NCBI GenBank assembly: GCA_902729315.2
Contig: LR746271.1
Coordinates: forward strand, 2,936,001-3,000,000
DNA from: Spirodela intermedia
Lineage: Eukaryota > Streptophyta > Magnoliopsida > Alismatales > Araceae
Direction: 5' to 3'
DNA: 64,000 bases
The notes beneath the pieces were generated by a model. It saw only the letters and a program-made list of their open reading frames with translations, had not been told where the DNA came from and did not search any database. A program made the translations under genes and the position numbers. How positions within the stretch are numbered: the stretch's first letter is position 1; each line of letters begins with the position of its first letter. Positions 1-64,000 of this stretch are shown piece after piece.

Positions 1-3000
1 CATCACAGTGATCACCGCAATTCCTGCACGAGGTAAAAGCCTATCAGGGTTTTGCGATTTCGGTCTTTACACCATGGAAATTACTCATAACATTTCTCAG
101 AGGGCAGACTCCATCCATTCCTCTGAAAAAAGAAAAGGAAAACTGAAAAATATAGTGATTGGTTGTTCTCTATTTAAGGCCTCAGTCTCTATGATTTTTT
201 TCCGCACAGCTGATGTTAATTTTACCCCTCTAAAAAACATGGGGGCTGTGTTTTCTCTGTCAAGTGGCATTTTTTTTGAGTCTTGCCCGTCTGTCATCTC
301 TTGGCTCCTAGTATCAATGCGATGAAAAGTTCCTTGATCATGAGGATTCAAATGAGCACACTATGTTGACAGTTAGCTTACCATATGCATGGCCAATCTT
401 CTCTGTTGTTTTGAAGGTAGCCGTCACTATGATGCAGGCGGCCATCAACATGTAGTTTACCTCTGGAATGTAAACCTGTCCTTCATACTTGGCAGAAGTG
501 TGAACGACTTTAACTCTTGGGAAGCAGCCTAGAGCCAAAGACTGAGATATGATTGCAAATGCCCCAGATATCATTGCTTGGCTGGCAATGATGGCTGCAG
601 CGACCGCAACCACAAAGGTTGGCCAGTAAAGGGCAGCTGCAGTCAATTGGGTATCTCTGCATTAGTCCTGTGAGAATTCACCTGTGTTCCCCTATAGTAA
701 ATGAAAAACTTTACCACTTACTTGGAATAGATTTATAGAAAGTATTTGAGACATTGTCGGGGAACTTGGTAAGATATGCTGCTTGCCCAATGTAAGCTAG
801 AGTTACAGAAGGAAACAAAACTGCTGTGAAGCTAATCTGAAAGTGAAACAGAAAAATAAGCGAGCCATGTTAACAGAAAAATTTAGAACTATGAGCTCAA
901 ACTGAAACTCTTATCAATGCCTCATAATCTGATGAAGGATAAGGTAAAGAATCTTGCTTCTGCAATCCTCATGTATGAAAAGAATGGGTGCTCATTATCC
1001 CATGCCTTCCATGGCCTAATATTAATACGCCATACAGATGTCTGCATGAACGAGCCCTTGATATGTGCTTATGGAGAAGTTATGGTTAGAAATTGCATTT
1101 CACACCTGAACAGCTCTGAGGTTGAAATGGCCCAGATCAGCAAACATGGCCTCAGTACCTGTATCATAAGGTTTTCTCAACTATCAATTTGAAAGCAGGG
1201 TGTGGAGGACAATGAACAACAATGCTTTTTTAAATGAGGTACTCAAGAAATTCACCTGTAATGCACAATACCACACCTCCGAGGGAGATCCATCCTTTTC
1301 TTCCATTTCTCTTGAAGTAGTCTATAACATATTTTGGATTGAGTGCACGCAGAACCTTCACATCGTACTTGAATAAGTTGTAGAGTCCAATTCCGCCAAT
1401 GAAAGTGAACCATGTTAAGATTATGGGGGCAAATGAGTATCCCACTTTGTTGGTTCCAAACCGTTGAACGGAAAAAAGCAGAATCAGGATTGCTATGGAG
1501 ATTCCAATGACGGCACCTTCAGAAAAGAAGATTGATCAGTGTTCCAAGCGTGAAATTGTGAAGATGCATATGTCAGAGAGAGTTAGAGAGAGAGAGAGAG
1601 CTCTTTTTTGCAGGGAGACAGATCAATCTCTCGCTGTCCATTCAGATTTTTGTCAGTGTTTGATAGATTATGACCCATCCGATCTATTTTTATTCTACTC
1701 TGCAAGTTCAACTTGCTCCACCTTGTTCTATCACAGGTCTTCATGATTTACAGGGAAGTTCTTCATATCGTTGTGCAGTTCGATGGTATCTTCCAGACTC
1801 ACTGCTTTTACAATTGACAAGAAATCTGACTAACTCTCTTACCTAATGTCGTTTTGCATTTGGTCATCTTTCCCGTGTCTTTTCACTTTGTTCAAATCAT
1901 GAAGACTGTTGATATGATCAGCTCCATAAACTTCAAGATCGTCAGAAAATCAACATATTCATATTGATTGCTGATGATAAATTGGAGTCAATACACATAT
2001 TCTTATTAAAAATTAGACACTGTTTACGAAAAAATTTCTCTCACCTGTCATCTTCCCCTCTTACCCAACTTCAGGGAACAAATCAACACGATACAGATCA
2101 ACTAATATTTGTCATCTCGGTACTTGGTAACCGAGAATGGTATGGAAATCTTTTATATCTTGATTTAAATCCATGCATGCATGTAGGTATGTATATTTGT
2201 ATACGCACCCTTTAAAACAAGTTTTTCTTCATCTGTCTCCTTGCCTATCAGCTTACTTCAGGGAAGAAATCAGCATGCTATTGAGAAGCTAATGATTTTC
2301 ATGCAGATGGTTCAGTAACTGAAAATGGTATGGATATCTTTTATACCTTGATCGAGGGAACTCGATTCCTTGATCCCACTGACTGCAGAAAGCACTGCAA
2401 GGCAGATATTTCTACTGAGACTGTGCACATATATGCCGAATAAAAGGTGGTATCTTTTGGTACTGAAGCTCAAAAAAACAATGACAGAAAATCAAGAAAA
2501 TAAATAAATTAAGTCAAGCATCAAATTTTTAATTTTCGTTGGTTACAGTAACCTATGCGTGTGGATTTCGGTCAGCTAGATTGGCTGGATATCATTCAAA
2601 CAGATTGGAAGTGGACTTCTCAGTAATCAGCCAGGAATCCATTAGAAATCAGCTGATTCTGTGACCTAACCCTGACCCTAGATGTGTATGCAATATGGAA
2701 GGGAGAGAGAGAGAGAGTAGAATACATTTTTTGCTACGAATGGTTGTTACATACCAGAGATGCATGGTGTTAAGATGCCATCGCCAAGCACCATTGAAGT
2801 TGCGAGAATTGTTGTGACAAAGAGCGCAACCTTAGCTGCATTGCTAGTCTCCATCTTCTCTTTTATCCACTCTGCCCTCTTCATGTTTCTTGTCGGTGTT
2901 TCCAATTTGTAATTTGACACCATCATGTCCTCCACCTGCTGATTAGGAACCAGACCCACTCTGGAATAGCGACATATCAAGGAGTACAGGGCAAAGCTTC

Positions 3001-3896
3001 CACCTGCAAGAGTAAGAATCATGACACTTTTCTGCGGTAGATCCTTTCTCTGCATATTATTCAACACGTTCCTTCATTTTTTTCACATAATCTACAGAAT
3101 TGATATTTTTGTTAGCATAATATATAAACCTCCTTGGAGAAAGATGTAAACCTTTCTCTGTACATGTACATGATTTGGCAAGATATACTATTTTTCTAGG
3201 ATTTTTCATCTACCATGTCAACTGCCAACCGGATTCAACTTTGAAGCGACCAAAGTTAGTGGGGCCATGCTCGTAGGACTATCAAAGCTTTATGGGTGGA
3301 TTTTTATGTTTCATACAGAACCGACTTTGGCTGCTTTGACTCACCATCACCATGGTCGTTGGCCTGCAGTACGATGAAGACATACTTCAACATCGGTATA
3401 AAGATCAGTGTGTAGATGATCAGGGACAGGACTCCCAAGATATCATCTTCCTCGCCAATCCCTTGACTGAAGGTGCTTGCATAGACATACAGCGGGGACG
3501 TCCCGATGTCACCATATATCACTCCGATGGCCTGGAATGCCAGGTGAAGCGTCCTTGCCCACTCATCCTGCACGAAGCAAAACAGCCCATAAATTCATCA
3601 TTCAACACCTGTGGAAACAGTGGAGAAATCGTCCCATGCTCGAATTTCTTTCAATGCTCGTTAGAGTCAAACTTCTATTTTTATGCCAATCATGTCTGAT
3701 ATAGTATTCTCACAGAAGCAAATATCTCCTTGCATGCCGGGAAATTAAAAAATTTAGACAAAATTCGGACCTTGGCAGCATGGTTCTGGCCGGATGGAAC
3801 TCTGCCCGCCTCCAGATTGAGGGAATCAACACGACAGAGCCTGCCCCCAGGGTCAGATTCTGAATCACTTTTCTCCATTTCATCAGCTTGCCGCAT
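1..3896 (-). CDS. HAK/KUP high-affinity K+ transporter, copy 1 (3' end outside window)
   Basis: Multi-pass plasma-membrane potassium importer of the HAK/KUP/KT family, most like the HAK5 (cluster I) type. I joined the exons by GT/AG sites and reading phase: 3771-3896, 3345-3567, 2755-3003, 2347-2394 (48 nt), 1256-1516, 1106-1158 (53 nt), 722-836, 382-636, and 1-23, which continues off the left edge. This gives 451 uninterrupted codons; by analogy with copy 2 the full protein would be about 796 residues. Visible family signatures are [69 protein letters not shown] and [12 protein letters not shown]. The start ATG (3894-3896) is the first in-frame one, about 55 bp below a TATA-like site. No stop or frameshift is seen, so this is the likely functional copy. 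Its C-terminal cytosolic part cannot be judged here. Confidence 0.92.
1517..2346 (-). other. HAK copy 1 intron 4 with a copy-specific insert
   Basis: Intron between the 48-nt exon 4 and exon 5. About 330 bp (roughly 1575-1907), including a GA-repeat tract, is absent from the matching intron of copy 2 at about 24945. The rest aligns closely. I cannot say whether copy 1 gained it or copy 2 lost it. No coding or transposon signature is recognised in it. Confidence 0.7.
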
Positions 3897-3950
3897 CCTC
3901 GAGGCCTGTATCTTCTGCTCTGCTGCCGTTGGGGGCTCTTCCAGATTTCA

Positions 3951-3958
3951 ATTTATAG
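3951..3958 (-). promoter_or_regulatory. TATA-like box of HAK copy 1
   Basis: The minus strand reads CTATAAAT, 55-62 bp upstream of the start ATG. The same element (CTATAAAT) lies at 26985-26992 in front of copy 2, so the core promoter was duplicated with the gene. Confidence 0.5.
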
Positions 3959-5277
3959 GCGGCCTGGTGCGCCCATGGCCCACACTCCTATTGAACGTAT
4001 AGAGTAAATGGTAGGAGGCATTTTTTTCCCTTCAAGGAACCCACCAAGAAAAACCACGGGAACCCAGTCTCTTTCACAGTAAAAGCTCCCCGAGTAAACA
4101 CCTCCCGAGCTCCTGTGATAAGTCTCTGACGAATATGCTGATTCCACGTGAGTTTTGTAAGTTAGCACTCATTGTTAGTTTTTTAGAGGATGATACTATC
4201 CTTTTTCTTTGGAGTAGTGAGCTAACACCCTCTTGATAGCTCATGGAGTGGACCAGTAGCTAGAGAGAGAGAGGAACAGGTCTGCGATCACTAATCACGA
4301 AGGGCGATTAGTGACGTACCAAGGGAATCCCTTGCAATAGGGTGAGCCTCTGCTAGTTCGCTTATTAGAATCCAAAGTGGGGCATTTTTACCAACCATAT
4401 AAAGAAAGACTACTGATTTACGAAAGCGGCCTTAATGTTTCTCTGGTTCTTCCTGACGTCCTCCCCGGAGACCTTTCGATATGTACTTCTCACTATCGTT
4501 TACTTAACTTGATCTCCATTATTGGACCTCTACAATCTTCTGATTCGTCGATAAAATCGCAATTATTGGGCTACTTTTATATTTATTCCGCCGTGTCAGC
4601 TCCGCGTTGATGTGATCGTCGGCTGCCCGCGGGATTGCCGCTGGAGGAGCTCACGGGAACTCCGCCGAGAGAGGAGGGGGGGAGGGGGGGGGGGGGGGGG
4701 CATTGACTTCCTCTTCATCGGCTATCGCAACATTATTAGGGTATTTTATCGTGAACCCACGCCGGAGTCGTTGATTTCGACCGCAACTGGATGCCACCTC
4801 CCCCGCTCGAGCTCTTCTGCAGCGGTGGCTTCTTCCGGCGGAGCTGCTTCCTGCCGCAGGTGGGCTGGCGGTCTCTTCAGCTCGTGCCTTGCAAAGCCCT
4901 CCGATCCTTGGGATGTATGTTTCTACACTCATTTACCTGCAGATTTCTCGATTTTTCAGAAAATAGAACACATATGTTTATAACGTTCAAACTTTATAAA
5001 TCGCGCTTAAATATTAAATATTTCATGAGAATATTACAAATGTCCACGCTGATGCACGGCGAACGAATCGTGAGTTATTTAATCAATTTATTTTTAAAAT
5101 TATATTTTAACTATACTTCAGTGAGGCCAAGGGACTATAAAATAATATTCTGATAGTTCTCAACTTACGAGTTAATGGGGAGAAAAACAATTACCTCAAT
5201 TAAGTGATTATTTTATTAGAATTTTTTAAAAATCGTATATTGTTTGTAATAAAAAGATTTAAAACGGAAGTTTATGG
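3959..5277. repeat. Duplicated 5' flank of HAK, left copy
   Basis: This upstream region matches 26993-28305 beyond the second HAK copy. The alignment ends near 5277/28305, after which the two flanks are unrelated, so this is the right edge of the segmental duplication. It has a homopurine/poly-G tract near 4672-4700 whose length differs between the copies. A short open frame around 4790-4930 looks like a presequence, but a 1-nt difference changes its frame in the other copy, so I do not call it a gene. Confidence 0.8.
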
Positions 5278-5484
5278 AACGTTGTGTGCCTCCCTCAGCA
5301 ATTTCCACCGCAATCCAGCCATCCGCTGCACAAACGGCCGCCGTCTGCGTGACTTCGCAATGAAGTGAACTGATCAGCCCTTTTGAAAGCACAAGTAGAT
5401 TCTATTAACTTATTGAGCTAAAAGAGAGTCGACAAGTATGAGGAACTATCGAACCCTTAACGAAGAAATACTACTACAAGAACA
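5278..5484. other. Unassigned segment between duplication edge and gypsy LTR
   Basis: About 200 bp that match neither the second HAK flank nor the 3' LTR of the adjacent gypsy element. The recognisable LTR similarity starts only near 5485, so the true 5' end of that element is missing or replaced here. No gene is recognised. Confidence 0.4.
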
Positions 5485-5962
5485 CCTTCCATCTTTGGTC
5501 ATTCACCCATCGACCTACGTTTGCAACACCGTTCTTCTTCGACGCCAGACAAGTCAACACTTCTAGCGATCTAACTGATGTTGTCTCTGCCAAGGAACTT
5601 GCGGTTTACTCTGCGCGATCTTTGACGAAACGACGATCTTTCCACAATGATAGGGAATTTCCTTCCTTTCTCCATTTAGATTTGTGAATTTAATAAATAT
5701 GTTCTCTTGCTCTTTGTTGCTTGAGAGACCATAGGATAACTAGTTCTTGATATTCGGCAGATCTTAAACCGTGATAAGAATATTTTCTGACGTGATAAAT
5801 CTAGGTGTCCTATCAGCAGGTTTCTTAAATTATAGATCCTTTCGTTTATTCAATTGCGGGTGTTTCTAGATAATTTTAAAGTCCACTCACATTCACTTTA
5901 ATTCTTGAGTGAATCTGCTTGATTTTATAATCTTCACATTCTTTTAAAATTCTTCCGCATCA
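5485..5962 (+). repeat. 5' LTR (5'-truncated) of the gypsy chromovirus
   Basis: Aligns with the last ~480 bp of the 3' LTR and ends in GCATCA directly before the primer-binding site. The first ~400 bp expected from the 3' LTR are absent. Confidence 0.85.
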
Positions 5963-8900
5963 ATTTTGGTATCAGAGTCAGATTAGGATACCCATTAGGT
6001 CTCATAATCATGATTTAGATCTTCCAACTGCACACCACCACGAGTCAATTTCATGCCGACCCGTTCTGGTACGTCCTACACCATAGAAGAAAATCATCAT
6101 ATACCTCAAATGGAGGAGGAAATTCCACAATTGACAAAATTACTTATGGAACAAATGAATATGATGAACCAAAGATTAGGAAGATTAGAAACTCAAGAAA
6201 ATCTCAGATTTCCTCCACTGCAGCAAGACAATCTTAGGCGGCATAGAAACCCCGAGGAAATCGTAGATGCTGACCCATCACATAGGAATGTCTGGATAGA
6301 TGTACCTATGTTTGAGGGGGGAAAAGACCCAAAAAATTATTTAGATTAGGAGGCCACGATAGACATCTATTTTGGATGGTCTAATATGTCTGAAGTTAGG
6401 AAAATACGATTTACTGATCTTAAATTATCAAGTTCTGCAAAAACATATTGGAGAAATATTATTCGATTATTAGAACTAAGGAGACAAACTGATTGGAACT
6501 TGAGAAGAGATGAAAGCTAAATTATGGGAGAAATACTTACCTCTAAATTATACTACAAAAATATTAGATCAATGGAACAGAATTTCCCAAGGTAAATAGA
6601 CCAGCCACAGAATATGTAACTCAATTTGAGGAGTTAATGCTCATATGTGGGATAAGTGAAGACTCTAAGGTTACTTTATCTCATTTTCGAACCGGTCTTT
6701 GAGAAGATTTTCGAAGAGAACTTAGTCTGTGAAATATTCTATAAACCCATACCTCATTTTAATGTGCAGATACCATTATTACAACCTCCAACCCCCACCT
6801 CACCCAAGGTAGAAAGAACTAAGCAAACCACAAATCATAGCTCCTTATACAAAGAAACTTGAGATCATGGGGGTAGAGAAATGAAAAAAGATTATGGATG
6901 CATCAACAAGTATGAAAATTACATGTTTTAAGTGTAGAAGTCTAGGCCATTTCGCAGCTCAATGTCCAACGCATAGCTTGCTGATAGGTGAGTCAGAAAA
7001 TTCTGAAGAAATTTTAGAAAACAAGAACCTTATAGAAGAAGAAGAATATGAAGCTGATCCCACATTAGTCCTTGATTACACCAAAGATGCAAGATTAGGA
7101 GTTGTGAGATGCATATTAACCCAACCAAAATTCAAAGAAAATCCTCTTCGCACCTCTATCTTCTACACTTATGTCGAGATAGGTTCCCATACATGCAAGC
7201 TTATCACTGACAATGGGAGTACCATTAATGACAATTCTCAGGAAACTGTTAACAAGCTTAGATTGAAGTCTACTACCGATCTCAATCCTTACAAGGTCTC
7301 ATGGATTAATTCTACTAATAATCCTATCCAATCATAGTATTTAGTTAATCTAAAAATGAACTCATATGAGGATAATATACTCTGTGATATATTACCATAG
7401 ATGTAGGAAGCCTGATATTAGGACAACCATGGTTATATGATTTAGATGTGCAACAACAAGGAAGATCAAACATCTATTCTTTTGTCCATAAAGGAAAAAG
7501 AATAGTCTGGCGTCCTTTTCAACCCAAGACAAATGTGAGAGATGACACTAATCCAAATCCTAACATTAGTCTAATTAGTGCTCGATCCGACCAAAAAGAA
7601 TTAGAAACTAGATCATTAGTGTGGATAACACATTTACGAAATATAGAACAAAAAAAATATAGATGTACTTCCAAGAAAAGTTGAGATACTTCTAGAAGAA
7701 TACCAAGACATTTTTTCAACATATCTTCTTGACCAATTACCTCTGATGAGAAGCATCTAGCATGCCATTGATTTAATTCCAAGATCCATTTTACCAAACC
7801 TCCCATATTACCGACTCAGTCCTAAAGAACATGATGAATTACAACATCAAATTACATAATTATTACTAAGAAAAAGATTTGTTCAAGAAAGCTTCAGCCC
7901 TTGTCCAGTCCCAATCCTATTAGTCCTAAAGAAAGATGAAACATGGAAGATGTGTATTGATAGTCGTGCCATTAATAAAATCACCATAAAATATTGATTC
8001 CCCATCCTCAACTAGATGATTTATTAAACATGCTAGATGGAGCTTCTATATTTTCAAAAATAGATTTAAAAAGCGGTTACCATCAAGTAAGAATTAGACC
8101 TAATGATGAGTGGAAAACAGCTTTCAAAACAAAAGACAGATTATATGAGTGGCTAGGCTGGTAATACCACCATTCGGATTATCTAATGCACTAAGCACTC
8201 TCATGCGATTAATGACTCATGTGTTGGGATCTTTTTTAGGAAAATTCGTCGTTATTTATTTTGATGATATTCTAATTTACAACAAAACCATCAATGAACA
8301 CTTTACACATTTATGTATGATCTATGATACCTTGAAGAAGGAATCATTGATTGCCATTCCACATAATTGCATTTCTTCACTAAACAAGTTAATTCTTTAG
8401 AATTTGCAATAACATCTCTAGGAGTCACCGCAGATCCTCAAAAGATTAAAGCTATTGTGGAATGGCCTGAACCTAAGAATATACATGATCTTAGAAGTTT
8501 TCATGGCTTGGCCTCTTTTTATAGATGATTTATAAAAAAAATCAGCATGATCATGGCCCCGATCACAAATGGGATGAAAGCAAGACAATTCAATTGGATG
8601 GAAGAAGCATCTAGAGCTTTTGATTATTTAAAACAGAAAATGACTACAGCTCCTATTCTTAGGTTACCTAGTTTTTCTAAACCTTTTGAAATGGCATGTG
8701 ATCCGTCCGGAATAAGAATAAGAGGGGTGCTTAGTCAAGAGGGACATCTTGTGGCATATTTTGGTGAAAAACTTAATGAAGTTAAGAAAAAATATTCAAC
8801 TTATGATAAAGAATTATATGCGGTAGTTCAAGCTCTTAGATATTGGCATCGTTAACTCTTACCCCAAGAATTTATTCTCTTTTCAGACCGTGAAGCCCTT

Positions 8901-10589
8901 CGTTTTTTACAATCACAACAAAAACTCAATGCTAAGCATGGTCGTCGAGTTGAGTTCATATAGAGTTATACATTTGTACTCGAGTTTAAATCAGGGTGTG
9001 AAAACCATGTAGCTGATGCTGTAAGTTGATAGATTACCATACTAAAAAAGACTCATGTGACAAATCATGAGATTTGAACATATTACAGAAATGTACCCTG
9101 AATGTCTAGATTTTTTTGAAGTTTACTTAATACTTACACAAGGACCATCTTTAGAACATCAATATTATTTAATTCAAGATGGTTATCTCTATAAGAATAA
9201 CCGTTTGTGTATTCCACAAGCCTCTATAAGAAACTTTTTGATTTGAGAAATACATGCAGGGGGTTAGCTGGTCATTTCGGAAGAGATAAGACCATCTTTT
9301 TAGTTGGAGAACATTTCTTTTGGCTAGGATTAAAAAGGGAGGCAGCTAAAATAGCTTTTCAGTGTCATGTTTCTATTTTAGCTAAATTTCCTAAACAAAA
9401 CATAGGATTATACACACCTTTACCTATTTCACACTATCCATGGAAAGATGTCAGTATGGATTTTGTATTAGGTTTGTCACAAACATTAAAAAATAATGAT
9501 TCTGTCTTTATTATAGTTGTAGATTCTCTAAGGTGGCTCACTCTATTCCTTAATCAAAGACGTCTGATGCTTCAAAAATTATTCGGAGTTATTTTAATGA
9601 GATCATAAGATTGCATGGTATTCCACAAACCATCACGTCTGATCGTAATTCCAAATTTTTGAGCTATTTTTGGAAAACTCTTTGGTTCATGGTGAGCACT
9701 AAATTACAATACTCTACCGCATTTCATCCTTAGATAGATGGTTAAACTGAAATAGCTAGTCGTACCTTGGGAAGCTTGTTAAGAAGCTTCGTAGGTGATC
9801 TCATCTAGGAACCTGAGATCAAATCCTCCCTCTTGCAGAATTTGCCTATAACAGCTCTGTCAATCGTACAATGGGATCTAGTCCCTTTCAAATTGTCTAT
9901 AGAAATCAGCTTAGAAAACCTGTCAACTTATGTTCACCTAGATCACAATATAGAACCTCTATCTTAGTTGAATCTTTTGCTAAACACATACAAAATTTAC
10001 ATGAGGAGAAACATCACCGCATCAATACTAGCAATGAAAACTATAAAATAGGAAACAAATGAAAGAGATTCAAAGAGTTTAGTGAAGGGGACCTCGTCAT
10101 GATCTGATTACATCTGAGTCGATTTCCTACTAGAATTATCTCAAAGCTTCATGCTCGAGGAGCAGGACCTTATACTATTGTTAAACGAGTAGGATTGAAT
10201 GCTTATGTTTTAAATATTCCAGCTGAATGAGAAATCAGTCCTATTTTTAACATTTTAGACCTTATTCCTTATCATGGATCGCCAAATATTCCTAGTGAGT
10301 TATTTGAGACTAATCCATTTATTGTGAGTGAAACCACACTTGAATGTCCACCAGTTAATTTTCCTATGTGACAAGAGCAAATAGAGAATATATTAGATGG
10401 ACAAATGATATCTGATCTTAATGGAGAAAAATGAAGGTTTCTTATTCGTTGGAAAGATCATCCTCCATTGGATGATTCGTGGATTTCAGGTGATGATTTA
10501 TAGCAACTACATCTGGATTGGTGGAAGCATTGTCAACATATAATGGACCATAATTCGATGGAGCCGAGTTCTTCCAACCTGGGGGGAGT

Positions 10590-11468
10590 TGATGCAGTAT
10601 CAAGTCATTCTCAGCCGGGTCATCAGCTAAAAGGAAATGGAGGAACTAGTTGAAAGGAACAACTTTAGTAGAACCAATCTTCGACATAACAGCTCAACGA
10701 GGATGATGGCAGAAAATCAACTACAATAACTGAAGAACAGCTCTAGAGCGCTCAGTGTCCACAATGGAACCATAAATGCTCCAAAAAGAATGATTTTTTT
10801 TTTACTATTAGTTGTATTTATGGTTACTATTTTAAACTATAAAATAGGTACGAGACTCTAAGACAAAACATAATGTTTTTGTTTCAAGAAAGTTTATGAT
10901 GAGTGATTCATCATTGATCTTTTGATCCCGTCGCCCCGGCTCAGGTTGGTCGAGAGGACCCCGTTACTCCTGATTTGGAGCCTTCCTCTTCTCCAATTCA
11001 TCTTTTGTCAATACCCATTGACCTTCATTCGCAACATTGCTCTTCTTCGATGCCAAACAAGTCAACACTTCCAGCGATCCAATTGATGTATGTCTCTGCC
11101 AAGGAACCTATGATTTACTCTGTGCCATCTCTAATGAAATGGCAACCTTTCCACAATGATAGTGAACTTCCTTCCGTTCTCCATTTAAATTTGTGCATTT
11201 AATATGTTCTCTTGCTCTTTGTTGCTTGAGAGACCGTAGGATAGCTAGTTCTTGATATTCGGCAGATCTTGAACCATGATAAGAATATTTTATGACGTGA
11301 TAAATCTAGGTGTCCTGTGACCAGTTTTTTTAAACTACAGATCCTTTTCATTTATTCAATTGCGGGTGTTTCTAGATAATTTCAAAGTCCACTCACATTC
11401 ACTTTAATTCTTGAGTGAATCTGCTTGATTTTATAGTCTTCACATTCTTTAAAAATCCTTTCGCATCA
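10590..11468 (+). repeat. 3' LTR of the gypsy chromovirus
   Basis: Begins TGATGC after a purine tract (GGGGGGAGT) and ends GCATCA, a perfect short inverted repeat. Length 879 bp. Its 3' half matches 5485-5962. Confidence 0.9.
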
Positions 11469-13545
11469 GTCTCCTTGCTGTCAACCATGAATCTCACTGG
11501 TTTGCTGCTGATGGTAGCGTCCAGTATGGGAGCCCACACTCACCTGAATTGCAGGTTTCCTGCTGCTGCTGCAAGGCTCTAGCCAATTGAAGAGGGTTAA
11601 GCATAGGGATAACATGGAAATTCCACATGTAAACTTTGGCATAATTTAGACAATTAACATTTAATTTCATGCAAAATGACATTTAACTATGCATAAAATA
11701 ATTGAAGCACAATTTATAATGAATGTTCAAAATACATGCTTAATTTTGTGAATTTTCTATATTTTATATAGCATATGTATATATTTTTTCATATACTTCA
11801 CTTGAATAATAAGTATAAAATAAATGTCATTTGATGTCTATAGCATGTGTATTTATTTATTCTAAGATTTATTTTGAGTTTAAATAAATATTTTAAAGGT
11901 TTTTCTATTTTTTCAGATTTTTCTATTAAATCTGAATTAATATCATTGCTTTAACTCATGAATATTTAATTATAAAACATAGCCCATATGATTTTTATGA
12001 TTTATCATGCATCTCCTAAGCCTTAAGTCAACTCATGTATAAATGAGTCTATATTTATCATGTTGATTTCCCCTTTACACCTAATTTATTATATTTATTT
12101 ATTTGAGGGGAAATGGGTTTTATTTTGGTATTATGTTTCAGGTCATACCAGGCGCATGGCCCAACTGGATAGTCTATGTTATTTAAGGAGGTCTACCAAG
12201 AAGGAGGTGTTTTCCCTCACCATAAATAAAAGAAATTACCCAGTTAAGTTGGGCGGTTCATTACTTCCTTAATTAGAGGGAGGGGTATGTGGCACCATAT
12301 GATTAGACACGCCCCTCTCCCTCATTAGACAACCCTTGAGACTATCTCAACCCCTTAATCAACTCAATCCAAGAGTTGAGATAAGTGATAGGGTGAGGGA
12401 AGGTGAGAGGACACCCTAGGCACTGCCCACCTTCTTTGTGCTACCCTTGGAGAGAGAAATCTAATCCAAGGGCTGTGCACTCTTCCCCATGATCTAAGGA
12501 CTGAGAATGGGCACAGCCAAAGAGGAGAGAGAAGGGCATTCTGTTAATTGAAGAGGGACGCCTAAGAGGGAGAAGAGGAGATCTTCATGAACTTCATCTC
12601 CTGAGCCAATCTAAGAACTCTAAAGAGGGATCCATTTGAGTGCTCCAAATGACATATAGAAGGCATCTTTCATGTATTCAGTTTGTTTATTATGTATTGT
12701 ATTGACTTTTATCTCAAATAAATGAGTTTTCTTTTCTGATTACATTCTCTTCTTTTTTTGACCCTTTTGGTGATAAAAAGTTGATTTAGTTGAAGAGTAG
12801 GTAAGGATTCAATTCTTTGATCCCTAGATTGACACTAGGTTGATCATAAGATAGAATCCAACCCTTCTACCCTTCTCCTATTTCCCTTGATATATGTGGA
12901 GTTCTTGATTTATCAAGATTGATCACATTTTTAAGAGTGAGCAAGGTAGGATAGATTTATGACACTTTAGATCCTTCTTTTGATCCTTCTCTTTTCACGT
13001 TATTTTGCTCTTTTGATTTATCAAAGTCAAGTATTGATTCAAAATAAAGAGAGAATAGGAGAGATTAAGAAATAGTTTAGGAGTAGATTAATCTTCTTTA
13101 ATCTTTCTATTGATCTCCTATGTGAAATAGGAAGATCTAAGAAGATTAGAGTTTTATTTACACATATTAAAACTTTAGTCATTTAACTCATGAATTGAAT
13201 TTAATTATCTCTTGATTTCAAAAAAAAATTCCTTGTAAATTGTTGATTGAGAAGCCAACAATTTAGGTTTTGTGTTTTCCTCTTTTTTGTGTCTCAATAA
13301 TTTTTTTTCCATCTTCGTATCTAATTCTTTATCAAAAATTCAATCATGATCAAAAGTTAAATCTCTTCTTAATTTAGACAATTACTTGTGGTTCAAGTTG
13401 AATACTTCTTAAACTATACTCAGTATCGTTAGGAAGCCATCAGAATATTATAAATTTTATTTTTAACACTCTTTAATTATAACTTTTTGGAGCGATCAGG
13501 GCCTCACCTATTGGCTTTTGTTTTCACCATGGCACTGAGGGCCAC
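11469..13545. other. Gene-free spacer with LTR-like sequence
   Basis: No complete gene is recognised. From about 12289 (TGTGGCACC) to about 12730 the sequence resembles an LTR, and the AT-rich 12780-13540 may be internal sequence of the same unidentified element. I found no second copy in the window, so this is a weak call. A minus-strand open frame at 11494-11682 looks like a stray exon but cannot be named. Confidence 0.35.
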
Positions 13546-13596
13546 TGTGAGAATATGGCCTAATGGGCCCACATAAGAGATGAGTAGTCACCCCTC

Positions 13597-13653
<57 letters not shown>

Positions 13654-13854
13654 TCTCTCTCTCCCTCTCTCCTTCTCTCCCTCTCTCCCTCTCTCTCTCT
13701 CTCCCACGTCCTCCCACATCCTCCCACCTTCTGCAACTTTCTCTCTTCTTCTAGCATCCCTTCTTCCTCTTATATGTAACCTCTAATTTCTCTCTAATGA
13801 AGTGCAACAGTTTGTCTCTCTTTCCTTGGCGTCTCTTACTCTTCTCCTACTACA
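13546..13854 (+). repeat. 5' LTR of copia element, with expanded (CT)n
   Basis: Starts TGTGAGAATATGG and ends CTACTACA. It is 309 bp against 190 bp for the 3' LTR. Most of the difference is a CT-rich microsatellite at about 13600-13702. Confidence 0.9.
13600..13702. repeat. (CT)n microsatellite
   Basis: An almost pure CT run followed by CCCT-interrupted CT blocks. It creates spurious Arg-Glu and Leu-Ser open frames on the two strands. Confidence 0.95.
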
Positions 13855-16800
13855 TAGTATCAAAGCAAGGTTGATCCTGCCTCCGATGCTGCTGCTGCCT
13901 GAAGAGGAGGCTTTATCTCCTGCCACCACCACCTTAGCTTGAGTTTGTCAGATGCCATCCTATTTTCTGTCGTCTTGCAGCACTTACCAAGTGTCGCCAT
14001 TGCCTCTCACCCCACCTCTGTAGGCGCTGCTGCCACCACCACCTCTTGCCGTGTCTCTTTCATTGTTCTCTCCACCCTTTTGGTGCTGCCACCACTACAT
14101 TGCAAGTCGCCGCCTCCTTCTAGCTTCAACATCAGCCGCCTTTTATGGAGACAGAAATTCTTTCAGCATCTCCATCTGTCTCTACCGACTGCAAGTAGAT
14201 TGTTAGTGCCTCTGCCCCCATTGTTCTTATTATGTCGATGAATCCACTCCTTAATCAGCTTCACAGTCTAAGTTTGCCTCTCACCGAAGACATTACTACT
14301 CTTGGAGTGGGTCATGGTGTCTCCTCCAATCGTGGTCATAAATGGGGTCATGGGCGTGCTACTCTTCCTAACCGCAATAGCTTTCCTTCTTGTGAGCATT
14401 GCGGCAAAAACAACAATTTCGTGACCAAATGCTTCCAGAAGTTTGAGTATCTAGTGGATTAGCCTCACAAGCTTCCTCCTAGTAGCATCTACTCCAATGC
14501 GGCACTGCCTACTTCTACTACTCCTGCGTTGCTATCTAGACAACCTGTTGGATCTACTCTTCCTCCAGCATCGACGACCAAAGTTATGATCACTACCTCT
14601 CTCGAGGAGTATGACTAGTGGTCAAAGTCTAGGCGCTTGCATCGTCTTCTTAAGTAGGTACCGCTCTCTTAACATCCTCGCCCACCAATGAGACTTGGGT
14701 TATTGATTTAGGTACCTCAGCCCATATGTGAGGTACATCCTCCCTCCTCACCCGTCTTAAGACCCTCAGTTATCATTGTGAATGGCCACCCTTATTCCAT
14801 CACTAGCAAAAGAGGTGGCCGCCATTACCTCTTCCATATCTCTTGGAAACGTTCTTTATGTTTCCAACTTACATGTCAATTTCCTATCGATTAGCGCCAT
14901 CATCAAAGCCCTTTATTGTTCTATTATATTTTTTTCTTATCACTTTGTGTTTCAGGACTTACGGACAAAGAAGAGAATTGATTTGGGTAGAGAGACTGAT
15001 CGAGGTCTCTATAAGTTGATACTAGATATACCTTCAGTTGGATTGTCTTGTTTGTTTTCTTAAAAGTCTTCTTTGTTGTTATGGCATCGACATTTTGGTC
15101 ATGCAAATATTTTAAAGTTATGTGAAATTTTACTAGACATTTCTCTTTCTGAGTATCAATATAAATCATATCAACTTAGAAAATATTTTCACTCTACATA
15201 TCCTCATCGTGATGGTTTACCGTGTAAACACCAATTTGAACTAATTCATTGTGATACTTGGAGTCCAACTTGTGTGGTGTCTATTTCTGAATTTCATTAT
15301 TATATGATTCTCATCGATGACTTCTCTCAAGCTTCTTGGGTTTATCTACTCAAAGACTGCACCGAAGTTTTTTTCTACTTCAAAGATTTTCTCCAAGTGG
15401 TTCGTATTCAATGGTATGTGACACCAAAAATCTTGTGGATAGATAATGTACTCAAATTTACTCAATCGGCACTTCAGGAGGTCTGTAAGAATTTTGAATT
15501 ATTCATCAAATGACGTGTCCATACACATCGCAACAAAATGGTGTTGTTAAATGGAAGCATCATCATATTCTCGATATAACTCGTACTCTACTATTGAAAA
15601 TGAGGGTTCCAAACTATCTTTAGGTAGATGCGGTCCTCACCTCAATGTACCTCATCAACCATCTACCATCCTCTCTCCTTGACGATGAAGTTCTATTATG
15701 ACATCTTCAACCTAAGGGTAACTTGTTTTCTCTTGCTCTATGAGTTTTTAGGTGTGTAGCTTTTATTCAAGATACTACTCTAAATCTCTCGAAACTTGCT
15801 CTATGAGCCATCAAGGGTGTCTTTGTTGATTATTTTTGCACTCATAAAGGGTACCGTGTGTATCTACCTTGCAAGCAAAAGTATGTTGTCTCAGTCGATG
15901 TCACTTTTCATGAGTCACGATTTTTTAATGTACTATCTTCACTGTCCATGCCTCTACTAGAAACTATGCTCACTACTCTACTTGTATCTACCCTAGATCT
16001 GGCATCTAACACCAGTCATATTCATACTCAAGTTCTTTTGTTATCACCTCTCGTCTCAGCTTCTTCATCACAATCGTCTTCACAACCACATCTTTCATTG
16101 TCTAAAGCTTCTTCATCGGCTGCCCTACATAGACCAGTCTCTCTGCAAATCTCTTCACCAGCTCTTGATCAATTCTCATCTCCTTCTTCAAGTTCAGCTC
16201 CCAAAGATAACCTTCATCTTCTCATTGTATTTCCCAAAGGTACCTGATTCTATACCCTACATCCGAATATGGTATGTCACTCTTTTACCTCTCATCCGAT
16301 CATTATTGTGGTTTCCTACAACTATCTTTCACCTAAATATCGTGTCTTTGCCTTTTCCCTAGCTGCTGAATCAATTCCTAGGTCTCATGTGGATGTTATA
16401 GTGATACCTCACTGAAAGACAGCCATGGATGAAGAATATGCCACTCTCATCCGTCAAGATATGTGGGAGCTAGTTCCTTGGCCGTGTGGTGCTAACATTA
16501 TTTCTTACAGATGGATTTTTACCCTTAAGTACCTTCTTAATGGGACGGTACACCCATTATAGGACACGACTGGTAGCTCGTGGGTTTTCACAAAAGTATG
16601 GCATTGATTATTTTGAGACATTCTCCCTAGTGGTTTGGCTTACCACAATATGCATATTAGTCTCTATGGCGGTGAATTGTAATTGACTACTTCATCAACT
16701 TGACGTCTCCAATACTTTCCTCTATAGTGACCTTGATGAAGAAGTTTATATGGAGTAACCTCTTAGGTACATGTTGCTGGCCGAATCATTTAAGGTTTGT

Positions 16801-17913
16801 CGTCTTTGGAAAGTTATTTATGGGCTTAAATAGAGTCCTCTAGCTTAGTTTACTAAGTTCAGCGTGTTGATTCACCAACAGGGTTTTCAAGACTGCAACT
16901 CTAAGTCTACTGTCTTCATGCGGTCATCCACCAATGGTTGCTTCTTTTGGCCATCTATGTCGATGATATGATTATTACTAGAGATAATGTGGCCAGCATC
17001 CAGGATACTAAAGTATTCTTTGAGGAATACTTAGATATCAGTGATTTATGGACTCCCAAGTACTTCTTGAGGGTTGATTTTGCTTGCCACCCTAGTGAGG
17101 TGGTTCTTACCCAACAGAAGTATGTTCTTGATATTTTGTAAGAGATGAGCCTTCTTGATTGCAAGCCTCATATATCGCCAATCGAGAGCCACCCAAAGTT
17201 TTGGGATGAGAAATCTACCTTACTCAATGATCCCCAACAATATTAGCAATTGGTAGGGAAGTTGATTTATCTCATAGTTACATGTCTAGACATCATCTTT
17301 ACTATGAATCTTCTCAGTCAATTTATGTATGAGCCATGCGAGATTTATTAGGATGTTGTACTTCATCTTTTAGCCTACCTCAAACATGCTCTTAGGAGAG
17401 GATTAGTTTTTCACCGACATGGGCATCTTCGTGTGACAAGTTATTTAGACTCTAATTTTGTGAGGGATCAAGAGGACTAAAAATCTACCATTGGTTATTA
17501 CATTTATGTTGGTGACAACCTAGTGACCTAGACGAGTCACAAGCAGTGTACTCCATCTTTGTCCAATAGTGAGGCGGAGTATCGAGCCATGCATGAGACG
17601 TCTTCTTGTATGCTCTGGATACGTAATCTTCTTGAGGAGTTGGGTTATTTCGTACAAGACGCTATACCTATATACTGTGATAAGGAAACAACAATGTTTA
17701 TTATAAATCACAAGATGTTTCACCAATGTACCATGCACATTGAGACAGTATTCCATGTTATCTGTTGGTGAATTCTTGAAGGTTTGATCTCTACTTTGTA
17801 CGTGACATCTTCAGACCAATTGACAGACATCTTTACAAAGGATCTTAGCATCTCGTCCTATGATGATTTCTCAAGTAAGTTGGGATGTGGGTAAGATCCC
17901 TAATATAAGTGAG

Positions 17914-18103
17914 TGTGAGAATATGGCCTAGTGGGCCTACATAGGAGATGAGCGGTCGTCCCCCCTCTCTCTTTCTCTCTCCCACGTACTCCCACCTTCC
18001 GCGACTTTCTCCCTCCTTTATGTAACCTCCTCTAATTTTTCTCTAATGAAGTGCGACGGTTTGTCTCTCTTTCCTTGGCGTCTCCTTCTCTTCTCCTACT
18101 ACA
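17914..18103 (+). repeat. 3' LTR of copia element
   Basis: Starts TGTGAGAATATGGCCTA and ends CTACTACA, matching both ends of 13546-13854. Confidence 0.9.
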
Positions 18104-18109
18104 GCCGGC

Positions 18110-19130
18110 TTATTTGCTCGACAAGGACAGTCCCGAGCTCGATGCAATTCAGCACAGCATCAGCTTTGGGTCGACCTTGACCCCTCCTCGACCGCTGTCC
18201 TTGAGCATTATCACGGAGGCCGTTCTCGCTGATACGATCCCGCTTAGGTCGGAACCCTGGTGGTTGCTCGACTTGCGGCTCCTTCTCGAGCCGTCTCGTC
18301 TTTGGCTGCCATCGCCTCCATCTCCATGTTCGGAGGAGCGGTAGTCCACTGGGGCATCGGCCATGACCATGGCCGACTAGACTGCCCTTGCACCCTGGCG
18401 ATGCAGCTCCACCTACGCCCAGTTCTGCAAGCCGGCCATGAAGTTGAAAAGTTTATTTTTATCCGACATGACGTCCAGTGGTAGTGAAACAAACTGCTTC
18501 ACGTATTCTCGCACCGTTCTGGTGTGACGAAGTCGCCGGAGTGCCTCTCACGCTATCCAGGCGCTGTTCGTGGGGAGGAACTGCTCCTTAAGCTCGCGAG
18601 CAAAGTCTTCCCATGAGTGGATGGGGGGACGAGCTGGATCTTCCGTTCGTGTGCACCACCATAGCTTCACGTCGCTGGCGAGATACATGCTCGGCAGCTT
18701 GACCTTCTCCGCGGCGGGCGTATTTATCGCCCGAAAATACGGGTCCCGATCCCACAGGAAGTTTTCGAGTTCCTTGGCATTCCTGGCACCAGCAAATATT
18801 TTCGGCTCAAGTAATTTGACCTAAGTCGTCGTGCCGCTCTCTTGTGTACGCGGGAGAGCGCGTTACAGGAGGCAGACTTCTGGTGCCAATGCTTCCACGG
18901 AAGCCCGAATATACGCCATCTCATTTGCGTCGGCCCACGATACCGAAGACTGGCCTGCAGCCTCCGGCGCTGCAAACTTCGTTGCGTCCAGCCGTTCCTC
19001 CACGGCCGCGAGACCCGTTTCCATGGTCTCCATGGAAGGGAGAAGGCGGGCGAGTTGCTCCTCCAGTCGAGCTATCCTCTGCCCCTTCGTGCCGCTCTCC
19101 GTCGCCGTAGCGCGATCTGACACCGTTTCT
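18110..19130 (-). mobile_element. gag fragment of a Ty3/gypsy element
   Basis: Read on the minus strand in successive frames, this contains a coiled-coil-like N-terminus (RIARLEEQLARLLPSMETME) and then gag-like blocks: EPKIFAGARNAKELENFLWD, VKLPSMYLASDVKLWW, HSWEDFARELKEQFLPTNSA and VREYVKQFVSLPLDV. Frames change between the blocks, so it is decayed. No protease or polymerase follows; the fragment is cut by the copia 3' LTR at 18103. Confidence 0.75.
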
Positions 19131-19285
19131 CACGAGTGAAGAGTCCGTCCCGGCTGCTTCGTGACCCGGCCCCCACCATTGCCCAGTCAATGTCGGGCAG
19201 CCTTACGTCACTGCAACTTTGCCTCCCCAGAGGAACCCGCTCTCTAGCCGACTGATCCTTTTTAGAATATAACTGGGAGGGAACG

Positions 19286-20064
19286 TGTCACATTAGGTCA
19301 TCTACTTCTTGTGCTTTGATCGGCAGAAGAAATACCACTCCTAGATAGAGGGAAACTGCCAGTGTCCTTAGCGAAATTCAGACGAATTGGCGAAGTCTAT
19401 ATACCAGGGTTAATAAGACTTCGCCATTGAGTAAAGTGATCAGCCGTACACAAACAAGAGCCTGGATAGGTCGAACTATTGGAAGCAAATGGAAAAGGAA
19501 GACCGAGTGGGATCAAAGAAACTAGCGGACTGATCACTAAAACCACTGACGCTACCGCTTGACACGACAGCTCTCTTGTCCGTATGCTCTCAGCCGACTC
19601 CAAAACGGCGTCCCGCCGCTACACCGGCGCCACCTGTACACGTAATCTCCTCCTCGAGAATTCCCCCACTCCTCCGACGAGACCTCTCTCCTTTAAAGCT
19701 TCCCTTCTCACCTCGACTTTCCCCCTCTCTGTCACTCGAAAATAAAGTTGGCCTCTTTAAATACAGGGAGAGGGGAATAGCTTCCTCCGTATTATTCTCC
19801 TCTCCCTCTCTCTTCTTCGGCCGCGTCCGGAAAATCTATCGCCGGATTATCCTCCCTGCGTCCTCTTCTCAATAGAGGGGTTCTTCCGTCTGGTTCAGGT
19901 CTCCGATAGATCCGGATGGCTCGTTCCAGATTTAGGTGACTCGCTCCGCCCAGTCCTCCGTGCGGTCCGCGCGTGAGGCACGTGAGTGAGATGCCCGCCT
20001 CCGGTCGCGTGCATCTCACGTCGTCTCTCCCGGTTCAACCCGGTCGAGAGGTTCCGGGGTGTCA
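19286..20064 (-). repeat. Candidate LTR upstream of the minus-strand gag
   Basis: A 779-bp block with TG...CA ends (plus strand starts TGTCAC, ends GTGTCA), a TATTTAAA-type box near 19755 and a position directly upstream of the minus-strand gag. I could not find a convincing primer-binding site or a second copy, so the boundaries are tentative. Confidence 0.4.
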
Positions 20065-20116
20065 CAACGAGGGATCCGACCCCGGAGGAGAGGATCGGGG
20101 GCTGCAGACGAAGCGA

Positions 20117-20248
20117 TTAGAACCTGGTTGAGGGCAAGTCGCGGTGCCGTTCAGATTTGAGGTGAGCGCGGCTGGCGGAGAAGAGGTGGTACAGGCCGTA
20201 CGAGAAGAGCGCTGCGAAGGAGAAGACATGATACAGCAACGCCGCCAT
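20117..20248 (-). pseudogene. First-exon-like fragment of a membrane-protein gene
   Basis: A 43-codon frame starting ATG at 20246-20248. The first ~32 residues are strongly hydrophobic (MAALLYHVFSFAALF, then YGLYHLFSASRAHLKS) and resemble the N-terminus I associate with plant DUF716-type multi-pass membrane proteins. The frame then ends at a stop, and no continuation is found leftward, where the candidate LTR begins at 20064. I read it as a gene fragment stranded between transposons. The family assignment is a weak recognition, not a match I could test. Confidence 0.35.
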
Positions 20249-20583
20249 GGGAGGAGCCGAGGAGGTTAGGTGATGGCGGAGGAGCGAGAGAGAGAGAGAG
20301 GGAGGGGGGAGGTAGGGGAAGATGTTGACCAGTTCGCAGATTGAACGAGGGGGAAGACTTTAGTTGACCCGAAGATTGTTTATGAAGTTTAAGATTAAAG
20401 AAAATAAACACGACATTTCTGATCTCGATTCCAACTGCCACGTACGGCATCGCCGTCGCTCCGGCGATCGCGAGGAAGCGGCTGCTGCTGCAGACGATGA
20501 AGGAGGACTCTTCGCGAGCCGCCACCCAGGAGGGATGCTCGATCGTCCGCGGCGGCGGAGGGCTTCGTCGCATGCGGTGAACC
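20249..20583. other. GC-rich spacer, nothing recognised
   Basis: Short GC-rich stretch between the membrane-protein fragment and the next LTR-like block. Overlapping open frames on both strands show no recognisable domain. Confidence 0.4.
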
Positions 20584-21700
20584 TGTTGAGACCCTGACTA
20601 CCCAAATGGGCTCAACAGGAAACAGGTCCCGAAAGAGTCGGCCCAGCCCAGGAACGAGGCAAGGCAGACAGGAGTCAGACGCTGAACGGGACAACCGCAT
20701 GTGGGAATCTGCAGGTGGGGAGGCGTGTGCGGCGGACGGAATTCGGCGGGAACCAAAACAGTGGCAGGACCCGACACTGACAGAGTACGGCAACTCTCAG
20801 GTCCCATCGGATCCGACCGCTTAGACGAGAGGCGATCGCCGAGACGGGCGGACTTTGGCTATATAGGGGTCGAGCGGTCACGCAAAGATGAGGTAGGAAT
20901 CGGAGCTCGAAACTCGCCATCTCGTATCGGCGACCCCACGACCTGAGAGGTCGTCGTATGATTGTATTCTCTCCCTCAGTACCCTGTGGCCCTCGTCGAG
21001 GGTTCTCTCTCTCTCTCTCTCTCTCTCATCCTCTCGCCCTCTCTCCCTTCGATACCGGGTCTTCCGGCGATAGCCGTCCGGAGCTCTGTCGATTGGAAGT
21101 TTTTGTATTAGACAGGGTTTTATTTGAGTCAGCGAAGTCTGGTTAACACCCTAGTCAAAGGGTCGTCATCAGAAGCGCCTCTGGGACTTCCGAGCCGCGA
21201 TCCGGACGCTTCTTCGCAATTGCCGGAAACTCCTTTTGTAGAATGACGACTCAGGACTCAAGTCTCCAGTGGAGAACGCCTCAGGGGGACGAGGCCGCAA
21301 GTTCCTTGATTCTAGAGATTACTCGACCTCTCCGAAGAAATCTTCGAAGAGACGGAATGAAAGCTCCGTCCTGCAATGGAAACAGAGGTAATCACTATAG
21401 CTGTTCGGCCTGAGTTTCCATACTACAGCGGGGTTGAAGATCCTAGGATCGGCTTTCTAGTGTAAATGGATTTTCAGTAGCAACGACCGACAATGGATGT
21501 CGATATCTGTGATTCATCTCGAGGGATCAACCCTAACATGTATCGCTGGTTCCTAGGAGATCAGACGAAACTTCCCTGGCCAGATTTTTGTAATCGGTGC
21601 CAAAATTAGATTCTTATCCAATGAATATTTATCCTGTGAGATCCCTAACAAAGTCAACACTGGCTGGAAGCTTTCTCTGATCATTTGGCGAAATTTCAAA
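20584..21700 (+). mobile_element. LTR-plus-gag fragment of another Ty3/gypsy element
   Basis: An LTR-like segment starts TGTTGAGACCC at 20584 and carries a TATA box (CTATATAGG, from 20870) and a CT-rich tract near 21005. From about 21385, gag-type coding sequence appears in two frames: FPYYSGVEDPRIGF, WIFSSNDRQWMSISVIHLEG and MYRWFLGDQTKLPWPDFCNR, as in gypsy gag capsid regions. Stops and a frameshift separate the blocks, and no pol follows. The LTR's 3' boundary was not located. Confidence 0.55.
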
Positions 21701-22350
21701 TCATCGAACGTCCTTAACTACTCTGGTCTGAAGAATATTAAATCTCATAGAAAACTATTAGGATCAACTGGATTGTAAAGAATTATAGTCTATTAGGGTC
21801 GAAGAACCTAGGAGCACCCATTCAGGTGATCCCTGCTGCGGAGTTGTTGGAGAAACGGAACGCAAGAAAATTTTGAATCAGTTTAGAATTATTCGGCCAA
21901 TGCAACTTTTCAAGGAGCTTCATGACTTGCGAATGTTCAGCTCGATAGGAGCTTTGGGTGGGTTTGCACTGGTCAGCCGGAAGAGGAGGCAAGGAAGGGG
22001 CGGAGATGGATCTGGAGGCGAAGAAGCAGGGTGAAAGGTAGGAGACAATGGGACCTGCTCGCTAGAGAAATGGGGATGAGTGGGAGGGAGCTTCCCTGGA
22101 GGAACAGGAAGAGAGAGAAAGGGGACCTGATTCATCCGAGCATTGACACTGATGTTTTCATCAACTATTTTATTTTATATGCTCCTATTGTAAACATCTT
22201 TCAGAGTGGAAGGTTTCATGGCCACCGGCGGGCCTCATCTCCATTGCTGTCAACATCATCGCTTCCTTTCCCGGATCGATGGAGAAGAATAGTCCGTCTC
22301 CCACAGCGGCCCGTCCATCCAGGTGCAGGGAGGTTCTCTTGTAAGGTGAT
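21701..22350. other. Spacer and 3' flank of HAK copy 2
   Basis: No gene is recognised. It probably includes the 3' UTR of the minus-strand HAK copy 2, whose stop codon is at 22351-22353. Confidence 0.5.
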
Positions 22351-25300
22351 TCAGATCTCGTAGGTCATGCCGACCCTCAGGAGCCTCCCGTGGGGGACCG
22401 GCAGCAGCTCTATGCCTTGCCTGAAATTCCTCCGCAGGAAGTCGTAGAGGTGATCGACGACAATCTTCTTGAACAAGGGGGAGTTCTTCGCCGCCACCAC
22501 TTGTGCCTCCCCCAGCAGGTACACTACCGCGTCCTCCATTGCCCTCTGTACGAACTGCTTCTCCTCCTCGATCCCCTGGATCGAAGCTGCGGCGAACCTG
22601 CCGGCGGAGCGGTCACTGTTCCCCCTCTGGATGGACCCCGAGGAGACGCGAGGCGGGACCACACGGCGGCTGGCAGCCTCCTCGAGGTCCACAGAGGGAT
22701 GGACGAGTTTATGATCTACGCCCGCTTCGCGAGGGGGGCTCGGCGGTTTCGCGGCCTCAGGCATGGACGGCGAGAGTTCTTCGGCTCCTCCGGTGACGAA
22801 GAACTGGTGGTGGATGAACAGCTTCAGGTGCTCCACAAGCTGCGGCTCGAAGGTCCTGGAATCTCCGAGGACATCCTTGTAGCCGCAACGCACAACGCAG
22901 CGGAACATCCTGAACTCCCTCGGCCCGACCTGCCTGAACAGGAAGCGCTCCTCCAAGGATACGCGGCTGATGGGAAGGTGTTTTATGGACACGAAGACGA
23001 GGACCGAGTGGATCGAGGGCACGTTCTGGATGAAGTGGGGGAAGATGGGGGGGATCCCCTGCACCAGCTCGGAGTAGAGCAGCCCGATTCCTGGTATCCT
23101 CCTCACGTCTGGATTAAGGGCTACGTCGTTTAGGTAGCTGCTTGATACCTTGTTCTTGAGCTCGAAGAGATACTTCTCTCTGTGGACGTAGTGCCATATG
23201 GCCATGATGCTCATCAAGAAGAAGGCCAAGGCCAGAGGAAGGAAACCTCCCTCTGAGAACTTGTACAGGGCTGAGGATGTGTACACTGCTTCTATCCCTC
23301 CAAAGACCAGAAGGAAGAGCACAATCCGCCAGATGCTTGTCTTCCATATAACCAGCATTATGATTGAAACCATGAAGGTCGTGATCAACATCACAGTGAT
23401 CACCGCAATTCCTGCACGAGGTAAAAGCCTATCAGGGTTTTGCGATTTCGATCCTTACACCATGGAAATTACTCATAACATTTCTCAGAGGGTAGACTCC
23501 TTCCATTCTTCTGAAAAAAAGAAAAGGAAAACCGAAAAAATATAATGATCGGTTGTTCTATATTTAATGCCGCAGCCTCTATGATTTTTTCCGCACAGCT
23601 GATGTTAATTTTACCCCTCTAAAAAACATGGGGGCTGTGTTTTCTCTGTCAAGTGGCATTTTTTTTGAGTCTTGCCCGTCTGTCATCTCTTGGCTCCTAG
23701 TATCAATGCGATGAAAAGTTCCTTGATCATGAGGATTCAAATGAGCACACTATGTTGACAGTTAGCTTACCATATGCATGGCCAATCTTCTCTGTTGTTT
23801 TGAAGGTAGCCGTCACTATGATGCAGGCGGCCATCAACATGTAGTTTACCTCTGGAATGTAAACCTGTCCTTCATACTTGGCAGAAGTGTGAACGACTTT
23901 AACTCTTGGGAAGCAGCCTAGAGCCAAAGACTGAGATATGATTGAAAATGCCGCAGATATCATTGCTTGGCTGGCAATGATGGCTGCAGCGACTGCAACC
24001 ACAAAGGTTGGCCAGTAAAGGGCAGCTGCAGTCAATTGGGTATCTCTGCATTAGTCCTGTGAGAATTCACCTGTGATTCCCTATAGTAAATGAAAAACTT
24101 TACCACTTACTTGGAATAGATTTATAGAAAGTATCTGAGACATTGTCGGGGAACTTGGTAAGATATGCTGCTTGCCCAATGTAAGCTAGAGTTACAGAAG
24201 GAAACAAAACTGCTGTGAAGCTAATCTGAAAGTGAAACAGAAAAATAAGCGAGCCATGTTAACAGAAAAATTTAGAACTATGAGCTCAAACTGGAACTCT
24301 TATCAATGCCTCATAATCTGATGAAGGATAAGGTAAAGAATCTTGCTTCTGCAATCCTCATGTATGAAAAGAATGGGTGCTCACTATCCCATGCTTTCCA
24401 TGGCCTAATATTAATACGCCATACAGATGTCTGCATGAACGAGCCCTTGATATGTGCTTATGGAGAAGTTATGGTTAGAAGTTGCATTTCACACCTGAAC
24501 AGCTCTGAGGTTGAAATGGCCCAGATCAGCAAACATGGCCTCAGCACCTGTATCATAAGGCTTTCTCAACTATCAATTTGAAAGCAGGGTAAGTGGAAGA
24601 CAATTGAACAACAAGGCTTTTTATTATGAGGTACTCAAGAAAATTCACCTGTAATGCACAATACCACACCTCCGAGGGAGATCCATCCTTTTCTTCCATT
24701 TCTCTTGATTGAATGCACGCAGAACCTTCACGTCGTGCTTGAATAAGTTGTAGAGTCCAATTCCGCCAATGAAAGTGAACCATATTAGGATTATGGGGGA
24801 AAATGAGTATCCCACTTTGTTGGTTCCAAACCGTTGAACGGAAAAAAGAACGATCAAGATTGCTATGGAGATTCCAACGACGGCACCTTCAGAAAAGAAG
24901 ATTGATCAGTGTTGCAAGCTTGAAATTGTAAAGATGCATTGGTCAGAGAGACTGTTCATATGATCGGCTCCATAAACTTTAAGATCGTCAGCAATTTGAG
25001 CTGTGAATGGAATTCATGTTTGTTGCTGATGATAAATTGGAGTCAATACACATATTCTTATTAAAAATTAGACACTGTTTACGAAAAAATTTCTCGCACC
25101 TGTCATCTTCCCCTCTTACCCAACTTCAGGGAACAAATCAACACGATACAGATCAACTAATATTTGTCATCTCGGTACTTGGTAACCGAGAATGGTATGG
25201 AAATCTTTTATATCTTGATTTAAATCCATGCATGCATGTAGGTATGTATATTTGTATACGCACCCTTTAAAACAAGTTTTTCTTCATCTGTCTCCTTGCC

Positions 25301-26929
25301 TATCAGCTTACTTCAGGGAAGAAATCAGCATGCTATTGAGAAGCTAATGATTTTCATGCAGATGGTTCAGTAACTGAAAATGGTATGGATATCTTTTATA
25401 CCTTGATCGAGGGAACTCGATTCCTTGATCCCACTGACTGCAGAAAGCACTGCAAGGCAGATATTTCTACTGAGACTGTGCACATATATGCCGAATAAAA
25501 GGTGGTATCTTTTGGTACTGAAGCTCAAAAAAACAATGACAGAAAATCAAGAAAATAAATAAATTAAGTCAAGCGTCAAATTTTTAATTTTCGTTGGTTA
25601 CAGTAACCTATGCGTGTGGATTTCGGTCAGCTAGATTGGCTGGATATCATTCAAACAGATTGGAAGTGGACTTCTCAGTAATCAGCCAGGAATCCATTAG
25701 AAATCAGCTGATTCTGTGACCTAACCCTGACCCTAGATGTGTATGCAATATGGAAGGGAGAGAGAGAGAGAGTAGAATACATTTTTTGCTACGAATGGTT
25801 GTTACATACCAGAGATGCATGGTGTTAAGATGCCATCGCCAAGCACCATTGAAGTTGCGAGAATTGTTGTGACAAAGAGCGCAACCTTAGCTGCATTGCT
25901 AGTCTCCATCTTCTCTTTTATCCACTCTGCCCTCTTCATGTTTCTTGTCGGTGTTTCCAATTTGTAATTTGACACCATCATGTCCTCCACCTGCTGATTA
26001 GGAACCAGACCCACTCTGGAATAGCGACATATCAAGGAGTACAGGGCAAAGCTTCCACCTGCAAGAGTAAGAATCATGACACTTTTCTGCCGGTAGATAC
26101 ACGTTCGTTTATTTATTTCACATAGTCTACAGAATTGATATTTTTGCCAGCATAAGATATAAACCTCCTCGGAGAAAGATGTAAACCTTTCTCTGTACAT
26201 GTACATGATTTGGCAAGATATACTATTTTTCTAAGATTTTTATCTACCCATGTCAGCTCCTAACCGGATGCAACTTTGAGGCGACCAAAGTTAGTGAGAT
26301 CATGCTCGTAGGACTATCAAAGCTTTATGGGTGGACTTTTATGTTTCACACAACCGACTTTGAGTGCTTTGACTCACCATCACCGTGGTCGTTGGCCTGC
26401 AGTACGATGAAGACATACTTCAACATCGGTATCAAGATCAGTGTGTAGATGATCAGGGACAGGACACCCAAGATGTCATCTTCCTCGCCAATCCCTTGAC
26501 TGAAGGTGCTTGCGTAGACATACAGCGGGGACGTCCCGATGTCACCATGTATCACTCCGATGGCCTGGAACGCCAGGAGCAGTGTCCTTCCCCACCCATC
26601 CTGCGCGAAGCAAAACAACCCATAAATTCATCATTCAACGCCTTGTGGAAACAATGGAGAAATCGTCCATGCTCGAATTTCTTTCAATCCTGGTTAGAGT
26701 CGAACTTCTATTTTTACGCCAATCATGTCTGATATAGTATGCTCACAGAAGCAAATATCTCCTTGCATGCCGGGAAATAAAAAATTTAAGACAAAATTCG
26801 GACCTTGGCAGCATGATTCTGGCCGGATGGAACTCTGCCCGCCTCCAGATTGAGGGAATCAACACAACAGAGCCTATCCCCGAGGTCAGATTCTGAATCT
26901 CTTTTCTCCATTTCATCATCTTGCCACAT
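22351..26929 (-). pseudogene. HAK/KUP K+ transporter, copy 2, frameshifted in exon 5
   Basis: Second copy of the tandem HAK5-like transporter gene. Exons: 26804-26929, 26378-26600, 25810-26058, 25402-25449, 24649-24886, 24495-24547, 24111-24225, 23771-24025 and 22351-23411. All splice sites and phases match copy 1, except that exon 5 is 238 nt instead of 261. Twenty-three bases coding for the PKYVIDYF segment of copy 1 are missing near 24709. The shifted frame reaches TGA in exon 6 (24541-24543), predicting about 296 residues instead of 796. All other exons are open, and the long last exon (353 codons, ending RVGMTYEI) is intact, so the damage is recent or is an assembly error. Exon 6 also changes TEAMFAD to AEAMFAD. 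No other disabling change was seen. Confidence 0.9.
24541..24543 (-). other. Premature TGA caused by the HAK copy 2 frameshift
   Basis: After exon 5-6 splicing the shifted frame reads AGG TGC TGA at the start of exon 6. The same nucleotides in the copy 1 phase encode the GTEAMFAD motif. Confidence 0.85.
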
Positions 26930-28305
26930 CCTCGAGGCCTGTATCTTCTGCTCCGCCGCCGTTGGGGGCTCTTCCAGGTTCCATATTTATAGGCGGCCTG
27001 GTGCCCCCATGGCCCACACTCCTGTTGAACGTATAGAGTAAATGGTGGGGGGGATTTTTTTTCCTTCAAGGAACCCACCAAGAAAAACCACGGGAACCCA
27101 GGCTCTTTCACAGTAAAAGCTCCCGGAGTAAACACCTCCCGAGCTCCTGTGATGAGTCTCTGACGAATATGCTGATTCCACGTGAGTTTTGTAAGTTAGC
27201 ACTCATTGTTAGTTTTTTAGAGGATGATACTATCCTTTTTCTGGTGAGTAGTGAGCTAACACCCTCTTGATAGCTCATCGAGTGGACCATTAGCTAGAGA
27301 GAGAGAGAGAGAGGAACAGGGTCTGCGATCACTAATCACGAAGGCGATTAGTGACGTACCAAGGGAATCCCTTGCAAGAGGGTGAGCCTCTGTTAGTTCG
27401 CTTATTAGAATCCAAGGTGGTGCATTTTTACTAACCATATGAAGAAAGACTACTGATTTACGAAAAGCACCATTAATGTTTCTCTGATTCTTCCGGAAGT
27501 CTTCCCCGGGGCCCTTTCGATATGTACTTCTCACTATTATTTACTTCCTCAACCAGATCTCCATTATTTGCCTTCTACAATCGTCTGATCCGTCGATAAA
27601 ATCCCAATTATTGGGCTACTTCTATATTTATTCCGCCGTGTCAGCTCCGCGTTGATGTGATCGTCGGCTGCCCGCGGGATTGCCGCTGGAGGAGCTCACG
27701 GGAACTCCGCCGAGAGAGGAGGCAGGGGGGGGGGGGCATTGACTTCCTCTTCGTCGGCTCCCGCATGATTGGGGTATTTTATCGAACCCCCGCCGGAATC
27801 GTTGATTTCGATCGCAACTGGATGCACCTCCGCCGCTCGAGCTCTTCTGCAGCGGCAGCTTCTTCCGGCGGAGCTGCTTCCCGCCGGAGGTGGGCTGCCG
27901 GTCGCTTCAGCTCGTGCCTTGCAAAGCCCTCCGATCCTTGGGATGTATGTTTCTATACTCATTTACCTGCAGATCTCTCGATTTTTCAGAAAATAGAACA
28001 CATGTTTATGAAGTTCAAACTTTATAAAACGCGTTTAAATGTTAAATATTTCATGAGAATATTACAATCTCCACGCTGGTGTACGGCGGACGAATCGTGC
28101 GTTATTTAATCAGTTTATTTTTAAAATTATATTTTAAGTATAATTCAGTGAGGCTGAGAGACAATAAAATAATATTCTGATAGTTCTCAAAGACTTCCGA
28201 GTCTGATGGGGACAAAACAGTTACCTCAAATGAGTGATTATTTTATTAGAAGTTTTTAAAAATCGTTTATTGTTTGTAATAAAAAGATTTAAAACTGAAG
28301 TTTAT
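26930..28305. repeat. Duplicated 5' flank of HAK, right copy
   Basis: Matches 3897-5277, including the TATA-like box (26985-26992), a GA repeat near 27295-27313 and a shortened poly-G tract near 27721-27736. Similarity ends at about 28305. No independent gene is supported in it. Confidence 0.8.
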
Positions 28306-28575
28306 AGGTATAAGTGGGAAAATATCCAAAGTCTGTAAAAACTGCGAACAAGAAGAGCGCGAGCTACTTGTATGGGAGATGACACGTGGGAAAGAAGACA
28401 GCGATGACCAGGCCGCATCGGCAGGTCCTCACGGCTGCCAGCTCCGCCGTCTTAGTGGGCGCGGGGGCCAACCCCAACGGTCTTGAGGTCCTCCACTCTC
28501 CCAGCCCTGCAAGCACCCAGCCTTCATTATTCACTGACCCCATCACACCGAAAAAGAGATAAAGAGACAGAGAGA

Positions 28576-28901
28576 TTACTGAGTCGACGAGGGAATGGCG
28601 GGCCGGAAGGGATAGGAGACGGCGGAGGCTGGGTGGCGGTAGTCCTGGAGGTGGGCGAGCCGGCGGAAGATGGAGTGGCTGAGGAAGAGTTCAGCCTCTG
28701 CGATAGCCCAGTCGGGGTCCTCCACCTCCGGCACCATCTCCCGGCGCTTCTTGCTCACAAGTACGCTCGGCGAGTACACCAGCTGCCGCCTCGCCGCGTA
28801 CAGCCCCAGCGACGCCGACAGCCCGATCAGCCCCAGCGATACGCACACCGGCACGTACTCCCCCTTCACCACCACCCTGCAACGCCCAACAGACCATCAT
28901 C

Positions 28902-28934
<33 letters not shown>

Positions 28935-29182
28935 GGTTGGGATGTGGACCTTCGTCCATGAGGTTCGTGGATGAAGTCGGGAATGGGGAAAGAGTAGGCC
29001 TTCGTCTTCACTGCCGTGGACGTCACGAAGCTCCTGCGGCCCGCCGCTGTCGCCGGCGCAGCTCGGGAGCACTTCTGCGGTGCGGTGGAGAGTGCTGTCA
29101 AAGGAGAATCCCGCCGTCTAGGACGGTTGGGCTCCGGGAAGAGAGAGAGAGAGCTTACAGTTACCGCTGCTCTGGTGGCCAT
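28576..29182 (-). CDS. Small organellar-type membrane protein, B12D/MLRQ-like (uncertain)
   Basis: Two exons, 28950-29182 and 28576-28876, join in frame (AG|G) across a 73-bp CT-rich intron to give 177 residues. Residues 1-77 are Ser/Ala/Arg-rich, like an organelle transit peptide. A single membrane span (about 85-105, VPVCVSLGLIGLSASLGLYAA) follows, then a hydrophilic tail (KKRREMVPEVEDPDW, FRRLAHLQDY). The layout resembles small respiratory-chain MLRQ/B12D-type proteins, but I recognise it only loosely; a different family from the true B12D gene at 60.4 kb is likely. An upstream in-frame ATG is possible; I chose MATRAAV because it starts the transit-like region. It is divergent from ORC2, with 559 bp between the start codons. 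Confidence 0.65.
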
Positions 29183-29741
29183 GGTGGACAGAGTGGCGGC
29201 AGATCTTCTCGCAGGCCTCCGCCAGCAGAAGAGCAACTCACAGAAGAAAACTCCGGCGGCGAAGAAGGGTAACAAGGAGGTAGAGAGACGAAGAAGAGAA
29301 GTGTAACTGCGGCAGGAGGAAGAAGATGAAGTCGACGAGATTTTGGATGGCGTCGCTAAAATTCGTAAATACGCGTGTCTTCATGAATTATTACCACGTG
29401 GCTACGGACCCCGAACACGACACGTCGCGTCGGAAGAGATTGACGATTCATCGGGAGGCGGACCGATGAATTCAACATCGATAGAAGGAATGGGATAAAC
29501 GGGCCTCTGGTTCTCGGGTCCATCAAGCCCAGCCCGGAAAGAAATAGCCTTAGTTTTTTAATGAGCCCCATTTCGATGCCCAAATCGGGCAAGCCTGGGC
29601 CGAGCTAGTCAGAGGTAGCTTTTTATTTATGGGCTCAAATTGATCCCACTGGCACGACCACACTTTTGTCTATGACAATTTGGCGGGAATGCATGACTAG
29701 AAAAAGGAGGCGAGGAGAAAGAAAGAAGGCCAGAAACTGTA
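29183..29741. promoter_or_regulatory. Shared intergenic region between two divergent genes
   Basis: 559 bp separate the start codons of the small membrane-protein gene (minus) and ORC2 (plus). It probably acts as a bidirectional promoter region. The only strong motif I see is the E2F site at 29679-29689. Confidence 0.5.
29679..29689 (+). promoter_or_regulatory. E2F binding site upstream of ORC2
   Basis: TTTGGCGGGAA is a full match to the canonical E2F consensus, 52 bp upstream of the ORC2 ATG. Plant pre-replication genes, including ORC subunits, are known E2F targets, so S-phase-linked expression of ORC2 is expected. Confidence 0.8.
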
Positions 29742-32700
29742 ATGGCGGAGGCGGAAGGGGCGATCGGTACGGGCGTGGAATCGGAGTTGGACGAGGAAGA
29801 CTTTGCGTTCTCGCGGAGTTACTTCCTGGCAAAGGAGACCGGGGGTGCCTCTAAGAGGAAGTCAGCGCCGAAGGTCAGCGACATAAACCCCGTCGACGAG
29901 CAGGTAAGCCGGCAGTCCCGATCCCATCATCACCAGGGGGAGTCATTTTCGGGTGAAAATAAATAGTCGATAGATGATTCCGTTCTCTGGTTTCTTATTC
30001 GACCATTTCCGGTCAGTTATTACCACGTTCTGGGGGGGGCATGTCGTCGAGCAGGTAGAGAACGTGGATGTGTGTGATGTCGTCTGATCTTTGGCAGACT
30101 TCGCTTAGTGCTTGGTCCTTCAAAACTTCTTGGTGAATGATGCATTCTTTGACGCCGAATGGCTTCATCCGAAGGAATCTCTCTGTGAACTATAAACTCA
30201 ATATCCGAATGAGATCTTATGGGGTTTCCCTCTGAAGGCCCCGGTTTGGTAGCACCCCGGTAGTCCTTATACAATCATTCACTTTATCATTGACATAGGC
30301 ATGTACGAAACAAGTCAAACCACTAATTCAACATCATCTGCGGCTTTCTATTGCTGCATGAAACATGGACTTGCCGTTCTTTTCTCTCATTAAAGTTTCA
30401 AAATCAAGCTTGTTAAAAGAACGTCCCCGGAAGGATACTCATTTTTAATTTTATTAATCTTCTATCAAGGTCCCTGGTTTGAATTCTCTTGAAGAAGTTG
30501 TTGATACATTCATGTCTGAAGACACGGGATTTCTTTCCAGGTCCTGAGAACAACATTGTCTGGACTTCCAGTAAAACACGGGAAGGAGATAAAAACTCTG
30601 CTGAATAGCTACAAAGATCTATACCCAGAGTGGCTTTTCGAACTGAGGTTTGTTCACTTTATACCTCCAAGCTATGGGTCAAATTTTAAATAGCATTTGA
30701 CATCCATTCGTGTTTGAATTGAAATAAAATCTCAATGCTTGATTCCCTTGATCTTCATTTTCTGCAATCTGAGCCGATTTCTTAGAACTAGCATTCAGTC
30801 GCCTCGTGCATCGTCTTCTTAATATTCATTAGTGGTTTAATGGTAGTCAGCAATGTTTCGATGATAATGATAAAAAAAAATATATCAGTAGAGAAAGATA
30901 CCTACCCTTCTTTCTTCAGTATTCATCTTCTCATCTATGTTGAACTTTAATGCATTTCAGAAGAAATTAATCCTCAGAAGAAACTTAGTTGCTCTCGTGA
31001 AAGCTTTTCATTCAGACAAAACTGACCCTCATGTTCTTGCTGTTAAAATCATGCCCATAAAGCAAATGTTTTTTCTTGAATGTTTGTTAATTCATCTATT
31101 TTGTGTTTCAACCATAGTTTATCTCTGAAGGCGTTAACTTGATGTCTTTATAATCGATCTTTATGATCATAATTGATGATTTTTTGTTTAGACATGAACC
31201 TGGGTCGTATAATGTCATCTGCTCAAAGTCAGCTCCTCAATAGTTGTTTCTGGTTCTGATTGACCATTGTGATTACGTGGTGGTTAATGGCATGCGCATG
31301 AGAAATATAATTTAGGGGTTGAAACACTAAAGGATTTTGCTTCATATCACTGTGATTAATAAATCATCTACATTCACCTCAATATCAACACTCTTTAACT
31401 CACATTTTTCACCAACCAGAGGTCGAATCTCAAATTTTCTTCCTACAGAGTATCCTTTTGGGAAAGGTCTACATCTTCTGATGGATATCACTTCCAAAAT
31501 AGAGAAGGGCAAAACGTTTTTGACCCTGGTGGCCCAAAAATGGTTGGCTAGCATTCCGAAAACTTGAAGGATGGGCTACAAGGATGAGGTGGCTCAAAAT
31601 CAGATTAGGCCCATAATTGGAGACGTAAGAATTACATCAATGACTAGTTAAGTTAATTTTTTCGTACACTTTAAATCTATTTTAAAGTACTTTTTAAAGC
31701 ATTTGAATGTTTTTAAAGTATCGTTAACATAGATCCATTTTATTAAAGAGATTCCAACTGAAATTCGGCATATTTAAAGCCTTCTACACTGAAACCCCGG
31801 AGGCATTTTGAGTTAGTACGAATTCTACTTGTTTGAGGTTTCCTCTCCATATGTTTGTGGATTCAAGCACCCCCTTGTGGATTCAAGAGAATATCGTGAT
31901 CCTTATGAATCCATCAAGTTCTTGAGGACTCAAGGATTAGGGTTCTGTGGATTTCTTCATTGAAATTCTGTTTTTTGTAAATTCAAGGGCGAAATTTCTT
32001 TTTCACATAACTCCCTTTTCGTTAATTGGTATCAAAACAAGGTTTCAGGGCCTCCTAGCATCAAATGAGGAGTTTTATGATCCATGTGGACTGATTGTCT
32101 AGGTCATTCCTTCTGGATTCAAGGATTGAGGAAAATTTGTGCCTTATGAATTCAGGCCTGACTCTAATTATTGAAAATCTTTCATGATATGATGCACCGT
32201 TGATGATATTCTTTCTAAGTCTTGGACCCGAGAAGACCATCTCTTCAATCTGAAAAATGTGTTTAATCACCTTAATTAAACATTTCAGTATAGGCTCCCG
32301 ATTGAACCCTAAAAAATGTGTTTTTGGAGCAAAGTCCGGAAAACTCCTAGGAATCTCCATTAGTCGGAGAGGGATTGAGATTGATCCGAGTAAAGCGAAG
32401 GCAATCATAGAAATGCCGCCACCAACAAACGAGAAAGAGATTAGGGGATTTTTTTGACGAATCCCATATTTGAGCTGATTCATTGTACAGCTTATGCCGA
32501 TTGGTGAACCGCTGTCCCTTGTGGATTCACGACTGGACTTGTATTATTCTGCAAATTATGTTGCATCAAGTATTCAAGCCTTTTTTTATTTATCAAGGTT
32601 TCAAGATTCGATGGTTTTCATGTTGTTCATGAGGTATGCACCATATAAACATAGACATTTCCAAGTTTTATTAAAGTCTGTTAGAACTTTCCAGATGTGC

Positions 32701-35700
32701 ATGATACATTGATATAAATACCTATCAATGAACATCATTTATATTTTACTATTAGTAATCAGAATGATAATGAGTTGAAACGTTGGGAATTTCATTGGGC
32801 ATAGTAATATGAATAATAAGTTTGAGAAGAAATATGTAGAAGAAGATATTATAAATTTACATTCTCATTTATTGGTTGTGAAGAAGCTCATGTTTATACT
32901 GAAGGAAGATGACCAGTCTCATCATCACAATATTGCTAGAATGCAATCCACTATTAGTGAAAAATTACGTGATGTTATTATTTACAATGAAAGTAGTAAA
33001 AATTATGTTTCTGCTGTCGTGAGGGTTTTATAAATAAACCCTGTACTTTCATATTGGCAGATATGCCCTGAATACTTGGAATCATGTACTCTCAAGGGTA
33101 TAATATAATACTGGACCCCATCTGTCTTGTAAAACAGATTCTTGTTTTTTGTTGGAAATAGAGAAAAAACCTTATCACAAAGGACGGAGGGGAGAACGGC
33201 AGAAACCGCCTCAAGATTCATTCAACTGTAACCCCCATTATATAGGGAGTAACGATACACAACTTTTACCAAAACACCCTCAACTAATTACACTATTTCC
33301 CTACGACCTAAAACTTCCAACACCCCCCCTCAAGATGAACTTTGAAAAATTCATCCTGACTTGTTGGCGATGACAAAGATCTGTTGTTGCAGCAACTCTC
33401 CCTTTGATGGTAATCACAGATGACTGCCACTGAGGTTGTGGATTCGCCAGCACCTTTGGCTCCTCTGATGTTGTCATGCCCCAAAGACAGCTCACTTGCT
33501 GCCCTTGTACACTTGCTGTCCAGATTCTTTGAGAGATTCCAAAAAACTGGTTTGTCCGCTGCGTTTTACTGAGTTTTATACCAAGACCTTTAGGAGGAGC
33601 ATTGTAGGTGGACGACCTTTTGTTTTGCTTGATAAAGATTCAGTATCAGTGCTCAAGCCAAACTAACCAGTGAGCTATGGACATCAAGGTCAGAATGGGC
33701 CATATCCCAGTGCAGAAGAGGCTGAGAATCAAATTCTTCTCTTCTCACAGGATGCCAAGCAGTGTCCTCTTGTAGCATGTTCGTCTTGGCATGGTGTTGA
33801 TCATGCTTAAATCGCCATGGTTCATAAGGATATATGAGGGGCAAGAACGCCAAGTTCCAACAATATCTTCCACTAATTTATTGCGCGAAAATGACTTGTG
33901 AGCGCAGTCATGGCCTATCACAAAAAACCCTGTCACTGCTGTGCCAGTCCATGCCCAAGCCAGAGGGAGAAGATACCATGGAGATTTAGAAATCATAAAA
34001 ATCCCCAATGCATAAGAGGTGACTGACATCAAGACGGATTTCCAAGCTTCACATCATGACTCTCCATTTCACAATATTGCCTGACCTGAGTAACAGTTGC
34101 ATTCTCCTTGTTTCCAAGAGAGATAGCTTCATCAAAGGCAAAAAAACAGATCAAATGCACTTGTGCAGATACCTTCTTCATCAAGATAGGAAGCATACTC
34201 AGACACAAGTTTTGATAAAAGTTTCAGTGTCTCCAGATCTTCAAGAATGTTGCTCTGCTTGTTTGTTACGAGTATTAGAGAGCTTCAATCGGCTGGTAGA
34301 CATAGCATACACTTTCCATCTCAACAAAGGTATGCTGCTTTCCAGTACCAACAAGCTTCAGAAATGCTGCGAGTAGGCCCTCTATCCTTATTCGAGCCAT
34401 ATCCACAAACTGCCTTGAGACAAGTGCTTTCCCAGACTAGACTTGCCTATGATGGAAGCCGCGAGGACAACCATCTTGGAAATCTGCATAGTGTCAAAAT
34501 CTGACGCAAAGACTCTCAGCTATTACAATTGATTTGATGATGGGGCTTAGCTCTCAGGAGAGGTGCATCTCAGCACCCCTCCCACCGATCGAGTAATGAG
34601 CTCGCAGAGGAACTGGAAGGTGAAGACCATTTCGACGAAAGTAGAGGTGAGCAGACAACACCAGAAAAAATAGACTATAGCAATGTGAACTGTGGAGAAC
34701 TTTGGTCACCAGACTAGGGAAGACATAGAACTAATGCTGAATAGAAGGAGACAAACTAAGGAACATGGAGTACGACACTGGATAGACCTAGATATTTATT
34801 CAGCCTCTAGACAGAAGGCTTGATGCAGACAGAAATGACGGCAATGAATTTGAAGATGTCGTTGACAAACCTGCTACTGATGAACTCAAATATACTGTCA
34901 AATGACAGATGAAGATCAGTGCTCTCTCGTCGTAGAACTGCCTCGCCGGCAAAGAACCTCGTCGGAAGAGGAGATGACAGTGAACTCGTCGTCCTAGATT
35001 AGAGGACTGACGAAAGTATAACCGCTCTAAATGGCGGAAAGAAAACCTGCTCGAAATGGCAGGATATCACGCCTTTAAACGGCGGAAAGATAACATGCCT
35101 CCAATGGCGCAATAAGTGCATCAAGATGACGCCAGAAAGAAACTCGGCAGAGGCGGAAGGCCTCGCCGCAAAGACACTCGGCAGAGGCAGAGTGCCTCGT
35201 CGGAAAGATACTCAGCAGAGACGGAATGCCTCGCCGGAAAGATACTCGGCAGAGGCGTAAGGCCTCGCCGGAAGGATACTCGGCAGAGGTGGAAGGCCTC
35301 GCCGAACAAAGAGGGGTTTGAAACCCTAACCTGTAACCTGTCTGTCGCCAGATGTTAGTGGTGGCGTCGACGCTCCCCTAGACAAGCGACGTCGAGCAGA
35401 ACCGACGCGGAACAGAGCTGGCAGCAGCAGCAGTGACGCTCTCTCAGGTAGGAGACGCCAAACAGAGGCCGCAGCAACAGTGGTGGAGGCGATGGCACTC
35501 CCCCAGACAGAAGTTGGACAGAGCGGACGAACCTTAGCGGAACAAACCCGCTCTGATACCATGTTGGAAATAGAGAAAAAACCCCGTCACGAAGGACGGA
35601 GGGGAGAACGGCAGAAACCGCCTCAAGATTCATGACTGTAACCCCATTATATAGGGAGTAACGGTACACAACTTTTACCAAAACACCCTCAACTAATTAT

Positions 35701-38700
35701 GTATCGTAGGGAAATAATGTAATTAGTTGAGAGTGTTTTGGTAAAGTTGTGTATCATTACTCCCTATATAATGAGGGTTACAGTTGAATGAATCTTGAGG
35801 TGGTTTCCGCCGTTCTCCCCTCCATCCTTTGTGACGAGATTTTTTCTCTATTTCCAACATTTTTTATTCAATAAAGTTCTTTCTTCCTCTCCAAATGTGT
35901 TGCGGGATCTCCAGCATACTAGATTGAGGACTACCATTCTACATTCAACTATGGTTAAAAAATTAGGACTAAAGATTGAGAGGCACCCTCATATTTTTAA
36001 TATTGGGTTGATAAAAAAGAACTTTGAAATAAATATTTCATAAACTTATTTGTTAAAATATTCAGTTGGTAAAAAATATTTTGAAGTTCAATGTGATTTA
36101 GTTGACATGAGTACCTGTCACATGATTTTAGAAAGGTCTTGGCGGTTTGACATTGATGCCACATTTCATTACAAGAAGAATCACTATTTATTTTATAGAA
36201 CTGGTGAGAAAATGATTTTATGCCCAATGAAGGAGAGTGATTTCTATGTCAGTTGAAAATAATGTTATGTCAGTTCAAAATAAGGAAGATTTTAGAAAAA
36301 TTTAGAAAAAAATATAAGAACATATCAGTGTTCAAACTTCATATGCGAGTGATCAACAATTACCAAATGCTTTTTTAACTCTTATATTATTTTAGATTCG
36401 TATTACTATGACCCTTTGTGACACTGGAGAACATAATGATTCAGTTCCAATAACAAGCCTACCTGACTTTCAATATGAATTTTGAAAAGAATAGAAATTC
36501 ACATGATATAAGATTTTTTTATGAAAAGGTTTAAAAGACATTACGAATCCATGGGCATTACATGTTGGAAAGAGAGAGTATGGTTTTTATTATCCAGTTC
36601 TGGATGATATGTTTGGCATAGTATCTATAGATCCAAATATTTCTCAAAAATTGACTCAGACAGTAGTTCTCTTCAAATCAAGATCTGTTCATGTGAGAGA
36701 TGGAATTTTTTTTCTCAAACAATTGCATGCTTTTTTCAAATCATTTGCATTGTTTGCCTTGTCTAATATGAGGATGATGAGCCTAATGAATTTCTATATC
36801 AAAAAGTATTTTGTCTCTTGTTTCAGTTATACATTCGGTTACAAAGGTCTAGAAGAACATATGTTTTATTTGAAAGAGGTTTTGAGAGTTTTACAGCAGA
36901 ATCAGCTACACGTAAATTTTCAAAAATTTAACTTCATCACTGGAAATATGATTTTTTCGGGATCAACCCAAAGAATTTTACCAAATTGTTTTTAGAAGGC
37001 TCCCAAAATTGGCCATCAATCTGGTGCATAGTTTTTATATATTGAACCATCTGTAGCATAAATTTCTGAAAAATTCTGCTTCTAGCATCATATCTATTAC
37101 TGAATGTATGAAGAAAGAAAATCTCAGTTGGACAGAAGCATCAATAAGAAGATTTGATCTCTGTAAGCGATTTGAACTTTCCAAGAGATTTTATCCATTG
37201 TCACTCCCAAACTGAGGTTATAAATGAGACGCTATGCCGTTTTGATTCATTCCATTTCAGAAGATAAATCAGGAGAGTAGGATTTGACCTTGGACTTTGG
37301 TAACATGTCGCATCATTTCAATCATACAACTTCAAGAAGTCGTCCTTCACTCAGTTACCAGAATGATTTGGTAGGATTAATCAGAAACATGAAGAAAATG
37401 TTTTTGAAGGCAATTATTTGATCATTATAAACTTGCAAATATACAGATTTCAGTTGGAAGCTATAACGAGGAGTTAAGGCCGATGATCCTATTTGTGAAC
37501 CTCTATGTGTCTCATCTTGATAATTATGATGAGAGTATGATGTTAGACATCACTTCCAAAAGAGAGAATGGTGAAAAGTTTTTGTGGGCCAGACGTTCCG
37601 AAAGCTTGAAGGATGAGGTGGCCCAAAATCAGATTTGGCCTATAAGAAAATCGTGAGAAATGCTTTAGAGATTAGTTTAAGTTAATTTTTCTCTTTTGGT
37701 ACACTTTAAATCTGTTTTACAGCATTATTTTTAAGCGTTTTGATTTTTTTTTAAAAGTACCATTAAAACAGTTTGATTTTGTTAAAGGTATTTAACAGAA
37801 ATTCGGCCTATTTAAACCCTTACGCGTTGTAAATCCGGAGGCATTTTGAGTTGGTACGAATTCTACTTGTTTGAGGTTTCCCCTCTCTATGCTTGTGGAT
37901 TCAAGGCAATATTGTGATCTCTGTGGATTCAAGGGTTGTCCCATCAAGTCCTTGTGGATTGAAGAATTAATGTTTCTATGTTCTATCTTGTGGATTCAAG
38001 AACGAATTTTCTTTTTCATGCAACTCCCACTGAGTCACCTTCACTGTGTCTTGTCACAATTTTTTGTCAAATAATCTAAAGGAAAACAAGCTGTCAGATG
38101 GAAGTCAAACTCTCGAAACGTCATGATAAAAAAGTGCCCTCTCTCTTTCTTCCCCAGGTGTTGCCTAGGAGTACTAACTTACGGTTTTGGGTCCAAAAAG
38201 ACACTCCTTGAAGACTTTGCAACCTCATCGTTGACCAATCTTGGGGCGGTCGTCATAAACGGATATCTTCCATCAGTCAACCTGAAGCAGGTCACAACCT
38301 CTTATCTTTTCGTTCAGTTGGGTACACTTTTCCCCTGAGATGGATCTTCTGCCGCAGGTTGTGCTTGCTTTAGCAGAGCTCTGGTGGGCCCAGTCCCACG
38401 GCAGGCGGAGGAGCTCAGCTAGGGAGCCTTCTGGCGCGCAATCCATGGAAGATCTCATCTCTTCCCTGGACGAAAAGCCCACAAAAGATGTGGAGTCCTT
38501 CGTGTGCCTGGTCGTCCACAACATCGACGGCCCCGCCCTGCGGGACACTGAGTCCCAGCGATATCTGGGACGAATTGCTGCTTGCTCTGCCGTCCGGATG
38601 ATTGCGTCTGTTGATCATGTCAACGCCCCCCTCCGTCAGTACTTCTAGCAACTCCACTAATGATGTTGTTGTTGATGAGTAGAGAGAGAGAGAGTGAAGA

Positions 38701-39253
38701 GGATAATGTGTTGTGATGGTTTGGGTGATTTGGTTGCAGTGTGGGACAAGAAGATGGTTCACAGGGAGTTCAGGTGGTGCTGGCACCACGTGCCGACGTT
38801 CGAGCCGTACAGAGCAGAGGGGGTCTTCTTCCCCCTCGTCCTCGCCAGCGGCCATGCCGCGCAGACTGCAAGGACAGCCCTAACCGTCCTTCAGAGCCTC
38901 ACACCGAATGCTCAGAGCGTCTTCAAGGCCCTCGCCGAGTATCAACTGGCCCATCCTAAGGAAGAGGGTTAGTCCCTGCTCTCTCTCTCTCTCTCTCTTG
39001 CTTGACGCATCTTCTCTACCGACATCTCTTTCTCTCTCCCTCTCTCTCTCGTTCAGGGATGCCGGGGAATGCTCTCTACGGGATGTGCCGCGAGCGGTTT
39101 CTGGTGAGCAGCCTGGTGACGCTGAAGTCGCACTTGGCGGAGTTCAAGGACCACGACCTTGTGAAGGTGAGGAGGAATTCCGAGGGCCAGGAGTGCTATC
39201 ACGTGCCACTTGCCGACGACGCCCTGGAGAAGCTGCTACAAGAACTGAATTAG
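29742..39253 (+). CDS. ORC2: Origin recognition complex subunit 2
   Basis: Nuclear subunit of the six-part complex that marks replication origins and loads the MCM helicase. Six exons join with consistent phase: 29742-29903, 30541-30647, 38158-38290, 38358-38634, 38740-38967 and 39057-39253. They give 367 residues, the length typical of plant ORC2. Family blocks in order: [20 protein letters not shown] (about 22-41), SDINPVDEQ (46-54), [40 protein letters not shown], the [19 protein letters not shown] block, [20 protein letters not shown] and the C-terminal winged-helix part [19 protein letters not shown]. Intron 2 (30648-38157) is 7510 bp and full of retrotransposon sequence; the other introns are 67-637 bp. 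GC content rises sharply in the last three exons. A canonical E2F site precedes the gene. No disabling change is seen. Confidence 0.95.
30648..31478 (+). other. ORC2 intron 2, part left of the gypsy element
   Basis: AT-rich intron sequence. A minus-strand open frame at 31342-31554 looks transposon-derived but could not be assigned. Nothing else is recognised. Confidence 0.5.
31479..32022 (+). repeat. 5' LTR of the intronic gypsy element
   Basis: Aligns with 37538-38030. Starts TGATG and lies directly before the primer-binding-like site. The exact 3' end is uncertain by about 10 bp. Confidence 0.7.
33150..33322 (-). repeat. 3' LTR of the gene-capturing element
   Basis: 173 bp, TGTTGG...CCAACA. 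On the minus strand it includes CTCCCTATATAATGG, a likely promoter TATA. It matches the pair of LTR copies at 35562-35859. Confidence 0.88.
33323..33659 (-). other. Unassigned internal part of the gene-capturing element
   Basis: Lies between the polypurine tract and the FAD6 piece. A minus-strand 64-codon frame (33301-33495, with [18 protein letters not shown]) may be another captured fragment, but I do not recognise it. Confidence 0.4.
33660..34045 (-). pseudogene. Captured fragment of plastid omega-6 desaturase (FAD6) cDNA
   Basis: The minus strand reads, through a few frameshifts, a central part of the chloroplast omega-6 (oleate) desaturase: [40 protein letters not shown], then the first histidine box (HDCAH in [20 protein letters not shown]), [15 protein letters not shown] and the second histidine box (HDQHH, followed by AKTNM), ending near MSIAHWLVW. 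The third histidine box and both termini are missing. The stretch is continuous across ~380 bp with no introns, while the plant gene is split into many exons, so it derives from spliced RNA. A 1-nt deletion near its start and later frameshifts rule out a working enzyme. It is fused directly to the delta-COP piece. Confidence 0.85.
34046..34500 (-). pseudogene. Captured fragment of coatomer delta subunit (delta-COP) cDNA
   Basis: The minus strand starts with a short 5' UTR-like stretch and ATG (34472-34474), [12 protein letters not shown], as in plant coatomer subunit delta. A 5-nt insertion (TCTAGTCTGGG) then breaks the frame. Further delta-COP blocks appear in other frames: [72 protein letters not shown] and [20 protein letters not shown], ending at QYCEMESHD. 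It covers roughly the first 140 residues (the longin-like N-terminal domain), without introns. Multiple frameshifts make it non-coding now. It ends exactly where FAD6 sequence begins. Confidence 0.85.
35142..35306. repeat. Five 34-bp tandem repeats in the element leader
   Basis: Imperfect units beginning ACTCGGCAGAGGCGGAAGG and containing GCCTCGCCG, each 34 bp. Related shorter motifs (GGCGGAAAG) extend leftward to about 34930. Confidence 0.85.
35562..35859. repeat. Two LTR copies fused head to head (palindrome)
   Basis: 35562-35699 is the element's 5' LTR in minus orientation, lacking its first ~35 bp. 35704-35859 is another copy of the same LTR in plus orientation, lacking its first ~16 bp. 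Together they form a near-perfect inverted repeat of about 300 bp with intact CCAACA and TGTTGG outer ends, and the TTTTT target-site duplication lies outside the whole structure. Confidence 0.85.
37538..38030 (+). repeat. 3' LTR of the intronic gypsy element
   Basis: Aligns with 31479-32022 (shared TGATG start region, GGAGGCATTTTGAGTT and the repeated GTGGATTCAAG motifs). It ends about 130 bp before ORC2 exon 3. Confidence 0.7.
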
Positions 39254-39531
39254 ACGGCGCGTCGACTGCTTGCCAAAGTTGTGCTGCCTTTACTGAATGG
39301 GAGGGTTGACTCCCTCCACCCACCCACCTCAACCCCCACCTCAAAAAAAAAGAGAAAAAACTCCCCCAAAAATTATTGCGGGGGTGTAAATTATGCACAA
39401 CCTTTTGCCTCTGGACAGCTCTGAGGTGAAGTTGACTCCTGTGATTTCAAGGAGTTGACTTTGTGAATGCCTTGCTATCGGAGACCATGATGTTTGCAGA
39501 GACTACCCATTTTGGGGCCTAGCCTGGGGAC
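39254..39531. other. 3' region between the convergent ORC2 and PPR genes
   Basis: 278 bp between the stop codons of two genes facing each other. It must hold both 3' UTRs, which probably overlap. An A-rich run lies near 39343-39359. Confidence 0.6.
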
Positions 39532-41091
39532 TCATGGGCCTTGAGACAGCAGAAGAGGTGAAGTGCCCAGGAACATCTCTTCCTGGATGGTACTATGGGC
39601 GATGTTCTTCCGCACCTGCCTCTCCTCCATCAGCTTCCTCACGGCGGCGACGTCCTCCCACCTCCTCGCGTTGGCATATATGTCGGCCAAGACGGAGTAG
39701 ATCCCGCTGTCCTCAGGGTTGAGTTCCAGGAGCCGCGCGGCAGCGACCTCCGCCGCCTCGACGTGGCCGTGGATGCGGCAACCCCCCAGGACGCCGCCCC
39801 ATACGTACGCGTCCGCCGCCATCGGCATGCCGTCGATCATGTCCATGGCCTCTCCGATCATCCCGGCGCGCCCGAGGATGTCGGCCATGCACCCGTAGTG
39901 CTTGAGCTCGCGCTCGACGCCGTGGACGGCCACCATGCCAGCGAACAGCTGCCGCGCAGCGTCGACGAGGCCGGCGTGGCTGCAGCCGGCGAGGACGCCG
40001 AGGAAGGTCACGCCGTCAGGGCGGACTCCGGCGAGCCGCATCTCGCGCAAGTACTCCAGGGAGTGCTCGCCGTGGCCGTGCATGCCGAGCCCGACGATGA
40101 GGGCGTTCCAGGTGAAGACGTTCTTCTCCGGGCTCCGCCGGAAGACGATCACAGCGGCGTTTATGCGTCCGCACTTGGCGTACATGTCGACGAGGGCGGT
40201 GGTGAGGAAGACACCGCTGGGCCTCCCCCTGCGGCGGCGCTTCTCGATGTAGGCGTGCACGGCCCTGCCGCGGCCCAGGGCTCCCAGCTGCGCACAGGTG
40301 GAGAGGGCGGCCACCAGGGATACGTCGTCGGGTTCTACCCCCGCAGCCATCATCGCCTCGAAGAGCTCCAGCGCCGCCTCGCTCCGGCGGGTCCGCGAGT
40401 ACCCGGCCAGGAGGGTCCCGTAGGAGACGACGTCCCTCTCAGGCATCCTTTCGAAGATCCCCCGCGCTCGATCCGTCTCGCCGGCCTTCAGGTACCCGTC
40501 GAGGAGCGCGTTGTAGGAGACGACGTCCCGGCGGGGAGCTCCGTCGAACAGGTGCTGCGCGTCTGACATGGCCCCGGAGCTCGCGTAGACGCTGATCAGT
40601 GCGTTAATGGCGAACTCATCCCCGCCGAGCCCGACCTTGAGGCTCTGCGCGTGGAGGGCGCGGCCGAGGCGGGGGCAGCCCAGGCGCGTGCTGGCCTTGA
40701 GGGCGAAGGGGAAGGTGTGGAGGTCGGGCGGCACGTCGCGGCGGCGCATGGCGCGGAACACGCGGAGAGCGGCGAGAGGGGAGGCGAGGAGGGTGAAGAT
40801 TCTCATGAGGACGTTGTGGGGGAAGGTGGAGGGGCGGGGGATCTGGCGGAAGATGGAAAGGCCATACTCCGCGGAGGAGGGCGCTGGGATTGGTTCGACC
40901 AGGGAGAAGGCATACAGCAGCCGGGAGAGCGTGCGAGAAGAAGGGTCAGGCGAGGCGGCGAGGAGGCCCGACGTAGTGAGCAGCGCGTGCGCCGCCTTCA
41001 GAAGCTTCAGGTTCCGGCATTGACGCAGAGGAATGAGAAGGGTCGACGGACACAGCCACCGCCGCACCGGCGCCGGTGCCGGCGCGAGCAT
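39532..41091 (-). CDS. PLS-class pentatricopeptide repeat protein, E type
   Basis: Single-exon gene of 519 residues. PPR proteins bind organellar RNA one base per repeat and guide editing or processing in mitochondria or chloroplasts. After a short basic N-terminus (LLIPLRQCRNLKLLKAAHA), tandem repeats of 31-36 residues run from about residue 85, for example YNALLDGYLKAGETDRARGI, VVSYGTLLAGYSRTRRSEAA, LTTALVDMYAKCGRINAAVI, FTWNALIVGLGMHGHGEHSL and GVTFLGVLAGCSHAGLVDAA. The C-terminus has an E domain (YVWGGVLGGCRIHGHVEAAE, then LLELNPEDSGIYSVLADIYA and the MEERQVRKN linker) and no DYW deaminase domain. Such E proteins usually recruit a separate deaminase for C-to-U editing. The RNA target cannot be told by eye. 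Very GC-rich, intronless and intact; convergent with ORC2. Confidence 0.92.
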   Translation of the reverse strand: MLAPAPAPVRRWLCPSTLLIPLRQCRNLKLLKAAHALLTTSGLLAASPDPSSRTLSRLLYAFSLVEPIPAPSSAEYGLSIFRQIPRPSTFPHNVLMRIFTLLASPLAALRVFRAMRRRDVPPDLHTFPFALKASTRLGCPRLGRALHAQSLKVGLGGDEFAINALISVYASSGAMSDAQHLFDGAPRRDVVSYNALLDGYLKAGETDRARGIFERMPERDVVSYGTLLAGYSRTRRSEAALELFEAMMAAGVEPDDVSLVAALSTCAQLGALGRGRAVHAYIEKRRRRGRPSGVFLTTALVDMYAKCGRINAAVIVFRRSPEKNVFTWNALIVGLGMHGHGEHSLEYLREMRLAGVRPDGVTFLGVLAGCSHAGLVDAARQLFAGMVAVHGVERELKHYGCMADILGRAGMIGEAMDMIDGMPMAADAYVWGGVLGGCRIHGHVEAAEVAAARLLELNPEDSGIYSVLADIYANARRWEDVAAVRKLMEERQVRKNIAHSTIQEEMFLGTSPLLLSQGP

Positions 41092-42408
41092 TCACCTCGG
41101 CGCCGGCGTCGGATAAGGCGAAAAAGCACGTAAGACGGCCTCGAAACAGAGGAGAAGCACGTGTCTGCTGGTTTTGCGAGCGTGCGAGCGAGCGAGCGGT
41201 AGTCCACTGAATCGGTGCTAATTCTCCACACTAGTAACGAAAATTGTAAGACAACCTGAAAGGACCCTTCTGCCCTTCACTCAAAGTCAAAGAGCCATTT
41301 CCCCCCTCCGCTGTCTACAGGGGTGGTAAGACTCAATTGCATGCACGAGTGGGAGGAGAGCCTCAAACTGAACAGTGGACTTTCTCCAGGTCAAAACCAT
41401 TTATATTGTGTAAATTATTATTATTATTTTATTGATACAAAAAAATAAATTTAATAAAATACTAAAATTAAAATGTCTAATGAGATCTTAATAAAAAAAA
41501 TTAATACAAAAATAGCAAGCGTGATAATCCATTTTATGAATGGACAACTGAATCAATAGAGATGATGATTATAGCATTGGTGATGATCATCAAACTATAC
41601 ATGAGAAAATATGTACATACATATTTTCATATGGATAAAGGCAGAAGATATTTTTCTTCAACTTTGAAGTATTGTATTATTTATTGATACTTTGATATAC
41701 GAATAGTTGAAGTAGATTCGCTGAAGAGGATGGATTATGTGTATATATGACTTCATCCGCCACATGGAAGATATGTTGGTTCTCTCGAGGAAAATATTTT
41801 CCATGATCACACCCGAATCCATGTCATGAATGAACAGGGGGTCCATAATGTGACATAATCTAGTATTATGCTCTATCTATTCTACTTATCTATAGTTTAT
41901 AGTATGGAAATGCATCCATTTCCTTTGCATGCATCGAGATAGGCTATCGGAGTTCTACTTATCTATAGTTTATAGTATGGAAATGCATATACTTATCTAT
42001 AGTTCATACTATCGGAGTGAAATAAGGGATCTAAAGAAAAAAGGCTAAACTTTGTTAGCATTACGTAAATTCTTTTCATTGAAGAAGCCCACGTGGGCTT
42101 ACGAATTTGTAGCTCACCGAAGTTAAACCGTGGTGGGAAGAAATCGAGCGGGTCGATCATGTACCAAACAAAGCCGAGGGCGGAAATCACAAGAAATGGA
42201 GAAAAGGTGGTAGATTTATCTCGTAGATGAACGGAGATCATGGAGAATCAGGAAGAAATTATTGTACAGAAGAACTGGCGAAACAGAGAAACCACAGCCA
42301 TTCAAGGATTTTGGCGGCGCCGGAGGCCCTCGCTCCTCATGGTCTAATCACTGGCCCTTAGAGCAGCAGAGCATCGAGTGAATCTGCACAGGACGGCTCG
42401 ACTCTCCT
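41092..42408. other. Spacer between the PPR and RPS27 genes
   Basis: AT-rich, no gene recognised. It includes the PPR promoter side, the 3' UTR of RPS27 and a short direct repeat (41880-41999). Confidence 0.6.
41880..41999 (+). repeat. Short direct repeats, ~35-bp unit
   Basis: The unit CTACTTATCTATAGTTTATA plus its continuation GTATGGAAATGCAT occurs twice about 73 bp apart, followed by a partial third copy (ACTTATCTATAGTTCATA). Confidence 0.85.
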
Positions 42409-43154
<746 letters not shown>

Positions 43155-43247
43155 GTTCAACACGAAATGGTTTGACGAAGGGAGAGGAGAGGGAGCTGGA
43201 TAGAGCAGGGGGCAGCCTAAAGAAGACAGGGAGGGTGAAGGAAGATT

Positions 43248-43256
43248 TAAACCCTA
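43248..43256 (+). promoter_or_regulatory. Telo-box in the RPS27 promoter
   Basis: AAACCCTAA about 95 bp upstream of the RPS27 ATG. This element is common in promoters of plant ribosomal protein and other translation genes and works in either orientation. Confidence 0.65.
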
Positions 43257-43266
43257 ATCCGCAATC

Positions 43267-43276
43267 CTTATAAAGA
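43267..43276 (-). promoter_or_regulatory. TATA box of RPS27
   Basis: The minus strand reads CTTTATAAGG, about 115 bp upstream of the ATG and just upstream of the telo-box. Confidence 0.5.
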
Positions 43277-45675
43277 ATGTGGGAAGGCTTCAGCGCAAAC
43301 AAGAGACACGTCTTTAGAGGCAAAAATTCATGTGGACCCCACGGCTATCTTACTACCCAAGAAATCTACAACATTTCAACGAAATCCCCCCTCATTGACT
43401 GTCGTCTGTTAACCCATGAATTGTCTTTTTGTTCCCCCCCATGGCTCAGAATTTTGTTAAATAATTTATTTAAAACATTTCACCAACGTACCAATATTTT
43501 TAACAACATACTTTCTAGTAGCTTTAATTCGGTCAACATTGAGACACCCTATGCTACATTTTAGAGCTTTGCTAATAATTTTTGAAAGAAAATCTCTTAC
43601 TATAGAGAACTGTAAATATAGGATAGCATGCTATTTAAAACATAGCATGGGATGGTATACAATAAGAGCTTGGAGAGAATTTGTCTGCTTTTCAAAGCAT
43701 GGCACGTCACATAAATCTATAATTCATGTTTTTATATGCATAAGTGCATACGGTTGATGCCTAGTCACATGTTGGTCACTTTTTCTAGGGACACAATTAA
43801 ATTATTTTTTATAATTTTGGATTTCATATTTCTAATGAATCGCAATTATCATAGGTTTTTAATATACAATTTCAACCGAATTCAACAAGGCATTGCTTGC
43901 AAATTTATAACATTTATTGTTATCTCAAAATGATCTCCACAAATTTAGGATAAACTTTGGATTTTATTTTATGGTATAAAATCTTTATGTGAAGGAAACT
44001 ACTTTGAAATAACTCATTCCTCTTGAGTAAAAAAGACAAAATACTGAATTAATTTCACTTTATATGAAGGAAATTAAATGTTATCAATAACTAAGAAAGT
44101 AAGTTGACTTTGCTAAAAAAACTTAGAACCTATTATGACAAAGTTATCACTTAAATGGAGTGAGTAGACTCACAAGACAAGAATATGAGACACAATGTCA
44201 TCGAAGTGGATACAAAATTAAATTATTGATATATTTTAATTTCAATAGTTATTTTAAACTTCTTAGTTGGAAGTGAGTCAACTCCATGGTGAGAAGAATG
44301 CTGAGGGGTACAACTCCTCATAAACAAATATAGAAAGTAGAAGATTTTCATATTCTTAATTAAGCATTCAAGTAACCTATCATCCAAAGAAGCTTCTACA
44401 CCATCATGCCTTGTATGTGAAAAGAACTAATGTGCTAAATTATAATAATTTATTTTTTGATTTCTTGTATTGTATTTGAGTACTTATATTACTCAAGGTA
44501 ATATAGACCTATTACTTTGAAGTAGATTAGGTGAGGGCTAACATTGGTGAGGGCTAACCTAGTTCCAAATATGATAAGAAATTATATTTTAATTTAAATT
44601 TTAAAAATACATATTTATTCCCTCCCCCTCTTTTATTTCTCTTATGGTTTCCATTAAAGTTGTATTAATTAACATAAACGTAATACAAAGGCTCAAACTT
44701 GGTCATTGTGAGTTATATAAGAGTCATATGATACAAGACAAGATAGTAAACTATAGTGTCAACCAATGATCGCTTAAGATCAAACCATCCATCTGTAAAG
44801 ACTCACAAGAGTCAACATAAGAAACATGTAAAAATAAACAAGTCATACATACTAACATTAAAAAAAATAATGCATAAGAATCATAGTTTTTGATTAGCTA
44901 TGAAAGGATTATAAAGTTAGGGCAATCTATTTGAGATGATGGAAGAAAGTAAGAAGGCACAAGATAATGTATTATATATAAGTGACTTAACTAAAAATAA
45001 ATCCTGAGTTGAGTAATTCTAGCTAAGGAATAGAGTAGAAAATGCGTGACTTGAATGGGTGAGAGTTATGGTTCACTATGATATTTAGAGCAAGATATAT
45101 TCATGAGTAGACATGAGTGAATGAGAATAGGCATGAGACTAGGTATATATGTGTTGGCATAAGATTTAAGTGTGATGATGGGCACTCATATGCCAATAGA
45201 TTAATATATGTTAACACAAATAAGCACACAACATGTATATAAACAAGCATATGGGTCAACACCCCCATGGATGTGCAGATAGGTGCATGGCCTCAAATAA
45301 AATGAGGCATGGATGAGCATGTGACTAGGTGCAGATGCTAGTGTCCAACCCTCTTTTTTTTTCTTTCTAGTTCTCCTTGTACAAATTGTATTCTTATTTT
45401 TCCTTTTTTTAAGGTTTTATAATTCTTGACTTGATTTATACATGATAATAGGTGCATTGGGATAGCAAATGATCTCTCCAAGTAGGCTAACTATTAAAGC
45501 TAGATTTTTGTGTTTTAATTAGTGTTTTTATTTTATTTTATTTTTTAAACTTATATAATAAATATAGGATTTTTTTTTAATTTTAGAAGTCTAAAGTTAA
45601 AATACTTAGCATAATTTTAGATTATTTAAAAATATAAAAATATTTTATCCGTTGGCAAGCTAGCACTCAATAGTT

Positions 45676-45990
45676 GACCGAGAGGGGCGCTATGGTTGAG
45701 TGGGTAGACAGAGACCGAGGGAGCCACAAGCTGGGCTCGAGTGACGAAGGACTCACTCTGTGCATGTGTGTGTCACTCTCCTTCCACATCTTGGTAACCA
45801 ACTAGTATGGGGCAAGGAGCGTCCATACACACATGTGCGTGTGAGGGCTGACCACCTTTTTGCCTTCTCCCAAGATGGTCCTATGCATTATTTTATTTCA
45901 AGAGATAGGATCTCTGATGACAAGCTGTAACTTTGATTTATATTTGGCTCATGCTTCTATAATATTTTTGATGTGGGACTAAAAGTTTTC
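45676..45990 (+). mobile_element. tRNA-derived SINE-like element, copy 1
   Basis: Has an RNA polymerase III A-box-like TGGTTGAGTGGG (45693-45704) and a B-box-like GGCTCGAGTGA (45734-45744) about 30 bp apart. A body shared with 49715-49940 follows (CTCCTTCCACATC, TATGGGGCAAGGAG, ATGTGGGACTAAA). The ends are approximate. Confidence 0.6.
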
Positions 45991-47134
45991 GTCCATCTCA
46001 GATGGCCATCTGGAGTGTAGTGTGATCTAGCAGTATTCAGCAAGCCACATCATCAAATGAGTCAAATCCTAGAACTAGCAAGCTGCCTCAATACTAGATG
46101 CATAAAGCAAACTATCGACGATTCGTGAATCCGACACCGCTCAACACGCACATAACCTTACAAGATGATCCAACAAATGACGAGCCGCCATGGTACTAGG
46201 GACTTAAGTTCTCGATTGATACTGGTTTGTGGCTAGTTGATCCTATGTCACTCAATGCGCCACATGACTAAGCATATTTGATCTAGCGATTCACGAAGCG
46301 CCATGATATTAGGAACCTAAGCTCTCACATGTATCATTGTTAGGGATATAAAGATAATAATAAACTATTATTTGATAAAAAAGAAATATTTGATTACCTT
46401 TAAATCCTGACGGTAGTCACGAATACAATAATTTGTTCTTTCCTCCTTTTGTGCGATTGATGTCTCTAGCAATCAGCAAGCTCATTCCTTCCTCCCCTAA
46501 CTACACTTTAGGCCTCCGATGAGTAGTCAACTCTTTATTTCTTCCCCCAGACGACGATGACAACATGGTTGACCTCTCTTTCGGCGGATCTCTCCAACAA
46601 GCGGTGTAGCATTTCCAGATGATACTTCTGCGACTTTTGACATGGTGTGGCATGTCTGAACAAAACCAAGTCACCACACCTGTCTCTAGTTGTCCTAGAG
46701 ATAAATCAAACTTGGGCAACAATTTATTTTCTACTTTCAATATTTACTTACCTATTTTTATCATTTATTTATATTTTAAGACAAATTATTTTCATTTCAT
46801 ACACATTTCGATTGAAATGAGTAGAACTAATTCAAAACTTGATAAATGATCTTCATTCTTCTTATAAATCCTCCAACACTTGTTTGAGATCAAGTTAAGA
46901 TCATTTTCAACTTATTTTTTTATTGATTTTCACAATTAAATTTCAATGTATTCATATTTTAAGTGTCCTAAGAATAACGAGTATTTTTCTATTTTCTAAT
47001 ACTAAATTACCAAGATTAAAGGCTGATTAATGAACGTTTAATTGTTAAAACAAACTGGAGACATTCACGGCTGACCTCATATCATGTGTGTGAATCTTTG
47101 AGTACATATTGAGTCGAGAATAATAGTCACTGTA

Positions 47135-47470
47135 GAAATGGGTTGACCGTATTTCTCTCTTTCTTTATTTTAATTTTATTTCTTTCTCTCCCTCTCTCGT
47201 GAAACCTCTCTTTTCTCTCCATCTCTCATGAGATATCTCCCTTTTTATCCCTCTCTCTCTATTGATCTCCTTCTCTTTCTCTCTCGATCGATCTTCCTCT
47301 CTCTCATCTCTCTCTCTCGTGAAACTTTTATCTCTCTCTCCATCTCACGTGAGATTTCTCTCCTCCTCTCTCTTACTCTCCCTTTTGAAGAGTTCATCCC
47401 TTCTCTCTCTCATGAGAGCTCTCTCTTCTTTCTTTTTCTCCTTTTCTCTACTTCTCTTCTTTTATTCTTC
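47135..47470 (+). repeat. Polypyrimidine (CT-rich) repeat tract
   Basis: Over 300 bp of CT-rich sequence with recurring CTCTCGTGAAAC and CTCATGAGA motifs. The open frames across it (47228-47539) are Leu/Ser artefacts. Confidence 0.85.
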
Positions 47471-48440
47471 AGACCTCATCTTTTTATTTTATTATTTATA
47501 TTAAATAGAGATAAAATATTAAAGTCACTCTATATATAAATTAAATTAGCTTTCACAAGGGATTAATCAATCTCCTTGTGTTCGACTTGAGACATACTTC
47601 TATAATAATATTTTATTAAGTCTTAGTTATAAATATTATTAAATAATGTGCATTTAAACACAACAACAAGTGCACATCAACAACTCATTTCTCATCCTAT
47701 CATAGAGGTGGCATTGAAGAATAGATAGGTTCATTTTTCTATTTCCATATCACATCTTTAGACCAATTGTTCATATTAGATTTGCATTGTCTAATGAAAA
47801 TGTCTATTTGGCAATTAACATGCATCTCCTAGAGTCTTAATGTTCATGCAATTTAATGAACATATTTGCTTACCATTTGACTCATGTCTCTAACTTGATG
47901 TCACCACATCCATAAATCATATTTATTTCAGTCACCTCAATGAAGAGTCTATTTAAAGTTTGCATTATGATTTGATAAATTAAGACAAACTGGTGATCTA
48001 CTTATAATTTTTAACAATTTAATACATCACAATGGTTGGGCACATTTATTTGTAGTTATCAACAATCTGATCTATCATGATTGATGGACAAATCAGTTTT
48101 AAATTGTTAACAATCTAATCTATATCATGATTGATGGGTAAACGTTTGTGATTGTCAACAATCAGAACTATAAAGACTAATGGGTAAATATGTTTGTAAA
48201 TCATGAGTATGTATCTAGCAATCAGATTCAACGCATCTCACATATGCGTAACCCAACATCATGATTCATGGCAATTTTGGACTTCAATCAAATAACCTAT
48301 TTTCTTCCTTTCTCATCATTTTTTCATAAAGTAAATCAAAGTAATATAGAAATCTTTGACAACTTTAACAAAATAATTTTCCGCTTCCAAGTACATTAAC
48401 TGCTTGATTGGATTTGTCAAATGTATGAAAAATCTTAGTT

Positions 48441-48602
48441 TCAAATGCTAACAGTGCATCATTCACATATATCAAATCATGAATAAACGTATTCTCATAA
48501 ATACAATGATCACCATGTTTAATAATACAAAATATAGAAATCATATTTAATTGATCTCTAAGACTTGTATGCATTATTTTTTCATTGCTAGAAGGCGTAG
48601 AT
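48441..48602 (+). mobile_element. 3' internal tail of a second copia element
   Basis: Matches 58238-58392, the sequence just before the 3' LTR of the large copia element (shared ATCATTNNCATATATCAAATC, CAATGATCACCAT, AGACTTGTATGCAT). It therefore belongs inside an element yet lies to the left of the left LTR. Confidence 0.7.
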
Positions 48603-49462
48603 TGTTGGAGCATCAAATGAATGATAGTTTGATGATAACAATATTCATAAGATTACTTAAAGTTACATCTAATCTCAAATGATAATATTAAAGTACTCAT
48701 ATATATTTAATATAATATTATTATATATTTATATGAGAACTGATTGAACATAGTTCTTATCAGTAATGTTGAATTTATATATTTAATTGACTTCATCGTA
48801 TAAAATTACCATGTTACATATTGTTGTTAAAAGTGTCGATATTTATATAATATGACATAGTGAGAAAGTAATGATAAGCACATTAGAATCAACAAGATAA
48901 CAAGAAGTAAAATATGGGTATAAAATCTTAATCAATCTACTTTTCACTTGTGACATTAGCTCATTACTTTTAAGTGGTTTTGATATTGTTTCAATCAATT
49001 GGATTCATATGACTTACTAAATTTAATGTGATCTTTTAGATATTAAATATAGTATTTTATAAAATTATTTTAAATATCATGAATCACTAAAATCATAATT
49101 ATAAATATTGAGATCACAATTCAAGATGTTATCTTGATGATTTTATTTTATCATGATCTATATTGTTTGTTCCATTTTAATGATATATGATCCTTTCTAA
49201 CCTTTGATTATATCAATACGACTCAGATATTTATAATGTTCTTTAAAAGTATTACATATTGATTTCTTTTAAGGATATCCAAACTTATAAAGGGCATATT
49301 GTATTGCTTTTCTAGTAATTTTAATTTATATTCATTTCTAGAAATATTACCATTGTGACATAAGGGAAAATATAGAGAAACATCAAATCACATGTTTCTA
49401 TACATGTACAGCTTTCCAATGGCTAATTAGACTTAAACATCTATCTTTAACTCTTTTACAAC

Positions 49463-51098
49463 TGATAAGTCTTCATTATCATGAGTTAATAATTAGTAAA
49501 TAATATAGTTTTAGCCTTAACTCATGATAAATAGACTTATATTTGTGTTAAAGTGTGAAAAGTGGTTTTCAGTTGATTAATGTGAATTTTTGGATAATTA
49601 TGTGATTTTACATGAATTTATATGATTTTTACAGTCTTGCTTTTGAGATAAATGAAGAAAAAGAAATAAAAATAAGACAAAATGAGGGGGAGACCCGCCG
49701 GCCAGCCAGGCCCGCAAGCGGGTCAGAAGCTCAGTTAGGGAGTAGCCGCGAGCAAGGGCTCGAGCGACTTGGACTGATAGGGGCACGTGTGCGCCACTCC
49801 CCTTCCACATCACCAGTGGCTAGCCGACTATGGGGCAAGGAGTGGTCGTACACGCGAGAGAAGGGACTTTGTTTAGACAGCTAACATTACTATATATTCG
49901 CCTGAAAAATCGGCGCACAACCGATGTGGGACTAAACCCGCGTCACACCTTCCTCAGAAGGGGTGGACAATCGGCGTGGGTTCGAATCCTCCTAGAGTCA
50001 AAATTCATATATTTTTATCTGATTATCGCGACTTTCCTGCAGATCGCCGGTGAAGGATTAAGCAACGAGAATCGCTGGATCATCGGCGAAAATCTCGTCA
50101 ACGCGATTCGCGGAGCATTGCTACTAAAATTGCTGAACGATTTGCGATAAAAGGATCGCGAATCCATCAAGTAAATCATCTCTGATTGATTGACGAACAA
50201 GCCGTCGTCGGGAAGAGGACGATCCGCGGGGAGACGAGTCGCCACCTCCTGAGAGTGTACCAGATGTGATGAAGAGCCTCCTCTTGTTGTGCGGACCTGA
50301 GGATGAAGCTCCCTGACATGCGCCCCACCTCCATCCAGCTCCTCTCTGTCGGGTGACAACCACCGGAGAGCTACAAAGTCGTCGTTTTTCCGCTCCGCCG
50401 GGTGACAGCCGCCGGAGACGACTCGGCGATCCATTTCATTAATTTCTAGACTTCGCGAGAAGATCTAGAGATTGCCCACGTCGTCTTTGTCAAAGGAGAG
50501 CCTTCGAGGTTGTGGACACTGCACGACGATCCTCCCGAATGCTCAGGATTCTGGTGCATCGCCGACGCATTGGCGTCGTGACATCGGAACTCTGTTTTCC
50601 TGCTTTCAACTTACTTTACGCTTCATTTAGTGATAGTTTTTGTGATTTTAATTTACCAAAATATACTTTGTTCTATTACGATTCTTCTGACTTTTACAGA
50701 TCTTAATTTGATTAATTAAATCGTCTGTAATCGCTTACGTAAGAATCGTCGGGCAGAACTCTGTTTCCGCCCGATTCGCGTTCGCCGGGCGCTGACGTCA
50801 TCCTGACGTCCGCACCCTTATTTCCCTTTTTCGTGAATTTTAAATATATTTTCTTTTCATTTCCTAGTCTACAATTCATAGAAAATCGTATTCATTGAAA
50901 AAAATTCTGAATAATTACCATATATTATATTACATCCCTGTGATCGACCTGGAAAATTACCGCTATTTTTAAAACTTTTATTGAATTATAATTGATATAT
51001 TTGTTCAGAAATACTTCTAAATATCCGAAAATTCGTATTTTCTAGTTTTATAAATTTTAGATTTGCGTGATTTAATATACAACGACTGAGTCACGTCA
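49463..51098 (+). mobile_element. 1.64-kb solo-LTR-like insertion
   Basis: Interrupts the copia 5' LTR at a point where the 3' LTR is continuous. It begins TGATAAG, ends ACGTCA and is flanked by the direct repeat ACAAC (49458-49462 and 51099-51103), a 5-bp target-site duplication. It holds no gag or pol and includes the second SINE-like copy. Confidence 0.8.
49715..49940 (+). mobile_element. tRNA-derived SINE-like element, copy 2
   Basis: Shares body motifs with 45676-45990 (CCCTTCCACATC, TATGGGGCAAGGAG, ATGTGGGACTAAA). The B-box is GGCTCGAGCGA (49757-49767); the A-box is degenerate. It lies inside the 1.64-kb insertion. Confidence 0.5.
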
Positions 51099-51700
51099 AC
51101 AACCAAAGAATTTTATTTATTTATTTTATAGAAAAATATGAGGAAAATTATGATATATTTTTTGGTTGATCAGATTGTATCAAGGCACTAAGTAACATTA
51201 CTCAAACATTTAGTGACCAATCTCAACTAATTTAAAGGGAAATGCCTTCCATCTTCAGCTAGCATTCTTACAAGAAGAGGACTACAAATATCATGTCCTG
51301 GTCATCATCCTTTTCATCAACATTCCTAACTCACTCCAAGTCAATATCATTTCCAGAAATCATACCATATTGAGATTTTTATTATCTGTGGTGAGATAAA
51401 TGTGATGCAAAATACTTATTTATCATGTGTGGGAGGATTCTCTATTAACACTAATGTGGCCTCTTAGAGTCATGAATTTATAAGAAAAGTTGGATATAAA
51501 ATTTCTTAGGAGCTAAGCCCCTATAATTAATGATATGACATTCTAGAGCTATGAATCTAGGAGGGAGATTATACATGAATTTTCAAGAGGGTTGATATCA
51601 TTAATCATTGATTGTAGTTGGATAATCACAATTAGTGTAACCAAAGAATAGTTATGTTCTTGGATAGTGGACGTAGGTAATTGACTGATGACTACTATAA

Positions 51701-51906
51701 AAACATAGTGTGTTCTAAGTTAACTGATAAATCCACTTATTCATTATCTTAAGAGAAGAGTGAAACTCTAAAAAACATTATCTAAGAATGAAATAAGAAA
51801 ATTAAAAACATAGTGTGTTCTAAGTTAACTGATAAATCCACTTATTCATTATCTTAAGAGAAGAGTGAAACTCTAAAAAACATTATCTAAGAATGAAATA
51901 AGAAAA
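51701..51906 (+). repeat. ~105-bp tandem duplication in the copia 5' LTR
   Basis: Two almost identical units starting AAACATAGTGTGTTCTAAG. The 3' LTR has only one unit (near 60219-60315). Confidence 0.9.
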
Positions 51907-51960
51907 TAACATATCAATTTAACCCCCCCCCCCTTCTTGATCTTAGTGTAGGCCAAAACG

Positions 51961-54900
51961 AAATATACATAAGAAAAAAAAATTAAAAAGTTGATATAAT
52001 AACTAACACATTAAGATATAGCATATGTTGGAGCTCAATCTGTAGACCACCATTATCAATAGATCAAATTATGTTCTTTGGAAGAATCAAATGGAGACTT
52101 TCATCAAAGGTTTAGATTAATAATTATGAGAAATTATCATAGATGGACAATTGGAAGTAAATAATGATGCTCCTATAGAACAGCAAAGAAAAACTCAACC
52201 CATAAATATTAGAGCTAAAAATGAATTCGTTAGAGGGTTATACAAAAGAACTTAATACAGTCTTTACTTGTGAATTTGGAAAAGAGATTTGGGATAAACT
52301 ATAAGTTACTCATGAAGTTGAAATAGAATAAAGCAGTAAAAAAGTTGTAGTTGAAAGCAGAAAGAGACAATATATAACTCTATAAAAAATTTAGATGAGA
52401 AATAAATGAAGAAAGACATGCTTCATCACCACTAAATTAGAGAAAAATGACTTATTTGATGAAGAAGCTTCAAGAAAGGAATTTTTAGAATGCCTCCTGA
52501 ATCTTATAAAAGAGAAGGCAAGTCATGAAAAATCTAGAAAAAAAATCATAGAGTTGAAGGAAAAAATGAAAACCAAGTATGAACATTTTGACAGAAATTA
52601 GAAATACATAGATATTTTGAACCATAAAATAGAAGAACTATCTAATGTTAATTGAAGTTAGAACAAGAAAAACTTAAGAGAGGCACATTTTCTGAAAAGA
52701 CTGATAGTAGAAAGAAAAATAAAGAATATGGGGAAAAAAACTAGAAAACTATTTTATGAAAATTAGAGACAATCAACAAAAAACAAATAGTCACACTATT
52801 CATAGTGAGAAATTAGCAGAAAGAGGAAAAAGAAATTTGGAGAACTATTTTTTGAAGTTGGATGACAGCCAATGAAAATTAGAACTGTTGATAGGAAATC
52901 AACATAGATATGTGAGTAATAGAGGAATACAATATGATGAACAACATAGAGAAGTAAAAGCTGAAAAACAAATCAAATATACCCATCATATTAAGTTGTG
53001 CAAAAATAATGAAATAAGTAAAAATATTCATGTTTATGCATATCTAGTGAGGAAACTTGTCAACCCCAAATGATTAATGTCAAGAACTCTTAAATTTATT
53101 ATAGAAAAATAAAGAACATTTAGGCAAACTTTGAGAGAACATATAAAATCCTTAGGACTAGCTACAAAATCTTTGGAAAGTCAAAAGTATAAAGAAAACA
53201 TGAGGATTCTAGCGAGACTAAAACTTACGTAAATATGAATCCTTAAGTTAATAACTAGAAAACTGTCAAGAAGACAAAAGTTCATAGGAGAGTATAAAGA
53301 AGACTCAAAACAGAAAATTAGGCAAGTTTGGGTCCCTAAACCAATACTAGAAACTTTAAGAATTTAAATCCAAATTATATCTGGATCACTATCACAAATT
53401 AAAATGTTATTTATTGAAACAAAAGAGAGAAGGTTGTTTGCCTCATTTATTGAAAAAGGAGGTGAAGTAGCCTATAAGGGAAATAAAATGAAGAATAAAA
53501 ATAACATATAGAACATACAAATAGAATGAAAGTTTATATTGAAGTTGATTGTTATCATGTCTTGAACACATAAAGTAATATGTTTGTTATTACTATTTTA
53601 TGAGAAAATTCCATGTCACTTATCTTTAAGATCTGTTGAAATCAAACATATGTTTAGTGGTATTGATGATTTCAGAAATTTAGGGAAGATATGACATAGA
53701 CGAGTGATACATGTAAATATTAGAACAATATTGAAAATCACATAAATTAGAACATGTGCAATGATTGTTAAACTTATGATTAGATAAATCTTTTGATTGT
53801 GATATATGTCTTAGAAGAAAATCACACAAACTAAAGGACATGATCAAAACCAGTCAACTTCTAAAATTATTGTATAAACATTTTCAAACAAAATCAGGAG
53901 TCAAAGTGGAAAAAGATATAAGTTTATGATCACTCAAGATATATATGAGCATTCTCCTTAGAACAAAGATGACATTTTTTATGAGTTCAGAAAGATCACC
54001 AAGGGAATCGAAAATGAAATGTATTCATGAATTAAGGGAATTTTAGAAGCGATCATTATGAAAAATTTGAAAATATGAAATAATCAGAATCTTTGTGAGG
54101 ACCACAGAATTACTCATATGTTGTTGAGAGAAAAATATAAGACATATTTGTTGAATGTTTCTATGAAGGTGTTTGTATAAAAATAATGTGCCTAAATACT
54201 TTTAAGTTAAGGTAACAAATATGACATATTATATCATGAATAGGAGCATGATCTAACCAATTATCAGTGAAACGTTTATGAGTTACTTGAAGGAAATCAG
54301 AAAGAAGTTTCACCTAAGGAAAAAGAAGAACTGTTAGACACTAATTTCAGAAAGTTTCAATCAATGATAATACATGGCTCTCCCTAAATTAGAGAAAAAT
54401 CTTGAGAATGAGACTCTTATGAGATAACGAATACATGTTTAGAGTTGTCCAACATAGCAAACTTTAGGGATGTTAAGAAAGGAACACATGCATGACCTCT
54501 GTGAAAAATACAGAAACTTTGAGTACATTGATATGCCTAAAGAACATTGAAAGTGTTTTGAAATATGAAAATTAGACTGAAGTTATGATTGAGAAATTAA
54601 ACAAGTCTTAAGAAACGAAAGGTTTGAAGATTAGTACTCAAAGGTCTGAAATGTCTATCATAAGAACTAAGGATGTTTAACAATAAAATAAAAACAGAAA
54701 TGAAATATTATGATAATAAATGTGGTATAGTGGATAAATTATGATGTACTGAGGAATCTGTCAGCCTATGTAATCCATAAAAGTATTACCTCATATCAAA
54801 TTTGTGTAGAGAATATTTCTCAATAGTGAAACTAGAAAAGTATGTGAGTCGATCACCTAGTTTTACAAATTCATAATATCTCGATCATGTCTTAAAATTA

Positions 54901-57900
54901 TCCAAAGCTTTACATGATAACATAAAGAAGCTCTAAGATCCTAGTGTGAAAGATTGGCATCTATCTTATCAGAAGATAGGACTAATAGAGTAAGTATTAA
55001 TACTACTTTATTAATCAAAGAAAATGATGAACATATACTTATGGTACAAGTGTATGAAAATTATATAATCTTCATATGAAAATTCATTACATGAATTTTG
55101 AGAGATCATAAAGAAGAAATTTGAGATCAATGTGATAGGTAAACTTAATTATTGTTGAAGATTTCAAGTGAACTATTGGAAAAATCTAATCATTCAAGAA
55201 GAATAGAAAAGAAAACTCTTAGAAAACTCTTAGAAAACTTTTATGAACAGTAAGATCAAAATCAATCTTGATAGAAATGTAATTCTATACATAAGAAAAT
55301 GTATGGATATATGGTAAGACCTCTTTGATATTTAACCTTCAGCAATCTTGTCATAATATTATGTGTGCTGATGTACTCAACTTCAAGATGATCAAAGGAA
55401 TTATAGTTGACAATCATAAATAAAAAAATACTTATATTTAGCACATATCTGATTTAGGAATTTAGTTTCCTAAACTAGTATGACTTGAGCTTACTTCCAA
55501 CGACTTTGATTCTGTTGGAAGTATAAAAATAAAAAAAACTAGTGACTAATATTTATTCCTAGGAGGATGTTTAATTTCATTGGCATCAAACAAATCAACC
55601 ATAGTTATTTGTCAATAATTGAAGTTACGTGTACTAGATTATGTTTCTCATAAGTATTATGAGTCAAATCATATCTCAAGGATTATGAGAATAACTCAAA
55701 AAACATTTCCATTATATGTGATAACATGAGTGCCAAAAATTTAGTAAAAATTTAGCAAATATTTGACATCATTCTACTTTACTTTTTACCAATAGAGATG
55801 GTACAACTTAAATACTATTTCCAATAAAATAAATTTCAATTGGCCTCTCTTCATTATATCTTTGAGTATAGATAGATTCATGACTCTCTAAAGAGAAATT
55901 ACAAAATGCATTAAGGAAGAGGTATGGAAAATAAAAGAAAATTGAAATTATTTTGTGATAAAAAGTCAGTCCAAAATCCATTGAAATTATTGCATACTTA
56001 TGACTATTTTTTGGATCAGAACCATGAAATGACTCATGATTCAAATTAGTAATGGCCTACCAAATTATTTTCGAAACATACAAGTCAAGTTAAGCTAGAA
56101 AATTTAATGTGAAATTATTTATGTTCAGAAATCAGTCCAAAATTTGTTGAAACTTTTAGTTATTTATGGTTTTTTTCAAGATTAAAAGTATTGAGATGAA
56201 TGATGATTTAGGTTTGTGAATGAAAAATGAATCAGTTATGAATTTCATGATCTATGATAAACTATTGAGACCAGAAAATTAGAAAAACAGAGTGATGGGA
56301 AGGAATACAGAAATAAGAAAATCAAACATAAATTTGGAAGCAATTTGGGGCACACCTCTGAAATATTCTTGGGCACTGATTTATTAATGATTATTGAAAT
56401 TATGAGTCTTGATAGAAGAACAGAAAATTGACAAGTGACATAATTATGTTCAAAATATTGATTTAGAAATTCTAACGACTCCCACTTCTTATGTGCATAG
56501 AAATCATGAAACCAAATGTCCATTATATTCATACATGACTGGTCAATGACTGTCCATTCTTATATCCTCTGGATGTGTTATGATTATAAGACAAAGAACT
56601 TAGAAAATCAGAGAAATCGAGTGAATGTTAAAAAGATGTAAATGATAGTGAGAATTAAAACTTAGAAAAGCTTACTTAAAATTCCTTGCCAACAATGATT
56701 GATAAATGCAATGGATCAATGTAGTATAGAATACAAAGACAGATCTTTAATTCAAAATTCAATTACATTCAGAATATGAATTTTTCGATTGACTTGATCT
56801 ACATTTCAGTTTAATTGATCCAATCTTAAAGCCATATTGATAGGGGGAGTAATCTTAAATTAGGTTCATTAAATCTTGGCCCTTGATCACTTATCTATGT
56901 GTGAAACCTGATTCTAATTGCCAACACTCTGATTTTTTTCGATCCTTAAAAGTAAAATTGAACAATAGAGTCTATGACCCATAGATAGTCTTCTAACTAT
57001 AAATATGACTAAGTCCTTGAAAATCTTAACTGGTATTTTCTTCTACAAGTCAAGTCATATCCTAAAGTCGCCATCTCAAGATATATTTCTAAAAATTTCA
57101 AAACATAGCTCTATTTTTGACAAAAATCTTAATGTGCTCATGTTCTATTGTACTATGAGTTACATGATTTCATCTTGAATTAAATCTCTGATCTATAAAA
57201 AAATATTTTTTTAAAAATCATGAGCAGCACATAAATTTCAAATCATTCTCATGGTCATTCACACAAAAATTAAAATAGTTTATTTTCATTTTTAGACCAA
57301 ATTGTCAAAACTATGCATGAACACAACCAGTTATAATTCTAACAAAGAAAATCATTCTGATGGAAATCGTATGAAAGAAAATTTGGTGATTCTTTCACAT
57401 GAATGTTATGACCTTATTGAGAGCAATGCTATTTTTGACTTCCAATTGATGTCATAGATTGTACACAACTTCATGACATATTATTTCTGAATTGACATTT
57501 AAAGCAAATGAATCAATCCATAAACTTGTTCACTTCTTACTCTGGAAATTTATGTGACTCTCTATCATTACAACTCAATGTTGAATTTATTCTGCATTAA
57601 CAACAGAATATCTTTGCATTCATGAAGGAATCTCATGACAACCTATGTCTCAAATGCTCATCATTCATTTAAAAAAAATACTTAATCAAACATTGTTAAA
57701 ATAATAGCTGAAGTCAATATAAATTATAAAGGATGAAATGAACTACAGTCATGAATGAAACATACTTGACATAGATATACAAACTTGTTTAACCATTGCT
57801 GACCAAGTTATAGATTATCATTTTATCAAGGTCAAATAGTAAATTTAGTTACTTTTATTTATCTCATAATGAAAGAATACATCTTAAACTTCGAGCATTA

Positions 57901-58392
57901 TATTTATTAAACTATGAAAAAATATTTGATCCCCACTAACGTGTATTTCAAACCCAAAGAATTGACATTGATCAAGCATAATTATCATGTTAACTGAAAT
58001 ACTCTTTAAAAAAAATGGGGTGAAAAAGTGCAAGTCTTACAACATAGAAATTATAGAATTAAGGAGGGAGCATTCAAAAGTTATTGTGATAAAAAAGGGA
58101 GTATAGAGAAAGGGTGAACAGTAAGAGAAGGTGAGAAAAACAAGTACAACATAAGAACTCATATACTCTTAGATGAATGATGTTTAAATTCAATATCTTG
58201 TTCAAATTTTAGATGTCTTAAATATGTCAATTAAATTTCAAATGCTAAAAATGCATCATTGGCATATATCAAATCATAAAAAAACATATTCTTATGAATG
58301 TAATGATCACCATATTCAATAATTCAAAATGTAGAAAGTGTCATCTTCAAGACTTGTATGCATAGCTCTTCCATTGCCAAAAAGAGGGAGAT
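51961..58392 (+). other. Internal region of the large copia element
   Basis: Gag-pol relics as described for the element. Stops occur in every frame at high density, and no ORF over 100 codons remains. The part after about 55500 has no recognisable domain and may be an extended 3' non-coding or env-like region. Confidence 0.6.
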
Positions 58393-59204
58393 TGTTGGAG
58401 CACCAAATGAATGATAGTTTGATGATGACAATATTCATAAGATTAATTAAAAGATCAAATTATATCTAGTCTAGAATATACCCAACATGAAGATAATATT
58501 AAAGTATTCATATATTATTTAATATAATATTATTGAATATTCATATGATAATTCATGGAACATACTTCTAATAAGTAATATTGAACTTATATATTTGATT
58601 GATTTCACCATATAAAATTACCATACTACATATTATTATGAAAAGTGACAATATTTATATAATATGACATAGTTAGAAAGTAATAATAAGCACATTAGAA
58701 TTAACAAGATAACAAGAAGTAAAATATGGGTATAAAATCTTAATTAGTCTATTTTGCACTCATGACATTAGCTCATTACTTTAAGTGGTTTTGATATCGA
58801 TTCAATCAATTGAATTCACAGACTTACTTATTTCAATCTGATTTTTAAATATTAAATATTATACTTTATAAAATTATTTTAAGTATCATCAATCACTAAA
58901 ATCATGATTATAACTACTAAGATCATGATTTAAGATGTTAAATTAATGATCTTATTTTATTTGAGGTGATTCAAGTAAAATTTGATTGTAAACTCAAGAT
59001 CTTATCAAGATATAGATTGTTGTTTTATTTTAATGATGTTGGATCTTTACTAGTCTTTGATTTGTGCCGGTATAATTCAGATATTAATAATGTGCTTTAA
59101 AATAATTGCATATTGATTTCTTTTAAGGATATAAAAACTTATAAAGAACATATCATATTTATTTTCCATCCATTTAAATTTCTATTCATTTTTAGAAATA
59201 TTAC

Positions 59205-59491
59205 TGTTGGCCGGTTGAATATGAGACCCGGTATATGTACATACCAGGTCACTTAATGTTAATGGGCTAACAGACCACCATTAGCCCATTAACATTAAGT
59301 AACTGCCTGCGTTTAGGCTTTCTATTTTTAGTCTAAGGGTTGACCCAGCTCGAGTTGTATAAATAAAAGGAAAACCCCTATGATTGAAAAGAGATTTAGT
59401 TACCTTTCTTTTGTAAATTTTGTTTTCTATTGTCTCCATGTCGGTGTCTCGCCTAGGGCTTTGAGCATTGAGAGCAGATCCAGGTCAAAGA
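59205..59491 (+). mobile_element. 287-bp solo-LTR-like insertion with a perfect hairpin
   Basis: Interrupts the copia 3' LTR. It starts TGTTGGCCGG and is flanked by ATTAC direct repeats (59200-59204, 59492-59496). It contains a TATA-like TATAAATAAAAGG at about 59358 and a perfect 20-bp inverted repeat. The right end (TCAAAGA) lacks the usual CA. Confidence 0.65.
59251..59300. repeat. Perfect 20-bp inverted repeat with a 10-nt loop
   Basis: 59251-59270 and 59281-59300 are exact reverse complements (ACTTAATGTTAATGGGCTAA). The spacer is CAGACCACCA. Confidence 0.97.
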
Positions 59492-60438
59492 ATTACGATT
59501 GTGAGATAATAGAAAATATGATAAGACTTTGAATCAGATTTTTCTATACATGCAATAACTTTCTAATGACTAATCAGAGCTGAACATCTATCTTTAACCC
59601 CTTTACAACCTCAAGAGTTTAATTTAGTTTTTATATAGAAAAATTTGAGAAAAATCGTGAGATATTTACTAGTTGATTAAATTGCATTAAGTCACCATGT
59701 TGAAGAACATTACTTAAGAATTCAGTGACCAATCTCAATTAGTTTAAAGAGAAATGTCTTCCATCTTCAGAAAGTATCCTTACAAGAAGAAGACAGCAAA
59801 TATCATAGCCTAATCATCATCCTATTCACCAACATTTTAGACACACTCTAAGTCAATATCATCTTTTAGAAATCATCTCAAGATGATATCTTTATTATTT
59901 ATTGTAAGATAATAGTGATATCAAGTACTTATTTATCACAAGTGAAAGTTGTCCCTATTAACACTAGTGTGGTTTGCTAGAGCCGTGAATCGAGAAGAAA
60001 ATTTCAGAGTGAAATTTCATGGGAACTAAGCCTTATAATGAGTGGTGTGGTGTGGCATCCTAAAGTCAGGAATCTAGGAAGAAGATTATGGTTAAATCTT
60101 AAGAGAGTTAAACCCATTAATCAGTGATTGTGGTTGGACAATCACAATTAGTATAACCTAAGAACAATTATGTTCTTAGAGAGTGGATATAGTTAGTTGG
60201 TTGAGTCACTATAAAAACATAATGTATTATAAATAAACTAATAAATCCACTAATAAATCATCTTAAAAGAAGAGTGAAACTCTGAGAGACATTATATAAG
60301 AACAAAATAAGAAAAGAGTAGATTAATTCAACCCCTCATTCTTGACCTTAGTATTAGCCAAAATCCAACATTCGTCACATTATTCAAATTTAAACTAAAA
60401 AAATGACAACAAAATTGGTATTCATTTGCTTCATCATC

Positions 60439-61750
60439 TTAGTTTGGTCTAGTGAAGAAGGCATTGATAGTTGGCATAATCTCTGGAGTCTTTGTTCGTA
60501 GGAACTTTCGAAGGCTATGCTCCTTGTATCTCTCCCCCTCTGTGAAGTTCTCAAGGATTCCTGCTGCTCTATTTTGCTTCGTAACCCTGCAAGATTTCAT
60601 TATCTAATTTTTAACTCTCATGGTTTTTACTATTTTTGACAAGAAAATGAAAAACAAATTAATAGTTAACCATTCACTTAATAACATGGGTCTTGTGCAT
60701 ATAGAAAAAGTCACATATGGTTTCCAAGCCATGCTTGTGAATATTCCAAAGTTCTTTTTTAATACAAATTTTCATGGAAAACGAAAAAAACAACTTAATA
60801 GGGTTGAGAAATAGGGTAGGTCTACAGGAAAGCCAACCCTAAGTAACGAATAGAGTTAACACTTTTCTGTGGTCAAATTAACAAGAAATTTTAGTTTAAT
60901 GGATATATAGGAGTCAACCCTAGAAATCATATTAGGCCTCAAGAAAATCCTAACAAAATAGGATGAGGTGGATTCTCATGAAGTTGTTGCCCACTAAAAC
61001 ATTCAATGCACAGAAATTAAAATAAAAAACAAATTAGATGATTGATAAAAGTCGTTCTTATTTTTATAGAGTAAAAGTGTTAATTTCTTATTTGAAAAAA
61101 GGACCAGATCGTCAATGGTTGTCGAAGAACGTCTCCGTTTGCAAAATGTCAACGGTCGTTTAGTGTTAAAATACGATAGTTTAAAGAAAATGATAAAATA
61201 AGACGTTACCTGACTTCTGGGTTGCCTGTGATGTTCCTCGCCAGCGAAAAGGCGCAGATCCCGACGGCCGCTCCGACGGTCACGAACAGCGGGTAGACCT
61301 GCAAGATCGCATCCGAGCCCTCAGATCACTTTATCTTCCGACAAAATCTTGAGAGAGAGAGAGAGAAAGAGTCTTGAGCAGTTCTCTTCTGAAACGAGAA
61401 GAATCGAGAAGCGTGGAAACTGCGTGTAAGGAGGAGACGATTCTCTCTGCTGAAGGAGTATCAACAAAGGCCGAACACAGAGAGGAAGAGAGAGGGATAG
61501 AGAGAAAGAAAGAGATAGAGGGTCTTCATCTTCTGCAAAAATATTCATGTATAACGAAGCCCTACGTTGTTTGGAGAGGTGGCGGAACAACAACTTCAAG
61601 AACGACAGAGACCAGGAAGAGGGATGGAGATCTCTTGTTATATCAAACTGTTAATATGGGAATGAACAGGGAGATATGTCGAGAGACCAGGGAGAGGGAG
61701 CGTTGGATTACCTCAGGCCTTAGCCATCTGTTCACGGCGGAAGTAGCCAT
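60439..61750 (-). CDS. B12D family protein
   Basis: Small membrane protein of the B12D family, first known from cereal aleurone and embryo and associated with mitochondria. Three exons join in phase: 61712-61750, 61210-61298 and 60439-60586. They give 91 residues, close to the usual 87-91. The sequence starts MATSAVNRWLRPE and continues VYPLFVTVGAAVGICAFSLA (single hydrophobic segment, about residues 14-33), RNITGNPEVR, VTKQNRAAGILENFTEGERY and a C-terminal TPEIMPTINAFFTRPN. All family blocks are intact. The 623-bp intron 2 is AT-rich. The start is the only ATG giving the conserved WLRPEVYPLF in frame. Confidence 0.93.
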
Positions 61751-63102
61751 CTGTTCACGGCGGAGAGAGAGAGAGAGCTCCCTCTATTTCTGGTTCTCTC
61801 TCCACTATAGAATAGAGAGGAAAAGAGCCCTTACCCGTCTTCTCTCTCCGTCTCTCCCCCTCTGCCTTCTCCCGTCCCTTCTGACGATCCCTCGTTCTTA
61901 TAGCGCTGCTGCGTTGCCCTGCCGACCACGACTATTTTGGAGGGTCAAACTCCTTTTCGGTCAACAAAGAACGCTGGTCGGTCAAAATTGACGTGGCAGC
62001 TTCTGCACCCTCCGACTGTCGCAACTTTCTTGGAGATTCCAGAAGAAGCGATGTCGTGCGTCAATTGCCCGCCAGTGCATCGAAGCCTTCCACAGCTGGG
62101 GATTTCGTCAAAACCCCTTTTATTTAGAATACCCCTTTATTACACTAAAATAAACCCGCAACCATGCATATACTTAATGTCGGTATTGTCCTATTTTTTA
62201 TTTACTTGAAATCATTTTCCCATATTCTTGAATGTTAAATATTAATGAATTTGTATTTTATTTATTGCTATAATCTATTCATGTTTATAAGTTATTTAAA
62301 ATTAAACATTAAAAAAGAAAATGCTCAAGATTAGGATGTGAAATCGTCACACAAGGTGGGCAGACCACTGGCAGTCTAAGCCATTGAACCTGACCAACGG
62401 CCAAATTGACTGAGGAAATGTCATAATCGTAATTAGATTAGCCTCAGCTAGTCTAAGCGGGACTTAGCAGAGATGGATTAGAGCCAAAGTCAAATGGGCC
62501 AGGAACTTTTTGACTTGGGTCGAATCCAAAAGGTTCAAGCCGGACCAATCACCGATCCAGATTCGTGCCCAAAATCAGGTCAATTGACCAAAAATAAACG
62601 AATTGCATGCGGATTCAGGGCCAAATTCTGGCTGATCCAGCAGAACCTAGGAGTGCACTTTTGTGGGTCGGTCCAAGCCCTTAAATCCCTCTTAGACGGA
62701 ATGCATTTAAATTCAATGGCCCAATCTTAGCTCTTAGCTCCCAAAATCGTGTGCATAAGTGTTGACTACAGAAGAAGCTTCTCTTCAGTATGTCAAGGGG
62801 TACATACGTATTGGCTTCAGAAGAGGCTTCTCACGTTTAAGTCAACGTGCACATCGAGTGGGGCAACTTCTGACGTCTGTCTCAAGAGCACGGCAGTCAA
62901 TAAACCCTGAGGGAACACGAACACCTCACGAAGGCATCATTTTCGGACACACCAAGTTCTACGTGGTTAACGACACAAAACCTCACCACCTAGCAAAAAA
63001 ACACAGAATCGGCGGCAATAACGGAAACAAGAAGCATCTCACGGAGGTCGGGCCATCTCCGGTGAGCTCCAACGTCGAAGCGGTGCTTCTCGCCCGCTGA
63101 TC
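61751..63102. other. B12D promoter side and spacer
   Basis: No gene recognised. GA-rich sequence near 61764-61780 lies in the probable B12D 5' UTR, and a minus-strand CTATAAG at about 61896-61902 could be its TATA box. The overlapping plus-strand frame 61374-61991 is an artefact of GA repeats. Confidence 0.5.
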
Positions 63103-64000
63103 TCAGGCAGGCGAACGCGCCGGTCGCCTGAAGAAGCTGCTCGACCGCCGCCCGTCGCGGGGATCTGGCACCGCCAGCCCCTGCGCCCCGAAGCACAGGT
63201 ACCTATTCACCAGCCTCGTTTTCAGGGAACCCAGCCCCTGGGAGGCAGAGGACCCGCCGCCGGGGGTGGTGGCCGGTGTGCCGTTGACGGATGAAGATTT
63301 TGAGCAGGAGGGCGGCGCGTTGGCCTCGTCTTCGAAGCAGACGCCTTTCTGCTGGTCCGAGTGGGCAGAGGCCGACGACCTCGAGACGGAGTACGCCGGC
63401 GAACTCTGCGGCGTCGTGCCGTCGGCGAGCTTCTCCTTCGTCGATGGGCTCGGCCCGGGGGCGAGCACCCTCTTGTTGGCATGAAGGGACGGCGCCGCCG
63501 GCTGGGAGAACCTCTGCCGGAGGGGCGTCCGGAAGCCCGAGGAGTCGTCGTCTCCCGACTCCCCAACAGCAACCTCTCCGGCCTTCCTCGCCTTCCGGCG
63601 AGGCCACGTGAACAGGAACTTGAGGTGCTTCGCCGCGGAGTGGACTGAGCTCCGCGTCTTCTTCTCCTTGTTCCCGGCGGAAGAGCCACCACTGCTACCG
63701 GCACTGGAGGGCTCGCTCGAGCAGGAACTGGACCTCCGGCTCCCCCCGTCGCCGGCGTCCGAGCCTCCGAGACCCGTGAAGAGGAACATCTCCCCGTCGG
63801 GTATCCTGAACGCGGTCCCCGGGCTGCAAGGAAACCCACCGAGCTGCCGCCGACCCTTCAATTGAGAAGAAGAAGAAGATGAAGAAGCCGCCACCGCCGC
63901 CGGCCGGAGCGAGCTCGACACCCCTCCGGCGGAGGCCACCCGCCGGATCAGAATCTCCGTCGACGCCGACCTCGGGCGCCGCCGGAGGAGATCCAACGCC
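63103..64000 (-). CDS. Ser-rich protein of unknown function (5' end outside window)
   Basis: One long open frame of about 298 codons running off the right edge. The first in-window codons (GVGSLDLLRR-type reading) contain no ATG, so the start lies outside. The product is rich in Ser, Pro and Arg with low-complexity stretches, separated by what look like short conserved islands: STEILIRRVASAGG, FPCSPGTAFRIPDGEMFLFT, HLKFLFTWPRRKARK, GFRTPLRQRF and LKTRLVNRYLCFGAQ. No catalytic domain, signal peptide or membrane span is visible; it looks like a largely disordered plant protein. I do not recognise the family. High GC content and absence of introns are as in the PPR gene. Confidence 0.75.
   Translation of the reverse strand, partial: ALDLLRRRPRSASTEILIRRVASAGGVSSSLRPAAVAASSSSSSSQLKGRRQLGGFPCSPGTAFRIPDGEMFLFTGLGGSDAGDGGSRRSSSCSSEPSSAGSSGGSSAGNKEKKTRSSVHSAAKHLKFLFTWPRRKARKAGEVAVGESGDDDSSGFRTPLRQRFSQPAAPSLHANKRVLAPGPSPSTKEKLADGTTPQSSPAYSVSRSSASAHSDQQKGVCFEDEANAPPSCSKSSSVNGTPATTPGGGSSASQGLGSLKTRLVNRYLCFGAQGLAVPDPRDGRRSSSFFRRPARSPA

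Follow-up and report, generated by a model that had tools for sequence, protein, structure and literature searches.

How did one mobile element in the Spirodela intermedia genome come to hold pieces of two host genes, both without introns, and did it move afterwards? In the window, by which we mean the whole 64,000-nucleotide stretch that was analyzed, positions 33150-35859 of the minus strand hold an apparently non-autonomous LTR element of ~2.7 kb with intronless delta-COP and FAD6 pieces inside. Gene capture by plant LTR elements has so far been known largely from genome-wide lists.

Anatomy of the element

The element has the layout of an LTR retrotransposon, with a primer binding site (PBS) adjoining the 5′ LTR and a polypurine tract (PPT) adjoining the 3′ LTR; given its minus-strand orientation, the 5′ end lies at the right in the window (Table 1). 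A preliminary description had placed an LTR, a tRNA-Met-type PBS and a PPT at the element ends and had noted the lack of gag and pol, and all of this holds. We take the PBS to be a match to the initiator tRNA-Met. The longest stop-to-stop frame within the element is 117 aa, which leaves no room for gag-pol, and from the frames as read the element would have no pol coding region of its own.

Two features were more complicated than first described. The direct LTRs do match each other, in two blocks (33150-33322 versus 35562-35699; 94% over 72 nt and 98% over 58 nt), but the 5′ LTR is truncated, and next to it lies an inverted LTR piece of 156 bp, which is similarly distant from the window's own LTRs and from other LTRs of the family. 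The proposed 5-bp target site duplication (TSD) is present as TTTTT on both sides, but a homopolymer within T/A runs is poor evidence when taken alone.

Table 1. Features of the chimeric element in the window. delta-COP exons are counted from the exon that bears the start codon.
Feature	Position	Strand	Basis
5-bp flanking repeat TTTTT, element 3′ side (putative TSD, weak)	33145..33149	.	within T run
3′ LTR, 173 bp, TGTTGGAA...TTCCAACA	33150..33322	-	LTR comparison among copies
Polypurine tract TTGAGGGGGGG, G-rich, adjoins 3′ LTR	33323..33333	-	read in sequence
Family 3′ internal part, common to cargo-free copies	33323..33494	-	33/33 candidates scored
32-nt filler, identical in both chimeric copies	33495..33526	-	copy comparison
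Captured delta-COP, later exons 5 and 6 in part, spliced	33527..33663	-	matches C18
Captured FAD6-like desaturase segment, joined exons, two histidine boxes	33662..34057	-	matches C14
delta-COP/FAD6 junction, 4-nt microhomology ATGA	34054..34057	-	donor alignment
Captured delta-COP: start codon, exons 2 and 3, part of 4, spliced	34054..34474	-	matches C18
10-nt microhomology GATCTCCAAG, entry junction, family leader versus delta-COP 5′UTR	34475..34484	-	alignment
Family 5′ internal part (PBS and leader), common to cargo-free copies	34475..35561	-	copy comparison
34-bp tandem repeats in family leader	35130..35304	-	self-comparison
Primer binding site TGGTATCAGAGC, presumed initiator tRNA-Met type	35550..35561	-	adjoins 5′ LTR
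5′ LTR, truncated, without about the first 32 bp	35562..35699	-	LTR comparison
Inverted LTR piece, 156 bp, LTR positions 17-173, element 5′ end	35704..35859	+	LTR comparison
5-bp flanking repeat TTTTT, element 5′ side	35860..35864	.	read in sequence

The captured host sequences

The cargo runs from delta-COP into FAD6, then again into delta-COP at a later point of the same transcript, and ends in a 32-nt filler. The join of delta-COP to FAD6 in the preliminary description is real, but FAD6 sits inside a delta-COP cDNA, and the third segment (33527-33663) had been missed. An arrangement in which FAD6 simply follows delta-COP is ruled out, since delta-COP resumes past FAD6. All pieces lie in the sense of the element, and those of delta-COP are in transcript order.

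As previously claimed, the captured pieces are without introns: they align exon by exon, at 87-100% identity, with host genes on separate contigs that carry the same exons split by introns. The delta-COP piece with the start codon matches C18:2214273-2215767 (94-100%), and the later piece matches C18:2213207-2213255 (100%) and C18:2212319-2212416 (89%). The FAD6 piece, which joins three exons (the first partial) and the first bases of a fourth, matches C14:4310016-4310989 at 87-98% by exon.

The name delta-COP is given because of matches in PDB, where the piece from a second chimeric copy on contig C16 (see below) hits coatomer subunit delta (E 3.7e-37); the delta-COP pieces had no match in Pfam or NCBIfam. 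The name FAD6 is our assignment from the resemblance of the segment as read, together with a desaturase match below cut-off (PF00487, E 1.3e-4, 22.3 bits against a cut-off of 29.7 bits); NCBIfam matches of this ORF were far below cut-off. HDCAH and HDQHH, the two desaturase histidine boxes of the preliminary description, are readable in the minus-strand ORF 33745-34053.

Junctions and filler

At the entry junction 10 nt are common to both templates, with one substitution in the window copy. The second junction, from delta-COP to FAD6, has 4 nt in common and had been placed at 34045/34046, away from its actual position (Table 1). At the third, where FAD6 returns to delta-COP, 2 nt are shared, followed by one mismatch and 4 more shared nt, a weak microhomology. 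Both delta-COP/FAD6 junctions fall inside delta-COP exons. The first 29 nt of the filler were found assembly-wide, at ≤3 mismatches, only in the two chimeric copies, and within the delta-COP, FAD6 and methionine synthase donor stretches its best ungapped match was 18 of 32 positions.

A second chimeric copy and movement after capture

A second copy at C16:2879661-2882367 (in locus L009) has the same delta-COP/FAD6 and other cargo junctions as the window copy, which lies on contig C8, and is 93% identical to it. Its flanks have no match to those of the window copy. The same junctions between unrelated flanks indicate that the cargo moved after capture. The earlier expectation of at least two loci with the same junction and their own TSDs is borne out for the junctions, but only 117 of the 173 bp of the 3′ LTR are left in the C16 copy, which therefore has no readable TSD. 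Distances from cargo to donor (K 0.028 for the window, 0.045 for C16) and from copy to copy (K 0.038) are compatible with a single capture followed by spread.

We also built a tree from the slot flanks (300 bases before the slot plus the 3′ flank), which replaced one on 330 pre-slot bases, a stretch that crosses a gap in the window copy and gave it a long branch. This tree leaves the two chimeric copies and two empty ones in one unresolved group, and label shuffles, among five labeled rows only, were equally low in 98 and 110 of 500. Because of this, it is the shared junctions that carry the case for a common origin of the two chimeric copies. The proposal that the element is a shuffling vehicle stands for DNA; at the protein level it is unsupported, as both copies are frameshifted.

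The family and its slot

The element belongs to a family, as had been considered, with matching LTRs and internal parts at many places. The 3′ internal part occurs, whole or partial, at 33 places in the genome (33 of 33 candidates scored), and a pattern of PPT plus LTR start occurs 36 times at ≤3 mismatches, compared to 0 for a control pattern. The LTRs are direct with TG...CA ends, and all 173 positions are present on both sides in L013, L016 and L017. Exact 5-bp repeats abut both LTR ends at 4 of 21 loci (the window, L013, L016 and L024), and 3 more (L011, L015 and L021) have an exact repeat if an altered LTR end is allowed; in the other 14 the repeat is inexact or unreadable, all judged by eye. 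Among single LTRs, 9 of 30 LTR loci have exact 5-bp repeats. The family duplicates target sites of a fixed length of 5 bp.

In copies without cargo, the leader and 3′ part of the window element are likewise present, separated by a slot of 40-262 bp, and slots of this short length occur in 19 of the 23 measurable copies. In three other copies the slot is occupied by spliced methionine synthase, and these copies group together in a tree (support 97/89); one of them, L011, has GTTCC on both sides, the left repeat lying 4 bases from a truncated LTR. In the middle part of L045 no host gene was recognized by eye. The family is a gene-capturing one, with intronless host exons in more than one copy.

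Origin of the chimera

We consider it very probable that reverse transcriptase switched templates repeatedly onto spliced host mRNAs, that the product then transposed, and that methionine synthase was captured separately. Repeated switching during reverse transcription had been proposed before and is the best reading of the junctions; the RNA level of the switching, the co-packaging, the order of steps and the helper are what we infer. Family proteins would be supplied in trans by a helper, probably Ty1/copia, and spliced host mRNAs would be packaged alongside the element RNA. During minus-strand synthesis, reverse transcriptase would depart from the element RNA immediately upstream of the 3′ internal part, continue on delta-COP mRNA and rejoin the element at the 10-nt microhomology beside the start codon of delta-COP. 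Either in that round or in a later one, it would jump off the delta-COP template onto FAD6 mRNA and return, leaving ~395 nt of FAD6 in place of 213 nt of delta-COP. Later transposition would have produced the copies on C8 and C16, and in a sister lineage the slot would have received a piece of spliced methionine synthase in a separate event, giving rise to three copies. Regarding the helper, the genome contains long open frames with RVT_2 matches. Among the 150 scored of 1872 first-look RVT_2 candidates none was linked to the family, and by-eye comparison of these 150 placed none in the 6 kb upstream of any listed PPT site. The genome search for the pattern of PPT plus LTR start likewise brought up no linked helper.

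Capture could instead have occurred at the DNA level, if a resident element broke in its slot, repair by end-joining or strand invasion inserted host cDNA as filler, and the product transposed. Microhomology and a 32-nt filler without a matched source fit repair too, as do two captures in one short slot. However, repair would need two separate break-and-fill events that each put sense cDNA into that slot; the chimera would further require delta-COP, FAD6 and delta-COP in transcript order, while the delta-COP pieces resemble a single cDNA with an internal patch. We regard repair as unlikely.

Less probable still is that a chimeric host transcript or processed pseudogene arose first and was captured once, a reading that gains from the agreement of the delta-COP and FAD6 frames at the second junction. 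No such locus was found beyond the two element copies in a search with 2228 bases (40 of 69 candidates scored), which returned the donors, family members and, on C7, another delta-COP-like locus at ~80%. A fused host gene with introns is ruled out, the donors being separate intron-bearing genes, and trans-splicing is no explanation because the delta-COP breakpoints lie inside exons. An assembly artefact or chance similarity is hardly credible, with the same cargo junctions at two loci on different contigs that carry their own substitutions (K 0.038).

It is possible, and we suggest it tentatively, that a true cargo slot of ~130 bp separates an essential leader of the family from the PPT region, and that reverse transcriptase repeatedly exits and rejoins the element template there. 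Host transcripts would be loaded first and patched bit by bit afterwards, making the family a modular, retroviral-style transducer that evolves by out-and-back switching.

Comparison with known systems

Since a single genome contains the donors, the captured pieces, their junctions, copies without cargo and two lineages that were loaded independently, the switching is legible at single-base resolution. The order delta-COP, FAD6, delta-COP shows that a second transcript can be patched into a cDNA already captured, so that multi-gene chimeras can form without a further insertion site.

TRIM elements have LTRs of about 100-250 bp and internal regions of about 100-300 bp. The LTR of the present family fits this size, but the internal part is far too long, and cargo-free copies with full or near-full LTRs range in size from L017 at about 1.4 kb to L013 at 2.3 kb. 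The close precedents are maize Bs1 and soybean GmaRetroS15. GmaRetroS15 is a TRIM to which three host genes contributed fragments (Gao et al. 2016, PMC4717578), and for gene-carrying TRIMs the same source reports exon-only fragments, 5-bp TSDs and later transposition. The window element is likewise a small non-autonomous LTR element with exon-only host fragments, but it is longer (2.7 kb versus 1,172-1,449 bp), and neither an out-and-back transcript switch nor a second capture in one slot of a single family is described for TRIMs in the relevant passages of PMC4717578. Bs1 likewise contains several host-gene segments, three in its case, but its chimeric gene is reported in a review to be transcribed and translated (PMC13317346), whereas both chimeric copies here are frameshifted.

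In rice and sorghum, 672 and 1,343 host genes captured by LTR elements have been reported, some of which expanded afterwards; as summarized in PMC3726574 this is a genome-wide survey without junction anatomy, whereas here the junctions are read. The tripartite LINE chimeras of Magnaporthe, in which double template jumps fuse copies of three transcripts (PMC2104539), depend on LINE machinery and, as outlined there, place three different transcripts in a row, whereas here one transcript is patched inside by another. Titles and abstract openings from a literature search held no description of a delta-COP/FAD6/delta-COP chimera. This kind of gene shuffling is already known; the present case stands out by the unusual legibility of its junctions and by two separate captures in one slot.

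Cargo of the window copy

The non-autonomous LTR element in the window carries a cargo assembled from two host transcripts in three pieces, delta-COP, FAD6 and delta-COP again, between the leader and the 3′ part of its own family (see the table). Both donor genes, delta-COP (contig C18, minus strand) and a FAD6-like gene (contig C14), contain introns; the cargo has none, and its blocks are 87% to 100% identical to the donors. Where FAD6 stands, 91 + 122 = 213 nt of delta-COP are skipped, assuming a single intron between the two stretches, as we read the donor. The preliminary description had proposed an LTR element that captured delta-COP and FAD6 by template switching, with a junction at 34045/34046. 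The chimeric capture element is real and that interpretation was largely right; it overlooked the third segment, the junction is now placed elsewhere, and the significance at the protein level is lowered.

Features of the window copy in element sense (el, position counted from the element 5′ end, el 1 = window 35859; delta-COP exons are counted from the one ending in the start codon)
Feature	Position	Content
Element	window 33150-35859	minus strand
Inverted LTR piece	window 35704-35859	156 bp; outside the shortened 5′ LTR
1, family leader	to el 1385	
2, delta-COP		start codon, exons 2 and 3, part of exon 4
3, FAD6		three exons (first partial) and first bases of the fourth
4, delta-COP again		begins within exon 5, ends within exon 6
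5, filler	window 33495-33526	32 nt; followed by the family 3′ part

At the entry junction, copies without cargo (e.g. L013, L017 and L023) read GATCTCCAAG followed by CAGA, and the delta-COP 5′ UTR reads GATCTCCAAG followed by ATG, ten bases common to leader and delta-COP, of which one has since changed in the window copy and none in the second chimeric copy on contig C16. The change from delta-COP to FAD6 falls inside exons of both genes at four common bases (ATGA). The return to delta-COP shows two common bases, one mismatch and four further common bases, just past an exon join on the FAD6 side and within an exon on the delta-COP side. For the filler no donor was found; it is present in both chimeric copies, and its first 29 nt occur nowhere else in the assembly with up to three mismatches.

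The 3′ LTR of the window element measures 173 bp and is abutted by a G-rich PPT; the 5′ LTR is shortened to 138 bp and is abutted by an iMet-type PBS. The inverted LTR piece could stem from self-priming in reverse transcription or from a second insertion, and distances do not decide between these origins. The element is bordered by a 5-bp repeat, TTTTT (plus strand), which is weak as a TSD because it is located in T/A runs. About 65-75 bp at about window 34782 (el 1074-1078) are missing, a stretch present in L009 (the C16 copy), L010, L011, L012, L016 and L017. The longest stop-to-stop frame within the element is 117 aa. In the flank, window 35997-36256 partly resembles an old Ty3/gypsy protease remnant; a Pfam search with the ORF at 36044-36253 gave no match.

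A second chimeric copy

The C16 copy (C16:2879661-2882367) agrees with the window copy piece for piece and junction for junction, with 93% identity (983/1059 aligned columns). It yields no TSD because its 3′ LTR stops at position 117 of 173. Between the window copy, the C16 copy and three copies carrying methionine synthase, a comparison of about 1.1-1.5 kb of flank per side (E up to 1e-5, with simple repeats masked) found no match. Cargo-to-donor divergence is 0.028 and 0.045, divergence between the chimeric copies is 0.038, and that of the window LTR pair is 0.046 in one alignment and 0.068 in another. The rice substitution rate of 1.3e-8 changes per site per year would give the window insertion an age of roughly 2 million years.

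From the captured start codon the frame runs for 28 residues in the window copy and for 112 in the C16 copy before it meets a stop. The 112-residue piece matches a PDB entry (E 3.7e-37), which supports the name delta-COP, and has no match in Pfam or NCBIfam; the desaturase match of the FAD6 piece falls under the Pfam cut-off.

The family and its slot

In the 136-Mb assembly, the internal region gave at least 113 matches (40 of 69 candidates scored) and the LTR at least 41 (40 of 135 scored). The 172-bp 3′ internal part, whole or partial, lies at 33 places with 47 matches (33/33 scored), and the 312-bp stretch preceding the slot, the cargo site, at 26 (26/26 scored). Both slot flanks are present at 23 places where their distance is measurable. 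Taken as raw gaps between matches, some of which end before the flank does, these distances are 40-262 bp at 19 places (median 133; two share one duplicated segment) and 980-1166 bp at four, namely the window, C16, C12 and C3. On C5 there is a fifth loaded copy, in which cargo and 5′ flank are present; a search with the 172-bp part found no 3′ flank there.

At 9 of the 30 LTR loci examined, a single LTR lies between exact 5-bp repeats, the arrangement that solo LTRs should show; near one of the nine, L045, family internal sequence is also present. On C3, two family copies are probably one insertion, since they lie within one 5-kb inverted duplication (L025 1754-6801 and L026 24-5078, 99.6% identity).

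In the copies on C12 (L011), C3 (L012) and C5 (L010), the cargo is part of a cobalamin-independent methionine synthase. The L011 frame, read in locus L041, matches PDB 1u1h (E 2.4e-99) and PF08267 (E 7.5e-65), and the cargo spans six joined exon blocks of a gene with introns (C10:4548064-4549943) at 89-97% identity (L012). Because this cargo starts ~56 bp later in the slot and ends ~35 bp earlier than the chimera, its capture was an event of its own. L010, L011 and L012 form one group in the tree (support 97/89). L011 has GTTCC on both sides, the left one 4 bases off a truncated LTR, and lacks ~165 bp of the cargo in L012. By eye, the first ~22 nt of the L011 and L012 cargo recur almost unchanged a short way downstream, a pattern that backward slippage of the polymerase could give.

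Proposed mechanism

The minus strand of LTR elements is reverse-transcribed from the element 3′ end, and here synthesis meets, in order, the PPT, the 172-bp 3′ part, the slot and the 1.1-kb leader with the PBS. A reverse transcriptase that switched to a host mRNA in the slot and returned before the leader would spare the sequences required for replication, and chimeras without leader or PPT would leave no progeny. This would explain two captures at one place with no special capture signal needed. We infer that host mRNA was packaged together with the element RNA and that a helper element took part. Long open frames with RVT_2 matches exist in the genome (up to 1533 codons; 150 candidates scored); none of the 150, compared by eye, falls in the 6 kb upstream of any listed PPT site, and one C14 match is 6.5 kb away on the opposite side of a PPT.

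Comparison with known systems

Our searches of an open-access library turned up no LTR element in which a transcript was patched internally by a second one through out-and-back switching, and no family whose slot had been loaded twice independently. Published accounts describe template switching between LTR element RNAs in Triticeae (PMC1950507), double template jumps in Magnaporthe LINEs (PMC2104539), three-gene capture by Bs1 (review, PMC13317346) and, for soybean TRIMs, small LTR elements that took up only exons, in one case from three genes, with later transposition (PMC4717578). Because exon-only and three-gene capture and subsequent transposition have already been described, the window element is a capture of a known sort.
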